Below are positions 1 to 64,000 of a DNA stretch of 64,000 nt, piece by piece. The position numbers were made by a program, and so were the translations under genes. How positions within the stretch are numbered: the stretch's first letter is position 1; the number at the start of each line of letters is the position of its first letter. Under the pieces are notes generated by a model. It was not told the origin of the DNA. It did not search any database and saw only the letters and a list, made by a program, of their open reading frames with translations. Source of the stretch: Bacteroidales bacterium. GTDB taxonomy: Bacteria > Bacteroidota > Bacteroidia > Bacteroidales > P3. The stretch covers positions 1 through 64,000 of the forward strand of contig JAEEHQ010000003.1 of assembly GCA_016280915.1 (NCBI GenBank), given 5' to 3'.

Positions 1-660
1 GCGGGGCCCTTGCACTTGAAACACTTGGCCGGCATTGAGAGTGCGGGTTACAGTGGTGCCAGCTGGTATATCGGTTGAAGTGGGGCTGGTGAGCACGATG
101 TCGACCGTGGTGCTGTCCTCGATGGCTAGGACGCTGAACTGTGCACGCGATTCGTAGGCGTGGCTGTTGGACACATCGGTGGTTTGCACGATGTAGTCGG
201 AGCCTAAAGCGGTGGTGGGCAATAGGTGGGAAGCGTCGCATGCCGAGGGTGACTGGCTGATGATGTCTACCCATAGTTGCACGCTGTCGGTGGAGGTGAC
301 GTGCAGTCCCATATTGTTCACTACGCACGACCCAGCCTGCCAGCTATGGGCGTTGGGCAGCATATAGGTGGTGAAGCCTCCAGCGGCTATGGCAAAGGTG
401 TGGGACCAACCGGTGTTGGGATTCTGTACGGTGATATTGCAGCTGCGTGGACCGGAGGCCGAAAGGTAGTAGTGGTCCACATCGTCGTCTAACCAGCAGG
501 GCATGATTGCCACCCAGAAGTCGGTGCCCATGGAAGTGAGGACTTGGGCCGGCAGCGGTTTCATGCTGAGTGTCAGCATGACGAGCAGAAGGAGTGCTCG
601 GCTTATTTGGCATTTCTTGTGTTGCCAATAGGAGTTTTTCCTGTGGATGGTTGATTTCAT
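1..660 (-). CDS. IgGFc-binding-like N-terminal domain secreted protein (partial, 3' end outside window)
   Basis: Open from ATG at 660 to the window edge; N-terminus MKSTIHRKNSYWQHKKCQISRALLLLVMLTLSMKPLPAQVLTSMGTDFWVAIMP; shares GTDFWV, NMGLHVTSTDS and EDSTTVDIVL motifs with the protein at 16183-18615. Confidence 0.7.
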   Translation of the reverse strand, partial: MKSTIHRKNSYWQHKKCQISRALLLLVMLTLSMKPLPAQVLTSMGTDFWVAIMPCWLDDDVDHYYLSASGPRSCNITVQNPNTGWSHTFAIAAGGFTTYMLPNAHSWQAGSCVVNNMGLHVTSTDSVQLWVDIISQSPSACDASHLLPTTALGSDYIVQTTDVSNSHAYESRAQFSVLAIEDSTTVDIVLTSPTSTDIPAGTTVTRTLNAGQVFQVQGPR

Positions 661-710
661 CTTCGTGATTATTTATGGGGTGACAGACCGGTACCTGTGG
701 ATGGGAGGTG

Positions 711-2735
711 CTATTTTGTGACGGGGTAGGAGATGCGGGCATGATAGATGCTCATCATCTTTGACTTGAGTATCTTGCGGATGCGGTCGATGTCGCCGAA
801 GGTGAGGTTGCAGTTGCGGAACTGGTTGTTGCCGATTTTGTCGTCGATGATTTGGTCCACCTTTTTGTCGATGGAGTCTTTGTCGTGCTCCTTCATGCTG
901 CGGCAGGCGGCCTCCACGCTGTCTACTATCATCACCACGGCCGTCTCGCGCGAGAAAGGTGTGGGCCCGTTGTAGCGGAAATCGTTTGCATCAATGGTCT
1001 CGCCTGGGTGGGCCTCCTTGTATTTGGTGTAGAAATAGCCTGTATAGGTGGTGCCGTGATGGGTGCGGATGAACTGCTGAACCTCGTTGGGCAGGTGATA
1101 TTTGTGGGCTAGGTCCAAGCCGTCGGTCACGTGACGGATGATGATGGAGGCACTCTCACGGTAGTCCAGCTCGTCGTGCGGGTTGAATCCGCTGTTCTGG
1201 TTCTCGGTGAAGAAGAGGGGGGCACGGATTTTGCCGATATCGTGGTAGAGCGCTCCCACCTTGGCCAAGATGGCGTTGCCGCCAATCTCGTTGATGAGGT
1301 CTTCGCTGATATTAGACACTTGGATGGAATGCTGGAAGGTGCCAGGGGCGTTGCGCGATAGTTCCCGCAGGGCGGGAGTGTTGGTGGAGGATAGTTCCAT
1401 CAAGGTCAGGTTGGTGGTGAAGCCAAACAGTTTCTCAAAGAGGTAGATGAGAGGGTAGGCCAGCAGGGTTAGCAAAGCATTGAGGAAGAAGACGATGTAG
1501 CGATCTAAGGTGATGCCCTGCAGACTGCTTTCCTGACTCAGCACGCCGAAGGTGTAGATGAGCGAGTAGGTGGCAAAGATGGCTATGCATACCACGAAGA
1601 ACTTGCTTCGACTCTCCAAGTTGCGTACTGCCACGATGGACATCATTCCGGCAATTAGCTGGTAGAAAATAAATTCGTAGGAGTTGGGCACCACGTTGGC
1701 CAAAATGATGATGGTGGTAATCTGCACATACAGGGCTACTCGCATGTCGAAGAAGACACGCATCATCACAGGCACGATGCAGAGCGGCACCAGCAGCACC
1801 CACTCGGGATTGGTATAGACAACTGCGGCCGTCACGGCCGACATAAGCAGGATGAGCACCAGCACAAAGAGCACCTTACGGTCGTCCTCGAGCAAGGGAT
1901 GGCGTGTGTTCTGCAAGAAAAAGAAGAGTGCTACAAAGGAGATGATGCATAACCCGAAGAGGCCGAAATATCGCCCTAATGGATTGTAGTCGGCCTGGAA
2001 ATGCTTGTCGTTTTCACGCTCCAACGAGCTGATAATCTGTGCTTGTTCTATCGACACACGCTGTCCTTCTGAGATAATCAGCTCGCCTTGTCGCACCATC
2101 TGCGTGGTGGTGCCCAGCTGCGACAGGCGGGAGTCCAACTCCAGCTGGGTGCGGTTGGCATCATAGGCTATGTCGGGCACTAGGATGCTGTCGCGCAGCA
2201 GGGTGTCGCGGATGTCCAATGGGGTGATGTATTGCGCCATGTTGCGCTCAGACCCGATGTTGCCGTCCAAGAGTATCAGGCGGTGGCTCTCAAAGTCGGG
2301 CATGCTGTCGGGTATGCCCAGATAGCCTATCATGTAGATGCTGTCCAGCGTCTTGCGCAACTGACGTTTGTTGGCGAGCGGATGACGACGCGCCACGGCA
2401 TCCAGGTTCTCCACAGCTTTTCTGTGGGCCAGGTTGTCGTAGTGGTAGTAGAGAATGGTGCTGCTCTTGGCCTTGGCAATCTCTTGTTCGATGTCGCTTT
2501 GCGACTTTTGGATGACAAAGTCGTAGGGAGCCACCAGGTTGTTGCTGCGCCAAATGCCGCCGACGGCATAGTCGTAGTGGATGCCGTGGCCGTTGTTAGG
2601 GAACATCAGGGGTATCAGGGCAGCTGCCACCAGCATCATCGCTAGCTTGGTCAGAATGGGCAGCCGTTTGATAGTGTTAGGGATAATATTTTTTATCTGC
2701 ATTTTTAATCTTTTCTTTAAAATGCAAAAATACAA
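711..2735 (-). CDS. 7TM-HD membrane phosphohydrolase (PgpH/YqfF-like, putative c-di-AMP phosphodiesterase)
   Basis: 674 aa, multiple TM segments followed by HD motif region 'GTFQHSIQVSNISEDL...ALYHDIGK...HHGTT'; true start probably MQIKNI, downstream of the listed start. Confidence 0.85.
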   Translation of the reverse strand: MYFCILKKRLKMQIKNIIPNTIKRLPILTKLAMMLVAAALIPLMFPNNGHGIHYDYAVGGIWRSNNLVAPYDFVIQKSQSDIEQEIAKAKSSTILYYHYDNLAHRKAVENLDAVARRHPLANKRQLRKTLDSIYMIGYLGIPDSMPDFESHRLILLDGNIGSERNMAQYITPLDIRDTLLRDSILVPDIAYDANRTQLELDSRLSQLGTTTQMVRQGELIISEGQRVSIEQAQIISSLERENDKHFQADYNPLGRYFGLFGLCIISFVALFFFLQNTRHPLLEDDRKVLFVLVLILLMSAVTAAVVYTNPEWVLLVPLCIVPVMMRVFFDMRVALYVQITTIIILANVVPNSYEFIFYQLIAGMMSIVAVRNLESRSKFFVVCIAIFATYSLIYTFGVLSQESSLQGITLDRYIVFFLNALLTLLAYPLIYLFEKLFGFTTNLTLMELSSTNTPALRELSRNAPGTFQHSIQVSNISEDLINEIGGNAILAKVGALYHDIGKIRAPLFFTENQNSGFNPHDELDYRESASIIIRHVTDGLDLAHKYHLPNEVQQFIRTHHGTTYTGYFYTKYKEAHPGETIDANDFRYNGPTPFSRETAVVMIVDSVEAACRSMKEHDKDSIDKKVDQIIDDKIGNNQFRNCNLTFGDIDRIRKILKSKMMSIYHARISYPVTK

Positions 2736-2888
2736 AAAAAATCTTTTATACTAAGAATATTTATAAATAGAATGGCTTTTTGTCGTCGATTACTTTTTGC
2801 CAACGCGCTTCAAGAGCCTTTTAACCGTAATCGGTTAATAGGGTTTAGGCAGGATTGACGAGTAGTCCTAACGTGAAGAAAGGATTGT

Positions 2889-3485
2889 CTATACAATGTC
2901 GTCGCACAGGTGCCATTGGATGATGTCGAAGGTGGTCTCCAAGAATTTGTGCAGGCGGTTGAGAAAAGTTGCCGTGGCCTTGGGCATGTTCTCGGCAGGA
3001 CCAGTATAGAGCGAGGTGGAGGTGCCACGGCGCTGGCTGAACCCGAAGCTGTCGATGCCGAAGATGCCTTGATTGAAATTGTTGGACAATACCCAGCGGC
3101 GATGTTCCAGCAGGTCGGCCGAGCTGGGTTCAGGCCCCCGTTGGTGCATACCATCTAGGAGCTTTTGTTGGAAATCCCACGAGTCCCTTCCACGCACCAG
3201 GAGCAACTTGTCATAGTAGTCGAAAACACGGTCAGGGGTGCCTACTTTCGAGCGTTCTATCATCACGTATGCCATGTGGCTGTAGTCGTCGTTGTAGCTG
3301 AAGCAGGGGTATTCTGCCTCGTTCAACACGATGTCTTCCACTCGCGAAAGGGCAAGGGTATGGGCCTTGTTGAACTCCAGGACAAACTGGTAGTTCAGGT
3401 AGCTGGTGCGGAACATCAGCACCGCCGTGTCTTCAAAGCTGAAGGTGGCATCGGGTAGGAAGGGTGACTGTTTCTTGCGTGGCAT
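2889..3485 (-). CDS. Hypothetical protein, tentatively IPExxxVDY-like family
   Basis: 198 aa ORF with good coding character; weak resemblance only. Confidence 0.55.
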   Translation of the reverse strand: MPRKKQSPFLPDATFSFEDTAVLMFRTSYLNYQFVLEFNKAHTLALSRVEDIVLNEAEYPCFSYNDDYSHMAYVMIERSKVGTPDRVFDYYDKLLLVRGRDSWDFQQKLLDGMHQRGPEPSSADLLEHRRWVLSNNFNQGIFGIDSFGFSQRRGTSTSLYTGPAENMPKATATFLNRLHKFLETTFDIIQWHLCDDIV

Positions 3486-3508
3486 CTTGTGTGTATTGGG
3501 GTCGGTTC

Positions 3509-4435
3509 TTAGTTGGTGGATTGGGTAAGTCCAACATTCATCTCAAAGGCTTGCTGTTGTGTGAAGTCGGGTCGGAAACTTTGCTGTGCACTCAGTTCTT
3601 GCACCCAGCCGCGGTGGAGGCCGATGGCATAGAAATGGTCGGTCACCCGGGCATATTCCTCCTCTGTGAGGGTGCGTCCAAGCTGGTCGGGAAGCCCTTC
3701 GGTGGGCGGAAAATATTGTGCCATCAGGGCCACATGTAGGTTGGGGGAGAGGTCGGCAATCTCGTCCAGCACGGCGAGGGAGTTCTCCACCTGTCCAGGC
3801 AGGACTAAGTGACGAACAATGATGCCGCGGTAGGCCAAGCCGTCGTCGTCGGTGGGTAGGGCCGAGCCTTTCTGGTTGTACATCTCTTTCAACGCTTTCA
3901 GGGCCACGGTGGGATAGTCTTGGGCATGTGAGTAGCGGAGGGCCAGCTGTGGGTCCATGTATTTGAAGTCGGGAAGGTAGATGTCGATGTAGGGTGCCAA
4001 CATTTGTAGGGTATTGATGCTCTCGTATCCGCCGGTGTTGTAAACTGTTATGGGGGAAAGCCCTCGCTGGTGAAGACCTTCAACGATGGCGGGAATGTGA
4101 TTGGCATAGTGGGTGGGTGTGACAAAGCCTACAATGTTCTCGGTCCGCTTCAAGGTTTGCGCGATACCCTCCACAATGGCATCAACTCCGCGGTAGCGGA
4201 TGAGGGCCGATGTGGGGTCGGAAAGGGTGCTGATGTCGCCATTCTGACAATAGATACATTGTAGGTTGCAATGTGCAAAAAAGACATTGCAGATGCCTTT
4301 TTTACCGCAAATGGGTGGTTCTTCGCCTTGGTGCACGCAGATAGTGGACACCTCCGGTTCTGCGGAAGCTCCACAAAACCCGACTGTTACGGCGCGGTCG
4401 GCCTTACAGGCTTTTGGGCAAAGTTCGCATTTCAT
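3509..4435 (-). CDS. Radical SAM protein, PflA-related (COG1313-like)
   Basis: CNLQCIYCQNGDIS radical-SAM cysteine motif, N-terminal Cys cluster, 308 aa. Confidence 0.85.
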   Translation of the reverse strand: MKCELCPKACKADRAVTVGFCGASAEPEVSTICVHQGEEPPICGKKGICNVFFAHCNLQCIYCQNGDISTLSDPTSALIRYRGVDAIVEGIAQTLKRTENIVGFVTPTHYANHIPAIVEGLHQRGLSPITVYNTGGYESINTLQMLAPYIDIYLPDFKYMDPQLALRYSHAQDYPTVALKALKEMYNQKGSALPTDDDGLAYRGIIVRHLVLPGQVENSLAVLDEIADLSPNLHVALMAQYFPPTEGLPDQLGRTLTEEEYARVTDHFYAIGLHRGWVQELSAQQSFRPDFTQQQAFEMNVGLTQSTN

Positions 4436-4803
4436 CCCTGCAAAATTACTATTTTTCCCGCAGACCTAAATCGTCAAACCCCACTTCTTTTAAACAGGCC
4501 AAAGTTGAAATCTCAGTATCTCCAAACCATGGTCCTTGGTTGCTCCACTTCATCCTCGCCATCTTCTTGCTAACTTTTCGCTCTTTTATTTCTCAACAAA
4601 CAAGAACTAACCATGCATCTGCCAAGTTCTTAACAGCTTGAACTCGCCTCTGGCTACAACCTTCCCCTATGGAATCGATGAGGGTGGTTTTTAGAGGTTA
4701 CCTATACTTTATTTTATTGTTTTTTTTCGCAAATTAACTATTAATTCAAATAATATTTGTATCTTCGCAGATAGTATAGCAAATCATTAAATATAATAAT
4801 ATT

Positions 4804-6258
4804 ATGAATATTAAAGATTTAGAACCTAAAGAACTGTGGGGTAATTTTTATAAACTTACCCGTTGCCCCCGTCCATCCAAACATGAGGAGGTCGTCCGCG
4901 AATTTCTCGTGAAATGGGCTAAAGATCATAAAATTGACTGCCGTGTTGATAAGGTGGGCAATATCATCATGTCCAAACCTGCTACCAAGGGTATGGAGAA
5001 CCGTTGCCCCGTGGTGCTGCAGGCTCACATGGATATGGTTCCTCAGGCTCGTGCCGGCAAGGTGCACGATTTCTTGAAAGACCCCATCGAGACTAAGATT
5101 GTTGACGGTTGGGTTTATGCATGCGATACCACCCTCGGTGCCGACGACGGTCTGGGTGTGGCAGCTGCCATGGCTGTGCTGGAAAGCAAAACCATCAAGC
5201 ATGGTCCGCTGGAGGTTCTGATTACCACCGACGAGGAGACCGGCATGACGGGCGCTTTTGGTCTGAAAAAGGGTGAGTTGAAGGGCAAATACCTCCTCAA
5301 CCTCGACAGCGAGACCGAGGGCGAACTGTATGTGGGTTGCGCCGGCGGCGTGGATGCCACCATGACGATTCCTTATTCCACCGAACTGGCTCCCAAGAGC
5401 TATTGCGCCATGCGCTTAACCATTGGTGGACTCAAGGGCGGTCACAGCGGTATGGAGATTAACTCTGGCCGCGCCAACGCCAACAAGATTATGTTCCGCA
5501 TGCTCCGCTGGGTGGCCGATTGCGGCATCCGCCTTATCAATGTTGAGGGCGGCAGCCTCCGCAACGCCATCCCTCGCGACGCTACCTGTGTTTTCGCAAT
5601 GCCTAAGGAGCACATGGAGTGCATCATGGCCGAGTTTGAAAAGGTGGCTGGCTGGGTGAAGAAGGAGATTGCTACCGTTGACCCCGATTTCTTCGCAAAA
5701 TGGGAGAAAGTGCGCATCTCGCCTAAGGTGATGACCGAGGCCGACACACAGAAGATTATCAACTTGGTGATGGTTGCCCCCAACGGTGTCCAGCGCATGA
5801 GCACCGACATGGAAGACCTCGTGGAGACTTCGCTCAACCTGGCCAAGATGCATACCAACGGCAAGAATTTCTACATCCAGGCTCTGCTCCGCAGCTCTGT
5901 CGACAGCGCCAAGGATGCGTTGGCCGAACGTCTGGTCTGCTTGGCCGAACTGGCCGGCGGCAAATGCCAGCTGACGGGTGCCTATCCTGGCTGGAAGCCC
6001 AACATGCAGAGCGGTCTGCTCAAGAGCATGAAGGCTACCTATAAAAAACTCTATAAGAAAGAGCCTAAGGTGGTGGCTATCCATGCCGGTTTGGAATGCG
6101 GATTGCTGGGCGGCAAGTATCCCGACATGGAGATGATCTCCTTCGGTCCGACCCTCAACAGCCCTCACAGCCCCGATGAGCGCGCCAATATCGATAGCAG
6201 CAAGAAGTTCTTCGATTATCTCGTTGCTGCCCTCGAATCCATGCCCGAAAACAAATAA
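4804..6258 (+). CDS. pepD: Aminoacyl-histidine dipeptidase / cytosol non-specific dipeptidase
   Basis: 484 aa M20-family motifs 'LQAHMDMVPQ', 'LGADDGLGVA', 'DEETGMTGA'. Confidence 0.92.
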   Translation: MNIKDLEPKELWGNFYKLTRCPRPSKHEEVVREFLVKWAKDHKIDCRVDKVGNIIMSKPATKGMENRCPVVLQAHMDMVPQARAGKVHDFLKDPIETKIVDGWVYACDTTLGADDGLGVAAAMAVLESKTIKHGPLEVLITTDEETGMTGAFGLKKGELKGKYLLNLDSETEGELYVGCAGGVDATMTIPYSTELAPKSYCAMRLTIGGLKGGHSGMEINSGRANANKIMFRMLRWVADCGIRLINVEGGSLRNAIPRDATCVFAMPKEHMECIMAEFEKVAGWVKKEIATVDPDFFAKWEKVRISPKVMTEADTQKIINLVMVAPNGVQRMSTDMEDLVETSLNLAKMHTNGKNFYIQALLRSSVDSAKDALAERLVCLAELAGGKCQLTGAYPGWKPNMQSGLLKSMKATYKKLYKKEPKVVAIHAGLECGLLGGKYPDMEMISFGPTLNSPHSPDERANIDSSKKFFDYLVAALESMPENK

Positions 6259-6305
6259 ATTCGGATGATGTGATTTCCTTTTTAATACCAAAACAATAAA
6301 AAGAT

Positions 6306-8378
6306 ATGATTTGTAAAGAATTACTGAACCCCCGCAGCATCGTCATTTGTGGTGCTTCCAGCGATATTCACAAACCTGGTGGAAAGGCCCTGAAGAACCT
6401 CCTCGAGAGCAACTTCAAGGGCGCTGTCTACGCCGTTAACCCCAAAGAGTCCGAGGTGCAGGGTGTGAAATGCTACACCAAAGCTGAGGACCTGCCTCAG
6501 GTCGACTGCGCCATCCTCTGCATCGCTGCTAAGTTCTGCGCCGCCACGGTCGACGTGCTCACCCAGCAGAAGGGTACCAAGGGCTTTATCATCATCAGCG
6601 CTGGTTTCTCCGAGGAGAACGCTGAGGGTGCAGCCATCGAGAAACATATCGTCGACAGCATCAATGCTGTGGGCGGCAGCCTCATCGGCCCCAACTGCAC
6701 CGGTTTCCTCAATACCAACTATGCCGGCTGCTTCGACACGCCTATTCCTCGTCTCGACCCCCATGGTGTTGATTTCATCACCGGTAGCGGTGCTACGGCC
6801 GTCTTTATCAAGGAGTATGGCATCAGCAACGGTTTGACTTTCAACAGCGTTTGGGCTGTTGGTAATAGCGCCCAGTTGGGTATTGAAGATGTGCTGGAAC
6901 ATCTCGATGAGACTTTCGACCCCGAGAAGTCCAGCCGCGTCATCATGCTTTATATGGAAAAAGTGGGCGACCCCCAGCGTCTGCTCAAACACAGCCGCAG
7001 CCTAATCAACAAGGGTTGCCATATCGCCGCCATCAAGTCGGGCGGTAGCGCAGCAGGCAGCCGTGCCGCCTCCAGCCACACCGGAGCTTTGGCCACCAAC
7101 GATGCCGCCGTCGACGCTCTTTTCCGCAAGGCCGGTATTGTCCGTTGCCAGAACCGTCAGGAGCTGACCACCGTGTGCGCTGTCTTCATGTATCCCGAAA
7201 TCAAGGGCAAACGTTGTGCCGTCATCACCCACGCCGGTGGTCCTGCTGTTATGCTCACCGACGTGCTGTCCAATGGTGGCATGGAAGTCCCCAGCTTGAA
7301 GGAGCATCCCGCCAGCCCCGCCCTGCTCGAAAAACTGTTTGCAGGATCTTCGGTAGGCAACCCCATCGATTTTCTGGCTACTGGTACGGCCGAGCAGTTG
7401 GGCTACATCATCGATGCTGTTGAGAATGACTACACCGACATCGATTTCAGCGTGGTCATCTTTGGTTCTCCCGGACTTTTCTCCAACCGCGAGGTGTACA
7501 AGCTCCTGGCCGAGAAGATGAAGACCTGCAAGAAACCCATCTTCCCCGTGCTGCCTTCCATCATCAATGTCAAGGACGAGATTCAGGAGTTCATCGACAT
7601 GGGCAACATCAATTTCCCCGAGGAGTGTGTTCTTGGTAATGCCATCTGCAAGGTATACAATACCCCCAAGCCTCAGCCAGAGCATGTCGACCTGCCCGCA
7701 ATCGACGTGGCCCGCATCCGCAAGACCATCGACCGTTGTAAGGACGGCTGGATGGAGATTAGCGACTACAACGAGCTTTTCGATGCTGCTGGCATCAGCC
7801 GCAAGAAATCTGTTGAGGTCTCCAAGAAGGAGGATGCTCTCGCCTTCGCCAAGGAGGTGGGCTGCAGCAAAGATATGCCTTTAGTGATGAAGGTCGTCGG
7901 TCCGCTGCATAAGAGTGATGTGGGTGGTGTCACCTTGGGCGTGAAAGACCTCGACACCGTTGCCAAGGAGTTCGACCGCCTGATTGTCATTCCCGAGACC
8001 TACGCTGTGGAGATGTATCCTATGCTGGACGGTACCGATGTCTACATCGGCGCTATCCGCGACCCGAAGTTCGGTCATCAGATTTTCTTCGGCCTTGGTG
8101 GTATCTTCATCGAGGTGCTGAAGGATGTCCAGAGCGCTCTCGCTCCCATCACGGCTGCCGAAGCCAAGGAGATGCTCACCCATCTGCGTGGCTATAAGAT
8201 TCTGCAGGGTGTGCGCGGACAAGAGCCCGTCAACATCGACCTCTATGCCGACCAGGTGGCCCGCGTCAGCGCCCTCGTGCAGGCTGCTCCCGAAATTGCC
8301 GAGATTGACCTCAACCCCCTGCTTGGCAATCCTCGCTACGTCACCGCAGTTGATGCCCGTATCCGTCTGGAGAAATAG
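6306..8378 (+). CDS. Acyl/acetyl-CoA synthetase (ADP-forming), fused alpha and beta subunits
   Basis: 690 aa; CoA-binding N-terminus 'RSIVICGASSDIHKPGGKALKNL', phospho-His region 'SHTGALATNDAAVDALFRKAGIVR', ATP-grasp C-terminus. Confidence 0.9.
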   Translation: MICKELLNPRSIVICGASSDIHKPGGKALKNLLESNFKGAVYAVNPKESEVQGVKCYTKAEDLPQVDCAILCIAAKFCAATVDVLTQQKGTKGFIIISAGFSEENAEGAAIEKHIVDSINAVGGSLIGPNCTGFLNTNYAGCFDTPIPRLDPHGVDFITGSGATAVFIKEYGISNGLTFNSVWAVGNSAQLGIEDVLEHLDETFDPEKSSRVIMLYMEKVGDPQRLLKHSRSLINKGCHIAAIKSGGSAAGSRAASSHTGALATNDAAVDALFRKAGIVRCQNRQELTTVCAVFMYPEIKGKRCAVITHAGGPAVMLTDVLSNGGMEVPSLKEHPASPALLEKLFAGSSVGNPIDFLATGTAEQLGYIIDAVENDYTDIDFSVVIFGSPGLFSNREVYKLLAEKMKTCKKPIFPVLPSIINVKDEIQEFIDMGNINFPEECVLGNAICKVYNTPKPQPEHVDLPAIDVARIRKTIDRCKDGWMEISDYNELFDAAGISRKKSVEVSKKEDALAFAKEVGCSKDMPLVMKVVGPLHKSDVGGVTLGVKDLDTVAKEFDRLIVIPETYAVEMYPMLDGTDVYIGAIRDPKFGHQIFFGLGGIFIEVLKDVQSALAPITAAEAKEMLTHLRGYKILQGVRGQEPVNIDLYADQVARVSALVQAAPEIAEIDLNPLLGNPRYVTAVDARIRLEK

Positions 8379-8400
8379 TTTTCTCCTTGATACTATAACA

Positions 8401-8432
8401 ATAAAGGCGGTCCAAGTGGCCGCCTTTACTAT
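8401..8432 (+). terminator. Rho-independent-like terminator after the ADP-forming synthetase
   Basis: AAAGGCGG-tccaagtgg-CCGCCTTT followed by a T/A-rich tract. Confidence 0.75.
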
Positions 8433-8436
8433 TTTA

Positions 8437-8600
8437 CTATAGGGGATTTCTATTTATTGCTTGCAATAAAAGCCTCTGATTCTTATCAAATTCGAGATGA
8501 GAGAATGACAATTTCTCCTATTCTCAAATTCTTGATAAATATTACTATATAAGGCAACTTCTATTAGTCACCTCAAAGAGGTGAGACTACTAATTACCCG
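8437..8600. repeat. Dispersed intergenic hairpin repeat (two modules)
   Basis: CTATAGGGGATTTCTATTTATTGCTTGCAATAAAAGCCTCTGATTCTTATCAAATTC...AATTCTTGATAAAT matches 57621-57720; second module AAGGCAACTTCTATTAGTCACCTCAAAGAGGTGA resembles 60112-60157. Confidence 0.7.
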
Positions 8601-8654
8601 GTACAAGCCGAAGACGCTGTGCCGTGACACTCAGACAAAAGAACCTGCCATAAC

Positions 8655-8687
8655 AATAAAGGCGGCTCATGTGGCCGCCTTTATTAT
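8655..8687. terminator. Second, near-identical terminator (bidirectional, convergent genes)
   Basis: AAAGGCGG-ctcatgtgg-CCGCCTTT; same flank ATAACAATAAAGGCGG as the terminator at 8401. Confidence 0.75.
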
Positions 8688-8710
8688 TGTGTTAATACTA
8701 TATTAATAGA

Positions 8711-9136
8711 TTAATCATCAACGTGGGTTACATTGCCCTTGAGGTCGAATTGTATTTCCAATCCATTGGTGAGGGTGACCTCATAGCCGCCACGCATTTT
8801 CTCGCAGTCGATGATGAGCTGCTTAGGGTAGCGGTTGACAATATAGCGGGTGATATAGACGGGCACCAGCGTGACGGGTAGGCCTTCGGTGCATTTCATC
8901 TCTTTCCAAACACCTTTGGAATCAAACTGGATGATGGTACCGTCGGTAAGCAAGGCTTCGTATTCCTTGCCTTTGACATAGGCAAAGTCGATGGCGCAGG
9001 AGGGCCAATGCTTTTGAATCAGCTCATTGGCGGCCTTGGGCAGATTTTCAGGGTCGATGGTTCTCTTTTTGCTCTGGGCATTGGCGCTGCCGGCAAGGAG
9101 GACGATGGCAAATAATGCGAGGATGATTTTTTTCAT
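8711..9136 (-). CDS. PepSY-like domain periplasmic protein (DUF2874-like)
   Basis: 141 aa with signal peptide, duplicated 'YEALLTDGTIIQFDSKGVWKEM'/'YEVTLTNGLEIQFDLKGNVTHVD'. Confidence 0.8.
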   Translation of the reverse strand: MKKIILALFAIVLLAGSANAQSKKRTIDPENLPKAANELIQKHWPSCAIDFAYVKGKEYEALLTDGTIIQFDSKGVWKEMKCTEGLPVTLVPVYITRYIVNRYPKQLIIDCEKMRGGYEVTLTNGLEIQFDLKGNVTHVDD

Positions 9137-9161
9137 AGTCTATTTTTTTTATTTTGATTCT

Positions 9162-9932
9162 TTATTTCAGTTCTTCGGGCGCAATGGTCACAACGGCTTC
9201 TTTGCCGCTTGAGGTGCCCGTGTAGAAGTAGCGTAAGCCACGGTTGGTGGCTTTGAGGGTCTCCATCATCTTGACGAAGGATGGGTCGGTACTCGAGGTG
9301 AGCATCTCCACCATGGCCTCATGGTTTTCGTCGATGCTTTGCTGCATCTCGTTCAGGTCCAGTTGGTCTTCATCGCAGTCGATGTAGTAGGTGTAGTACA
9401 TCGAGTCTAAGTCGATGTTGGTGCACACCATGCCGTCGCCATAGCCGTAGGTGATGGGCAGCTGCATGCGGGCCGACGCAACGGCCGACTGGAGGTAGCT
9501 TTCGGGGTCACCGTTGGCTTCGGGCATATTGGCTTTGAGCTCTTCGCAGGTGAATTGGAGCGTAAAGGATTCGCCATTTTCAATGCTGAAGACCACATCC
9601 AGGCCTGCATCGGCCTCGACGATGGCCTCAAGCAGTTGCCGGAAAGACTCATCGGAGTTGTTGCGATAGTTGTCCAGCATGAATTGGTGGAAAGCTTCCT
9701 GGTTGTTCTTGAAGTTGTTGAGGTTGTCTAATCCCACGATGGTGTAGTAGAAAGTAACCTTGTCGCTCTTATAATCGGCCTTGTCCATCTGTCCGATGGA
9801 CCCAAGCGGGATAGGACATTCGGTATTCAACTGGGCAATTAATTTCTTCAGCTCGCTTTTTTCGTTGTTGCAGCTGGCGAGGCCCAACAGAATTAGGCAG
9901 AAAAGGGTGAGGAGGGAAAGTGTTTTCTTCAT
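9162..9932 (-). CDS. Hypothetical lipoprotein
   Basis: MKKTLSLLTLFCLILLGLASCNNE lipobox; 256 aa. Confidence 0.75.
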   Translation of the reverse strand: MKKTLSLLTLFCLILLGLASCNNEKSELKKLIAQLNTECPIPLGSIGQMDKADYKSDKVTFYYTIVGLDNLNNFKNNQEAFHQFMLDNYRNNSDESFRQLLEAIVEADAGLDVVFSIENGESFTLQFTCEELKANMPEANGDPESYLQSAVASARMQLPITYGYGDGMVCTNIDLDSMYYTYYIDCDEDQLDLNEMQQSIDENHEAMVEMLTSSTDPSFVKMMETLKATNRGLRYFYTGTSSGKEAVVTIAPEELK

Positions 9933-11269
9933 TTGTCGAATTGCAATTGCATGGCTGTGCTTTGTCCGGCAGGCATACCGTTGAGGAATACCTGCTTAAT
10001 ACGCGTATGGAAGATTTGGCCCTCCAGCGGGCTCCAGCCACATTTATAATAAAGGTTTTCTTTTGTCACGTGTGTCTCACCCGGCTCTACGATGGTGATG
10101 TCGGCCATGTATCCTGCACGCAGGAAGCCACGTTTCTGGATGCCGAAGATGGTGGCGGGATTGTGGCACATCTTGGCCACGATGAGGGGCAACCACTCGT
10201 TCAGCACCTCGGCATGGTCGTCGCGCTGGGTGGCGGCAGGGTTGAAAAAGCCTTCCAGCATCAGCTGTAGCGAATGTTGGATGCTGGGAATGCCGCCGGG
10301 AGCCTCAAAATAGCGTTTCTGCTTGCTCTCCCAGGTGTGGGGGGCATGGTCGGTGGCGATGGTGTCGATGAGGCCGTCCACCAGTCCGCCCCAAAGGCCG
10401 ATGCGGTCGTCGCTGCTCTTGATGGCGGGATTGCATTTGATGAGATTGCCATACTGGGCGTAGTCGCGGTCGTCAAACCACAGGTGGTTGGGCGTAACCT
10501 CGGCGGTGATGTTTTTTTCGCTGAGCTCCTGATTGCTGAAGAGCGAAAGTTCGGTGGCCGTGCTCACATGTGCCACATGCAGTCGGGTGCCATATTTGCG
10601 GGCGCGCTCAACAGCTTTGTATGTCGACACAAAGCAGGCCTCGGTGTTGCGTATCTTGGGGTGGAGGTCGGCCGTTTCCTTATCGGTGCCGGCAAACTCC
10701 ATCTTGTAGTTGCGCAGGTTGGCTTGGATGATGTCCTCGCTCTCGCAATGTGCCACAATCAGTTTCTTGCTCTCTTTGAAAAGCAGGTCGAGGGCTTGCG
10801 GGTTGTTCACCAGCATGTTGCCCGTACTGCTGCCCAAAAAGAGCTTGATGGCTGCATAGCGGTCGGTGGGTATCTCCAAGAGGTCGCGGATGTTGTCGTT
10901 GGTGGCACCCAGCATAAAACCGTAGTTGACAAGGCTTTTGCGCTCGGCTATCTGCTCTTTGGCCTGCAGGGTTTCCAACGAAGTGGTCTGGGGGTTGGTG
11001 TTGGGCATGTCGATGACCGAAGTTACACCCCCTGCCAAGGCAGCACGACTCTCGGTGGCAAAATCGGCCTTCTCTGGGAACCCCGGGTCACGAAAATGGA
11101 CGTGGGTGTCGATGATGCCTGGCATCACATAACACCCCTTGGCATCGAAATACTGAGGATTCCTCAGGCTTGCGCCCTCCTCCACCAGCTTGCCGTCGTG
11201 GATATAGAGGTCGCGCTGTTCCAGTTTCCCCTCGTTGACAACGGTGCCGTTCTTGATGATATAGTTCAT
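9929..11269 (-). CDS. pyrC: Dihydroorotase
   Basis: 'GIIDTHVHFRDPGFPEKADFATESRAALAGGVT' and 'IATDHAPHT'; start taken at MNYIIKNGTVV rather than the longer track ORF. Confidence 0.93.
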   Translation of the reverse strand: MNYIIKNGTVVNEGKLEQRDLYIHDGKLVEEGASLRNPQYFDAKGCYVMPGIIDTHVHFRDPGFPEKADFATESRAALAGGVTSVIDMPNTNPQTTSLETLQAKEQIAERKSLVNYGFMLGATNDNIRDLLEIPTDRYAAIKLFLGSSTGNMLVNNPQALDLLFKESKKLIVAHCESEDIIQANLRNYKMEFAGTDKETADLHPKIRNTEACFVSTYKAVERARKYGTRLHVAHVSTATELSLFSNQELSEKNITAEVTPNHLWFDDRDYAQYGNLIKCNPAIKSSDDRIGLWGGLVDGLIDTIATDHAPHTWESKQKRYFEAPGGIPSIQHSLQLMLEGFFNPAATQRDDHAEVLNEWLPLIVAKMCHNPATIFGIQKRGFLRAGYMADITIVEPGETHVTKENLYYKCGWSPLEGQIFHTRIKQVFLNGMPAGQSTAMQLQFDK

Positions 11270-11270
11270 G

Positions 11271-12647
11271 TTAGAATTTCTTCTTGTTGCCCCAGTTGCG
11301 TGCAGCAATATAGGCATCAGCCGAGTTGTTGTAGATGGGTTTTACCACAAACTGTCCCGTGTGGTCGATACAGCCCCAACGGCCTTCCTGTTTGGCAGGA
11401 GCCACACGGTTGTTCCATCGGTTGATGAAGGGTTTGGCATCCTCCAGGCGTGGCAGGATGACCCACTCGCCCTCAAAGTCAACATAGCCCCAGTGGCCGG
11501 TGCCTTCTTCCTGTATGGGCCATAGCCAGTGGCCAAGTTCGGCCTCCTCAATACCCTTCTCGTTGTCGTCCCACTCTTTGCCGGCCTTGGCAGCCTCGCT
11601 CGAGAGGATAAAGACAGGTTTGCTCAGCAGTCTGCCGTCCTCGTGTATGCTTGCCCAAAGGCCATTCTCGCATTTTGCTGTGGCAAAGAGTCCGGTGTCG
11701 TTGGGGAAGTTGGAGACCTCCAGATAGATGGGCTGGATGGCCCAGCTGCCGTCGGGCTTCACCCAGCCCCACAGGTTGGTGTCGGTACGCATCTCGGGAA
11801 TGCGCCAGGCATCCATGTCGCGCCCATGCTCAATCTGCGAGAGTGCGTAAACGCAGTCGCTCTCCTTGCTGAAGATGAAGTCGCTGATGACGTTGCCGTT
11901 ACGGTCGATGTTGCCCCAACGGCCACCCTTGAGCGCTTGGGTGTAGATATAGTTGTGTTCGCCGGGGAACTGTCTGATCATTGAGTATTGGGGCTGGACA
12001 ACCCAGCGGCCCAAGTAGTTCACAATGCCCCATTGGTTCTCGTTCTTGGGATTGGTGACGGAGATACGCCAAGTGTCGTAGTGGCGACCCACTATCCATT
12101 GGTGGCCGGCCTCCTGTGCATCGCTCATGCTCTCAAAGATATTGTTGATAATCAGGATGCCTTTGGCATCGATGCAGCCCCAGCGGCCCTCCAGCTTCAC
12201 GGGGGCGAAGCTTATGGGGTCGGTGCCGTAGTATTTGCCGGCACCCTCGTATTCGGGTTCATATTTCCACTGACCGTAGTAGTTGACGAAACCCCATTTG
12301 TGGGTGGCTGGGTTCTCGGCAGGATAAATCCACTTACCGGGCTCTTCGGCGCTGTACCAATGGTCGCCGGCCTCCTGTGCCTCTTCCTGCGTGAGGAAGA
12401 TGTTGCGCACAATCATGTTGCCACGGTCGTCAATGCAGCCCCAGCGGCCGTCGTATTTCACCACTGCAAATTTTCTTTCTTGATGTTGGAAAGCAAAGGC
12501 CACCTGGTATTTGGGAGCTATCTGCCAGATGCCGTTACTGTTTTTGTAGCCATAGAGCATGTTGATGTCGTCGAAGGCCAACGTTTGTGCTAATGCGTTG
12601 CCAGTCAGCATGCAAAGGGTTGCGAGCAAAAAGATGTATTTCTTCAT
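11271..12647 (-). CDS. WG-repeat-containing secreted protein
   Basis: Signal peptide MKKYIFLLATLCMLTGNALAQ; repeated 'GRWGCIDxxGxxI' and 'WGxVNYxGxW' units. Confidence 0.85.
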   Translation of the reverse strand: MKKYIFLLATLCMLTGNALAQTLAFDDINMLYGYKNSNGIWQIAPKYQVAFAFQHQERKFAVVKYDGRWGCIDDRGNMIVRNIFLTQEEAQEAGDHWYSAEEPGKWIYPAENPATHKWGFVNYYGQWKYEPEYEGAGKYYGTDPISFAPVKLEGRWGCIDAKGILIINNIFESMSDAQEAGHQWIVGRHYDTWRISVTNPKNENQWGIVNYLGRWVVQPQYSMIRQFPGEHNYIYTQALKGGRWGNIDRNGNVISDFIFSKESDCVYALSQIEHGRDMDAWRIPEMRTDTNLWGWVKPDGSWAIQPIYLEVSNFPNDTGLFATAKCENGLWASIHEDGRLLSKPVFILSSEAAKAGKEWDDNEKGIEEAELGHWLWPIQEEGTGHWGYVDFEGEWVILPRLEDAKPFINRWNNRVAPAKQEGRWGCIDHTGQFVVKPIYNNSADAYIAARNWGNKKKF

Positions 12648-12961
12648 AGTACAATAATTTCGAATTTGCAAAGATACAACTTTTTTTTGACTTTATATAT
12701 ATTTTTATTGTGGGTTGATTGGACTGGGTGGTGAGCTCCTGTTTTTTCCCTTTCAGGTTTTCTACAACTTAGTACATGCTTTGTTAAATTTATTGCACAC
12801 GGCCCTCTAAAACTATTTTGTCGCCCTCAGCCAATGCCGTTTTCATCATGTTGGAAACTATACAGTTGAATAATGTACTTTGTTAAAAGTGCAGTTGTTT
12901 TTCCACTTTTTCCAAAAAATACAGTATCTTTGCAAACTAAAACATACTACACATTTAGATT

Positions 12962-13261
12962 ATGATTATCAAAGTCTGCGTGGGCAGTTCCTGCCATCTG
13001 AAAGGTTCCTACGATGTGGTCGAGACCTTCAAATCTCTTTTGAAAAAATACAATGTCGAAGATAAAATAGAGCTTCAGGCCAGTTTTTGTCTGGGCAACT
13101 GCCTGCAGGGTGTCTCGGTTGCCGTTGAGGATTTTGGCGATGCACAAGTGCAGGAGAGTGAGCAGGTGAAGCGCACCGACCAAGGTCTGCTTCTTAGCTA
13201 CATGAATGGCCAGAATACCGAAAAAGTTTTTGTCGATACGATCCTCCCTTTGCTTAAATAA
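12962..13261 (+). CDS. Thioredoxin-like [2Fe-2S] ferredoxin domain protein (NuoE-like)
   Basis: 'VCVGSSCHLKGSYDV...CLGNCLQG' cysteine pattern; 13 bp upstream of the next gene. Confidence 0.85.
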   Translation: MIIKVCVGSSCHLKGSYDVVETFKSLLKKYNVEDKIELQASFCLGNCLQGVSVAVEDFGDAQVQESEQVKRTDQGLLLSYMNGQNTEKVFVDTILPLLK

Positions 13262-13273
13262 AGAGGAATCAAG

Positions 13274-15013
13274 ATGTCATACTTGGAATTGAAGAAGGTG
13301 CAGTGCAAAGACTGTTACCTTTGTCTTCGTGAGTGCCCGGTAAAAGCCATCAGTTTTGCCGACCACCGTTCACAGATTATTGAAGATCGTTGTATACTTT
13401 GTGGCCGCTGCATGCATGTGTGTCCACAAGATGCCAAACTTGTTCATAGTGACCTCTCCAAGGTCCAGTCGATGCTTGCTTCTGGCAAGAAGTTGATTGC
13501 CAGTGTTGCCCCATCGTTTGTTTCGAACCTTGGATTGAGCAGTTTCGAGCCTTTGCGTCAGGCGCTGAAGGAGATTGGCTTCTACCATGCCGAGGAGACC
13601 GCCCGCGGTGCCGAATGGGTCACCCACGAATATGCGCGGATTTTGGAGTCGGGCACGATGAGAAATTTCATCACCACAGCCTGCCCCTCTGCCTGCCGAC
13701 TTGTGCAGGAGTATTTCCCCGAGGCGTTGCCTTATCTTGCCCCTGTGGCTTCTCCCATGGTGGCGCATGCACGCATTCTGCTGCATGAAAATCCCGATGC
13801 TGAAATTGTCTTCATAGGTCCCTGTCTTGCCAAACATCGCGAAGCTGCTGAGTCCGGTGTGGTTTCGGCTGTCCTTTCTTTTGACGAGATTGCCAGGATT
13901 ATCAACCTGAAAGAGAATCAAAACGAGGAGGTTCAGCCCGTCTTCGCCCTCAACCATGGCATTTCGATGGGCGCCCCTGCCGATGTGGCCTGCAGGGCCA
14001 AGGGCTATCCGGTGACCGACGGCATCATCCATTCCTTCGGCCAGTTGCCCAAGGGCTATCATTACATGTCTGTTGATGGCCCCAAGCGTGCCATGGAGGT
14101 GTTGGAGAATATAGACAACTACGAGGGTGTCTTCATCGAGATTAATATCTGTCCCAATGGCTGCATCAACGGTCCTTTCAGTTTGTTGCCCAAGGGCGGC
14201 ACCACCAAGGCTAAGCTGGAGATGCAGCAATATCTCATGCAGGGCGGGCGCAGCTATGCCCCCATCCAGCCAGGAGAAGACTCGCCGGTGGACCTCTCGT
14301 ATGAGTTCCCGCGGGTGCTCAATCGCAGTCGCAAAGCTACTGACAAAGAAATAGAAGAGGTGTTGCGTCGCACTGGAAAGGTCTCGCCCGAGGACGAATT
14401 GAATTGTGGCTCCTGTGGCTATCGCAGCTGCCGTGCCAAGGCATGGGCAGTCCTGAATGGTTATGCCGACATTGAGATGTGCTTGCCTTATATGCGCAAA
14501 AAGGCCGAGTCGATGGCTTTCGACATCGTTCACAACAGTCCCGAGGGTATACTGTTGGTGGATGGCGACCTCAATGTGGTGGATGCTAATGCCACCGCCA
14601 TGGAGATGCTCGACATGCCGGGCGACACCATGAATTTCCAGCCTCGTCCACTCAAAGACTTCATGCCCCCATTAGATTTCTATCTTGCCTACAGCCAGCA
14701 GAAGAACATGGAGGTGCATAAGCAGTTCATCATGAGCACCAAGCGCTATGTCGACATCACCATCTGCTATATGAAGGACCAGAATCTACTTTTTGGTCAG
14801 ATGAAGGATGTGACCGATGAGGTGAGCTATGAGAAGAAACTCGACCGTATGCGCAATGAAACCATCGATACTACCGACCAGGTGATTATGAAGCAGATGC
14901 GTGTGGCTCAGGAGATTGCATCCCTTTTGGGTGAGACAACGGCCGAGACCAAGGTGGCTTTGCTCAACCTTAAAAAGATTCTGCGTCAGGAAGAAGAGAA
15001 AAAGGAGGAATAG
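13274..15013 (+). CDS. Divergent [FeFe]-hydrogenase-like protein with 4Fe-4S, H-cluster-like, FeS and PAS domains (putative sensory hydrogenase, HydS-like)
   Basis: 579 aa; two CxxCxxCxxxC clusters, 'TTACPSACR', 'IGPCLAKHREA', 'INICPNGCINGP', then 'CGSCGYRSCRAKAWAV...MCLPYMRKKAES' and PAS 'HNSPEGILLVDGDLNVVDAN'. Confidence 0.85.
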   Translation: MSYLELKKVQCKDCYLCLRECPVKAISFADHRSQIIEDRCILCGRCMHVCPQDAKLVHSDLSKVQSMLASGKKLIASVAPSFVSNLGLSSFEPLRQALKEIGFYHAEETARGAEWVTHEYARILESGTMRNFITTACPSACRLVQEYFPEALPYLAPVASPMVAHARILLHENPDAEIVFIGPCLAKHREAAESGVVSAVLSFDEIARIINLKENQNEEVQPVFALNHGISMGAPADVACRAKGYPVTDGIIHSFGQLPKGYHYMSVDGPKRAMEVLENIDNYEGVFIEINICPNGCINGPFSLLPKGGTTKAKLEMQQYLMQGGRSYAPIQPGEDSPVDLSYEFPRVLNRSRKATDKEIEEVLRRTGKVSPEDELNCGSCGYRSCRAKAWAVLNGYADIEMCLPYMRKKAESMAFDIVHNSPEGILLVDGDLNVVDANATAMEMLDMPGDTMNFQPRPLKDFMPPLDFYLAYSQQKNMEVHKQFIMSTKRYVDITICYMKDQNLLFGQMKDVTDEVSYEKKLDRMRNETIDTTDQVIMKQMRVAQEIASLLGETTAETKVALLNLKKILRQEEEKKEE

Positions 15014-16174
15014 ATGGAACTGTGTCTTGAAACGGGCTACACCTCACTCAACCATATTGGGGAGGAACTGTGCGGCGACCATGTCGAGAGTAGCGTCAAT
15101 GGACAGTACACCACATTGGTGCTGGCCGACGGTTTGGGCAGCGGTGTGAAGGCAAGCATCCTTTCCACCCTTACCTCCAAGATTCTTTGCACGATGGTCT
15201 CCAACGAGATAGACATCAACGAATGTGTTGCCACCATCATCAAGACCCTTCCGGTATGCAAGGAACGCGGGGTGGCCTATTCCACCTTCTCCGTCATTCA
15301 TGTCAACAGGCAGGGGCACGGTTATCTGTTCGAGTTCGACAATCCCGAGGCCATCTACTATCACCATGGCAAGGCCATGGACTTTGAGCGCGAAGAGTTG
15401 GATGTATGCGGCAATGCGGTCTTTAAAAGCGAGTTGAACTTGGAGGACGGTGATATTGTGATGGTGATGAGCGATGGCACCGTGCATGCCGGCATCGGCA
15501 TGATTCTTAATTTTGGTTGGCCCAGACAGAAAATCATGGAGTATCTTGACCATCATCTCGACGACCAGATGTCGGCGCGAGCGGCAGCCTGTGTGTTGGC
15601 ATCGGCCTGCAACGAGATTTACGAAGGTCAGCCCAGCGATGACACCACCGTGGCGGCCGTGCGTATACGTCAACGGTTGGACGTGAATGTGATGGTGGGC
15701 CCGCCGGTCAACAAAGAGCAAGACCAGGAGCATGTGGAGCGTTTCCTCGAGGGTTCGGGATTGAAGGTGGTTTGCGGCGGAACCAGTTCTAATATTGTGG
15801 CCCGCTATCTTCACAAACGCCTGAAACCTTCGCTGGAATACCCCGACCACGCAATCCCCCCCATTGCCTATATCGACGGTATCGACTTGGTTACAGAAGG
15901 TGTGATTACCTTGCGCAGACTTCTGGAACTGTCCGACAAATATGTCTCTATCTCCGACCTGACCCCCAAGTACTATGTGAAAGAAGATGGTGCCTCGCTG
16001 TTGGCAGAGATATTGTTTGAACGTTCCACCCATGTGCATTTCTTTGTAGGACAGAACGTCAACACTGCCCATACCGGACTCGAAATCGACACCACCATGA
16101 AGCTGAAACTGGTGGAACGTCTCGCAGCCAACCTCCGCCTGATGGGCAAAGAGGTGACCCTGCTCTACGATTAG
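15014..16174 (+). CDS. SpoIIE/PP2C-type serine phosphatase
   Basis: 386 aa; 'LVLADGLGSGVKAS', 'IVMVMSDGTVHAG', 'PSDDTTVAAVRI'; ATG abuts the stop of the preceding gene. Confidence 0.87.
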   Translation: MELCLETGYTSLNHIGEELCGDHVESSVNGQYTTLVLADGLGSGVKASILSTLTSKILCTMVSNEIDINECVATIIKTLPVCKERGVAYSTFSVIHVNRQGHGYLFEFDNPEAIYYHHGKAMDFEREELDVCGNAVFKSELNLEDGDIVMVMSDGTVHAGIGMILNFGWPRQKIMEYLDHHLDDQMSARAAACVLASACNEIYEGQPSDDTTVAAVRIRQRLDVNVMVGPPVNKEQDQEHVERFLEGSGLKVVCGGTSSNIVARYLHKRLKPSLEYPDHAIPPIAYIDGIDLVTEGVITLRRLLELSDKYVSISDLTPKYYVKEDGASLLAEILFERSTHVHFFVGQNVNTAHTGLEIDTTMKLKLVERLAANLRLMGKEVTLLYD

Positions 16175-16182
16175 ACCCGGCG

Positions 16183-18615
16183 TCACCTGATGAGGGTGAC
16201 GGTGCCTTTGAGGTTTTTCCAGCCGTTGACGGAGGTGTCGCGGTAGCGGATGTAGTAGATGTAGGAGCCTTGAGGGAGGGGGATGCCGTCGTGGGTGCCG
16301 TCCCAGTCTCCGGTGAGGCCGTCGAACTCGGCCACTTTCTCGCCCCTGCGGTCGAAGAGGTTGACTTGGGCTTCGAGGATGAACTTGTTAGCCACTATCT
16401 TGAACCGATTGTTGGTTTCTTGGCCGGGGGTGAAGATGTTGGGCACGAGGATGAAGGTGCTGTCAAGTGGCGGTACGCCCCAATTTTTGATAACCACGAG
16501 GGTGTAGAAGATGATGCTGTCGCAGGTGTCGTTGATGGAGATGTAGATAGGGTAGTCGGTCACTTCGCTGCCAAAAGAAATGCCGCCCCAGCGGTGGGGC
16601 ATGTCGGCGGTGCTGACGGTGTCGTTGACATAGTGGCAGTGGGGACAGGTGACGAGGTCGATGGTCCAGAGGGTGTCGCAACCCGAAGGGGTCCAGTAGG
16701 TGGTTTGATAGAAAGTGTCGGTGTAGGCGTATTCCTCGTCGCGGAAGTAGTAGCTGCCCTCGCACTGGCGGACGATGATGGTGGAGTCGAAGTGGTTGCG
16801 TATGTTGATGTGGACCGACATGGTGTCGGGGGTGCGGGTGAAGGCACTGCGACCACCTAGGCAGGGTTCGGTGCTCTCGTCGCGCCAGGTGATGATGCGG
16901 CGCATAAGGAAGTTTCCATTAGTATTGTAGGTGTAGTCAACTTGTTGGCCGTCGTCGTAGGCATAGCGTTGGACAGTGCCGTCGCCGAAGTCCCAGATGA
17001 TGCTGTCGGCGGGTCGTTCGCTCCATGCGTGAAAATGGATGGGGTCGTACATGCACCAGATGCTGTCGTAGGGCAACTGCTGGGCAGGAATTCCGTTGAC
17101 CCGCAGGTAGCACCCGCCGGGCTGTATGTGAGATTGGACATATTGAGGGTTGGTAGCACCTACTTGGGTCATTGTCGCAATAAAAAAGCCTGGATGTGTG
17201 CACTCGATGTCGTGGGTGCCCGGAGAGTTGTATCTGCCGCCAATTTTGGCATAGCTGTATGGGGTGCCACTGATGCTATGGAAAAGGCTGGATATGTCCC
17301 AGCCGTCTATCTTCATGTAAGGAACGTCCTCGGTGCGGGTAAAAATTTGGCTGGAGAAACCTGTTCCATAGCGATTGCCGTTCCTGTCATGCCAGAAGGG
17401 GGTGTGGTTGTGGATGGGGTTGGTGTTCCACCACTCGATAGGAATGATGGGTAGAACTCCGCTTTGGGAACAGTATTCTTTGAGAATGACTGGTTGGGTG
17501 GAGGTGACGTAGTAGGGGCCGTCTGCCGAGGTACGCTCGAACCAGTCGGTCTGGTAGGCATCTAGGTGCAGGGTGCGGGTGCGGTCCGATGGTCTGGAGG
17601 CATCGGTGATGGTGATGGTCGTGCTGTCTACCAGTCCTGTAAAGCGCAGGTAGCCCTCTGTTTTCGGCACGATGAATTCTTTTCCTGCATAGCGGATAGG
17701 GATGGATTGGCTGAAAAGTACTCTGGTGTCGTGGTTGACATATTCTGGGATGACACAGGATGAGTTGCCTTCGAAGACGGCAATGCGTTTGCAGTCGCGG
17801 GCAATGATATGTGTGCCGCTGATGTCGCTGATGTCTGTGTTTATTGTCGTTGGCATGGGCGTGAAGGCATGGGTGGAGTCGAGCTGTAGGTTTCTGGTGG
17901 TGGGCTTGAAGGCTTGCAGGTGATACATCTGCCCCCGATGCAGGGTGACGGTAAGGGTGTCGCCTGCCGCATGGCCCATCCAGTCGGGGCAGCTGAGTAT
18001 GATGTCCACCGTGGTGCTGTCCTCGGTGGCCACGATGTTGCAGAAGGAGGGGCCGGTGAAGGCGGGTTTTGCTTTGCCGGTCAATTCGCCAGGATAGGAC
18101 TGAACTACGTATTCGTCGCGCAGCATTTCTGTGGGCAGAATGTTCATGGCCATTTGTGTGACAGGTGGGTAAAAGATGGTTTTGATGAAGAAGAGGGCAA
18201 TGGTGTCGGTGCTGGTGACATGCAGGCCATAATTCTGCGGGCCGAAGGCGGGTTGGTCGTCAACTGTCAGATCCCCAGGAAACAGGGTGTCGACATAGCG
18301 GCAGAGGTTTTCGGGCAGGTCGTTGAAGTTTAGGGTGTCCAGCCTGTTGCTGATGGTGTAGTGGCTCTTGACATGGAAGGTGTGGTGCAGGTCGAGCCTT
18401 TCGTTGGAAATGGTGACGTCGCAGTCGCGTTCGGCCACCACGCACATGGTTCTATAGCGTGTGCCCCACCATACCTGGCTCCACCGTGGCAGGGTCACCC
18501 AGAAGTCGGTGCCATGGGTGGCAAACTGCGCACTGCGGTGGTCTCCAAGGTCTTGAGCGGAAATTCCTATGGCAATGAATAGGAGAAGGAGTAGTATGGG
18601 CCAGCGGCGGTACAT
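16183..18615 (-). CDS. IgGFc-binding-like protein with T9SS type B C-terminal sorting domain
   Basis: N-terminal 'GTDFWVTLPRW', PKD-like 'SIIWDFGDGT', C-terminal 'VPNIFTPGQETNNRFKI...VNLFDRRGEKVAEFDGLTGDWDG...GSYIYYIRY'. Confidence 0.82.
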   Translation of the reverse strand: MYRRWPILLLLLFIAIGISAQDLGDHRSAQFATHGTDFWVTLPRWSQVWWGTRYRTMCVVAERDCDVTISNERLDLHHTFHVKSHYTISNRLDTLNFNDLPENLCRYVDTLFPGDLTVDDQPAFGPQNYGLHVTSTDTIALFFIKTIFYPPVTQMAMNILPTEMLRDEYVVQSYPGELTGKAKPAFTGPSFCNIVATEDSTTVDIILSCPDWMGHAAGDTLTVTLHRGQMYHLQAFKPTTRNLQLDSTHAFTPMPTTINTDISDISGTHIIARDCKRIAVFEGNSSCVIPEYVNHDTRVLFSQSIPIRYAGKEFIVPKTEGYLRFTGLVDSTTITITDASRPSDRTRTLHLDAYQTDWFERTSADGPYYVTSTQPVILKEYCSQSGVLPIIPIEWWNTNPIHNHTPFWHDRNGNRYGTGFSSQIFTRTEDVPYMKIDGWDISSLFHSISGTPYSYAKIGGRYNSPGTHDIECTHPGFFIATMTQVGATNPQYVQSHIQPGGCYLRVNGIPAQQLPYDSIWCMYDPIHFHAWSERPADSIIWDFGDGTVQRYAYDDGQQVDYTYNTNGNFLMRRIITWRDESTEPCLGGRSAFTRTPDTMSVHINIRNHFDSTIIVRQCEGSYYFRDEEYAYTDTFYQTTYWTPSGCDTLWTIDLVTCPHCHYVNDTVSTADMPHRWGGISFGSEVTDYPIYISINDTCDSIIFYTLVVIKNWGVPPLDSTFILVPNIFTPGQETNNRFKIVANKFILEAQVNLFDRRGEKVAEFDGLTGDWDGTHDGIPLPQGSYIYYIRYRDTSVNGWKNLKGTVTLIR

Positions 18616-18730
18616 AGCATGTCTGGATTATAATGAAATGCAAAGGTATGATTTTTTTTAATAATAGCGGCTTTTTTTAGTAATTTTTTTTTGATGGAAT
18701 TCCTCATCGGTAGTTGACACTCATATATTA

Positions 18731-18762
18731 TAAAGAAAGAGGATGCCCGAAAGCATCCTCTC
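18731..18762 (-). terminator. Terminator of the hydrogenase operon
   Basis: Minus-strand hairpin GAGGATGC-TTTCGG-GCATCCTC followed by TTTCTTTAT. Confidence 0.75.
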
Positions 18763-18802
18763 AAAAGGGTTAAAGTATGGCCCTGATAAAGGGCTATAGA
18801 CT

Positions 18803-19285
18803 TTATTTGTCGCGATATTCGGCAATGATGCCGGCCACCTGGTTGGGGGTGAGACGTCCGTAGACCTTCTCGCCAATCATGGCCACAGGAGCAAGGCTGC
18901 AGGCACCCACACAGCGCAGGGTGCTGAGGGAGAAGAGCCCGTCTTCGGTGGTTTGACCTTCGCCGATGCCGAGTTGGCGACGGAACTCCTCGAGGAGCTT
19001 GTCGCTGCCGCGGACGTGGCAGGCGGTACCCAGGCAAACGTCGATGGGATATTTGCCCTTGGGGGTCATGGTGAAGAAGGAGTAGAAAGAGACGATTCCA
19101 TAGACCTTGGAAACAGGTATGTTGAGCTGTTTGGCGATGAACTCCTGGACCTCAGCGGGGAGATAGCCCAGTTTGCCCTGTACACCATGCAGCACATGGA
19201 TAACGTTGCCGGCAGAATTGCCATTGGCCTTGCAGACATCGATGATGATCTGCTTGTTAGTATCGTTCAGTTCAAATTTACACAT
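18803..19285 (-). CDS. hydC: NADH-dependent [FeFe] hydrogenase subunit, NuoE-like
   Basis: 160 aa 'YGIVSFYSFFTMTPKGKYPIDVCLGTACHVRGSDKLLEEF...CVGACSLAPV'. Confidence 0.9.
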   Translation of the reverse strand: MCKFELNDTNKQIIIDVCKANGNSAGNVIHVLHGVQGKLGYLPAEVQEFIAKQLNIPVSKVYGIVSFYSFFTMTPKGKYPIDVCLGTACHVRGSDKLLEEFRRQLGIGEGQTTEDGLFSLSTLRCVGACSLAPVAMIGEKVYGRLTPNQVAGIIAEYRDK

Positions 19286-19299
19286 AGCTTTCTCTTTTT

Positions 19300-21072
19300 T
19301 TAAAGTCCATAATTCTTTTTTGACTTGTCAAAGTAATGGGTGTGCAGCAGGTGGTGAGCCTTTTCGCCACAGGGTTCGCCCAGATATTCTTTGTAAAGCT
19401 GTTTGATGTAGGGGTTCTCGTGCGATTTGCGGATGGGCATGCTGGAGTCCTCTTCGTAGATGGCGTTGAGACGTTTCTCGACCTTGGAGAAGTCGCCATG
19501 GTGGTAGGGCTGACCGGCACCACCCACGCAGCCGCCGGGGCAGGCCATGATTTCGATGGCGTGGAAGAATTCCTCGCCCTTGCGCACCTTGTCGAGCAGT
19601 TTGCGGGCGTTGCCCAAGCCATGTGCGATGCCGATGCGGATGGGAGTGCCGTCGAAGTCGACGGTGGCTTCGCGCACGCCGGTAAGGCCACGCAACTGTT
19701 GGAAGTCGACCTTGCCGAGGGCTTTCTTGGTGTAAAGTTCGTAGGCGGTGCGGGTGGCAGCCTCGATGACACCGCCGGTGGCACCGAAGATGGCGGCAGC
19801 ACCAGTACTCTCACCGAGAGGACGGTCGAACTCGCCATTGGGAAGCTGGTCGAACTTGATGCCGAGGTAGCGGATCATATCGGCCAACTCGCGGGTGGTG
19901 AGCGAGATGTCCACGTCGGGGTTGCCGTTCACCTGGAACTCGTCGCGCTTGCACTCGTACTTCTTGGCCACGCAGGGCATGATGGCAACGACCACCAGGT
20001 CTTCGCGGCTGATGCCCAGCTTTTCGGCCCAGTAGTTCTTGGCGATGGCGCCGAACATCATCATGGGGCTCTTGGCGGTGGAGGGCACATCGAGCATCTC
20101 GGGGTAGTAGGTCTCGAAGAAGTTGACCCAACCGGGGCAGCAGGAGGTCATGATGGGCAGGCGGACCGACTTGTCGCCAGCCTGGTAGCGGGCGATGCGG
20201 TCGAGCATTTCGGTGCCTTCCTCCATGATGGTGAGGTCGGCAGCGAAGTCGGTGTCGAACACATAGTTGAAACCGAGCTGACGCAGGGCGGTAACCATCT
20301 TGCCGGTGACGCGGGAGCCAGGCTCCATGCCGAACTCTTCGCCCAGGGCGACGCGGACAGCGGGAGCGGTCTGCACGATGACGGTTTTCTTGGGGTTGTT
20401 GAGGGCCTTCATCACGTCGCGGGTGTTGTCGACTTCGCTGAGGGCGCCGACGGGGCAGGCCTGGACGCACTGGCCGCACATGACGCAGGTGCTGTCCTCG
20501 AGTTTCTGCTCGAAGGCGGTGCCCACCACAGCCTCGAAGCCGCGGTTGATGGCGGAGAGTGCGCCGACGGTCTGCATTTGGTTGCAGACGGTCTCGCAGC
20601 GGCGGCACATGATGCACTTGTTCATGTCGCGGATGATGGCGGCAGAGATATCTTTCTTATATACGGACTTGGAACCGCTGTAGGTGATTTCGCGGAGACC
20701 GAGGTCCAGAGCCAGTTTCTGCAGCTCGCACTTACCGGCCTGAGGGCAGACCAAGCAGTCTGACGGGTGGTCGGAGAGGAGCAGGTCGACCACGGTGCGG
20801 CGGGCCATGATGACGCGCAGGGTGTGTGTGTGGATGACCATGCCCTCTTTGCACTCGGTGTAGCAGGAGGGGACGAGGTTTTTGCTGCCCTCAACCTCTA
20901 CAACGCAGACACGGCAGGAGCCGGGTTTGTTTTCGATGCCCTGACCTTCCAGCTTGTAATGGCAGAGCGTGGGGATTGCTATACCGATGCTTTTGGCAGC
21001 CTCCAAAATGGTGGTACCTTTGGGGACTTGCAGAAAATGGCCATCGATTGTTAAGGCTATCATTGTTTCCAT
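19300..21072 (-). CDS. hydA: [FeFe] hydrogenase catalytic subunit (group A, bifurcating type)
   Basis: Canonical H-cluster motifs 'TSCCPGWVNFFE', 'MPCVAKKYE', 'EIMACPGGCVGGAGQP' plus N-terminal 2Fe-2S and 4Fe-4S clusters. Confidence 0.95.
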   Translation of the reverse strand: METMIALTIDGHFLQVPKGTTILEAAKSIGIAIPTLCHYKLEGQGIENKPGSCRVCVVEVEGSKNLVPSCYTECKEGMVIHTHTLRVIMARRTVVDLLLSDHPSDCLVCPQAGKCELQKLALDLGLREITYSGSKSVYKKDISAAIIRDMNKCIMCRRCETVCNQMQTVGALSAINRGFEAVVGTAFEQKLEDSTCVMCGQCVQACPVGALSEVDNTRDVMKALNNPKKTVIVQTAPAVRVALGEEFGMEPGSRVTGKMVTALRQLGFNYVFDTDFAADLTIMEEGTEMLDRIARYQAGDKSVRLPIMTSCCPGWVNFFETYYPEMLDVPSTAKSPMMMFGAIAKNYWAEKLGISREDLVVVAIMPCVAKKYECKRDEFQVNGNPDVDISLTTRELADMIRYLGIKFDQLPNGEFDRPLGESTGAAAIFGATGGVIEAATRTAYELYTKKALGKVDFQQLRGLTGVREATVDFDGTPIRIGIAHGLGNARKLLDKVRKGEEFFHAIEIMACPGGCVGGAGQPYHHGDFSKVEKRLNAIYEEDSSMPIRKSHENPYIKQLYKEYLGEPCGEKAHHLLHTHYFDKSKKNYGL

Positions 21073-21080
21073 TACTTATC

Positions 21081-22958
21081 TTATTTAATTTGAATAGCGT
21101 TAAACTTACATTTAGTGACACAGGTGCCGCACTTGATACAGGTTTCTTGGTCGATGAAGTGAGGCATTTTGCGTTCGCCGGAGATGGCTTCGACGGGGCA
21201 GTTGCGTGCGCAGGCACCACAGCCGATGCAGACAGCCTTGTTGATTTCGTAGTGAATCAGGTCCTTGCAGACACCGGCACGGCATTTCTTGTCGACCACG
21301 TGCTCCACATACTCGTCCCAGAAGTTGTCGAGGGTGGAGAGGATGGGGTTGGGGGAGGACTGGCCAAGGCCGCAGAGTGCTGTGTCTTTGATATTAATGG
21401 AAAGGTTACGCAGTTTTTCCAGGTCTTCCATGGTACCCTTGCCCTTGGTAATCTTGTCGAGCATCTCGGCAAGACGTTTGTTGCCGATGCGGCAGGGGTT
21501 GCACTTGCCGCAGGACTCGGGAACGGTGAAGTCGAGGTAGAACTTGGCGATGGAGACCATGCAGGAGGTCTCGTCCATGATAACCATACCGCCAGATCCC
21601 ATCATGGAGCCGGCAGCGGTGAGGGATTTGTAGTCGATGGGGATGTCGAGATGCTTCTCGGTGAGGCAGCCGCCAGAAGGACCGCCGGTCTGCACGGCTT
21701 TGAATTTCTTGTTGTCCTTGATGCCGCCACCAATCTCGTAGATAATCTCGCGCAGGGTGGTGCCCATGGGAACCTCAATGAGGCCCACATTGTTCACCTG
21801 ACCAGCCAGAGCAAACACCTTGGTGCCTTTGGAGTTGGCCGTTCCGATGCTGCTGAACCACTCGGCACCCTTGCGGATGATGATGGGGATGTTGGCATAG
21901 GTCTCGACGTTGTTGACGTTGGTGGGCTTCATGTTGTAGCCCTTCTCGGAGGTTCGTGGGGGTTTGAAGGTGGGCTCGCCACGTTTGCCCTCCATGGAGT
22001 GGATGAGGGCAGTGGCCTCGCCGCAGACGAAGGCACCTGCACCGTAGCGGAGCTCGATGTCGAAGTTGAAGCCGGTGCCCAGGATGTTCTCGCCGAGGAG
22101 ACCGTACTCCTTGGCCTGATCGATGGCCACGTGGAGGCGATGGACGGCCATGGGGTATTCGGCACGGATGTAGATGAGACCTTTGTCAGCACCCACGGCG
22201 TAGCCGCCAATGGCCATAGCCTCGAGGACAGAGTGGGGGTCGCCCTCCAAGATGGAGCGGTCCATGAAGGCACCCGGGTCGCCCTCGTCGGCGTTGCAGA
22301 CCATGTATTTCTGGTCGCCTTTGGCACGAGCGGTGGCAGCCCATTTCTTACCTGTGGGGAAACCAGCACCGCCACGGCCGCCAAGGCCGGACTCGGTGAC
22401 GATTTCGACAACCTTCTCGGGGGTGTACTCGGTGAGGCACTTGGCTAGGGCCAGATAGCCCTCGCAAGCGATGTATTCCTCGATGTTCTCGGCATCTATC
22501 ACGCCGCAGTTGCGGAGCGCGATGCGCATCTGTTTTTTGTAGAAGCCGATGTTCTCTGACTCTTCGATGGTCTCTTCGGTGTCTGGGTCGGTGTAGAGGA
22601 GGTGCTCGACACGATTGCCGTTGATGATGTGGGTCTCGATGATGTCCTCAACATCTTCAGCAGCCACTTCGGTGTAGAAGGTGTTGTCGGGCATGATCTT
22701 GACGATGGGACCTCTCTCGCAGAAGCCGAAGCAGCCGGTGCGGACAACTTTGACTTTGTCCTGAAGGCCGTGGGCTTCGATGGACTTGCGTAAGTTCTCA
22801 ATGATAGGGACGCTGCCAGAGGCGGCACAACCTGTATCACCACAGACTAAGATGGTTTTGGTGCCGGAGGGACGCTTGGGACCCTTACGGTCGGCCATGA
22901 TTGGCTGGGAAGCCTCGTAAAGGGCTTGCAAATCGGCCAATGATTTTAGTTTTGCCAT
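21081..22958 (-). CDS. hydB: NADH-dependent [FeFe] hydrogenase subunit, NuoF-like
   Basis: 625 aa; 'GRGGAGFPTGKKW', 'NADEGDPGAFMDRSILEGDPHSVLE', 'ESCGKCNPCRIG', C-terminal 2x[4Fe-4S]. Confidence 0.95.
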   Translation of the reverse strand: MAKLKSLADLQALYEASQPIMADRKGPKRPSGTKTILVCGDTGCAASGSVPIIENLRKSIEAHGLQDKVKVVRTGCFGFCERGPIVKIMPDNTFYTEVAAEDVEDIIETHIINGNRVEHLLYTDPDTEETIEESENIGFYKKQMRIALRNCGVIDAENIEEYIACEGYLALAKCLTEYTPEKVVEIVTESGLGGRGGAGFPTGKKWAATARAKGDQKYMVCNADEGDPGAFMDRSILEGDPHSVLEAMAIGGYAVGADKGLIYIRAEYPMAVHRLHVAIDQAKEYGLLGENILGTGFNFDIELRYGAGAFVCGEATALIHSMEGKRGEPTFKPPRTSEKGYNMKPTNVNNVETYANIPIIIRKGAEWFSSIGTANSKGTKVFALAGQVNNVGLIEVPMGTTLREIIYEIGGGIKDNKKFKAVQTGGPSGGCLTEKHLDIPIDYKSLTAAGSMMGSGGMVIMDETSCMVSIAKFYLDFTVPESCGKCNPCRIGNKRLAEMLDKITKGKGTMEDLEKLRNLSINIKDTALCGLGQSSPNPILSTLDNFWDEYVEHVVDKKCRAGVCKDLIHYEINKAVCIGCGACARNCPVEAISGERKMPHFIDQETCIKCGTCVTKCKFNAIQIK

Positions 22959-23013
22959 GTTGTCTTTGTGTTTTTATGAAGGATTAATAATATACATATA
23001 CATTGCAACGTCT

Positions 23014-23064
23014 TTGTGCATAATGGCTTACACATAACGCGCAATCTTTCGTCATAACGCACAA
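23014..23064 (-). promoter_or_regulatory. Candidate operator of the hydrogenase operon (inverted repeat)
   Basis: TTGTGCATAATG (23014-23025) and CATAACGCACAA (23053-23064) are 10/12 inverted repeats, with a third CATAACGCG at 23033; overlaps a minus-strand TATTTTTG-type -7 element at 23062-23069. Confidence 0.4.
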
Positions 23065-23130
23065 AAATACAAAAAAATTAGATATTTACAATCTTTTGGC
23101 TATATTTTTTGTGAAAAATAAGTTTCTAAG

Positions 23131-23236
23131 TTGGGATTTTGAGAGCGCGTGTCTCCGACACGCTGAGTTATATCTACTTATGTGCCCCACACAAAAAGAG
23201 GGTTCTCCCATTCAGTCGCGCACTCTTTTTATGCGG
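23131..23236. repeat. Dispersed composite repeat, single-unit copy
   Basis: Reverse complement CGCGACTGAATGGGAGAACCCTCTTTTTGTGTGGGGCACATAAGTAGATATAACTCAGCGTGTCGGAGACACGC aligns to 60524-60592. Confidence 0.75.
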
Positions 23237-23310
23237 GGATATTGAGAGTAAGGCCCCCCGAGCCTTTTTTCGTTTTACCTTATTTTTTGTCGTTACTTAA
23301 GGGCGCTTGA

Positions 23311-24021
23311 CTATAGTTTTCCACAAATGAGGAAGTCTTTCATCAGGTTTAAATACCAGTCGGAGCGGGTGTGGTCGCTGTTGCGCATGCAGAAGACTTC
23401 ATCTTGCGGTTGGCTGACAATGCCTTTTTTTAGGATTAAGACATGCCGTTTGGGACCTTTTTGGGGGTTTGTTTTGATGATATAGTTGTGTTGGATGGAG
23501 AAACCTGTTTGGCGGCTGATAGTCAGGAAGTCCTGGAGCACTTCGGGCGGGATGCATACGGAGAATAGTCCGTCTTCTTCCAGTAGCCCGTATGCCCCTT
23601 GGATGAGGATGGTGAAAGGGAGACTGGAGGTGTGGCGCGCACGGGTGCGTGCGGGATTGGGGCACTCCAGACTTCGGTGGAAATAGGGCGGATTGCAGAC
23701 AATACAGTCGAAGGACGGCTCGGGATGGGCAATAAGGTAGTCTTGCAATGATATGTGCTGCAGTTTGATGCGGTGGCTCCATTTCGATTGGGCGAAGTTC
23801 AGCTGGGCATCCTTCACAGCATTTTCATCAATCTCGATGGCTGTGATTTGGGCCTCGGGATATCGTTGTGCCAGCATGAGGGCGAGGACTCCAGTTCCGG
23901 TGCCGATGTCCAAAATTCGGTTGCCTCCCGCGCACAAAGCACCCAGCAGGTCGCTGTCGGTGCCTACTTTCATGGCGGCATGGTCTTGATGGATGTCGAA
24001 TTGCTGGAAATGGAAAGGCAT
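23311..24021 (-). CDS. tRNA1(Val) (adenine(37)-N6)-methyltransferase TrmN6-like
   Basis: 'RILDIGTGTGVLALMLAQR' and 'FDCIVCNPPYFHRSLECP'. Confidence 0.88.
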   Translation of the reverse strand: MPFHFQQFDIHQDHAAMKVGTDSDLLGALCAGGNRILDIGTGTGVLALMLAQRYPEAQITAIEIDENAVKDAQLNFAQSKWSHRIKLQHISLQDYLIAHPEPSFDCIVCNPPYFHRSLECPNPARTRARHTSSLPFTILIQGAYGLLEEDGLFSVCIPPEVLQDFLTISRQTGFSIQHNYIIKTNPQKGPKRHVLILKKGIVSQPQDEVFCMRNSDHTRSDWYLNLMKDFLICGKL

Positions 24022-24027
24022 GGGTTT

Positions 24028-24681
24028 CTATTGGGTTGTTTCGACGATAGGAACTAATTGGTTGAAGTGGTCGATGATGTAGTTGGGGGTGGAGGCGAGG
24101 AGTTGGTGGCGAGAGTGGTTGCCATAAGTGACGGCGACTGTGGGGCAATGGGCTTTGCGACCCATCTCGATGTCGAAGATGGTGTCGCCCACTACTAAGG
24201 TCTCATTGGCGCGTGTTCCCATGCGTTCCATGAGCACCAAGGCCATGTCGGGTGCCGGCTTGGGTCTCAACGGGTGGGTGTCGGCCGTGATGATGGTTTC
24301 GAAATAGTGCTGCAAATGATGTCGTTGCAAGATGCTGTCTAACGAGAATTTATTGCGACTGGTGCAGATGGCCATTCGGACTTTCTTCTTATTGAGTAGG
24401 GCCAGCGTCTCGGGCACTTGGGGAAAGATGCCGATGTGGCCTATCTCGTAAATGGGGAAGAGCCGCCGGTAGGTCTCTGCCCCCGCGAGCGCTTCGGAAT
24501 CGTTGAAATTGCCAAGGATTTGCACGCAGTCTTTTAATGGAAGTCCGATGGTTTGCCGCACAGCCTCTTCGGTTGGGATGTCTTTGCCCAAGGCTTCAAA
24601 TGTTTTCTGCATGGTCAGCACGATGCCTGGGGCGGTGTCGGCCAAGGTTCCGTCAAAGTCGAATAGTATTGCTTTAATCAT
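24028..24681 (-). CDS. HAD-family phosphatase (phosphoglycolate phosphatase-like)
   Basis: 'ILFDFDGTLADTAPGIVLT...TSRNK...KPAPDM...VVGDTIFDIEMG'. Confidence 0.87.
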   Translation of the reverse strand: MIKAILFDFDGTLADTAPGIVLTMQKTFEALGKDIPTEEAVRQTIGLPLKDCVQILGNFNDSEALAGAETYRRLFPIYEIGHIGIFPQVPETLALLNKKKVRMAICTSRNKFSLDSILQRHHLQHYFETIITADTHPLRPKPAPDMALVLMERMGTRANETLVVGDTIFDIEMGRKAHCPTVAVTYGNHSRHQLLASTPNYIIDHFNQLVPIVETTQ

Positions 24682-24894
24682 TGCTTATTGGCAGTTGGCA
24701 CTTTTGCTTGGTGAGTTTTGAAAATGAGAGGATTATCATTTCGGCTCATCGTTTCCTTCTTTTGCAAAGATACGATTTTATGGCAATTACACAAAAAACT
24801 CCACGCAAAGCGAAGTTAGCGATTTGGCGAAGCCGTATGGCTGGCGGCTGGCTGTTTCTTGCAGTTGGGCCATTCTTTTTTTATAGAATTATAC

Positions 24895-24924
24895 TTTCTA
24901 TATCATAAAAATTACGTATATTTG
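24895..24924 (+). promoter_or_regulatory. Bacteroidota-type promoter of glyA
   Basis: TTTC-N18-TATATTTG, about 40 bp upstream of the glyA ATG. Confidence 0.5.
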
Positions 24925-24964
24925 CAAATCTAAAATTTAATAATATTTAATACATATATTTGAT

Positions 24965-26245
24965 ATGCAAAGAGATACTCAAATTTTCGACCTCATCCAG
25001 AAGGAGAGAGAACGTCAGACCAAAGGCATTGAACTCATTGCCTCTGAGAATTTCGTAAGTGACCAGGTGATGGAAGCCATGGGTTCCGTCATGACCAACA
25101 AATATGCCGAGGGCTATCCCGGAAAACGTTACTATGGCGGTTGCCAGGTAGTGGACCAGAGCGAGACCATCGCTATCGAACGTGCCAAGAAGCTCTATGG
25201 TGCTGAATGGGCTAACGTGCAGCCCCACAGCGGTGCTCAGGCCAACATGGCTGTCTTTATGGCATGCCTCAAGGCTGGCGACACTTTCATGGGTATGAAC
25301 CTCGACCACGGTGGCCACCTCAGCCACGGCAGCCCTGTCAACTTCAGCGGCTTGATGTTCAACGTTGTTGACTACGGCGTGAAGGAAGACACCGGCACCA
25401 TCGACTACGACCAGATGGAACAGCGTGCCATGGAGCACAAGCCCAAACTGATCATCGGTGGCGGTTCTGCTTACAGCCGCGACATCGACTGGGAGCGCAT
25501 GCGTGCCATCGCCGATAAGTGCGGTGCCATCCTCATGGGCGACATCAGCCATCCCAGCGGTCTTATCGCCAAGGGCCACCTCACCAACGCCGTGAAGTAT
25601 TGCCACATCGTCACCACCACCACCCACAAGACCCTCCGCGGACCTCGCGGCGGTATGATCCTCCTTGGTAAGGATTTTGAGAATCCTTGGGGGAAGACCA
25701 CTCCTAAGGGCCAGATTAAGATGATGAGCGCTCTGCTGGACAGCGCCGTCTTCCCCGGCACCCAGGGCGGTCCTCTCGAGCACGTGATTGCCGCTAAGGC
25801 TGTTGCTTTCGGTGAGGCTCTGACCGACGATTACGACCGCTACATCATCCAGGTGATGAAGAACGCAAAGGCTATGGCAGAATGCTTTGTTGAGAAGGGC
25901 TATAAGGTCATCTCCGGCGGTACCGACAACCACCTCATGCTCATCGACCTTCGCACCAAGTTCCCCGATATGACTGGTAAGGAAGCTGAGAACGCTCTGG
26001 TTGCTGCCGACATCACCATCAACAAGAACATGGTTCCCTTCGACAGCCGTAGCGCTTTCAAGACCTCCGGTCTGCGTGTCGGCACCCCCGCCATCACCAC
26101 TCGTGGCTTGAAGGAAGGCGATATGAAGGGTATCGTCGAACTGATCGACAACGTCCTCAACCACCACACCGATGAGAAGGTTATTGCTGAAACTCGCGGC
26201 ATTGTCAACGAGATGATGCAGAACCGTCCTCTCTTCGCTTGGTAG
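24965..26245 (+). CDS. glyA: Serine hydroxymethyltransferase
   Basis: '[38 protein letters not shown]' and '[15 protein letters not shown]'. Confidence 0.97.
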
Positions 26246-26260
26246 TAGATTACCCGCATA

Positions 26261-26428
26261 TAGGAAGCTGTTTGAATTTAATTCAATGTTTTTCTTAAAG
26301 CACATATACGGCATCTTTTTCTCCTTGTTTCGGTTACAATGGAACCCCATTGCGCCCTCAAAAAGGAGTAATATCTGCTCGCCTATCTGCATAATAAAAT
26401 TCATCAATCAAATTTAAACAGCTTCTTA
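26261..26428. mobile_element. MITE-like element
   Basis: Terminal inverted repeats TAGGAAGCTGTTTGAATTT (26261-26279) and AAATTTAAACAGCTTCTTA (26410-26428), 17/19 match; 168 bp, no ORF of its own. Confidence 0.6.
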
Positions 26429-26460
26429 AAGGGGTCGCTGCGCAAAGTGACCCCTTTCTT
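26428..26460 (+). terminator. Terminator downstream of glyA and the MITE-like element
   Basis: AAAGGGGTC-gctgcgcaaagt-GACCCCTTTCTT. Confidence 0.75.
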
Positions 26461-26475
26461 ATATTCCCAAATAGA

Positions 26476-26625
26476 ATGACCCGAGAGTACGAGGACAATA
26501 AACGCAATCAGGATGACTTTTGGTCGTCTCCCAGCGGTAGGCTGCTGCTTGCTGTTATTAAAACGGTGGTGATTATTGGCTGCTTTCTGTCCCTGCTGAT
26601 AGCCATTTTTGGTCGTTTTATGTAG
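26476..26625 (+). CDS. Small single-TM protein (49 aa)
   Basis: MTREYEDNKRNQDDFWSSPSGRLLLAVIKTVVIIGCFLSLLIAIFGRFM; acidic N-terminus then TM helix; below the ORF-track cutoff. Confidence 0.5.
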   Translation: MTREYEDNKRNQDDFWSSPSGRLLLAVIKTVVIIGCFLSLLIAIFGRFM

Positions 26626-26655
26626 GAAGGTTTAACAAATGAAAAACAACAACAA

Positions 26656-27669
26656 ATGAATATTCTTGTAACGGGAGGAGCCGGCTTCATCGGTTCCCAC
26701 ACCTTGATAGAACTCTATGCCGCAGGGCATACCGCCGTGGTGGTTGACAACCTCAGCAATTCCAATCCCGAGTCGCTCCGTCGGGTGGCTAAGATTGTTG
26801 GTGTCGACAACATACCTTTCTTCAAACTGGATATCCGCGACCGAGAGGGATTGAACGGTCTGATGGCTCAACAGCGTTTTGATGCCTGCATCCATTTTGC
26901 CGGACTCAAGGCCGTTGGTGAGAGTGTGGAAAAGCCTTGGGAGTATTATGAGAATAACATCAGCGGCACACTCACCTTGGTGGATGTGATGCGCAAGCAT
27001 GGTTGCAAGAACATCATCTTCTCTTCCAGCGCCACGGTTTACGGCGACCCTGTCGAGATTCCCATCACCGAACAATGTCCCAAGGGACAATGCACCAATC
27101 CTTACGGTTGGACCAAGAGCATGCTCGAGCAGGTGCTGATGGACATGCAGAAGGCCGACCCCGAATGGAATGTGGTCCTCCTGCGCTATTTCAACCCTGT
27201 TGGAGCCCACCCCAGTGGCTTGATTGGCGAAAATCCCAACGGTATCCCCAATAACCTCATGCCCTATATCACCCAGGTGGCTGTGGGCAAACGTCCCGAG
27301 CTGGGCGTTTTTGGCAACGATTACGACACCCCCGACGGTACGGGTGTGCGCGACTACATCCATGTTGTCGACCTTGCCAAGGGCCATGTCTGTGCCCTCA
27401 AGGCCATCGGTCGCAAGTGTGGCCTTGCTGTTTACAACCTGGGTACCGGTCACGGCTACAGTGTGCTCGACATGGTGAATGCCTTTGTCAAAGTGAATGG
27501 GGTGAAGGTGCCTTACAGCATCAAGCCCCGTCGTGCTGGCGATATAGCCACCTGCTACAGCAATCCTGCCAAAGCCGAGAAGGAGCTGGGGTGGAAAGCC
27601 CAGTACGGCATCGAAGAGATGGTTCGCGATTCGTGGAATTGGCAGAAACTCAACCCCGAAGGTTTTTAA
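26656..27669 (+). CDS. galE: UDP-glucose 4-epimerase
   Basis: 'NILVTGGAGFIGSHT', 'FSSSATVYGDP', 'NPYGWTKSMLEQ'. Confidence 0.96.
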   Translation: MNILVTGGAGFIGSHTLIELYAAGHTAVVVDNLSNSNPESLRRVAKIVGVDNIPFFKLDIRDREGLNGLMAQQRFDACIHFAGLKAVGESVEKPWEYYENNISGTLTLVDVMRKHGCKNIIFSSSATVYGDPVEIPITEQCPKGQCTNPYGWTKSMLEQVLMDMQKADPEWNVVLLRYFNPVGAHPSGLIGENPNGIPNNLMPYITQVAVGKRPELGVFGNDYDTPDGTGVRDYIHVVDLAKGHVCALKAIGRKCGLAVYNLGTGHGYSVLDMVNAFVKVNGVKVPYSIKPRRAGDIATCYSNPAKAEKELGWKAQYGIEEMVRDSWNWQKLNPEGF

Positions 27670-27688
27670 TGACCATTCCTACTAATCA

Positions 27689-27716
27689 TAAAGCCACCAT
27701 CAGGGTGGCTTTTATT
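27689..27716 (+). terminator. Terminator after galE
   Basis: AAAGCCACC-atca-GGGTGGCTTTT. Confidence 0.75.
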
Positions 27717-27744
27717 ATATAGTTCCAATTATAATATAATAAAG

Positions 27745-29538
27745 GTGAAGAAATATCTTGTTGCAATACTGAAGATTTATCTCTGTTTCTTGTTGGTGTT
27801 TGTCCTGCAGAAACTGTTGTTCTTGGCAATCAATAGCTCTTATGCTGAAGGATTTGTGTTTGGCGATGCTTTTTTGGTACTGTGGCATGGTTTGCGTCTC
27901 GACGCTGTTGCCAGCTCCTACTTGCTGATTGTCCCTGTGGTTTTGATGGCTGTGGCCATGTATCTCAAGAAGGTCAATCTGCGCAACCTGCTCACCTGGT
28001 GGTATATCCCGGCCAGCTTGTTGGTCACCGTGGCTTTCCTTTCCGATGCGATGCTGTATCATTTTTGGGGTTCCAAGCTCGATGCGGCCGATTTTATCTA
28101 TGCGCAGAATCCCAAGGACCTTTTTGCCAGCCTCTCTTTCTGGCTCATCTTGTTGGCTTTCTTTGCAATAGTCTTTTTCACCTTTTTGCAGGTGTGGCTG
28201 TTGCGTTGGGCTACGCCCAAGACCATGCCACAGCTGAGGTTCAAGTGGTTGGGAACCATTATGCTGGTGCTATTGTTAGGGGTCAATTTCATCGGCATGC
28301 GGGGTGGCTTGCAAGAGTCTACTGCCAATCCCAGCTATGCCTATTTCTCTTCTAAGCAGTTCCTCAACCATGCTGCCCTCAACCCCGCCTTCAATATTCT
28401 ACACTCCATGTCCAAGAGCCAAGATCTTACCCACGAGTTTGATTTCTACACACCCGAAGAGATGGACGATTTGACAAGTGGAGTCTATGAAAGCCATTCC
28501 GATATTGCCGACACGTTGTTAAACACGCAGCGACCCAATATCATCCTGATAATATGGGAAGGCGGAGGCGATCTGATGACAGCCAACGACACCATTGCAC
28601 CCTATTTCAATCAGTTGAAAGGGGAGGGGGTCTATTTCTCCAATTGCTATGCCAATAATTTCCGCACCGACCGAGGTCTAGTCTCTATCCTGAATGGTTG
28701 GCCAGGGCTGCCCACCACGTCGGTCATGAAGATGAGTGGCCGCTGCCGGCAATTGCCCTCCATTGCCAAGCATCTGGGGGCGGAGGGCTATCATTCCACT
28801 TTCTATTATGGTGGCGATATCGACTTCACCAATATGCGTGGCTATCTTTTCGAAACGGGCTATGAAAAGGTACTCGGTGGCGAAAACTATTCTTGGGCTC
28901 CTAACCAGAGCAAATGGGGTGCCGACGACGAATATCTGCTTGCGCTAACCCCCAACCCGTTGCCCGCCGCACCTTTCTTTGCCACCTACCTCACCCTTAG
29001 CAGCCATGAGCCCTGGGTGGTGCCCTACCGCAGGCTGCAGGACAATAAGGCCAATGCCTTTGCCTATACCGACTCCTGCATCTACACCTTCGTCCGGCAA
29101 TTAAAACAAAGTGGCCTTTGGAACAACTTGCTGCTGATAGTTATTCCGGACCATGGTGTCGACTATGGTCAGTACCATACATATAGTGTTCAAACCTCGC
29201 GCATTCCTATTTTGTGGTTGGGTGGTGCCGTCCGTTCGGCCCGAGTAGTCGACCAGCTGATGAACCAAAGCGACTTGGCCGCGACGCTCATGGCTCAATT
29301 GGGTGTGAAGGCCAACGACTTTATTTTCAGCCGCAATGTCCTCAGCCCCCACTATCGTCCCACCTGCATGATGCACGCCTATAAAAATGGTGTCAACCTC
29401 ATTGATACCACAGGCAGCTCTCGGTTCGACCTCGTGGACGGTCAGGTCATCCCAGCAGAAGAGCCCCATCAATCCCAAGCCACCCATACGGTCAAAGCCC
29501 TTCTTCAAAAGGTCTATTCTGCCACAGCTCGGTTGTGA
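27745..29538 (+). CDS. LTA synthase-family (alkaline phosphatase superfamily) membrane protein
   Basis: 597 aa, GTG start; 5 N-terminal TM helices, 'NNFRTDRGLVSILNGWPGLP', 'IPDHGVDYG'. Confidence 0.85.
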   Translation: MKKYLVAILKIYLCFLLVFVLQKLLFLAINSSYAEGFVFGDAFLVLWHGLRLDAVASSYLLIVPVVLMAVAMYLKKVNLRNLLTWWYIPASLLVTVAFLSDAMLYHFWGSKLDAADFIYAQNPKDLFASLSFWLILLAFFAIVFFTFLQVWLLRWATPKTMPQLRFKWLGTIMLVLLLGVNFIGMRGGLQESTANPSYAYFSSKQFLNHAALNPAFNILHSMSKSQDLTHEFDFYTPEEMDDLTSGVYESHSDIADTLLNTQRPNIILIIWEGGGDLMTANDTIAPYFNQLKGEGVYFSNCYANNFRTDRGLVSILNGWPGLPTTSVMKMSGRCRQLPSIAKHLGAEGYHSTFYYGGDIDFTNMRGYLFETGYEKVLGGENYSWAPNQSKWGADDEYLLALTPNPLPAAPFFATYLTLSSHEPWVVPYRRLQDNKANAFAYTDSCIYTFVRQLKQSGLWNNLLLIVIPDHGVDYGQYHTYSVQTSRIPILWLGGAVRSARVVDQLMNQSDLAATLMAQLGVKANDFIFSRNVLSPHYRPTCMMHAYKNGVNLIDTTGSSRFDLVDGQVIPAEEPHQSQATHTVKALLQKVYSATARL

Positions 29539-29683
29539 TGGTCTCTTTGTAATAGGCGACCTTCTCTGTAGGGCTTTCTTCAAGAGATTGCCATTCCTAT
29601 CCGGCAAAGATAAGTAGCCCATCAGGCTCCATCGGCATGGTTGCTGTGAGCAAGGCAACGTGTACGCTGACGCTACAACAATA

Positions 29684-29722
29684 AAAAAAGGACACGCCTT
29701 TATGATACGTGTCCTTTTCTTT
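29684..29722. terminator. Bidirectional terminator
   Basis: AAAAGGACACG-cctttatgata-CGTGTCCTTTTCTTT between convergent genes. Confidence 0.75.
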
Positions 29723-29749
29723 ATCAAAAGAATTAAAGGGAATGTCCGA

Positions 29750-30142
29750 TTAATTGTGGGGGAAGATAATGGTACCTGTGTGGTCACCTTCTTCTGGGAT
29801 GGTGCGACCGAAATGGGTAGTCAGCTCAATCCATGTTCCACCAGTATTGTCACCAGTATGGTTCTGGAAGATGTGCCAGTGGGGACGGCCAGCGTGGGTG
29901 CAACCGTTCAAACCACAGTTACCATCGGCAAAATAATGGGAGTGATAGTGACCGGGAAGCACATCAACGTGACATAAAGGGCAGGGGAAACTGGCATCCT
30001 TGCCATCCACACCAGCGTAAAGAACTGCTTCGTCTGCCTGAGAGTACTCGACATCATCCTTATTGCAGGAAGTGAGGCTCATGGTGGCAAAAAGTGCAAA
30101 ACATGTCACAGCACTCATCAAGAGAAATCTCATTTTTTTCAT
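29750..30142 (-). CDS. His/Cys-rich hypothetical lipoprotein
   Basis: MKKMRFLLMSAVTCFALFATMSLTSCNKDD lipobox; 'CPLCHVDVLPGHYHSHYFADGNCGLNGCTHAGRPHWHIFQNH'. Confidence 0.7.
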   Translation of the reverse strand: MKKMRFLLMSAVTCFALFATMSLTSCNKDDVEYSQADEAVLYAGVDGKDASFPCPLCHVDVLPGHYHSHYFADGNCGLNGCTHAGRPHWHIFQNHTGDNTGGTWIELTTHFGRTIPEEGDHTGTIIFPHN

Positions 30143-30265
30143 TTTAAAAATGTATTTTAATGTTATTATTATTATTTTTAGTTTGCTTGTGTACTTACTT
30201 ATATGTTTATCTTTGTGAGGATTATACGTATCAACTGCTTCTATTCTCCCCACCAATAGATATTA

Positions 30266-30295
30266 CAAAGATACGACTTTTTTTTAATTTGCAAA
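30266..30295 (-). promoter_or_regulatory. Bacteroidota-type promoter for the His/Cys-rich lipoprotein
   Basis: Reverse strand TTTG-N18-TATCTTTG. Confidence 0.5.
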
Positions 30296-30336
30296 TATTT
30301 TTTTGTTTCTTTTATTTTTTGAGAGCCCCTGCTGAC

Positions 30337-31116
30337 CTACCTTTCGGCAACGACATATTTCTTTCCCAGCATATTCAGCTGTAGGCAGAGACCCAGGTTC
30401 AAGTATTTGAAGTCTATCAAACTGGCCTGTATCAGCACATGTTGCCACAGCAGGGCATCTGCTCCAATCAGAAACTCGTTACCCATGTATTCCACAATGG
30501 CACGTCCCTGAGGAAAGAAGGCAGGCCTAAAGGATAGTCCCCCCACCAGTCCGCTCCATTTGTCGTTGTAATTGCGAAAATAGTGTCGGTAGGCTAAGTT
30601 CACCCCCAGTTCGTTGCCCCCGAAGCCAAAGTGCTTGGTGGCAGCAACGTAGATGTTGGTGAAATAGAGTTGTACATCAGTCCTTTCTTTGTTGAAGGCG
30701 GTGGTGCCCACGTCGTTGAAACCGATGGCTACGGCTGGATGGTATCTGCCCTCTCGGAGTGGTCTGATTTTGATGGAGGCGTAGCGGTCCTTGCGCCAAA
30801 AGCCAACCTCACCAGTCACCGCGCGGGTGTCTTTTCTTCGGGTGGAGGTGAAGCTCAGCTCTATCCATTCGAATGGGGTGATGCCCAGATAGAAGTCGTA
30901 GGTGTTGTATTTCTCGCCTTGAAAGAGAAAACCTGTGTCGGGCAGGAGGGCTTTGTTCAGGTAGTGGACACCCATGCGGGCATCGCCCTCGTGACTCATT
31001 TCGGCCGATGGGATGTGTAGAAAACCTGAAGTGCCGTTGTATTGTTGGGCGTGGCTTAAACTTGGCAGCAGCACCATGGCGGCCAGTAGGATGTAGCTTA
31101 TTTTTATGCGTTTCAT
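30337..31116 (-). CDS. Outer-membrane protein, YjbH N-terminal-like
   Basis: 'GTSGFLHIPSAEMSHEGDARMG'; start at MKRIKIS (31116), overlapping the upstream stop by 4 nt. Confidence 0.6.
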   Translation of the reverse strand: MKRIKISYILLAAMVLLPSLSHAQQYNGTSGFLHIPSAEMSHEGDARMGVHYLNKALLPDTGFLFQGEKYNTYDFYLGITPFEWIELSFTSTRRKDTRAVTGEVGFWRKDRYASIKIRPLREGRYHPAVAIGFNDVGTTAFNKERTDVQLYFTNIYVAATKHFGFGGNELGVNLAYRHYFRNYNDKWSGLVGGLSFRPAFFPQGRAIVEYMGNEFLIGADALLWQHVLIQASLIDFKYLNLGLCLQLNMLGKKYVVAER

Positions 31117-32132
31117 TCTGTTTCCTCCTTTCCTTTGTAGATGAAGTCGGGTTCCATCGTGTGGCTGCCCCATTTTAGCAAGTCGCGGCTGAACCAGCCG
31201 TCGCGCATATTTTCCTCAGGGTCGGTGTAGTAGAGCTGGTTGGCATCGCGGTATTGGGCCATGCCCCTCACCAGATAGGTAAGGCTATAATGGGAGGCCG
31301 GCCGGAAATTGACCGTACGGTGGGTCCGCTTGTAGGGTGGCAGCATGATGGTCACCTTAAAGCCACCGTCCATGCCCTTTGCCAGCGATTGCGTCAGGGA
31401 CACACCCTCCTGACCCAGCTGTCCGGCAATGTTGTTCCATTTGGCGTAGAGCCCCACCGTCGCATGGTTGAAATGGCGCATGGCCTCGGCCTGGAATCCC
31501 CAGTCGGTGTAGACATATTTGCCCACAACGCCCCGCAGCTGGGTGTTCCAGCGCGAAAGGTAGATGTCGCCGCCCACCGTGCCGGTGAAACGGCCCATCG
31601 GACTCATGCCCCAGCCTCCGGCCATGGTGAGTAGGCCGGTGAGCCCTGCCTGGGCCTCAAAGGCCAGCCATGGGGTTACAGGCAGGAAGGCTTTCAGGTC
31701 AAATCCGTAGCGGGAATTGCTGAAAGCTCCCACACTCCCTTTCAGGTAGACCGGACCTGCCTTCAGCTCCTTGCTCAGCACCAGCATGCTGGGGTAAAAG
31801 CGACGCACATCGTTGCTCAGCTGGTTGATGACGGTCAGTCGGGCTTGACCTGCCAATTGCCAGTGGTTGCCCATATTCCATTTAAAACCCGGGGTGAGGT
31901 TGAACACCACGTTGTACTTTTGGTAGAAGTAAAAGTCATACAACCCCACCTCAAAACCTGAAAAGAAGTCGATGCTGGGCTTCTCACTTTGTCCCCACGA
32001 CCGCTGGGGCCCCGACATCAGCAGCACCGCCAGCACGATGCCCATCAGGCAATTTCGACGAAAGATTGAATAGTTGTGTTTCACAGGAGTGTCCTTTTTT
32101 TGTGCACCCAGCTCCAGCCAGCTGTTGACCAA
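31113..32132 (-). CDS. Outer-membrane beta-barrel protein, possibly YjbH C-terminal-like (start uncertain; likely 32045 or 32084)
   Basis: Signal peptide MGIVLAVLLMSGPQRSWGQ at codon 30; 'EGVSLTQSLAKGMDGGFKVTIMLPPYKRTHRTVNFRPAS'. Confidence 0.6.
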   Translation of the reverse strand: MVNSWLELGAQKKDTPVKHNYSIFRRNCLMGIVLAVLLMSGPQRSWGQSEKPSIDFFSGFEVGLYDFYFYQKYNVVFNLTPGFKWNMGNHWQLAGQARLTVINQLSNDVRRFYPSMLVLSKELKAGPVYLKGSVGAFSNSRYGFDLKAFLPVTPWLAFEAQAGLTGLLTMAGGWGMSPMGRFTGTVGGDIYLSRWNTQLRGVVGKYVYTDWGFQAEAMRHFNHATVGLYAKWNNIAGQLGQEGVSLTQSLAKGMDGGFKVTIMLPPYKRTHRTVNFRPASHYSLTYLVRGMAQYRDANQLYYTDPEENMRDGWFSRDLLKWGSHTMEPDFIYKGKEETE

Positions 32133-32352
32133 GGACCGGATGCATTGTTGTTTTTGGGTAATATGTAGTATATTTGTCGTTTTTATTTGTCTTTTTATTT
32201 CTATAACGCAAAAAACACTTTTTTATTGCCATTCCCAATGGAAGAGTGTTTATTTGATAATGTTTAGAGTTATATGTAAATCCGTGTGACATATAAAGCA
32301 AGCTTCTGCTTGACTATTGCTGTCATCTGCTGGATAGGAGCTTCGCATTGGG

Positions 32353-32452
32353 TTTGAGACAATGTACGGCTGACAAAATGTCTTGAGTTGCTTTGTTTTG
32401 AGACTCTCCGGCTGACAATTTGTCTATTGGGCCGTGCTGGTGTATTTGTTGA
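32353..32452 (+). promoter_or_regulatory. clpB upstream regulatory region with two palindrome-like sites
   Basis: CTGACAAAATGTC (32370) and CTGACAATTTGTC (32412), 42 bp apart; possible sigma54-like TGGTGTATTTGTTGA at 32438. Confidence 0.4.
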
Positions 32453-32485
32453 TAGATGGATGTTCAATAAAAAAACTATTGCATT

Positions 32486-35083
32486 ATGAACTTGAACAAT
32501 TTTACCATTAAGGCTCAGGAGGCCGTGCAGAAGGCACAGGAGATAGCCATAGGGAATCAGAACCAGGCTATCGAGACCTGCCACCTGCTGAAGGGCATCC
32601 TGACAGAGGATGAGAACGTTACGCCTTATCTTCTCAAGAAGATGGAGGTGAACACGGCACGCCTCTCGCAGCAGGTGGATGCCTTCATTGGCAGGCTGCC
32701 CAGGGTGAGTGGCGGTGACCAGTATTTGAGCAGCGACGCCAATCAGGCTTTGGTGAAGGCCGCCCAGACGGCCCAGAAGATGGGCGATGAATTTGTGTCG
32801 ATAGAGCATCTGTTGATTGGCTTACTGTCGGGCCGTGATGCCATTGCCCAGTTGATGAAGGATGCCGGCGTGAGCGAGAAGTCGCTTTTGGCAGCTATTG
32901 CCGACCTGCGTAAGGGCAGCAAGGTGGCCAGCCAGAGTGCCGAGGACAACTACAATAGCCTGAACAAGTACGCCAAAAACCTCAACCAGTTGGCTCAGAA
33001 CGGCAAACTGGATCCCGTTATCGGCCGTGACGAGGAGATACGCCGTGTGCTGCAAATCCTTTCGCGCCGCACAAAGAACAACCCCATTCTGATTGGCGAA
33101 CCCGGCGTGGGCAAGACGGCCATAGCAGAAGGGTTGGCAAGGCGTATCATTTCGGGCGATGTGCCTGAGAATTTGAAAAACAAGACTATCTATAGTTTGG
33201 ATATGGGTGCCTTGGTGGCCGGTGCTAAGTATAAGGGCGAGTTTGAGGAACGACTAAAAAGCGTTATCCAAGAGGTGGAGAAGAGCGACGGCAACATTGT
33301 CCTCTTTATCGATGAGATACACACCCTGGTGGGTGCCGGCGGCGGTGAGGGCGCCATGGATGCGGCCAATATCTTGAAGCCCGCCTTGGCACGTGGCGAG
33401 CTGAGGGCCATTGGTGCTACCACGCTGGCCGAGTATCAGAAGTATTTTGAGAAAGACAAGGCTTTGGAACGCCGTTTCCAGAGTGTGCTTATCGACGAGC
33501 CGAGTGTGGAAGACACCATCAGTATTCTGCGTGGCTTGAAGGAACGTTATGAGGTGCACCACAAGGTGCGTATCAAGGACGATGCCCTGATTGCGGCTGC
33601 CGAGCTGAGCAACCGCTATATAAGCAATAGGTTTCTGCCGGACAAGGCTATCGACCTGATTGATGAGGCGGCCGCCAAGCTGCGTATAGAGATTGACTCG
33701 GTGCCCGAAGAGCTGGATGAGATTGAACACCGCATCCGTCAGCTGGAGATTGAACGCGAGGCCATCAAGCGCGAGAATGACCAGGACAAGCTGTCGCAAC
33801 TGAACAAGGAGCTGGGCGAACTGGGCGAGCAACGCGACCAGATGAAGGCCCGCTGGCAGAACGAGAAGAGTGTGGTGGAGGCTATCCAGACAGAGGTGAA
33901 GAACATCGAGTCGTACAAGTTGGAAGCCGAGCAGGCCGAACGTGCCGGCGACTATGGCAAGGTGGCAGAGCTGCGCTACGGCCGCATCAAGGAGGCCGAG
34001 AAGAAGGTTTCAGACTTGAAGATTCAGCTGAAGCAACTGCAGGCAGACAATGCCATGATTAACGAGGAGGTTGATTCGGACCAGGTGGCCGAGGTGGTCT
34101 CGCGTTGGACGGGCATTCCCGTAACGCGCATGATGCAGAGCGAGCGCGAGCGTTTGCTCCACCTCGAAGAGGAGTTGCATAAGCGCGTGGTGGGTCAGGA
34201 TGAAGCTATCAGCACGATTGCCAATGCCATCCGTCGTAGCCGGACAGGACTAAGTGACGGTCGCCGTCCTATAGGCAGTTTCATCTTCTTGGGTACCACC
34301 GGCGTAGGTAAGACCGAACTGGCCAAGGCCCTGGCAGAGGTGATGTTTGACGATGAGGATATGATGGTGCGTATAGATATGAGTGAGTATCAGGAGCGCC
34401 ACAGCGTGTCGCGACTCATTGGTGCGCCTCCGGGATATGTGGGTTATGACGAGAGCGGTCAGCTTACTGAGGCCGTGCGCCGCAAGCCCTACAGTATCGT
34501 GCTGTTTGATGAGATTGAAAAGGCGCATCCCGATGTGTTTAACATCCTGCTGCAGGTGCTGGAAGATGGCCGACTGACCGACAACAAGGGACGTGTGGCC
34601 GACTTTAAGAACACCATCATTATCATGACCTCTAATATGGGTAGCGAGCTTATCCGCGAACGCTTGGAGGGTAATGAGAGCTTCACCGAGTATGAGCTCG
34701 AGGAAACTAAGAATGCTGTGATGGAGTTGCTGAAGCAGAAGCTGCGTCCTGAGTTTCTGAACCGTATCGACGAGACCATCATGTTCCGCCCGCTCACCAA
34801 GTCGCAGATTCGTGAGGTGGTGAAGATTCAGCTGAACAATGTGAGCAAGATGCTGGAGAAAAACGATATCCTGATTAGTGCTACCGACGAGGCTGTCGAC
34901 CACTTGGCCGACATTGGGTATGACCCCGCAATGGGTGCCCGTCCGGTGAAACGTGTCATCCAGCGCGAAATCCTCAACGAGCTTTCGCGGCAGATTCTTG
35001 AAGAACGGATCAAGACCAGCGACACGATTATCATTGATGTGATAGACAATCAGTTTGTGTTCTACAACCCTAAAGCCAATTAA
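32486..35083 (+). CDS. clpB: ATP-dependent chaperone ClpB
   Basis: 865 aa; two Walker A motifs '[10 protein letters not shown]' and '[12 protein letters not shown]', middle coiled-coil domain. Confidence 0.97.
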
Positions 35084-35108
35084 CGGTTAAGGCTTTGAGA
35101 GAACCATG

Positions 35109-35162
35109 AAGGCTGGCGCGACAAGGGAATGATTATTCCTGTAGTTGCGCCGGCCTTTTTTT
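35109..35162 (+). terminator. Terminator after clpB
   Basis: AAGGCTGGCGCGAC ... GTTGCGCCGGCCTTTTTTT. Confidence 0.75.
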
Positions 35163-35270
35163 GCTTTTATGGCAGGTTGTTATTTGGCTTTTTACGGGAG
35201 GGGGGGAGAAGGAATAGAGTTGATAGGGGGATAGGGGGGAAGAGTAGAAGGGTGATAACTGTGGGATTTA

Positions 35271-36032
35271 CTATTGCCAGGAACAGAGCTGGAGGTGGCC
35301 GTTGGAGTAGACGGCGTAGTCGCGATGGTCGAGCCAGTCGCCCACGTTGACGTAGGTGGCTCGGTTGCCGTTGTGGGATGTAATTTCGCGCGAGAGGGCG
35401 GTGTGGCGATGGCCGAAGACACAATAGTCGAGGGGCTCTAAGGATAAACGCTCTTTGCAATAGAGCACGATGCCTTCGCGGTCGTCGCCTTGGTATTGGA
35501 AGATATTAGGGTTCTTCTTGATATGCCCTTTGCGGCTTCTGCCACTCCAGCCTAATGCCACCCCGAAGGTCATCCATTGGGGCAGAAAGGAGAAGAGCCG
35601 CTGGTTGAGCCGAGAGCGGAAAATGTGGCGGAGGCAGTCGTAGCGCTTGTCGAGATGACCGAGTCCGTCGCCATGACCTACGAGAAATTTCTTGCCGTCG
35701 AAGAGAAGGATGGCAGGGTCGTCGTGCATGGTGATGGGCATCTGGCTGCTTAGATAGTCGAAAAGCCACATGTCGTGGTTGCCGATGAAAAAATGGAGCT
35801 TGATGCCGGCATCGGCCAGCTCGGCCATGCGTCCCAGCAGTCGTATGTGGCCCCGCGGAACCACATAGCGATAGGTGAACCAGAAGTCGAACATGTCGCC
35901 TAAGAATACCACCATGGCGGCATCCTGCTTCATCTGGTCGAGGAGGGCGCAGAGCTGTTGCTCGCGCTCCATGGTGTCGGGACCTGCACCAAGATGGGCA
36001 TCGGTGACAAAATATAGTTTATTGCCGGGCAT
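35271..36032 (-). CDS. lpxH: UDP-2,3-diacylglucosamine diphosphatase
   Basis: 'LYFVTDAHLGAG', 'FLGDMFDFWF', 'FIGNHDMW', 'VGHGDGLG', 'VFGHRHT'; start reset to MPGNKLYF. Confidence 0.9.
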   Translation of the reverse strand: MPGNKLYFVTDAHLGAGPDTMEREQQLCALLDQMKQDAAMVVFLGDMFDFWFTYRYVVPRGHIRLLGRMAELADAGIKLHFFIGNHDMWLFDYLSSQMPITMHDDPAILLFDGKKFLVGHGDGLGHLDKRYDCLRHIFRSRLNQRLFSFLPQWMTFGVALGWSGRSRKGHIKKNPNIFQYQGDDREGIVLYCKERLSLEPLDYCVFGHRHTALSREITSHNGNRATYVNVGDWLDHRDYAVYSNGHLQLCSWQ

Positions 36033-36777
36033 ACTGGAATCGGGTACGTTCGACTTGGTTCTTGAAGCTGAGCGTATGGGGATTGTCGGGCAGATAGGCC
36101 TCAAGACCTTCGAGCACACCCTCGTAAATCTCGAAGCTGTCTTCGGGGTTGATGAGTTGGCGACCGTTGAAGGGTTTATACAGGGCGATGAGGGTTGACA
36201 ATGAGCCAAGGTTGTCCTCGATGAAACGGACCACGTATTGCTGTTGTTCGGAGAAGGTGGCCAGGTAGACAGAGTCGGTGTTGGCATGCGCGATGTCGAA
36301 TTCGCGTTGCGATATTTCACCCCTGTCGAGGAGGTCGGCATTGTGGCGGTCGGTGGCAACGAGTTGACGCAGGGTGCGGGTGCCGCTGTTGGTGTAGTCC
36401 TGCAACTGCCAGAGCAGCTGGGAGTCGTCGTTGCCCTGAATGCGGTAGGTGAGGGAGAGGGAGTCGTAGCTGCCAGTCATGGTGATGAGTGAACCCTCGT
36501 CGGGGAGAAGCACCACGTAGTCGTCATTGGAGACATGCACATTGTAGAAGGTTTTGTAGGGCATGTCGTAGGTGAACTTGAAATGACCTTTTTTGTCTAA
36601 GGTGATGGAGTCGAGGAATATGCGTGCGTCGGGACTCATCTCTTCGATAAAGATGGTTTTGCCGGCTCCATCAGCAAGGGTGCCTTCGATGGTGATTTGG
36701 CTCTTGCTGCCACAAGAGACAAAGAGCAGGAGTAGCGTCAGGGCCGATAAAAGGAGGGTTGGTTTGAGTTGGGTCAT
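36019..36777 (-). CDS. DUF4369-like lipoprotein
   Basis: Start at MTQLKPTLLLSALTLLLLFVSCGSKSQITIEGTLADGAGKTIFIEEM. Confidence 0.75.
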   Translation of the reverse strand: MTQLKPTLLLSALTLLLLFVSCGSKSQITIEGTLADGAGKTIFIEEMSPDARIFLDSITLDKKGHFKFTYDMPYKTFYNVHVSNDDYVVLLPDEGSLITMTGSYDSLSLTYRIQGNDDSQLLWQLQDYTNSGTRTLRQLVATDRHNADLLDRGEISQREFDIAHANTDSVYLATFSEQQQYVVRFIEDNLGSLSTLIALYKPFNGRQLINPEDSFEIYEGVLEGLEAYLPDNPHTLSFKNQVERTRFQYARQ

Positions 36778-36832
36778 AAAGCGAAAGGGATGATGGGTGT
36801 TGGAATGAATGATTGGGGATGGGGGTGGAGGA

Positions 36833-37753
36833 TTAATGCAGGGGGATAAGGTCGGCAAGGGTCAAGGCTGCCATGGACTCTACGATGACCGGAAGGCGTG
36901 TGATATGGTCGTGATCGTGACGGCCTTGGGGTGCCACGGTTTTTAAATCGCCGGAGTCAAGGCGGCAAAGCATGCCGTCGGGCTGGGTGACAGGGGAATG
37001 GAAGCTCACATGGAACACAACAGGCATGCCGTTGCTGATGCCTCCTTGAATGCCTCCACAATGGTTGGTGAGGGTGAGTTTGTCACCTGAGCCAAGCGTA
37101 TTCCATTGGTCGGGGAATTCGTGCTGGGGTAGTTGCCAACTGCCGTAGGGGTCGCCTACGGCGAAGGACATGGCGGAGGGAATGGAGAGCATGGCAGCGC
37201 CCAGCCGTGCGCCCAGCCGGTCGAAGATGGGCTGGCCCACCCCTGCGGGTATTCCTAAGATAGTGCAGCTGATGGTGCGGTCGGAAAGGGTGGAGGAGAA
37301 GGAGATGCCTTGTGTGCGTAAGAGTTGTTTGGCTATTGCACCCGCGATGACTCGGGCAACGGTTTCGCGTCCTGAGGCACGTCCGCCGCCACGAGGGTCG
37401 CGGCGACCATATTTTTCTTGGTAAGTATAGTCGGCGTGACCAGGACGGCAACAGTCGTGTAGTTGTTGATAATCTTCGGAACGGCAGTCGCGGTTGCGCA
37501 CCATAAAGGCTATGGGGGTGCCGAGTGTGCATCCCTGGTAGAGTCCGCTTAGCCACTCAACCTCGTCGGGCTCCTGACGGGTTGTGATGTGGGAGGAGGG
37601 GGTGTCGCCTTGGCGCCGCCGTTGCAGCTCTTGGCGGATGAAAGCAAGGTCGAGCACCACTCCGGCTGGACAACCGTCGAGCACCCCACCCACAGCGGGG
37701 CCGTGGGATTCGCCGAAGGTGGTCAGCCGGAAGGTGTTGCCGATGCTATTCAT
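36833..37753 (-). CDS. aroC: Chorismate synthase
   Basis: 'GNTFRLTTFGESHGPAVGGVLDGCPAG', 'RPGHADYTYQEKYGRRDPRGGGRASGRETVARV'. Confidence 0.95.
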   Translation of the reverse strand: MNSIGNTFRLTTFGESHGPAVGGVLDGCPAGVVLDLAFIRQELQRRRQGDTPSSHITTRQEPDEVEWLSGLYQGCTLGTPIAFMVRNRDCRSEDYQQLHDCCRPGHADYTYQEKYGRRDPRGGGRASGRETVARVIAGAIAKQLLRTQGISFSSTLSDRTISCTILGIPAGVGQPIFDRLGARLGAAMLSIPSAMSFAVGDPYGSWQLPQHEFPDQWNTLGSGDKLTLTNHCGGIQGGISNGMPVVFHVSFHSPVTQPDGMLCRLDSGDLKTVAPQGRHDHDHITRLPVIVESMAALTLADLIPLH

Positions 37754-37786
37754 AATGTGCGTTTCCTAGATTCGATGATGGAAAAA

Positions 37787-38626
37787 TTAGAGAATCTTCA
37801 ACAGCTCAACCTCGAAGATGAGGGTGGATCCTGGAGGAATGATGCCGGCAGGCTGGTCGCCATAGCCGAGGTTGTAGGGGATGTAGAGGATGTACTTAGA
37901 CCCTTCGTCCATGAGTTGCAGACCTTCGGTCCAGCCGGGGATGACGGCGTTGAGAGGGAATTCCATGGGTTCGCCACGGTCGATGCTGCTGTCGAATTTG
38001 GTGCCGTCGATGAGGGTGCCGGTGTAGTGGACGCGCACTTTGTCGGTGGCTTTTGGTTTTTTGCCGTTGCCTTTTTTGACAATTTTATATTGGAGGCCGC
38101 TCTTGGTTGTGTAGATAGATTTGTTGAGGGCGTTCTCCGTTAAGAACTTCTTGCCTGCAGCAATGTTGTCGTCCTTGCTGGCCATCATTTTGTCCTGTTC
38201 GGCACGCTGGCGTTTCTCAAATTCCTGTTGGAAGCGGGAGAGCAAGGGACGCATCATCTCGTTTGTCCAGGTGTTCTGACCTTTGTAGCAATCTATCATC
38301 GACTGACCGGCGGCTTGGCCGTTGATGCCGAGGTTTTGCTGGAGCCAGCTTTGGTAGATGTCCTTGCCGATGGCATAGGAGGCAGAGTCGTTGAAGTCTT
38401 TGAGCACGATGGGCTTGTACAAGTTGTCCATGCTTTGCTGTTTTTGATAGGCTTCGAGGGTTTCGTTGAGTGCTTTGAGGGTTGCTTCGTAGGCATCAGC
38501 TTTCTGTTTGAGCATGTTGTAGTCGGCTTCGGACATGGTGACCTTGCCGCGTTTGATTTTCACGTCCTGGGACATGGCCGTTAAGCCAAAGACCAAAAGG
38601 GCCGCAATAATGAGCGTTTTTTTCAT
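37787..38626 (-). CDS. FKBP-type peptidyl-prolyl cis-trans isomerase
   Basis: C-terminal '[43 protein letters not shown]' and FKBP N-terminal dimerization-like region. Confidence 0.93.
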
Positions 38627-38747
38627 GGTATTTTAAAGTTATTTTGGATTATCTGTTGAGTGTATAAAGAGGGGTTTATTGCAAATAGTCGCCACAATTG
38701 GGTGATTGCGGCGACTATTCATATTGTGAATCCCTAAATGGGGGAAA

Positions 38748-39839
38748 TTATTTGTACTCTTTGGGAGTGGCACCATCGAGGATTTCCTTGCCGCAGATGG
38801 CAAGAGCGAGCATCTCGTTTTCGCCCTTGTAAATCTTGACAGGAGCAATCCAGTCGACACGCTCGGTGATTTGCTGCATCCAGGGCTTGCTGTAGCTGAT
38901 GCCGCCGGTGAGGAGGATGGCATCGACCTTGCCTTTGACGACAGCGGCCAGACGGCTGATTTCCAAAGAAACCTGATAGCAGAAAGCGTCGACCAAGAGC
39001 TGGCATTTGGGGTCGCCGGCAATGGCTTTCTTCTCCACTTCGTAGGCATCGTTGGTGCCCAGGTAGGCAACGAAACCGCCTTCGCTGGTGACCATCTTCT
39101 TGAGCTGGGCCTCGCTGTATTTGCCCGAGGTGGCCACCTCAATCAGTTTGCTGGCGTTGATGCTGCCGCAACGGGTGGGGGAGAAGGCACCGAGACCGCA
39201 AAGAGCACGGTTGACTTCGACGCAACGGCCGTGCACGTGGATGCCCACGCTGACGCCACCGCCCATGTGGGCGATGATAAGGTTGAGGTCCTCGTATTTC
39301 TTGCCCAGTTCACGAGCATAGAGTTTGGCGGTCATTTTCTGGTTCAGGCAATGCCAGATGACTCCCTCGCGGGTGGTATCGAGGTCGAAGACGGGATGGC
39401 CGGAAATCTTGGCGAAATCGGGGCGTTCGTCGACGATGCCAGGATCGGAAATATAGGCGCATTCGAGACCAATCTCCTTGGCGATGGAGTCGCCGATAAG
39501 GGCACCGAGGTTGCAGGCATGTTTGCCCTGGATGCCTTCGTGGCATTCCTGTTTCATCAGTTCGTTGACACGGTAGGTGCCGCTCTCACACGGACGGGTG
39601 AGACCGCCACGACCCATGACGATGGCAATCTCGTCGGTGCCGATGCCATGACGTTTGATCATTTCAAGAATGGCACCTTTGCGGTAGTCGAACTGGTCGG
39701 CCACTTCGGCAAATTTCTTTATTTCCTCGATGGGGTGTGATAGGTTCTCGGTGAATACTTCGGTTTCGCCCTCATAGATGGCAGCCTTGGTGGAGGTTGC
39801 ACCGGGGTTGATAACTAAGGTATACTTTTTGTTGCTCAT
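38748..39839 (-). CDS. buk: Butyrate kinase
   Basis: 'LVINPGATSTKAAIYEGE', 'AHMGGGVSVGIHVHGR', 'LTGGISYSKPW'. Confidence 0.93.
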   Translation of the reverse strand: MSNKKYTLVINPGATSTKAAIYEGETEVFTENLSHPIEEIKKFAEVADQFDYRKGAILEMIKRHGIGTDEIAIVMGRGGLTRPCESGTYRVNELMKQECHEGIQGKHACNLGALIGDSIAKEIGLECAYISDPGIVDERPDFAKISGHPVFDLDTTREGVIWHCLNQKMTAKLYARELGKKYEDLNLIIAHMGGGVSVGIHVHGRCVEVNRALCGLGAFSPTRCGSINASKLIEVATSGKYSEAQLKKMVTSEGGFVAYLGTNDAYEVEKKAIAGDPKCQLLVDAFCYQVSLEISRLAAVVKGKVDAILLTGGISYSKPWMQQITERVDWIAPVKIYKGENEMLALAICGKEILDGATPKEYK

Positions 39840-40107
39840 TTGTATTATTAGGAATAATGTTTGTAAATATCAATAATTTTTTGAGATTGCAAAGATAGTA
39901 AAAAATATTGAATTATATTGTATATTATTTGCATTTGCCGAAAAAAAAATCAACAACAATTGTTAGTTGTGTGATAATGAGAACGAAAAAGTGTCGTTTT
40001 TTTAATGTTTTTTTAGGAAAAGGAAGCTGCGAGTGCAGCTGTTATGAACACTGAGTAGGGACAGAGTGGGAGTTGCTGGTAGGGTTGCGGGGAGCTTGAG
40101 TTGACCA

Positions 40108-41046
40108 TTATTGGTGGCGGCTGCGTTTGAGCAGATAGGGAAGCATCACTTGGTCGAAGCCTTGGGCGATGTCGACAGGCTGATAATCAATTCTGTATCG
40201 GATGGCATGCTGCTTGATGTCGGCAGTTTGGTGGGCCATCTTTTCCCGATACTTGTCGGCTACTTCAGCGGGATTGACTTTCAGTTGGCGGCCTGTTTCG
40301 AGGTCGATGAATTCGGTGGGACGGTTGGGAAAGGTGAACTGGACCTCTTGTGCAAGGTGGAGGGTGTGGAAAAGGATAACCTCGTGTTTGCAATGGCGTA
40401 GGTGACGTAGGGCATCCATGAGAGGGTCCTGGTCGCTGGGTTTGACAAGGGCATCGGTGAAGATGACCACAAGAGAACGCTTGTGCAGTTGCTCGGCAAT
40501 GAGGTGCAGGGCCTCGCTAATTTGGGTGTCTTTCAGTTGTGTTTTGTCACCAGCTTTGTCGGGTGTGTGTTGTAGCAACTCCTTCTCTAACAGGCTCAGC
40601 AGATATTGTTGGTGTACACGGTTGCTGCGGCAGTCGGTTTGTAGGTCTATGCCGTTGCTGATGAGTGAAAGGCCGAAGGCGTCGCGCTGGCGAACCAACA
40701 ATTCGGAGAGGACGGCGGTAGCATAGCAGGCAAAGGTCAGTTTGTTGGGGTTCTGGAGGTTGCCATGGCGTTCGGTGGGGAAGAGCATTGAGCCGCTGTG
40801 GTCTATTACCAACTGACAACGGAGGTTGGTTTCTTCCTCGAAACGTTTGACAAAGAGTTTGTTGGTTCGGCCATAGAGTTTCCAGTCGATATTGCGTGTC
40901 GACTCGCCTGTGGTGTATTGGCGGTGCTCTGCAAACTCGACAGAAAAACCATGAAAAGGACTTCTATGTAGGCCTGTGAGGTACCCCTCAACAATCTGGC
41001 GGGCATAGAAGTCCAGCGATTTGTATTTTTCTAAATCTTCAAACAA
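40108..41046 (-). CDS. DUF58 domain-containing protein
   Basis: 'GFSVEFAEHRQYTTGESTRNIDWKLYGRTNKLFVKRFEEETN'. Confidence 0.88.
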   Translation of the reverse strand: MFEDLEKYKSLDFYARQIVEGYLTGLHRSPFHGFSVEFAEHRQYTTGESTRNIDWKLYGRTNKLFVKRFEEETNLRCQLVIDHSGSMLFPTERHGNLQNPNKLTFACYATAVLSELLVRQRDAFGLSLISNGIDLQTDCRSNRVHQQYLLSLLEKELLQHTPDKAGDKTQLKDTQISEALHLIAEQLHKRSLVVIFTDALVKPSDQDPLMDALRHLRHCKHEVILFHTLHLAQEVQFTFPNRPTEFIDLETGRQLKVNPAEVADKYREKMAHQTADIKQHAIRYRIDYQPVDIAQGFDQVMLPYLLKRSRHQ

Positions 41047-41123
41047 AACCTATCATTTTCTACCTAAGGCTGCTGGTTGAAAAAGAAAGGGAAGCAGGAC
41101 GAAAGGTAGTAGGTATATATGGG

Positions 41124-41438
41124 TTAGAGTAAGGCGTTGATTTTGTCGGTAAGAGTGGATTTCTGCACGAGTCCTACGCTCTTGTCCTTGAGTTCGCCAT
41201 TTTTGAAGAAAAGGACGGTAGGAACATTGCGGATGCGGTAGCGGGCAGCGATGGCAGGGCATTCCTCCACATCGGCTTTTCCGACGGCGCAACGACCCTC
41301 ATACTCGGTTGCTACTTCTTCAACGATGGGTGCAAGGGCTTTGCAAGGGCCGCACCAGGTGGCACTAAAATCGACCATAACGACGGGATTGGCATTCAGG
41401 ACCTCGTCGAAGTTTTGTTCTGTGATGTTGATTTCCAT
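41124..41438 (-). CDS. trxA: Thioredoxin
   Basis: 'VDFSATWCGPCKALAPIVEEVA'. Confidence 0.95.
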   Translation of the reverse strand: MEINITEQNFDEVLNANPVVMVDFSATWCGPCKALAPIVEEVATEYEGRCAVGKADVEECPAIAARYRIRNVPTVLFFKNGELKDKSVGLVQKSTLTDKINALL

Positions 41439-41617
41439 GTTTTATAGTATTATTCTGTTGTTATTTTTCTGCCTGCAAAAATACAAAAAAAAATAGTATT
41501 AGTTGGTATTATTCTAAAATAAAAATGTTTTCACCAGCGGTGGGTGCGTAAATCTTTTGGCATCAGGCGGTTGTGCATTGCTTCAAAAAAAAGTTGATAA
41601 CTCTATCGCCATAACAT

Positions 41618-41648
41618 TTTGCCATAAGGGATTTTTTGTGTATTTTTG
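41618..41648 (+). promoter_or_regulatory. Bacteroidota-type promoter (TTTG-N19-TATTTTTG), long leader to the transglycosylase gene
   Basis: TTTG 41618-41621, TATTTTTG 41641-41648. Confidence 0.6.
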
Positions 41649-41826
41649 CACTCTCATTAGGATGAAAAGTCTGCCCTCCGATAGGACTTATATCTTTGTG
41701 TGAGTGAGTATGTACGCCAAGCCCCGATTGAATTGCTGGAGATTACAACAGTATTTGTTGGAGACGGTTTTTGGGTTTTGCAGGATTGTCGTTGGGGGAG
41801 TAGGCGTTAATTAAGTATAATACATT

Positions 41827-43122
41827 ATGAAACGTTTTTGCTATATTGTACTCTTTTTTCTGCTTATCGGCCCAATAACCTGCCCTGAGGTCAAAGCCCA
41901 GTTTATTCCCACTAATCCCGAGGCTGCAGATTTGGCCGACCAGTATGTGTCTAATTACGACAGCCTCCTCAACAGCTTTATCTTGAGTCGGTATGTGGCC
42001 ACTTCCCGTCGCCACAGAGCCAATATCAACACCGATTACGCTTTCGATCAGATACACGACACGGTAATTGCCAATAGGTTGAAGTCGCTCCATACGGTAA
42101 TACCGATGACCTACAACAGCGAGGTCCGTTCGTATATCCGCATGTATTTAAATCGCATGAAGACCCGCTTGGATGTGATGCTGACTTTGTCGGAGTTCTA
42201 TTTCCCTATTTTCGAGCAGTCTTTGGCCAAATACAATGTGCCCGAAGAGCTTAAATACCTTACCATTGTCGAGTCGGCCATGAATCCTCAGGCCACTTCG
42301 CGTGTGGGTGCTGCAGGCTTATGGCAGTTTATGTACACCACGGGTAAAAACTATGGATTGGAGGTCAACTCTATTATCGATGAGCGTCGAGACACCTATA
42401 AGTCCTCCGATGCCGCTGCCCACTATATCCATGACCTCTACCGCATTTTTGGCGACTGGCAGTTGGCCATCGCCGCTTATAACTGTGGTCCTGGCAATAT
42501 CAACAAGGCCATCGCCCGCTCGGGTGGTAAGCATGATTTCTGGCAGATCTATTCTTATCTTCCCAGAGAGACCCGCGGCTACATTCCCGCTTTTATCGCT
42601 GCCACCTACATCATGAATTTCTATCCCGAGCATGGTCTTCATCCTAAGCGTGTGTCCATTCCTTTGCGTACCGACACCGTTATGGTTGAGCGCAATATGA
42701 TGTTTCATTTTGTGAACAAATATATTGGTGTGTCCATAGAAGAACTACGTTCGCTGAACCCCCAATATCGTGCCGACTATATTCCAGGCGAAGGAGGCTC
42801 ATACCCGCTATGCTTACCAACCGAAAAAATGAACGAGCTCATCATGTGGGCCGACTCTATCTTTGTCGCCTCGGAGGATTCTATCAGTCGTCGCACCCTC
42901 ATTACTCCTACTGTTACCGAGAGTGCACCTCCTGCTTCCTCCCGCAGCACCGTTTCGAGTTCCAGAAAAGCTGCCAAACCAACTTCCTATCATAAGGTTC
43001 GTCGTGGTGAGACGCTCACCTCTATCGCCGCCGCCCATGGCACTACGGTGAAGAAAATCAAGAAACTCAACGGCCTGAAGTCTGACAAAATTCGCTACGG
43101 TCAGCGTCTTAAGGTACGGTAG
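41827..43122 (+). CDS. Lytic transglycosylase with LysM domain (MltD-like)
   Basis: 'ESAMNPQATSRVGAAGLWQFMYTTGKNYGL', 'AAYNCGPGNINKAI', C-terminal LysM. Confidence 0.92.
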   Translation: MKRFCYIVLFFLLIGPITCPEVKAQFIPTNPEAADLADQYVSNYDSLLNSFILSRYVATSRRHRANINTDYAFDQIHDTVIANRLKSLHTVIPMTYNSEVRSYIRMYLNRMKTRLDVMLTLSEFYFPIFEQSLAKYNVPEELKYLTIVESAMNPQATSRVGAAGLWQFMYTTGKNYGLEVNSIIDERRDTYKSSDAAAHYIHDLYRIFGDWQLAIAAYNCGPGNINKAIARSGGKHDFWQIYSYLPRETRGYIPAFIAATYIMNFYPEHGLHPKRVSIPLRTDTVMVERNMMFHFVNKYIGVSIEELRSLNPQYRADYIPGEGGSYPLCLPTEKMNELIMWADSIFVASEDSISRRTLITPTVTESAPPASSRSTVSSSRKAAKPTSYHKVRRGETLTSIAAAHGTTVKKIKKLNGLKSDKIRYGQRLKVR

Positions 43123-43194
43123 CGGGAGATGGGCTCCACATAGTTTTTTTGGCGGAGCTACCATTTCAATAGAACAAATGTAAGTAAGCACAAT

Positions 43195-43500
43195 ATGAAG
43201 ACTTTTTTACTCAAATTCTGGAAAATCATAAAGAACAAATATGTGGCTGCCACGCTGATTTTCCTACTTATCTTCCTCTTTTTGGGAGAGAATAACGTGC
43301 GTGTTATTCATCGGCTAAGGCGTGAGCTTAATGACCTCAACAAGGAAGCCCGACTTATTGAGAAGGACATCAAGCAGGACAGCTTGGAAGCCGAGAATCT
43401 TTTTGGAAGCAAGGAGGCGTTGGAGGCCTATGGCCGCGAGCATTATTATATGAAGCGCGACAATGAGGATATCTTTATCGTCAAAAACAACAATGAGTAG
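43195..43500 (+). CDS. Septum formation initiator family protein (FtsB/DivIC-like)
   Basis: TM plus coiled coil, 'GREHYYMKRDNEDIFIV'. Confidence 0.8.
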   Translation: MKTFLLKFWKIIKNKYVAATLIFLLIFLFLGENNVRVIHRLRRELNDLNKEARLIEKDIKQDSLEAENLFGSKEALEAYGREHYYMKRDNEDIFIVKNNNE

Positions 43501-43554
43501 TCCTTTTGAAAGACAAAAGTACCAATTGAAGTTTCCTAAAAGTATGGCTATTCT

Positions 43555-44151
43555 ATGAAAAAGAAGCTTTCTATTCTTTGCCTCCTCATGGTGGGAGTGT
43601 GGTTCTTTACCTCTTGCGATACGGTAAAGCGATTTTTGTCAACAGACTTGGAAGAGGAGGATTATTCTTTAGGTGAACTTTATGTTGACGAATATGTCAA
43701 GGAGGTGCCCTTTGTGCCCACACCTTCGGAAGAGGCTAAGGCTGAAGGTCGTGTGAATTCTTTGGGTATAGAACGTGAGGAGGGAGACAATGAGGCGCTA
43801 TACGATGCCATCCAGTCTTGGATAGGAACACCCTATCGTTATGGCGGCACCACAAAGGCCGGCATTGACTGTTCTGGCTTTGTGGGCAATATCTATCAGG
43901 AGGTCTACAATAAGAAACTCCAGCGTGTGGCAAACGACATGCAGCAGGATTGTACCTTAATCTCTCGGAGCGAACTCAAGGAAGGCGATTTGGTCTTTTT
44001 TACCAACAGCAAGGGTAGGGTGTCGCATGTGGGTATCTATCTGAAAAATGATATCTTTGCACATTCTTCCACATCCAGAGGTGTCATTATTAGCCGTTTG
44101 GGAGATAGCTATTGGTCAAAGCATTTTTATAAGGGTGGTCGCGTCAATTGA
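43555..44151 (+). CDS. NlpC/P60 (C40) family lipoprotein
   Basis: 'GTPYRYGGTTKAGIDCSGFVGNIY...GDLVFFTNSKGRVSHVGIYL'. Confidence 0.92.
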   Translation: MKKKLSILCLLMVGVWFFTSCDTVKRFLSTDLEEEDYSLGELYVDEYVKEVPFVPTPSEEAKAEGRVNSLGIEREEGDNEALYDAIQSWIGTPYRYGGTTKAGIDCSGFVGNIYQEVYNKKLQRVANDMQQDCTLISRSELKEGDLVFFTNSKGRVSHVGIYLKNDIFAHSSTSRGVIISRLGDSYWSKHFYKGGRVN

Positions 44152-44242
44152 GCGATAATTGCAATTGAAATGTTGTAAATTGCAATAGGAAACTCCCCAC
44201 AGCTTTATGGTGCAATAGGGCTGACTGTTGATAAGATTTTTT

Positions 44243-44575
44243 TTACTTTACGGGGTAACCCATTTCTTTGAGTAAGACAGACAAACGGTCACGAAAGTCG
44301 CCTTGAATGATGATTTGGCCGTCTTTTATGCTGCCGCCAACACCACATTTGCTTTTAAGGGTACGTCCAAGGTCGCTGAGATCTTCTTCAGTACCCACAA
44401 AATTATCGACAATAGTGACGGTTTTTCCTCCTCTCCCGCTACGTTCCATGCGGAGATGCAGTTTCTGTTGCTGGGGAGGCAACGTTTCCATCACATCGTT
44501 GTCTCCCTCGTACTCGTATTGGTAGTCGGGATTAGTGGAATAAACCACACCCACTTTGTTCTTGTTTTTGGACAT
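44243..44575 (-). CDS. SUI1/eIF1-like translation initiation factor (YciH-like)
   Basis: 'RSGRGGKTVTIVDNF...LKSKCGVGGSIKDGQIIIQGDFRDRL'. Confidence 0.92.
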   Translation of the reverse strand: MSKNKNKVGVVYSTNPDYQYEYEGDNDVMETLPPQQQKLHLRMERSGRGGKTVTIVDNFVGTEEDLSDLGRTLKSKCGVGGSIKDGQIIIQGDFRDRLSVLLKEMGYPVK

Positions 44576-44604
44576 GCTGGTTAATTGTAAAGCAAGGGTT
44601 CTCT

Positions 44605-45585
44605 TTATCTCTTTTTGGGCATTAGTTGGTCGTGGACCATCTGTAGTTGGTCTTGTACAAGTTGGAACGCCTCAGCGGGATTTTGTGACCGAAGGGGCTT
44701 TTTCATGTCGCGTTTCAAGATTTTGAGACTCTGTTTGTGGTTGACAAAATGGAGGTTTTCGCCCACATTCTCTCCTTCGCCGTCGATGTTCACCCATTTG
44801 TCCACATTACCGCTCACCCACACCTCGTTGGCTTTGAACATCTCCACGTGTTGGCTGAGCTCGAAATGATTGGCATACACCAGAGGGCCTGTAATGGGCA
44901 CATGTTCAATGGGAATCTTGTCGACGATGCTGATGTCGATAAGGCCATCGTCCAGTTTGGCTTGAGGGGCAATGGCGGCATTATAACCGAACTGGTTGCT
45001 GTTGGCAAAAGTTGTGAACCAAGCCTTGCGTTTGATTTCCTTTCCGTCAATCACCAGGGTGTAGTCTTTTTCTTTATAAGAGGGGTATTCGCGAAGAATG
45101 AGATTCAGATAAGCCGAAAAGCCGCGCAGTTTGGCTGCCTGCATCAGTCGGGCGATATAAGCATCGAAACCCACACCGGCGATGCTTGCAATATAGTATT
45201 TGTCGTTTAAAGTGATGGTGTCTATCAACCCTTGGTTGTCCTGATTGAGCACACGGATGGCCAAGGCCGGAGATAAGGGGATTTTCATACAGCGGGCCAA
45301 ACCGTTGCCAGAACCGCATGGAATGATGCCCAGCGTGGCATCGCTTCCGTGGATGCCTGCAATCACATCGTTAACACTTCCATCTCCACCCACAGCCACT
45401 ATCACGTCAAACCCCTCGTCGGCACCCTTGCGTGCTATCTCGGTGCCATGGTGGATTCGTTCGGTATAACGAATCTCGTAGTCATAGAGGTCTTGGTTGA
45501 GGTTGTTGGGTAACAGTCGCTCAATCTTTTTCTGTCTGCCAACGCCCGAAATAGGGTTGACTATCACCAGCATTTTCTTTTTCAT
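44605..45585 (-). CDS. Diacylglycerol/lipid kinase family protein (YegS/BmrU-like)
   Basis: 'VIVAVGGDGSVNDVIAGI...GIIPCGSGNGLAR'. Confidence 0.92.
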   Translation of the reverse strand: MKKKMLVIVNPISGVGRQKKIERLLPNNLNQDLYDYEIRYTERIHHGTEIARKGADEGFDVIVAVGGDGSVNDVIAGIHGSDATLGIIPCGSGNGLARCMKIPLSPALAIRVLNQDNQGLIDTITLNDKYYIASIAGVGFDAYIARLMQAAKLRGFSAYLNLILREYPSYKEKDYTLVIDGKEIKRKAWFTTFANSNQFGYNAAIAPQAKLDDGLIDISIVDKIPIEHVPITGPLVYANHFELSQHVEMFKANEVWVSGNVDKWVNIDGEGENVGENLHFVNHKQSLKILKRDMKKPLRSQNPAEAFQLVQDQLQMVHDQLMPKKR

Positions 45586-45621
45586 ATTTCTGTTTGTTTG
45601 GAGGTTCTTGCTTGTGTGCGA

Positions 45622-47619
45622 TTACCTTAGCTCATCATTGATGAGGCGGTGGTTGTATTGTTGCACAATGGACTTGAGCAATTCGATGTTGCCATCTCCT
45701 TCCTCTTTTTCCTGACCCAATACGGCCACTTTGCCGTCGCTTGTCTCCAGTTGGTAGTAGCCGTTGCCGAAAGCAATCTGCCATCCGTTCTTGGGGTTGC
45801 GGAAAGCGCTGGTGCCAAAACAAACAGTCTGGGCCTGAATGCCTAAGTAGTCGAGGAGGGTGGGCATGATATCTATCTGCTGCATGAGGCGGGGATAAAC
45901 TTTGTGGGTACTCCATCCCTCGCCAAATTGGGGCACGAAGAATTCTTCATGCAATGGGATGTAGAACATCATGGGGATGCGATACCAGCCATTGTAGTCG
46001 TTATATTCGCGTTGCAAGCCTTGGCCGCTGTGGTCGGCTGTGATGACGAAGATGGTGTTCTCGTACCAAGCGGTCTTACGGGCAGCATCAAAGAATTTCC
46101 TTAATGCGTTGTCGCTGTACATCACCACTTTACAAATGGGGTGGGGACCATCGTTGAAGTCGTTCTCATGCCCCGGCTGCATGGTGTAGGGATGGTGGGA
46201 AGAGAGGGTGAAGACACCGGCCATGAAAGGCTGTTGGAAAGTACTGAGTTTGCGCACCATATACTGCAGATAGTATTCGTCGAAGATACCCCAGCAACCA
46301 TCGAAATCGCTCTTCTTGGCATAGCGGTCAGCCATGTATTCATTCTGCCCGTAATATTCCTGGAAGCCTAATTTCTGGCATAGCTTATCGAAATTCATCA
46401 CGCCATTGTAGCTACCATGGAAGAATGCTGTATGGTAGCCGTTGTGGCTGAGAATATTGGGTAATGCGTTGAGGCTGTCACCCGCATAGTCGCTCATCAT
46501 CAGCGGGAATGTCATCAGCGTGGGTACCGAGCTGAAGACAGCTGGAATACCCTCAATGGATTTCTTGCCGTTGGCTCGGCCTTGGTAGACGACGCTGTGT
46601 TGGTACAGCGAGTCGAGGAATGGAGTGAACGAAGGCATCGTGCCCTTGTTGTAGCAACCCATATATTCCTGCGAGAAGCTTTCCAATACAATGACAACCA
46701 CGTTTTTGCGACTAAGCGTCATTTCTGTGCTCCTACGTCCTAATGAGTCAGGTGCATTGGATTGAAGCCATTGTCCAGCCTTGGGTGCCCAGCCTTCGAA
46801 GGCTGAATTGGTATAATTGGTGATATTGGTGTCGGGTGCGAAAACTGGATTGTAGAGGGCTGTAGCCTTGGCAGGTTCCATGTACTCCACTTCATTCAAA
46901 GTGCCACCATTGAAAGTGCGAACAATATTATAGCCGCTGTTGGTTACCAAAGCGCAATTCTTGGCTTGACAATACTTGGTGGTGTCGTGCCACTCGATAT
47001 TCTTGCCAAAACCACCACGGATAAGGAACAACACGCAGGCTGCGCCCAACACCAAACCCACCAAGTCGTTGGCACGATGGTTGCGATAGCGGTTGCGGGG
47101 AAGCAGTTTCATGTTTCCCCCCACCCAGAAAAGGATAATGGTGATGATGATGGCAAAAACCGTGGAATGCCAGTAGTCGACAACAAAGTGAGGCCACAGG
47201 GCTCCCATGTTGCCGCTGATGCCAAGATAACGGAATATTTCGCCACTAAGGCGGCGGTAGGTATACTGGTAGTAGGCCGAGTCGCAGATGTCCGCAATCA
47301 GCATGGCCATGATGGGCAGATAGTAGAACCCAATCTCGGTTATGCGATGGTAATGTTTGTTCCAGCGGAAGTTAAAAGGGATGAGGTTGAGGGCGTAATA
47401 GGCCATTAGCATGCAGCCAATGGTGGCTATGCCAAAAATGATGTTGCCCCAAAGGATGCCCATCCATTCGCTAAAGTCGGCCACATTGAAAATGCGGGTA
47501 TTGTCAAGATAAAAGAATACTTGTGCTGCCAGCAATACAAAGAATGCTAACAATGACTTATATAATAAGTATATATATATATTATTGGTCCTTAACCAAG
47601 GACGACTTTTTCTACTCAT
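45622..47619 (-). CDS. LTA synthase-family sulfatase-like membrane protein
   Basis: 665 aa; 'NVVVIVLESFSQEYMG', 'FVITADHSGQG'. Confidence 0.88.
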   Translation of the reverse strand: MSRKSRPWLRTNNIYIYLLYKSLLAFFVLLAAQVFFYLDNTRIFNVADFSEWMGILWGNIIFGIATIGCMLMAYYALNLIPFNFRWNKHYHRITEIGFYYLPIMAMLIADICDSAYYQYTYRRLSGEIFRYLGISGNMGALWPHFVVDYWHSTVFAIIITIILFWVGGNMKLLPRNRYRNHRANDLVGLVLGAACVLFLIRGGFGKNIEWHDTTKYCQAKNCALVTNSGYNIVRTFNGGTLNEVEYMEPAKATALYNPVFAPDTNITNYTNSAFEGWAPKAGQWLQSNAPDSLGRRSTEMTLSRKNVVVIVLESFSQEYMGCYNKGTMPSFTPFLDSLYQHSVVYQGRANGKKSIEGIPAVFSSVPTLMTFPLMMSDYAGDSLNALPNILSHNGYHTAFFHGSYNGVMNFDKLCQKLGFQEYYGQNEYMADRYAKKSDFDGCWGIFDEYYLQYMVRKLSTFQQPFMAGVFTLSSHHPYTMQPGHENDFNDGPHPICKVVMYSDNALRKFFDAARKTAWYENTIFVITADHSGQGLQREYNDYNGWYRIPMMFYIPLHEEFFVPQFGEGWSTHKVYPRLMQQIDIMPTLLDYLGIQAQTVCFGTSAFRNPKNGWQIAFGNGYYQLETSDGKVAVLGQEKEEGDGNIELLKSIVQQYNHRLINDELR

Positions 47620-48548
47620 TTAGGACGGTAGTTAGATTTTGATAGGATTTTTTGTGCATCGGTCTCCTCAAAGAGTTCATCCATGGAGACTCCGGTATTC
47701 TCTACATATCGGCTCACTATCTTCCATCCGATATAATAGGGGGTGCGGGGCGACGAGTCGCGGAAGGCGTTGGTCTTGGGAGCGTCGTCAATAAGGTTGT
47801 GGAAACGCATGTAGTCGTTGTCATACAGCACCTTTTTCTGCAACAGATAGCTCCACACGTTGGTTTCGTTCTTCTGCATCCATTCCATTTGCGGTTTGCT
47901 GTAGCGCATAAGGATGCTGTCGGGGGTGCCCGGGAGGGTCTGCTCGGCAAAATAAATTGCCTTGCCCTCTGCCACCATATAGTCCAGCAGCGACATCTCT
48001 TTGTCCTGTGGTATGGCGATATGCTGGCGGCCGATGGCCTCCATACAGTCGGTTACCAGATACTGGCGGCGGCTCTGCTGCACCAGGAACAGGGGACTAT
48101 TGAAGTAGTTGAATTTTTCGGTGTAAGGCAGGATGTACTGGTCGAGGCTGATAACCAGTTCGTGACTGTTGCAACCCACTCGCATGTCATAGTCGAACAT
48201 GCCGGAGACAAAAGTGTAAACTTTGTCATAACGCAGGGTAGGGGAGAGCTCTTGGGCGCGTTTGAGTGCCTTGCCCAACTCCTCCGACTCCTCCTGCATG
48301 TCCCCGAACACGCTGTCCACCAGTCGGTAAACCTCACGCATGGTGGGATCTTGTACAAAACCCGACAGCATCTGCATGAAATCTGGATTGTTGGGTTGTA
48401 TGTTCAGCAATTCGGTGGAATATTCGCCCGACACGGATTGCAGTTTGCCTTGCAACTGTTCCATGGGGGTATCAAACAACACCCTTTCGAAGCGGTGCAA
48501 TTGCACCGCTTCGTCAGATGTATAATGGCAGGCGGACACGAGAACCAT
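47616..48548 (-). CDS. GldB-like lipoprotein (start codon uncertain)
   Basis: 'YYIGWKIVSRYVENTGVSMDELFEETDAQKILSKSNYRPK' GldB-like C-terminus; in-frame upstream codons encode KNRKITKRFFIFFLAWAGMVLVSAC. Confidence 0.75.
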   Translation of the reverse strand: MVLVSACHYTSDEAVQLHRFERVLFDTPMEQLQGKLQSVSGEYSTELLNIQPNNPDFMQMLSGFVQDPTMREVYRLVDSVFGDMQEESEELGKALKRAQELSPTLRYDKVYTFVSGMFDYDMRVGCNSHELVISLDQYILPYTEKFNYFNSPLFLVQQSRRQYLVTDCMEAIGRQHIAIPQDKEMSLLDYMVAEGKAIYFAEQTLPGTPDSILMRYSKPQMEWMQKNETNVWSYLLQKKVLYDNDYMRFHNLIDDAPKTNAFRDSSPRTPYYIGWKIVSRYVENTGVSMDELFEETDAQKILSKSNYRPK

Positions 48549-48634
48549 GCCCGCCCAGGCCAGAAAAAATATGAAAAACCTTTTCGTGATCTTTCTGTTT
48601 TTAAGTGATTACTATATCTTTTAGGGTCATCGCC

Positions 48635-50632
48635 TTACTCAGCAGTCTCGTTCTCGATGTCTGCTGGTGGCTGTTTCTGTTTCAGACGGGCTCCCAGCAG
48701 GGCAATCTCCTGACGGGTGGCTTCCATCTTCTGCTCCATTTCTTCCTTCAGCAGGTCGGCCTGCTTGCTGTTGGCCAGGAAACCGATGTTGTTTTCCCAC
48801 AGTTTCAGGTCGGCTTTCAGTTTCTCAATTCTGTTGGCGATTTCCTGCTCCTCGTTGTCGCTGGACCTTCTGCTGGTAGGTGCCATGCTGCGTGGACGGC
48901 TGTGGAACATGGCGTCGTCAGCCTCGCGGGCTGAAATCTTCAGTTTCTCAAAAACTCCGTCCAGTAGGCCACGGAACTCTTTCATGATGCGGTCCTTGTC
49001 TCTCATAGGCACATGACCGATTTCGGCCCAACGGCGCTGGAAGTCCTTGATGGCGTTGAGGTTCTCCTCTTTGTCCTCACCAAAGGTGAAGTTCTTCAGC
49101 TCTTCGATGATGGCTTTTTTCATTCTCAAGTTTTCGCCCTCGGTGCTGCGAAGCTCCTTGTAGTAAAGGCCCTTCTTGGAGAAGAACTCGTCGCAGGCAC
49201 CACGGAAACGATGCCAGATTTTGTCGCTCACCTTGCGGTTGGTGGGTCCGATGGCTTTCCATTCGGCCTGCAGCTGCAGTAGGTCTGCCGTAGCGTTCTT
49301 CCAGTCCTCGCGGCGGGCAATGGCTTCGGCCTTGAGGCATAGGTCTAACTTCTTGTTGTAGTTTTCGGTCTGCTCGTCGCGAACTTGGCTGAAATGCTCT
49401 TTCTTGTCGGCATAGTGCTTGTCGATGATGCCTTTGAACTTCTCCCAAACCTCTTCGTTGTTCTCTCTCGGCACGGGACCGATGCTCTTCCATAGTTTCA
49501 GCAGCTCGTCGAGGGCCTCGGTGGTGTCGTTCCACTCCTTGGTGGTTTGGGGCGTCTCCTTCGTGGCCTCCTCGGCTTTGGCTATGAGGGCCTTTTTTGC
49601 CAGCAGGTTCTGATCCATCTCTTCCTTGCGCTGGTCGTAGTATTCGCGGCGGCGTTCGTCAATCTGGTCGGCAGCACGGTTGAAGCGTTGCCAGATTTCG
49701 TCGCTCTGCTCCGTAGGCACGGGGCCGATTTCTTTCCATTGTGAACGAAGGTCTTGCAGTACTTTGAAAGCCTTCACCACAGAGGTCTCCACAATTAGTT
49801 CTTCAGCGCGTTCGCAGAGCTGTATCTTTTGTTCCAAGTTGCGTTTCAGGTCAAGCATACGCAACTCTTTGCTAATCTTAACTTTATTGAAAAACTGTTC
49901 AATCAGGAAATGATAGTTCTGCCAGAGGTCGTTCATCTCCTCGCGGGGCACGTCGCCGATGCCTTTCCATTTGTCCTGAATGGCGTTGAACTCGTCGTAG
50001 GTTTGCTTCAGGGTCTCTTCGTCTTTGTCTATCAACGAGCGCAACTCCTCCAAAATCTGACGTTTGGCTTCGAGGTTGTGTTGCTTCTGGGCCTCGATTT
50101 CTTCTTGCATTTTCTGACGGCGAGCACGATAGTTGTCGCAGACTTTGTAGAACTCTTGAGCAATCTCGTCGTTCTCAAATTTGAAATCCTCCTTGTCGCC
50201 ACCGGCATCTTCAAAAGCTTTGAGAGCCTGTTGTTCAACCTCTTTGTTCAGGAAGTTGAAACGTTCGCGGATGGCTCTGACGCGATTGCGAATTTTGGAT
50301 ACATCTTCCTGCATCAGTTCGTTGAAGGCGGCCAGAAGTTCTTCGCGTCCCATCTGCGAGTAGTCCACTTCGGGCTCCTCTTCGGTAGCGGTGTTGGCCT
50401 CATTTGCCGTGTTGTTCTCAGTCTCGGCGTTGTTGGTTTCGGCTGCAGGAGCGGCCTCCTCATGTGCAGCGGATGGGGTTTCCGGAGTGCTCTCTGGGGT
50501 TTGGGGTACAGCCTCTGAGATGGGCTCGGGGTTCACATTTGAGTTAGAGTCATTGTCATTAGCGGTAGCCTCGACAACATGTTGCAGTTCCTCGTTCTGT
50601 ACGGTTTCCTGCTTTTCGTTCAGTTCTTCCAT
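48635..50632 (-). CDS. DUF349 domain-containing protein
   Basis: Repeated 'W...IGPVPREx(N/S)E(E/D)(I/V)W..F' units; start reset to MEELNEKQE. Confidence 0.9.
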   Translation of the reverse strand: MEELNEKQETVQNEELQHVVEATANDNDSNSNVNPEPISEAVPQTPESTPETPSAAHEEAAPAAETNNAETENNTANEANTATEEEPEVDYSQMGREELLAAFNELMQEDVSKIRNRVRAIRERFNFLNKEVEQQALKAFEDAGGDKEDFKFENDEIAQEFYKVCDNYRARRQKMQEEIEAQKQHNLEAKRQILEELRSLIDKDEETLKQTYDEFNAIQDKWKGIGDVPREEMNDLWQNYHFLIEQFFNKVKISKELRMLDLKRNLEQKIQLCERAEELIVETSVVKAFKVLQDLRSQWKEIGPVPTEQSDEIWQRFNRAADQIDERRREYYDQRKEEMDQNLLAKKALIAKAEEATKETPQTTKEWNDTTEALDELLKLWKSIGPVPRENNEEVWEKFKGIIDKHYADKKEHFSQVRDEQTENYNKKLDLCLKAEAIARREDWKNATADLLQLQAEWKAIGPTNRKVSDKIWHRFRGACDEFFSKKGLYYKELRSTEGENLRMKKAIIEELKNFTFGEDKEENLNAIKDFQRRWAEIGHVPMRDKDRIMKEFRGLLDGVFEKLKISAREADDAMFHSRPRSMAPTSRRSSDNEEQEIANRIEKLKADLKLWENNIGFLANSKQADLLKEEMEQKMEATRQEIALLGARLKQKQPPADIENETAE

Positions 50633-50717
50633 AATTGGGTTTTTACTTTTTAGAATTAGTTCTGTAACACAAAGTTGCAGACGTTTATTCGGGTTTACTC
50701 TGCCTTTTGGCGAATTG

Positions 50718-50749
50718 CAAAGATACATAAAAAATAATAATCTAACAAA
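50718..50749 (-). promoter_or_regulatory. Bacteroidota-type promoter of the DUF349 gene
   Basis: Reverse strand TTTG-N20-TATCTTTG. Confidence 0.6.
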
Positions 50750-50883
50750 AATGTATTAATATATTTTTTATTTGGCTACTTTTCACTTATTCTATCGTGT
50801 CGGCATTTCATCCCTAAAAAGCAACGCATAGTTGCAAGGAACGATTCCCTGCTCGCTGCTTTTTCCGTCGGTTCGGCCATGCT

Positions 50884-50935
50884 TTCAAGTAAATACAACG
50901 CAGCGTGCCGTAGGGCACGCACTTTCAAAAAGTAC
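50884..50935. repeat. Dispersed hairpin module copy
   Basis: TTCAAGTAAATACAACGCAGCGTGCCGTAGGGCACGCACTTTCAAAAAG, matches the ends of 60563-60660 and of 23131-23190 (revcomp). Confidence 0.6.
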
Positions 50936-51103
50936 CTATCTTATTGGAATTAGGCGAAGTGAAGGAGAAGTTGCAACGAAGTTGCTTGAAAAATCTATTC
51001 TAAAAATGTCTTTTTATTAAAAAAAAATGTATATTTGCAATTTCCCTATCTTAACGGAAAGTAACGTAATAGGCTATTGCACAAAGGTTAACTGAAGAGA
51101 ATA

Positions 51104-53956
51104 ATGGATTACAACTTCAATGAAATTGAGCCCAAGTGGCAGAATTATTGGCGCGAGCATCATACTTATCGTTGCTCCAACAACTCCAACAAACCTCATT
51201 TTTATGTCCTTGACATGTTCCCCTATCCTTCGGGAGCAGGTCTTCACGTAGGCCACCCGCTGGGCTACATCGCCTCCGACATCTTCTCGCGCTACAAGCG
51301 TCTCCGCGGTTTCAACGTCCTTCACCCCATGGGCTACGATGCCTACGGACTTCCCGCCGAGCAGTATGCAATCCAAACAGGCCAGCATCCCGCCATCACC
51401 ACCGAACGCAACATTGCCCGCTATCGCGAGCAGTTAGACAAAATCGGTTTCTCATTCGACTGGGAACGTGAGGTGCGCACCTGCGACCCCGATTATTACC
51501 ATTGGACTCAATGGACTTTTGTGCAGCTCTTTAATCATTATTATGACAAGGAACTCGATAAGGCCATGCCCATCAGCCATCTGGTGGAGCAACTGGAAAA
51601 TGGTACGGTTGAGGTCTGTGGCGACAAGTCTTGGAAAGATATGACCGAGGAGGAGCGTCAGGACTACCTGATGAACTTCCGTCTGGCCTATCTTGCCGAC
51701 ATCCCCGTCAACTGGTGTCCCGAGCTGGGCACCGTGCTGGCCAACGATGAGGTGGTCAACGGGTTGAGTGTGCGTGGCGGCTACCCTGTCGAGCGCAAAC
51801 TCATGCGCCAATGGAGCCTTCGCATCACCGCCTATGCCCAACGGCTTATCGATGGCCTCGAGGAGGTCGACTGGACCGACTCGCTCAAGGAAATCCAGCG
51901 CAACTGGATTGGCCGTTCAGAGGGTGCCTCGGTTTGGTTTCCCTTGGCCGTGAACCAAAAGGATGGCCTTTTGCCCGGCTCGCAGGCTTATATGGGTCAA
52001 GGCCTGCCTATTCCCGAAAGCTCATTCGAGATTTTTACCACCCGTCCCGATACCATCTATGGCGTCACCTTCATGGTGCTCTGCCCTGAGCATGAAATGA
52101 TTGACCAAATTACCACTCCCGAGCAACGTGCCGAGGTGGAGGCTTATGTCACTTGGGCCAAGAACCGCTCGGAGCGTGAGCGTCAGGCCGAGGTGAAAAA
52201 GGTTTCGGGCGTTTTCACAGGTGCTTTTGCCGTCAATCCCCTTACAGGTGAGCAGATACCCATTTGGGTTTCCGAATATGTGTTGGCCGGTTACGGCACC
52301 GGTGCCATCATGGCCGTTCCTGCCCATGACAGCCGCGACTTTGCTTTTGCCCGTCATTTCAATCTGCCTATCCGTCAGGTGGTTGCCCCTGACCTCAACC
52401 CCGCGCATCTCACCGACCCCAGCACTTGGCAGGAGAGCATCGACAGTAAGGAGGGCTACTCCGTCAATAGCGGTCCTGTGAGTGGCATGAAGGTCAAAGA
52501 TGCCATGAAAGCGGTAATCAACAAAGTAGAGGAAATGGGCATCGGCAGCCGCATGGTCAATTTCCGACTTCGCGATGCCATCTTCAGCCGCCAGCGCTAC
52601 TGGGGTGAGCCTTTCCCTGTTTACTATAAGAATAATCGTCCTTATATGTTGCCCCTCGAGTGCCTGCCCCTCGAGTTGCCCGAAGTCAAGGATTTCAAAC
52701 CCACCTCCACGGGCGAGCCTCCGCTGGGTCACGCTCAGGTGTGGGCTTGGGATGAGAAGAACCGCAAGGTGGTCGACAAAAACCTTATTGATAATGCCAC
52801 CGTCTTCCCCCTCGAACTCAGCACGATGCCCGGTTTTGCTGGTTCCAGCGGTTACTATCTCCGTTATATGGACCCCCACAACAACCAAGCCTATTTTAGC
52901 TCCGAGGCGGTCAACTACTGGCAGAATGTCGACCTCTATGTTGGTGGCGCCGAACATGGCACAGGTCACCTCATCTATGCCCGTTTCTGGAATAAATTTC
53001 TTTTCGACATCGGCCTTGCCGTCAAGCAGGAGCCTTTCCACAAACTGGTCAACCAGGGCATGATTCAGGGCCGTTCAAATTTTGTATATCGTAGCAAGAC
53101 TGACAACAATCTGTTCATTTCCAAGAATATTCCTGGCTGTGCAGAGAATACTGTCCCCATCCATGTCGACATCAATATCGTCAATAACGACATTCTCGAC
53201 ATTGAGAAGTTCCGCCAATGGCGCCCCGAATTTGCCGAGGCCCGCTTCGAGCTTGAGGATGGCAAGTATGTTTGCGGCTGGGAGATTGAGAAGATGTCCA
53301 AGTCGATGTTCAACGTGCAAAATCCCGACGACCTGGTGGCCCGTTATGGTGCCGACACGCTGCGTCTCTACGAGATGTTCCTGGGTCCTGTGGAGCAGGC
53401 CAAGCCTTGGGACACCAATGGCATTGAGGGTGTGTTCCGTTTCCTGAAGAAATTCTGGAAACTCTTTGAGACCAGCTCCAATACCCCCGCCACCAAGCCC
53501 CAGCTCAAGATTTTGCACCAAACCATTAAGAAGATTACCGAGGATATCGAACGCTTCTCTTTCAATACCTCCGTCTCCACCTTCATGATCTGTGTCAACG
53601 ACCTTTCCTCACTTGATGTTGTTTCTCATGAGGTGATCGAAAAACTGGCCATCCTTCTTGCCCCCTTCGCTCCCCATATTGCCGAGGAGGTTTATAACCA
53701 GCTGGGCCACGATACCTCGGTTTGCGATGCCCAATGGCCCGAGTACGACCCAGCCATGTTGGTGCAGGACTCTTTCACATATCCTGTGTCGTTCAACGGC
53801 AAGATGCGTCTCACCCTCGAGCTCCCCAATGGCATCAGCCAGCAGGAGGCCGTTGCTGCCGTCATGGCCGATAAGTTGGCCCAGAAATGGCTCGATGGCA
53901 AAGAACCCAAGCGGGTGGTTTTTGTCCCCAACAAGATTATTAATATTGTATTATAA
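51104..53956 (+). CDS. leuS: Leucyl-tRNA synthetase
   Basis: 950 aa; '[19 protein letters not shown]', 'KMSKS'. Confidence 0.98.
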
Positions 53957-53997
53957 TATTCTCGTACCTCGTTATTAACTAACCAACTCTTTTTTCA

Positions 53998-55038
53998 ATG
54001 CTTAGTCGTCATTTTCTCCGTTCCAAAGTCCTGCAGTCACTCTATGCTGCAAAAACCGACCCCGTAGAGCTCAACGTCGTCGAGAAGAATTACAAACACA
54101 TGATTTCCCGTCTCAACGACTTGGGCACCATCCAGTTGGCCGCTTTGGTCCATTTTGCCGAGTTTTCGGGTGCTATCATGGATGAAGGCCAGCGCAAGTA
54201 TTTGCCCACCGACGAGGAGCGCAACCCCGTTCGCCGCATTCCTGAGAACCTGTTCATCTGCCGTCTTGCCGACAATTTCGACCTGCGTCGACACAGCGAG
54301 GCCGCCAATGTCAACTGGGGCGGTGTCGACTACGACCAGATTTTCCGTCAGGCTTATGCGGGTTTGGTCAAGATGCCTGAGTATAAGGAATACCTTGACA
54401 CTAAGCCCACTTTCGATAATGATCAGAAATTTGCCCTCAACCTCTTCAAATATCTGATGAATTACGAGCCATTTCGTGACTTCCTTTATCCTCAGAATTT
54501 GCTTTGGGAGGACGATTTCGACCAGATTGCCCAGTATAACTTTATGATGCTGAAAGCTCTCGACGATACCACCGATGAGGCTACCCCCATCCCCCTCATG
54601 CACGATATCCGCTTCGAGAAGGACAACGATGCCTTTGAGTTTTCACGCAACCTGCTGCTGGCTTCCATGCGCCATTTTGCTGATGTGGAGAAGATGATTC
54701 GCGACCATCTCAATGGATGGGAGTACGACCGTGTTGCCCTGATGGATATCCTTATGCTTAACATGGCTGTGGCCGAGCTCACCGAGTTTCCCAGCATCCC
54801 CGAGCGCGTGACGGTCGACGAGTATATCGAGCTCTCCAAGGAGTTTTCTACCGAGCGCAGCAAACTCTTTATCAATGGCATCCTCGACAAGTTCATCCTC
54901 GAACTTCGTTCCGCTGGCCGCATTAAGAAAGCGGGTCGCGGCCTGCTCGACCCCTCGCTCTTCGACTCCGATGAGCCAGACACTTCCGATTTCTCCGACC
55001 CCAATGTTGCCAACATCCATTCCCGCAACAATAACTAA
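53998..55038 (+). CDS. nusB: Transcription antitermination protein NusB
   Basis: C-terminal 'DVEKMIRDHLNGWEYDRVALMDILMLNMAVAEL'; extended N-terminus as seen in Bacteroidota. Confidence 0.9.
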   Translation: MLSRHFLRSKVLQSLYAAKTDPVELNVVEKNYKHMISRLNDLGTIQLAALVHFAEFSGAIMDEGQRKYLPTDEERNPVRRIPENLFICRLADNFDLRRHSEAANVNWGGVDYDQIFRQAYAGLVKMPEYKEYLDTKPTFDNDQKFALNLFKYLMNYEPFRDFLYPQNLLWEDDFDQIAQYNFMMLKALDDTTDEATPIPLMHDIRFEKDNDAFEFSRNLLLASMRHFADVEKMIRDHLNGWEYDRVALMDILMLNMAVAELTEFPSIPERVTVDEYIELSKEFSTERSKLFINGILDKFILELRSAGRIKKAGRGLLDPSLFDSDEPDTSDFSDPNVANIHSRNNN

Positions 55039-55066
55039 TCACTCAAAAGCCCTATAATAGCTCCAA

Positions 55067-55513
55067 ATGAAAAAACTACTTCCTCTTTTCGCCTTGTTGC
55101 TTTGTCTTTCATGCAACCATTCGGGTTCCAACTCCTCCGACTTCGATGTCGACCTCATCCAGAACCCCAATTCAGCTGGAGGCTACAATCAGTCGGTGGG
55201 GCTTCCCTCCATTGTCTTTGATGCCGACCTCCATGATTTCGGTCGCATCTCCGAGGGAGAGAGTATCTCCTACAGCTTTCATTTCACCAATAAAGGCGAT
55301 GGCGACCTCGTCATCTCTGGCTGTCATGCCAGCTGTGGCTGCACCGTTGCCGACTATCCCAAAGGACGCATCGCGCCGGGCGGCGAAGGTTACGTTACCG
55401 TCACCTTCAACTCCCGCGGCAAGGTGGGTCAGCAATACCAGGAGGTTGTTGTCTCCTCCAATTCCCAACCTTCGCGCAAAGTGCTTAAGATAACCGCTCA
55501 AATAGCTAATTAA
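55067..55513 (+). CDS. DUF1573 domain lipoprotein
   Basis: Lipobox 'LLLCLSCN'; 'FDADLHDFGRISEGESISYSFHFTNKGDGDLVISGCHASCGCT'. Confidence 0.9.
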   Translation: MKKLLPLFALLLCLSCNHSGSNSSDFDVDLIQNPNSAGGYNQSVGLPSIVFDADLHDFGRISEGESISYSFHFTNKGDGDLVISGCHASCGCTVADYPKGRIAPGGEGYVTVTFNSRGKVGQQYQEVVVSSNSQPSRKVLKITAQIAN

Positions 55514-55543
55514 TAAAGTATTAATAAAATAAAGTAATCTACA

Positions 55544-55870
55544 ATGAACACCCCATTATTCATCCTCCTCCAATCAGCAGCCGGTGGTCAAGGCGGCAGC
55601 AGCATGCTCATTTGGCTCATCCTTATCTTTGTGGTCATGTGGCTCCTCATGATTCGCCCGCAGCAAAAACAGGCCAAGAAAGAACGCGAGTTCCGCGAGA
55701 ACCTCAAGAAAGGCGACCGTGTGAGCTTTAGTGGCGGCATCTATGGTAAGGTACACGAAATTGCTGAGCACACCATCGATGTGGAGATTGCCAACGGCGT
55801 TATAGTCACCGTTGAAAAATCCATGGTACAACCCCTCCCCGAGCAGTCAAATCAGCAGGCAAAGAAGTAG
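55544..55870 (+). CDS. yajC: Preprotein translocase subunit YajC
   Basis: 'IRPQQKQAKKEREFRENLKKGDRVSFSGGIYGKVHEI'. Confidence 0.93.
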   Translation: MNTPLFILLQSAAGGQGGSSMLIWLILIFVVMWLLMIRPQQKQAKKEREFRENLKKGDRVSFSGGIYGKVHEIAEHTIDVEIANGVIVTVEKSMVQPLPEQSNQQAKK

Positions 55871-56001
55871 CACTCATCGGATTTGCCCTTATGTTGTTCT
55901 TCGTTCAGCAGTTTTTGTTTTCAAATAACATAAGGACATAAGTCTTTTTCATAATGCGGCGTGCTGATGCACGCCGCTTATTATCGATACCCTTACATCG
56001 A

Positions 56002-56916
56002 ATGAAACATCGCCACTTCTGGATTATTCTTATCATCACCACTATCGTCTGGTTTGTGGTCACTATGTCCGAACATAGCGACTACCCTATCGATGTGCGT
56101 GTCGAGTGGAGTGGCATCGACACCTCCCGCTTTATTGTCACCCAAGCCGACACAGTTCTTCCTGTTGTGGTCAACTCCAACTGCTTCAATGCCATTGACC
56201 GCTATCTTGCTTTGCGCGACAAACGGTTCGTCATCCAGGTAACCGGCGACACCGTGGTTAAGGTTGGCAATGCTCTTTTCGATGAAATCAGCAGGCAGTT
56301 TGGCTTTTCTGGCACACATGGGGTCTCCAGCAGTCTTGAGGAGTTGCGGCTCTCTACCAAAGAAAGGCGCAGTCGTGCCTATGTGCCGCAACTACGCGAT
56401 GTCGACTTCGTCTTTGCTGACCAAATGGGCCTTTCGGGTGACCCCACCATAGAGCCCGACACGATCTGGCTCTATGGCGACTCAGCTTCGTTGTGTCGTA
56501 TACCCGAAATCTATACGGCTCCTGCCGCTGTGGCCAATATCTCCGACAGCGGTTATTATATGCTGGCCTTAGAGCCCGTATGGAAGAAATATCGCGATGT
56601 AAGAGCTTCTGCCGACAGCGTCCGCATTTTCGTGCCTGCCTGTCATTATGTTGAGACAACCCTCTCCGTACCTGTCGAGTTCAAGAGCGATGCCGCCAAC
56701 CGTCAGGTGCGCCTATATCCCGACCATGTCAGCGTCTCCCTCTGGGTTTCGGTAGAAGAGTACCAGCATCTTTCCGAAAATCAGTTTGAGGCCGTAGTCA
56801 ATTACGACCCCTCATCCTCCCTTACCGAACTCCCCGTATACATCACTCGTTTTCCATCTCGGTTGCGCATCAAATCCGTAACCCCCGCCACCATCAGTTA
56901 CGTCATTATTCAGTAA
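56002..56916 (+). CDS. YbbR-like domain protein
   Basis: Start taken at MKHRHFWIILIITTIVWF; single TM then YbbR-like repeats. Confidence 0.7.
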   Translation: MKHRHFWIILIITTIVWFVVTMSEHSDYPIDVRVEWSGIDTSRFIVTQADTVLPVVVNSNCFNAIDRYLALRDKRFVIQVTGDTVVKVGNALFDEISRQFGFSGTHGVSSSLEELRLSTKERRSRAYVPQLRDVDFVFADQMGLSGDPTIEPDTIWLYGDSASLCRIPEIYTAPAAVANISDSGYYMLALEPVWKKYRDVRASADSVRIFVPACHYVETTLSVPVEFKSDAANRQVRLYPDHVSVSLWVSVEEYQHLSENQFEAVVNYDPSSSLTELPVYITRFPSRLRIKSVTPATISYVIIQ

Positions 56917-56929
56917 GAAAGTTGAGAGA

Positions 56930-57600
56930 TTAAAGTTTATTGGTTATTGGTTATTGTTTATTGAAAGTTGAGAGTTGAAAGTTGATAGTTTAGAGTAGTT
57001 GAGAGTTGATAGTTGAAAGTTTATAGTTTATAGTTTATTGTTTATTGAAAGTTGAGAGATTAAAGTTGATAGTAAACTCAGCGTTTTCTGCGATTTCTGC
57101 GAGACATCAACCCCGCGCCAGCCATTAATGGTTAATTCATGATTAATTCGTGATAATTCGTGTTTTAAAAAAACAAGCTTTAGCTTGCATTTTCGTGTTT
57201 TTCGTTTCTTTCGATGTTCTATTATTGAAAGTTTATTGTTTATTGTTTATTGGTTATTGAAAGTTTAGAGTTGAGAGTTTAGAGTAGTTGATAGTTTTAA
57301 GTTGATAGAAAATCTGCGTTTTCTGCGAGAGTTTTCCCAAGCTTTAGCTTGCCAAATCCGTGTAATACTCGTGATACGTGGCCTGGTAAAGTTGATAGTT
57401 TAAAGTTTAAAGTTTAGAGTAGTTGATAGTTTAAAAGTTTAGAGTAGTTGAAAGTTGAAAACAGATTCGTGTAATACTCGTGAAGCGTGGCCCGGTAAAG
57501 TTGATAGTTTATAGTTTAGAGTAGTTGTTAGTTGAAAGTTTAGAGTAGTTGAAAGTTGAAAACAGATTCGTGTAATACTCGTGAAGCGTGACCCGATGTT
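56930..57600. repeat. Degenerate AGTTGATAGTTTAGAG-type low-complexity repeat tract with embedded 45-bp repeats
   Basis: Dozens of AGTTGA/AGTTTA words; 'AACAGATTCGTGTAATACTCGTGAAGCGTG' at ~57460 and ~57560, variant at ~57355. Confidence 0.85.
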
Positions 57601-57620
57601 CAAAAATAATATAGTATATA

Positions 57621-57735
57621 GGCAACTTCTATTTATTGCTTGCAATAAAAGCCTTTAATTCTTATCAAATTCAAAATACGCAATTTACAAATTCTCCAAT
57701 TCTCTAATTCTTGATAAATAGAAATTCCCTATAGT
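57621..57735. repeat. Dispersed hairpin repeat, second copy
   Basis: GGCAACTTCTATTTATTGCTTGCAATAAAAGCCTTTAATTCTTATCAAATTC...AATTCTTGATAAATAGAAATTCCCTATAG. Confidence 0.75.
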
Positions 57736-57754
57736 TTATAAATTCGTCAAACCT

Positions 57755-58357
57755 ATGAGTTCCAAACCTATGCTTGTTGCCCTTACAGGAGGAATTGGCT
57801 GTGGCAAAACAACCGTCCTCAACGCTTTTCGCAGTCTTGGCATTCCCTGTTTTGTCGCCGATGAGGTGGCAGGTTCCTACTACAACGACCCTGCATTTCT
57901 CGAGCAGGTGAGGACACTCTTGGGTCCTTCCGTCATTGCTCTAGATGGCTCAGCCAATAAGCAGGCCATCGCCGCCATCGTCTTCAATAATCCTGAGGCC
58001 CTCAAGCAGCTCAACGCCCTCATCCATCCCCGTGTGTGGCAGGATTTTCTCTCTTTTGCCAACCGTCATCAGTCGGCTCCCTACGTCATTTTCGAGAGTG
58101 CCATCACCTACGAGTATGGCTTCGACCGCCTTGTCGACAAGGTTATCTGTGTCTATCTCGAACAAGAAGAGCGACTTCGCCGCCTCGAACTGCGCGACCA
58201 TTCCACGCGCGAGCAGCTCCTGTCCCGTATGCGAAACCAGCTCCCAGCTGAAGAAAAGATGATGCGTGCCGACTATGTGATTCTCAACTATGAGGGTAAC
58301 CCTCGCCAGCGTCAGGTCAGGCAGGTCCACCAGAGCCTGATTCGGTGCACAAAATAG
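57755..58357 (+). CDS. coaE: Dephospho-CoA kinase
   Basis: 'LVALTGGIGCGKTTVLNAFRSLGIPCFVADEV', 'FESAITYEYGFDRLVDKVI'. Confidence 0.94.
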   Translation: MSSKPMLVALTGGIGCGKTTVLNAFRSLGIPCFVADEVAGSYYNDPAFLEQVRTLLGPSVIALDGSANKQAIAAIVFNNPEALKQLNALIHPRVWQDFLSFANRHQSAPYVIFESAITYEYGFDRLVDKVICVYLEQEERLRRLELRDHSTREQLLSRMRNQLPAEEKMMRADYVILNYEGNPRQRQVRQVHQSLIRCTK

Positions 58358-58394
58358 TTATCGCCCAATACGCAAACTCAAAATCAAAAAGAGC

Positions 58395-58922
58395 TTACTT
58401 CTCGTACCGTCGCAAATAGTTGTAGATTCTGAAACGTTCTCCTTCGTCATAACCCAAGGCCTCGGTAATATTGCGGAGGAAGACGCTCTTGTCCATTTCG
58501 GCGGCTGTCAAAGCCCTTTCTAAATTACCCATCTGCATCATCAGTCTGAACACCCAGAGTGCGTTGCTTTGGCAGCTCAGCAATTCGTCCTCATTGATAG
58601 TGTCCAGCCGTGCCATCAATTCTTCGTGCAGCGGGTCGTCCGATTGTTGTGCTATTGGGGACTTACCTTCTATGCCCAGCATCATAGTGGACTCTTTGTG
58701 CTGAGTGGAGGAAGACTCGGGCTGCTGCTGTGGTGATTGTTCACCCAGATTTTGGTGCAGCCATCCCGCCATGTCGGGCCGTTCCGCCACCATTTTGCGC
58801 AGCAATTGTTTCCACATCCCTGTGGTCATGGTGGTTTTCATAATCATCTCCAGCACCTGTTCCCTCATTTCATCATTACCTGATTGCTCAGTGTTGTTAT
58901 TCAAAGCATAATTTTCATTCAT
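58395..58922 (-). CDS. Hypothetical protein
   Basis: 175 aa, plausible codon usage, downstream of coaE on the opposite strand. Confidence 0.6.
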   Translation of the reverse strand: MNENYALNNNTEQSGNDEMREQVLEMIMKTTMTTGMWKQLLRKMVAERPDMAGWLHQNLGEQSPQQQPESSSTQHKESTMMLGIEGKSPIAQQSDDPLHEELMARLDTINEDELLSCQSNALWVFRLMMQMGNLERALTAAEMDKSVFLRNITEALGYDEGERFRIYNYLRRYEK

Positions 58923-58974
58923 ACATACAATTACGCAAAAATCAATAATTTATTACATCAACCTTAAAAAAAAT

Positions 58975-59190
58975 GTGAAGCAACCATCCGGTGGATGTGA
59001 AGCAACCATCCAGTGGATGGTTGCGATAGTGCAACGGAGAACACAACCCCCGCGGTTGTGATGGCGCTTATGGCACCATAACAACCGCGGGGGGTTGTGA
59101 TGGCGCCACAAGCGCCATTCGGCCCGATTCGGCCATGGCGCAAAGCGAGCGTCCGAGAATTTTATTCTCGAGACCGAGCCGAAGCCATGT
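58975..59190. repeat. Array of short direct repeats and hairpins
   Basis: GTGAAGCAACCATCC(G/A)GTGGAT x2; TTGTGATGGCGC...CCAT x2; GCAACCATCCAgTGGATGGTTGC. Confidence 0.7.
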
Positions 59191-59338
59191 CAACCACAGT
59201 TAACACGGGCCGTCATTCTAAAAGCAGAAACCCGAAAATTCCTTAATGACACTTGACACTTGACACTCAAAAAAAGAGGGCAGGCCGTCGCCTACCCTCA
59301 GTAATAATTTCCCCTTAGGGGTTTTCATTTGCTTTTGT

Positions 59339-59587
59339 TTAAGCCTCTTCCGCTTCTTCTTCCTGAGATTCCCTCTTCTCAACTAATATACAGTTCTTCA
59401 AATCGAAATACTTCTTTAACTCAGGTGAAGGCGAGAACGAAACTTTCAAGGATTTCACAGAATACCTTCCCGCTTCTCTTTTGGTTTCAACACCGCATGA
59501 GCGGCATCCCGTCGCAGCGGATGTTCCAGTTTGTGGTTCGTTGCGGCAGATTTGTAATCTGACGCAAAATATTATAAGGATTTTCAA
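59339..59587 (-). pseudogene. Probable gene fragment whose 5' end is replaced by repeat sequence
   Basis: C-terminal part 'GRYSVKSLKVSFSPSPELKKYFDLKNCILVEKRESQEEEAEEA' looks coding; N-terminal part (59508-59587) is the dispersed repeat. Confidence 0.35.
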
Positions 59588-59801
59588 TCCGAATACAATA
59601 ATCCTTATTTAATTACCCGCAGGGAAATCCCTCATAATTAGTCAAATCAACCATCTGCTTTCACCGCACAAAAATTTACTCCTAATTTACTCGTTAATTT
59701 ACTCCGTATTTACTCAATTCGCCTTAAGGCGCAAAACATCATGCTGCTAAAGCAGAAGAAAGTAAATTACCATAAATGCGGAGTAAATTTCAAGTAAATT
59801 A
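59541..59801 (+). repeat. 260-bp direct repeat, copy 1 (upstream flank shared with 63925-64000 begins at 59508)
   Basis: TTGCGGCAGATTTGTAATCTGACGCAA...TTTACTC iterons...GAGTAAATTTCAAGTAAATTA. Confidence 0.92.
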
Positions 59802-59852
59802 AAAATGTTTCAATTTTATTCAATATCCATGCACGGTGTGCCGCAATCTCAG

Positions 59853-60112
59853 TTGCGGCAGATTTGTAATCTGACGCAAAATATTATAAGGATTTTCAAT
59901 CCGAATACAATAATCCTTATTTAATTACCCGCAGGAAATCACTCAAAATCATTCAAATCAACCATCTGCTTTCACCGCACAAAAATTTACTCCTAATTTA
60001 CTCGTTAATTTACTCCGTATTTACTCAATTCGCCTTTAGGCGCAAAACATCATGCTGCTAAAGCAGAAGAAAGTAAATTACCATAAATGCGGAGTAAATT
60101 TCAAGTAAATTA
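59853..60112 (+). repeat. 260-bp direct repeat, copy 2
   Basis: Near-identical to 59541-59801. Confidence 0.92.
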
Positions 60113-60662
60113 AGGTGACTTCTATTAATTGCCACGAAGAGGCAAACTCTCAATACCGTTGCGGAAGTCGACGTCGCGACCGGATGGGAGCAACGTTTTT
60201 TTTCGACGTCGCGACCGGATGGGAGCAACGTTTTTCCCGAGCGCAGAGCCGAACTTGTTCGAGCTATGCCGAGATGTAGCAAACGTCTCGAAGAAACGTT
60301 GCGGAAGTCGACGTCGCGACCGGATGGGAGCAACGTTTTTTCCGAGCGCAGAGCCGAACTTGTTCGAGCTATGCCGAGATGTAGCAAACGTCTCGAAGAA
60401 ACGTTGCGGAAGTCGACGTCGCGACCGAATGGGAGCAACGTTTTTTTTCGACGTCGCGACCGAATGGGAGCAACGTTTTTTTTCGACGTCGCGACCGGAT
60501 GGGAGCAACGTTTTTTTCGACGTCGCGACCGAATGGGAGCAACCTCTTTTTATGTGGTGTATTTCAAGTAGATATAGCTCAGCGTGCCGGAGTGAAGAAA
60601 GTCCTGTGGACTTTCGATAGCTGAGCATCGCGAAAACGGAGAAATCAACGCTCTCAAAATCT
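60112..60662 (+). repeat. Composite repeat island: left hairpin, seven ~35-bp units, right hairpin module
   Basis: Units TCGACGTCGCGACCG(G/A)ATGGGAGCAACGTTTTTTT start at 60168, 60203, 60308, 60413, 60448, 60483, 60517; right module 60563-60660. Confidence 0.9.
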
Positions 60663-60787
60663 AATTTATAGAACCCATCATAATATTAGAGCGATGAATA
60701 AAAAGGCACCACTTATATCCTTTTAATCCTTAATGACAGACGACAGCTGTCTTGCGCGTCAGTCGTCAAGGAGTGCAGGAGCGAGGC

Positions 60788-62245
60788 TCACGGGCGGACG
60801 ACCAGTTTCTTGGTGGCGATGCCCGAGGCGGTCTCCACCATAATCAGGTAGGTGCCTTGAGGCCATCCTTTCACCGAGAAGGTGTGGGTGAGGCCGTGGG
60901 CATCGGCTTTATACACGGCACGGCCGTCCATGGCGTAGGCCTCCACGCCCAAGAGGCGGTAGGCCGACGACACCGATACATCGGCATTGGCGGGGTTGGG
61001 GGACAGCCGCACCATGCCGTCGGTAACGGCGTTGCCGTTGGGCCGCTCGGTCCAAAGCTGCTGTTCCGCACCACACCATTCGACGCTGTCGCTCCAATCG
61101 CTGTAGTACTCGTAGCCGTACTCGTTGCACACGGTGCGCACCCAAGCCACGAGGGTGTCGCCGCGGTGCAGCGAGTCGATGTGTCGCCACGATGGGCGGC
61201 TGCAGTCAACCAGGGTGCCATCTTCGGGTCGGATGCCCTTGGGGCCGTAGGCAAGCTGCCACTGGCTGTGGGCGTCGTCGAAGCGGTCCCACCGCAGCAC
61301 GGTGGTGTCGTCGTAGACCCCTGTCACATTGAGCCACCGCACCCATGGACAGTCGGGCAGCTCATAGTCCCAGAGGGTGTCGGTATGTCCTATGATTGGC
61401 ACAATCAGGCAGAAATCCACTGCTATGCGGTCCACCCATTGGTTCAGGATGTAGCCTTCGGGTATGCTATCGTTCCAAGCAGCAATGCTGAGAGAATACA
61501 AGAAGGGGTTAGATATTGTAAAACGTTGTTTCAGTTTTATCCTAGGCCAGCAGGTGGAGTCGCCGAATTGGCCCATGTTGCTCACACGAATATGTCCCCA
61601 CCTGTGAGGCACAGGACAATGTCCTCCTTCTCCGTCATGCGTCCAGATCATTAAGTTTGCAAAACCTCTTTGCGTTGCACCCACGTAGAATGAGTCGGTC
61701 ACATGTATGGGTTTGTCGAAGAAATGTGCGCTGTTTCGTTGCGTATTGTAGCCAAAGAGATCAGGCACGACGCAACCAAACCCATGTTGCATCCACTTAG
61801 TCGGGAATCGTGTGTTGAAGTAGTTCACATTACTGCCGGGGGTGTACGGCAACGTGGCTTTGAGCATAAAGGTGTCGGGCAGGGCATCATACAAGAACAA
61901 GTCTTCCTGTACGTAGTATTCCAAGTTATTGGTATCGTAGTCGGGATTCCAAACTGCTATGCCATAGACATCTGCTCCTCCCTCGATATAATTGTATTGC
62001 AACTGGTCTCCCAATATAGCCGTAGCCTGCCCCCCTCTTATAAGAGGCACTTGCGGACTGCCGGGATAGCAACTGAAATAGCTGCTTCCCAAGGAGGCTT
62101 TGTGGAAAGGGTCCGATTCCAGCCAATCTTCGTAGTCGAACTGGAAATAAGGAGTCAGCACCGTGTCTATATGCACAATATGTTGCGCTTGTCCCCCTAA
62201 GCTCAGGCTCAGGGCCATAATGGCTATAATGATATATTTTTTCAT
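60788..62245 (-). CDS. Secreted protein with T9SS type A sorting domain
   Basis: Signal peptide MKKYIIIAIMALSLSLGGQAQ; C-terminal 'RLSPNPANADVSVSS...GWPQGTYLIMVETASGIATKKLVVRP'. Confidence 0.82.
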   Translation of the reverse strand: MKKYIIIAIMALSLSLGGQAQHIVHIDTVLTPYFQFDYEDWLESDPFHKASLGSSYFSCYPGSPQVPLIRGGQATAILGDQLQYNYIEGGADVYGIAVWNPDYDTNNLEYYVQEDLFLYDALPDTFMLKATLPYTPGSNVNYFNTRFPTKWMQHGFGCVVPDLFGYNTQRNSAHFFDKPIHVTDSFYVGATQRGFANLMIWTHDGEGGHCPVPHRWGHIRVSNMGQFGDSTCWPRIKLKQRFTISNPFLYSLSIAAWNDSIPEGYILNQWVDRIAVDFCLIVPIIGHTDTLWDYELPDCPWVRWLNVTGVYDDTTVLRWDRFDDAHSQWQLAYGPKGIRPEDGTLVDCSRPSWRHIDSLHRGDTLVAWVRTVCNEYGYEYYSDWSDSVEWCGAEQQLWTERPNGNAVTDGMVRLSPNPANADVSVSSAYRLLGVEAYAMDGRAVYKADAHGLTHTFSVKGWPQGTYLIMVETASGIATKKLVVRP

Positions 62246-62259
62246 GGTATGTCTTTTTT

Positions 62260-63618
62260 TTATTGGCAAATAATGTAAGTAGCTTTTGGGGTTGCCGTTT
62301 CTGGTGTATAATAATAATAGAATCCAGGAGGGTAAGTACAGTGGTGTCGTTTCAGTTTGGTGTCTAAGGTGGGCGTTGTGTTGGAGAAGCCGACGGCTTG
62401 TTCAATTTCGCAGTTGCCGGGCTGGTTAGGTACTCCTTTCCAAACATTAAGGTTGGGGTTTGCATCTGTGCCCGATGCGATGAATCCCATTGGCGTACAA
62501 TTGTCTAGCGCATGCAGCACTTTGGGATAGGGGCAATGTCTGACTGAGTATGGCCCTACCAATGTTGCGGGTGCGCCGATTTGGAAAACATAGCTTTGAG
62601 CAGCCATAAATGGGTCGTCGATATAGTTGAGGATGAGCAGATGGTCGGTGTAGCTGTCGTACCTCATGTCGTTCATGTGCCAGGTGTTCGTTGCGGTTTC
62701 AGGGGATTTGATGCTGGCCACAATCACCGGGGTGCTGCCCGACACGTCTATCGTCTTTATGGCCAGGCCTTTGCTGATGGTATCGTAATAGTGATAGGCG
62801 AGCGACACCAAATTGCCAGCCAATGGAGCCACCATGACCTTTCCCAACGTCTGGTGGTCGTAGCATCCGTACCGATTCGAATAGATGATGGGGCTTAGAT
62901 TTGTGTAGTCTCTCACCTTTTTGAAGACTTGAAACTTCACACGGTTAGAGTCGTTGGTGCGTGCGGCAATCACGATTTTGTTTTCGGTGGCACAGATGTC
63001 GGTATATTCTTCTATACCATCCTTATTCAAGTGATAATGGCAAATATCCCAAGATGTGCCGTTCACGAAGGCGGCATCGCCAAAGCCCACCCGGTAAGGG
63101 TAAGGGGCGGCTGGGTCGATAGGGTTGGTTGTGTTGTAGGCAATATAGGCTATGCGCGTGCCTGCGCCGTACCTGTAGAGTGCCAGCCGCGTCACGTCTT
63201 CAATCTGTGTGATGCCCAACACGATGTGCGTAGAATCAGGATACCAAACTAGGCTGTGGTAGTAAAAGTTTCCTGCCAGCAGGTCGTTGATGGCAAAGCA
63301 GGCCAGCAGGCCGCGTTTGATGCCTGTGTTGACAGAGCCGCCGGCAAAGACCGAGTCGTTGGCTATACGGAAGTCGTTGATGGTTACATAGGATGGAACT
63401 GGTGCGCTGATGATGTTGCCAGTGGCATGGTTGTGGTAGGCGACGGTGCGTGTGCCGGAACTATGAGCCGTGTAGACGATGTATTCGCTTCCCCTCCAAT
63501 GTCGCACAATGGTGGTGTCGCAGACTGTGTTAGGCGTTTTGCAGACTACGCTCTGCGCCAACGCAGTCGAGGTCCCGATTAGGCATAGTAAACTGAATAG
63601 TATTGCGTTTTTTTTCAT
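62260..63618 (-). CDS. Hypothetical secreted protein
   Basis: 452 aa, signal peptide MKKNAILFSLLCLIGTSTALAQ; paired with the T9SS gene downstream. Confidence 0.75.
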   Translation of the reverse strand: MKKNAILFSLLCLIGTSTALAQSVVCKTPNTVCDTTIVRHWRGSEYIVYTAHSSGTRTVAYHNHATGNIISAPVPSYVTINDFRIANDSVFAGGSVNTGIKRGLLACFAINDLLAGNFYYHSLVWYPDSTHIVLGITQIEDVTRLALYRYGAGTRIAYIAYNTTNPIDPAAPYPYRVGFGDAAFVNGTSWDICHYHLNKDGIEEYTDICATENKIVIAARTNDSNRVKFQVFKKVRDYTNLSPIIYSNRYGCYDHQTLGKVMVAPLAGNLVSLAYHYYDTISKGLAIKTIDVSGSTPVIVASIKSPETATNTWHMNDMRYDSYTDHLLILNYIDDPFMAAQSYVFQIGAPATLVGPYSVRHCPYPKVLHALDNCTPMGFIASGTDANPNLNVWKGVPNQPGNCEIEQAVGFSNTTPTLDTKLKRHHCTYPPGFYYYYTPETATPKATYIICQ

Positions 63619-63900
63619 AATAAGGTGTATTTGTTTTTCATTTTTTTTTCGCTTGCAAATATAAGAAAAAAAAGTGGTATAAAGAAAAAAAATATAAAAA
63701 AAAACGTATAATGGTGGTTGTTAGTAATTTATATTAATTCTTTCAGATGCGTTCAGTCATAATATGGCCTTCATATTAATAATTGATGTATCAAAAATTG
63801 ATAAAAAATTCCGAAATTCATTTTAAATTCTAATCTGGCATGAACCCTAATGACCGATTGGGGTTTATACTTGGAGAATCCAGAGGTAAGGGAAAAAAGT

Positions 63901-63924
63901 AGGACACTCTTTGGGGAGTGTCCT
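63901..63924. repeat. Perfect 9-bp hairpin AGGACACTC-TTTGGG-GAGTGTCCT abutting a dispersed repeat
   Basis: Direct read; terminator-like but without a T tract. Confidence 0.6.
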
Positions 63925-64000
63925 CCCGTCGCAGCGGATGTTCCAGTTTGTGGTTCGTTGCGTCAGATTTGTAATCTGACGCAACCTATTATAAGGATTT
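63925..64000 (+). repeat. Third (partial) copy of the 260-bp repeat family, continuing past window edge
   Basis: CCCGTCGCAGCGGATGTTCCAGTTTGTGGTTCGTTGCGTCAGATTTGTAATCTGACGCAAcctATTATAAGGATTT, as at 59508-59583. Confidence 0.88.

Follow-up and report, generated by a model that had tools for sequence, protein, structure and literature searches.

A repeat island in a Bacteroidales genome is very probably an IS5-mobilised MITE enlarged by a nested, independently spreading hairpin

The 566-bp repeat island at positions 60114–60679 of the window (the whole stretch of DNA analysed here, 64,000 nucleotides long) is very probably a MITE mobilised by an IS5-family transposase, within which a selfish tip hairpin that also spreads independently has become nested and multiplied in tandem. 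An earlier note on this DNA described the island as a modular dispersed element with a variable number of units, a description borne out by matches across the same genome and its relatives. That reading overlooked that the island is one copy of a MITE, and that the core of its 35-bp unit is a hairpin that is mobile in its own right and inserts into coding genes.

The minimal form of the element is ~133 bp long. It has 17-bp imperfect terminal repeats (GGKGACTTCTATTAATT) and three covarying hairpins, arranged in the order GG-end, TTGCC..GGCAA hairpin, CTCTCAA, CCCCGCAC..GTGTGGGG hairpin, AT-rich spacer, GCGTGCC..GGCACGC hairpin, CTCTCAA and CC-end. The island differs from this form by an array and 71-bp modules located within hairpin 2, and by a GAAAGTCC palindrome located within hairpin 3. 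Its features are as follows:

60114–60679 (+): whole element, an enlarged MITE copy of 566 bp (alignment with minimal copies L087, L088 and L090 and with relatives; direct sequence)
60114–60130 (+): left terminal inverted repeat GGTGACTTCTATTAATT (72 matches in the same genome with at most two mismatches, against 7 for a reversed control)
60129–60145 (+): core hairpin 1, TTGCCACGAAGAGGCAA (covarying stem; 94.8% of cells paired in 94 distinct copies)
60157–60558 (+): interior of hairpin 2, which holds the array and inserts (minimal compared with array-bearing copies)
60168–60551 (+): minisatellite of seven 35-bp units (direct sequence)
60174, 60209, 60314, 60419, 60454, 60489 and 60523 (+): starts of the 21-base tips in the minisatellite
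60237–60307 (+): palindromic insert module, 71 bp, copy 1 (13 matches in the same genome)
60342–60412 (+): palindromic insert module, 71 bp, copy 2, identical to copy 1
60577–60626 (+): right nested hairpin, GCTCAGC/GCTGAGC around GAAAGTCC-TGT-GGACTTTC, inserted at the tip of hairpin 3
60663–60679 (−): right terminal inverted repeat AATTTATAGAACCCATC, the type of end found in the IS5-family element L308 (AATTAATAGAACCCACC)

The seven array units start at 60168, 60203, 60308, 60413, 60448, 60483 and 60517 by direct sequence, in exact agreement with the earlier note, and their start-to-start spacings are 35, 105, 105, 35, 35 and 34 bp; the unit number is that assembled in a 147-contig draft. Point differences among the units comprise a G/A variant and a last unit that diverges at its end (AACCTCTTTTT). 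The 70-bp insert reported as duplicated is an identical 70/71-bp module present twice (60237–60307 and 60342–60412). The nested hairpin at the right end is also as described, with GCTCAGC at 60577–60583, GCTGAGC at 60620–60626 and GAAAGTCC-TGT-GGACTTTC at 60597–60615; minimal copies have GCGTGCCGGAGGCACGC in its place, and their hairpin 2 consists only of CCCCGCAC..GTGTGGGG. At the left end the reported hairpin has to be reassigned. The GGTGACTTCTATTA segment is mainly a terminal inverted repeat whose pairing partner, AATTTATAGAACC, lies at the opposite end of the island, and a hairpin does lie behind the segment, formed by TTGCC..GGCAA and followed by CTCTCAA at 60147–60153.

The genome spans 3.02 Mb in 147 contigs. 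It contains 30 matches related to the array, 13 to the insert and 28 to the right module. Within the genus, where most genomes are draft assemblies, the MITE occurs in 66 of 92 genomes with a patchy distribution, reaching at least 36 copies in the richest. The array is neither unique to this locus nor absent from relatives. Recurrences that had been noticed at 23.1, 8.5 and 50.9 kb are matched by the model of the element, and the piece at 57.6 kb belongs to a different 109-bp element:

8553–8717 (+): copy of a sister element of the CACCTCAAAGAGGTG type (R1 model, E 3e-4)
23130–23271 (−): second core copy, in which the single tip is degenerate and the outer ends differ (R1 model, E 1.3e-13)
50851–50940 (+): partial core copy, part of hairpin 3 (R1 model, E 0.003)
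57621–57729 (+): a different MITE of 109 bp, whose ends are of the same type and whose target duplication is TATA

The three-hairpin core with quite different outer ends, of the TAAAAAATAACGTAAAACAAT type, is present at 23130–23271 and also in L192 and L193, as if it had been captured by another MITE type. The 109-bp MITE lies just before the CoaE gene and has further copies at L196, L197, L208 and L209. Between a YbbR-like gene and coaE, positions 56920–57600 hold a long degenerate tandem-repeat run (TTGAAAGTTGAGAG/TAGTTTAGAG types, periods 7–101).

Evidence for transposition comes from the element boundaries. Exact 4-bp direct repeats are present at both ends of 40 of 93 copies, whereas 1000 shuffles gave 4.3 on average and never more than 12, and 16 further copies show a 4-bp duplication when both boundaries are shifted by one base. 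No comparable excess is seen for lengths of 3 or 5 at the same boundaries of these 93 copies. Copies nested in sister elements of known uninterrupted form are found at L149 and L326 (TTAA), L165 (ATAA) and L088 (ATAT). The flanks of the window copy are unlike (TTAA and ATAA); its own duplication was therefore lost or never made. The T9SS gene next to the island has one close orthologue only, at 70% identity; at the orthologous locus, in G028, the island is absent and the flanks are not cleanly alignable, so that this locus gives no clean empty site for the window copy.

After a search of 41 genomes for DDE transposase families, scanning for MITE-type ends identified two IS5-family IS elements in relatives. 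One of these (L308) is 1334 bp long, has a TAGA duplication and carries the right end AATTAATAGAACCCACC, which matches the MITE ends; the other (L303) is 1325 bp long, has an ATCA duplication and also has matching ends. Their transposases score 265 and 248 bits, respectively, against NCBIfam IS5_4, for which the cut-off is 140. Since IS5 elements of relatives share the ends and the 4-bp duplications, the MITE is very likely mobilised by an IS5 transposase acting in trans. No IS5-family transposase was found in the assembly of the window's own genome, a draft in 147 contigs, and its sole DDE_Tnp_1 match is of the IS4 type. Compared with IS5-family IS elements (NCBIfam NF033581), the MITE has matching terminal repeats and a target duplication of equal length, but it is short, contains no transposase and is present in many copies, as is expected of an IS5 MITE.

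The hairpins of the MITE show compensating changes. Among 94 distinct copies, 24 of 31 pairs have changed on both sides, which none of 500 shuffles reaches, and all covariation measures exceed 500 of 500 shuffles and every slid version. The alignment was fitted to the model and so leans towards it; hairpins 1 and 3 are nearly ungapped. RNAalifold recovered only part of the structure from a first alignment because hairpin 2 was apparently misaligned, and the named structure with the model-fitted alignment was used instead.

Strong covariation in three hairpins is also what a structured regulatory or non-coding RNA family would show, in which the hairpins act in RNA and dispersal is secondary. 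Some copies stop a few bases 5' of a start codon (L087 and L080), and under RNA parameters, too, the fold of the tip contains a symmetric GA/GA internal loop. We nevertheless consider this explanation, one of the classes suggested in the earlier note, to be improbable. Rfam gives no family at the gathering level and nothing relevant at a relaxed level, and a promoter and terminator scan found no promoter-like site and a single terminator-like site, which lies outside the element. The stems contain G-U and A-C exchanges in roughly equal numbers (11:11 in hairpin 1, 30:20 in hairpin 3 and 25:33 in the terminal inverted repeats), so the signature of a transcribed strand is missing, in a test of limited power to which old copies add noise. 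Transposition is consistent with the target duplications and with the patchy copy number. Loops are mostly of the form C-GNA-G (61 of 87 copies for hairpin 1 and 64 of 91 for hairpin 3), a motif that stabilises DNA hairpins, and a DNA fold of the island exceeds those of its shuffles in stability (z −2.72). Together, the stem exchanges, loops and DNA fold favour palindromes that act at the DNA level, without proving it.

The core of the array is a separate dispersed motif of 21 bases, TCGCGACCGRATGGGAGCAAC, located at the tips of palindromes. An exact search of GTDB with a 22-base core returned 31 stretches from uncultured Bacteroidales, in the main from ruminant gut, and most lie outside the MITE; judging from the named records with the same core, the genus is probably a ruminant-gut Bacteroidales lineage. 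A search for the 21-base core that tolerated one mismatch found 48 copies in the window's own genome; within the genus 24 of 99 genomes contain it, and in the rest of the class none of 289 does. The reversed control pattern is absent from all genomes searched, including the window's own, and viral contigs contain no exact tip match.

The fold of the tip consists of a C.A mismatch, GC, tandem G.A, CC, a GRAN loop, GG, GA and GC. The palindrome arms that flank it vary from site to site and yet are complementary: across 43 arm-distinct contexts, 5.02 of 10 positions pair, against 3.56 after shuffling (maximum 4.33 in 2000 shuffles). One genome (G011) has several tip copies with shared arms, which suggests that tip and arms may also move together. 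Units of tip arrays are spaced mainly 30–39 bp apart across genomes. A nine-unit array with spacings of 30–71 bp (L057, C41:17002–17360) lies between inverted ends 1723 bp apart.

In relatives, the tip is found in frame inside unrelated genes, as identified from peptide and family:

Leucyl-tRNA synthetase: L377
Seryl-tRNA synthetase: L268 and L371
EF-G2-like factor: L283 and L368
Methylmalonyl-CoA mutase small subunit: L271 and L366
PurL-type synthase (purL): L286
BlaI/CopY-type repressor, in several species: L267, L278, L287 and L293
T9SS sorting domains: L280 and L373

The 21-base core is open in all six reading frames, and one T9SS sorting domain contains two tip units 39 bp, or 13 codons, apart. 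Insert-free homologues were compared for serS and leuS, and orthologues were compared at the DNA level for serS. In serS, a stretch of 6 nt in relatives corresponds to 36 nt in G071, a net in-frame gain of 30 nt. Among 27 readable sequences this insert is present in one and absent from 26, and the G113 protein, which is 98% identical to that of G071, is insert-free. The leucyl-tRNA synthetase of G023 has 11 extra residues relative to the product of the window's own leuS. In-frame insertion into unrelated protein genes thus goes together with absence from orthologues, the criterion applied to Rickettsia palindromic elements (RPEs), for both serS and leuS. Since the tip spreads independently, including into protein genes, it behaves as RPE-like selfish DNA. 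A coding role for the array in the island was considered and rejected: its 35-bp units shift the frame, and long ORFs across the island are therefore mechanical.

Small palindromes that form tandem clusters and lie in part within genes could also be REP/BIME-type repeats moved by a RAYT (HUH tyrosine transposase), the class that the earlier note had offered first. The GTAG/CGTC REPs are likewise high-copy, clustered palindromes of 20–40 bp, some of them within genes, and CGTC REPs occur also in Bacteroidetes and in RPE-4/RPE-6 (PMC3733652). REPs, however, lack the terminal repeats and 4-bp target duplications of the MITE. The tip has no conserved GTAG, only 10 of its 43 arm-distinct contexts have a preceding CGTC (counted by eye), and a constant tip with variable arms takes the place of the constant foot of these REPs (PMC3733652). 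With no conserved GTAG or CGTC tag at one foot, RAYT/REP membership was rejected, and we regard this origin as very unlikely. That the array is a product of assembly collapse or expansion is scarcely credible: the genome is a 147-contig draft and several copies have repeats near contig ends (C12 and C74), but many independent genomes, and named MAGs from different ruminants, carry the same modules and arrays, and the point differences among units (G/A and the last unit) speak against simple stutter.

The IS5-mobilised MITE with a nested hairpin would arise as follows. An IS5-family transposase supplied in trans would move the ends of the non-autonomous element, creating a 4-bp AT-rich target duplication. 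The interior of the MITE is a row of palindromes whose tips take in further palindromic modules. In the island copy, hairpin 2 took up the 21-base tip module and the 71-bp palindrome, and another palindrome entered hairpin 3. Tandem multiplication of the two modules in hairpin 2 followed, probably through replication slippage at the hairpin or through unequal recombination there. The tip module spreads apart from the MITE as well, also in frame into protein genes and presumably without a host function.

The best-known case of selfish palindromes in frame within essential genes is Rickettsia, which lives as a parasite inside cells and whose genome is decaying. Here the tip occurs in a gut genus with many sequenced species, and a relative protein, 98% identical but insert-free, makes both the movement of such elements and the tolerance of proteins towards them testable by comparison. 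It is also a selfish hairpin that rides and multiplies within a second selfish element. It is unusual for a constant tip to have complementary arms that differ by site, and this offers a clue to mechanism. In the serS insert, the right arm (ATTTGG) is complementary to CCAAAT, the first bases of which (CCAA) look pre-existing. This case raises the hypothesis that arms might be made by fold-back copying of the target flank. A more speculative and rather unlikely extension is that mobile hairpins of a new class, with the tip as their constant part, insert at hairpin tips and in coding genes, each insertion building its own palindrome from the copied flank.

By analogy, the tip appears to work like an RPE nested in a BrickBuilt-like MITE. 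The BrickBuilt MITE of Porphyromonas gingivalis resembles the island element in its Bacteroidales host, internal tandem minisatellite, IS5-like terminal repeats, intergenic location and variable unit number (PMC4596501). Its unit is 23 nt long, compared with 30–39 nt in arrays of the island type, and the sequences are unrelated; its terminal repeats, published as GAGACCTTCGCA, differ from the MITE ends described here; and its full ends never occur without the repeat, whereas many copies of the present MITE are repeat-free (PMC4596501). Unlike BrickBuilt, this MITE has a consistent 4-bp duplication and a repeat core that is an independent mobile hairpin entering coding genes. BrickBuilt membership was rejected on unit length and terminal repeats. 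RPEs are selfish palindromes found in frame in unrelated genes, including essential ones, and in intergenic regions (Ogata 2000, 2002, as cited in PMC10969869). As far as the account in PMC10969869 goes, the likeness to the tip is one of description, both being palindromic selfish DNA in frame in protein genes. According to the same account, RPEs are ~150 bp long with family-wide sequence conservation, whereas the tip has ~21 constant bases and site-variable arms, belongs to gut Bacteroidales and not Rickettsia, forms tandem arrays and is nested in a MITE. A literature search of partial coverage found no prior description of this MITE or tip.

The island lies in a repeat-filled intergenic stretch between an uncharacterised ORF (58398–58922, −) and a T9SS-sorted protein (60791–62269, −). 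A 311-bp unit, repeated 1.8 times in tandem at 97% likeness, occupies 59540–60113, and its final base immediately precedes the MITE; pieces of this unit (GCGGCAGATTTGTAATCTG) recur at 63957–64000 and on other contigs (L061, L063, L065 and L079). A further small palindromic repeat, GTGAAGCAACCATCCAGTGG(ATGG), is present at 58973–59019, in L057 and L062, and 5' of tip arrays in contigs C41 and C54. A paralogue of the T9SS-sorted protein next to the island (G000:C37:82452–84159) is likewise followed, ~65 bp downstream, by a right-module copy, which has the opposite relative orientation.
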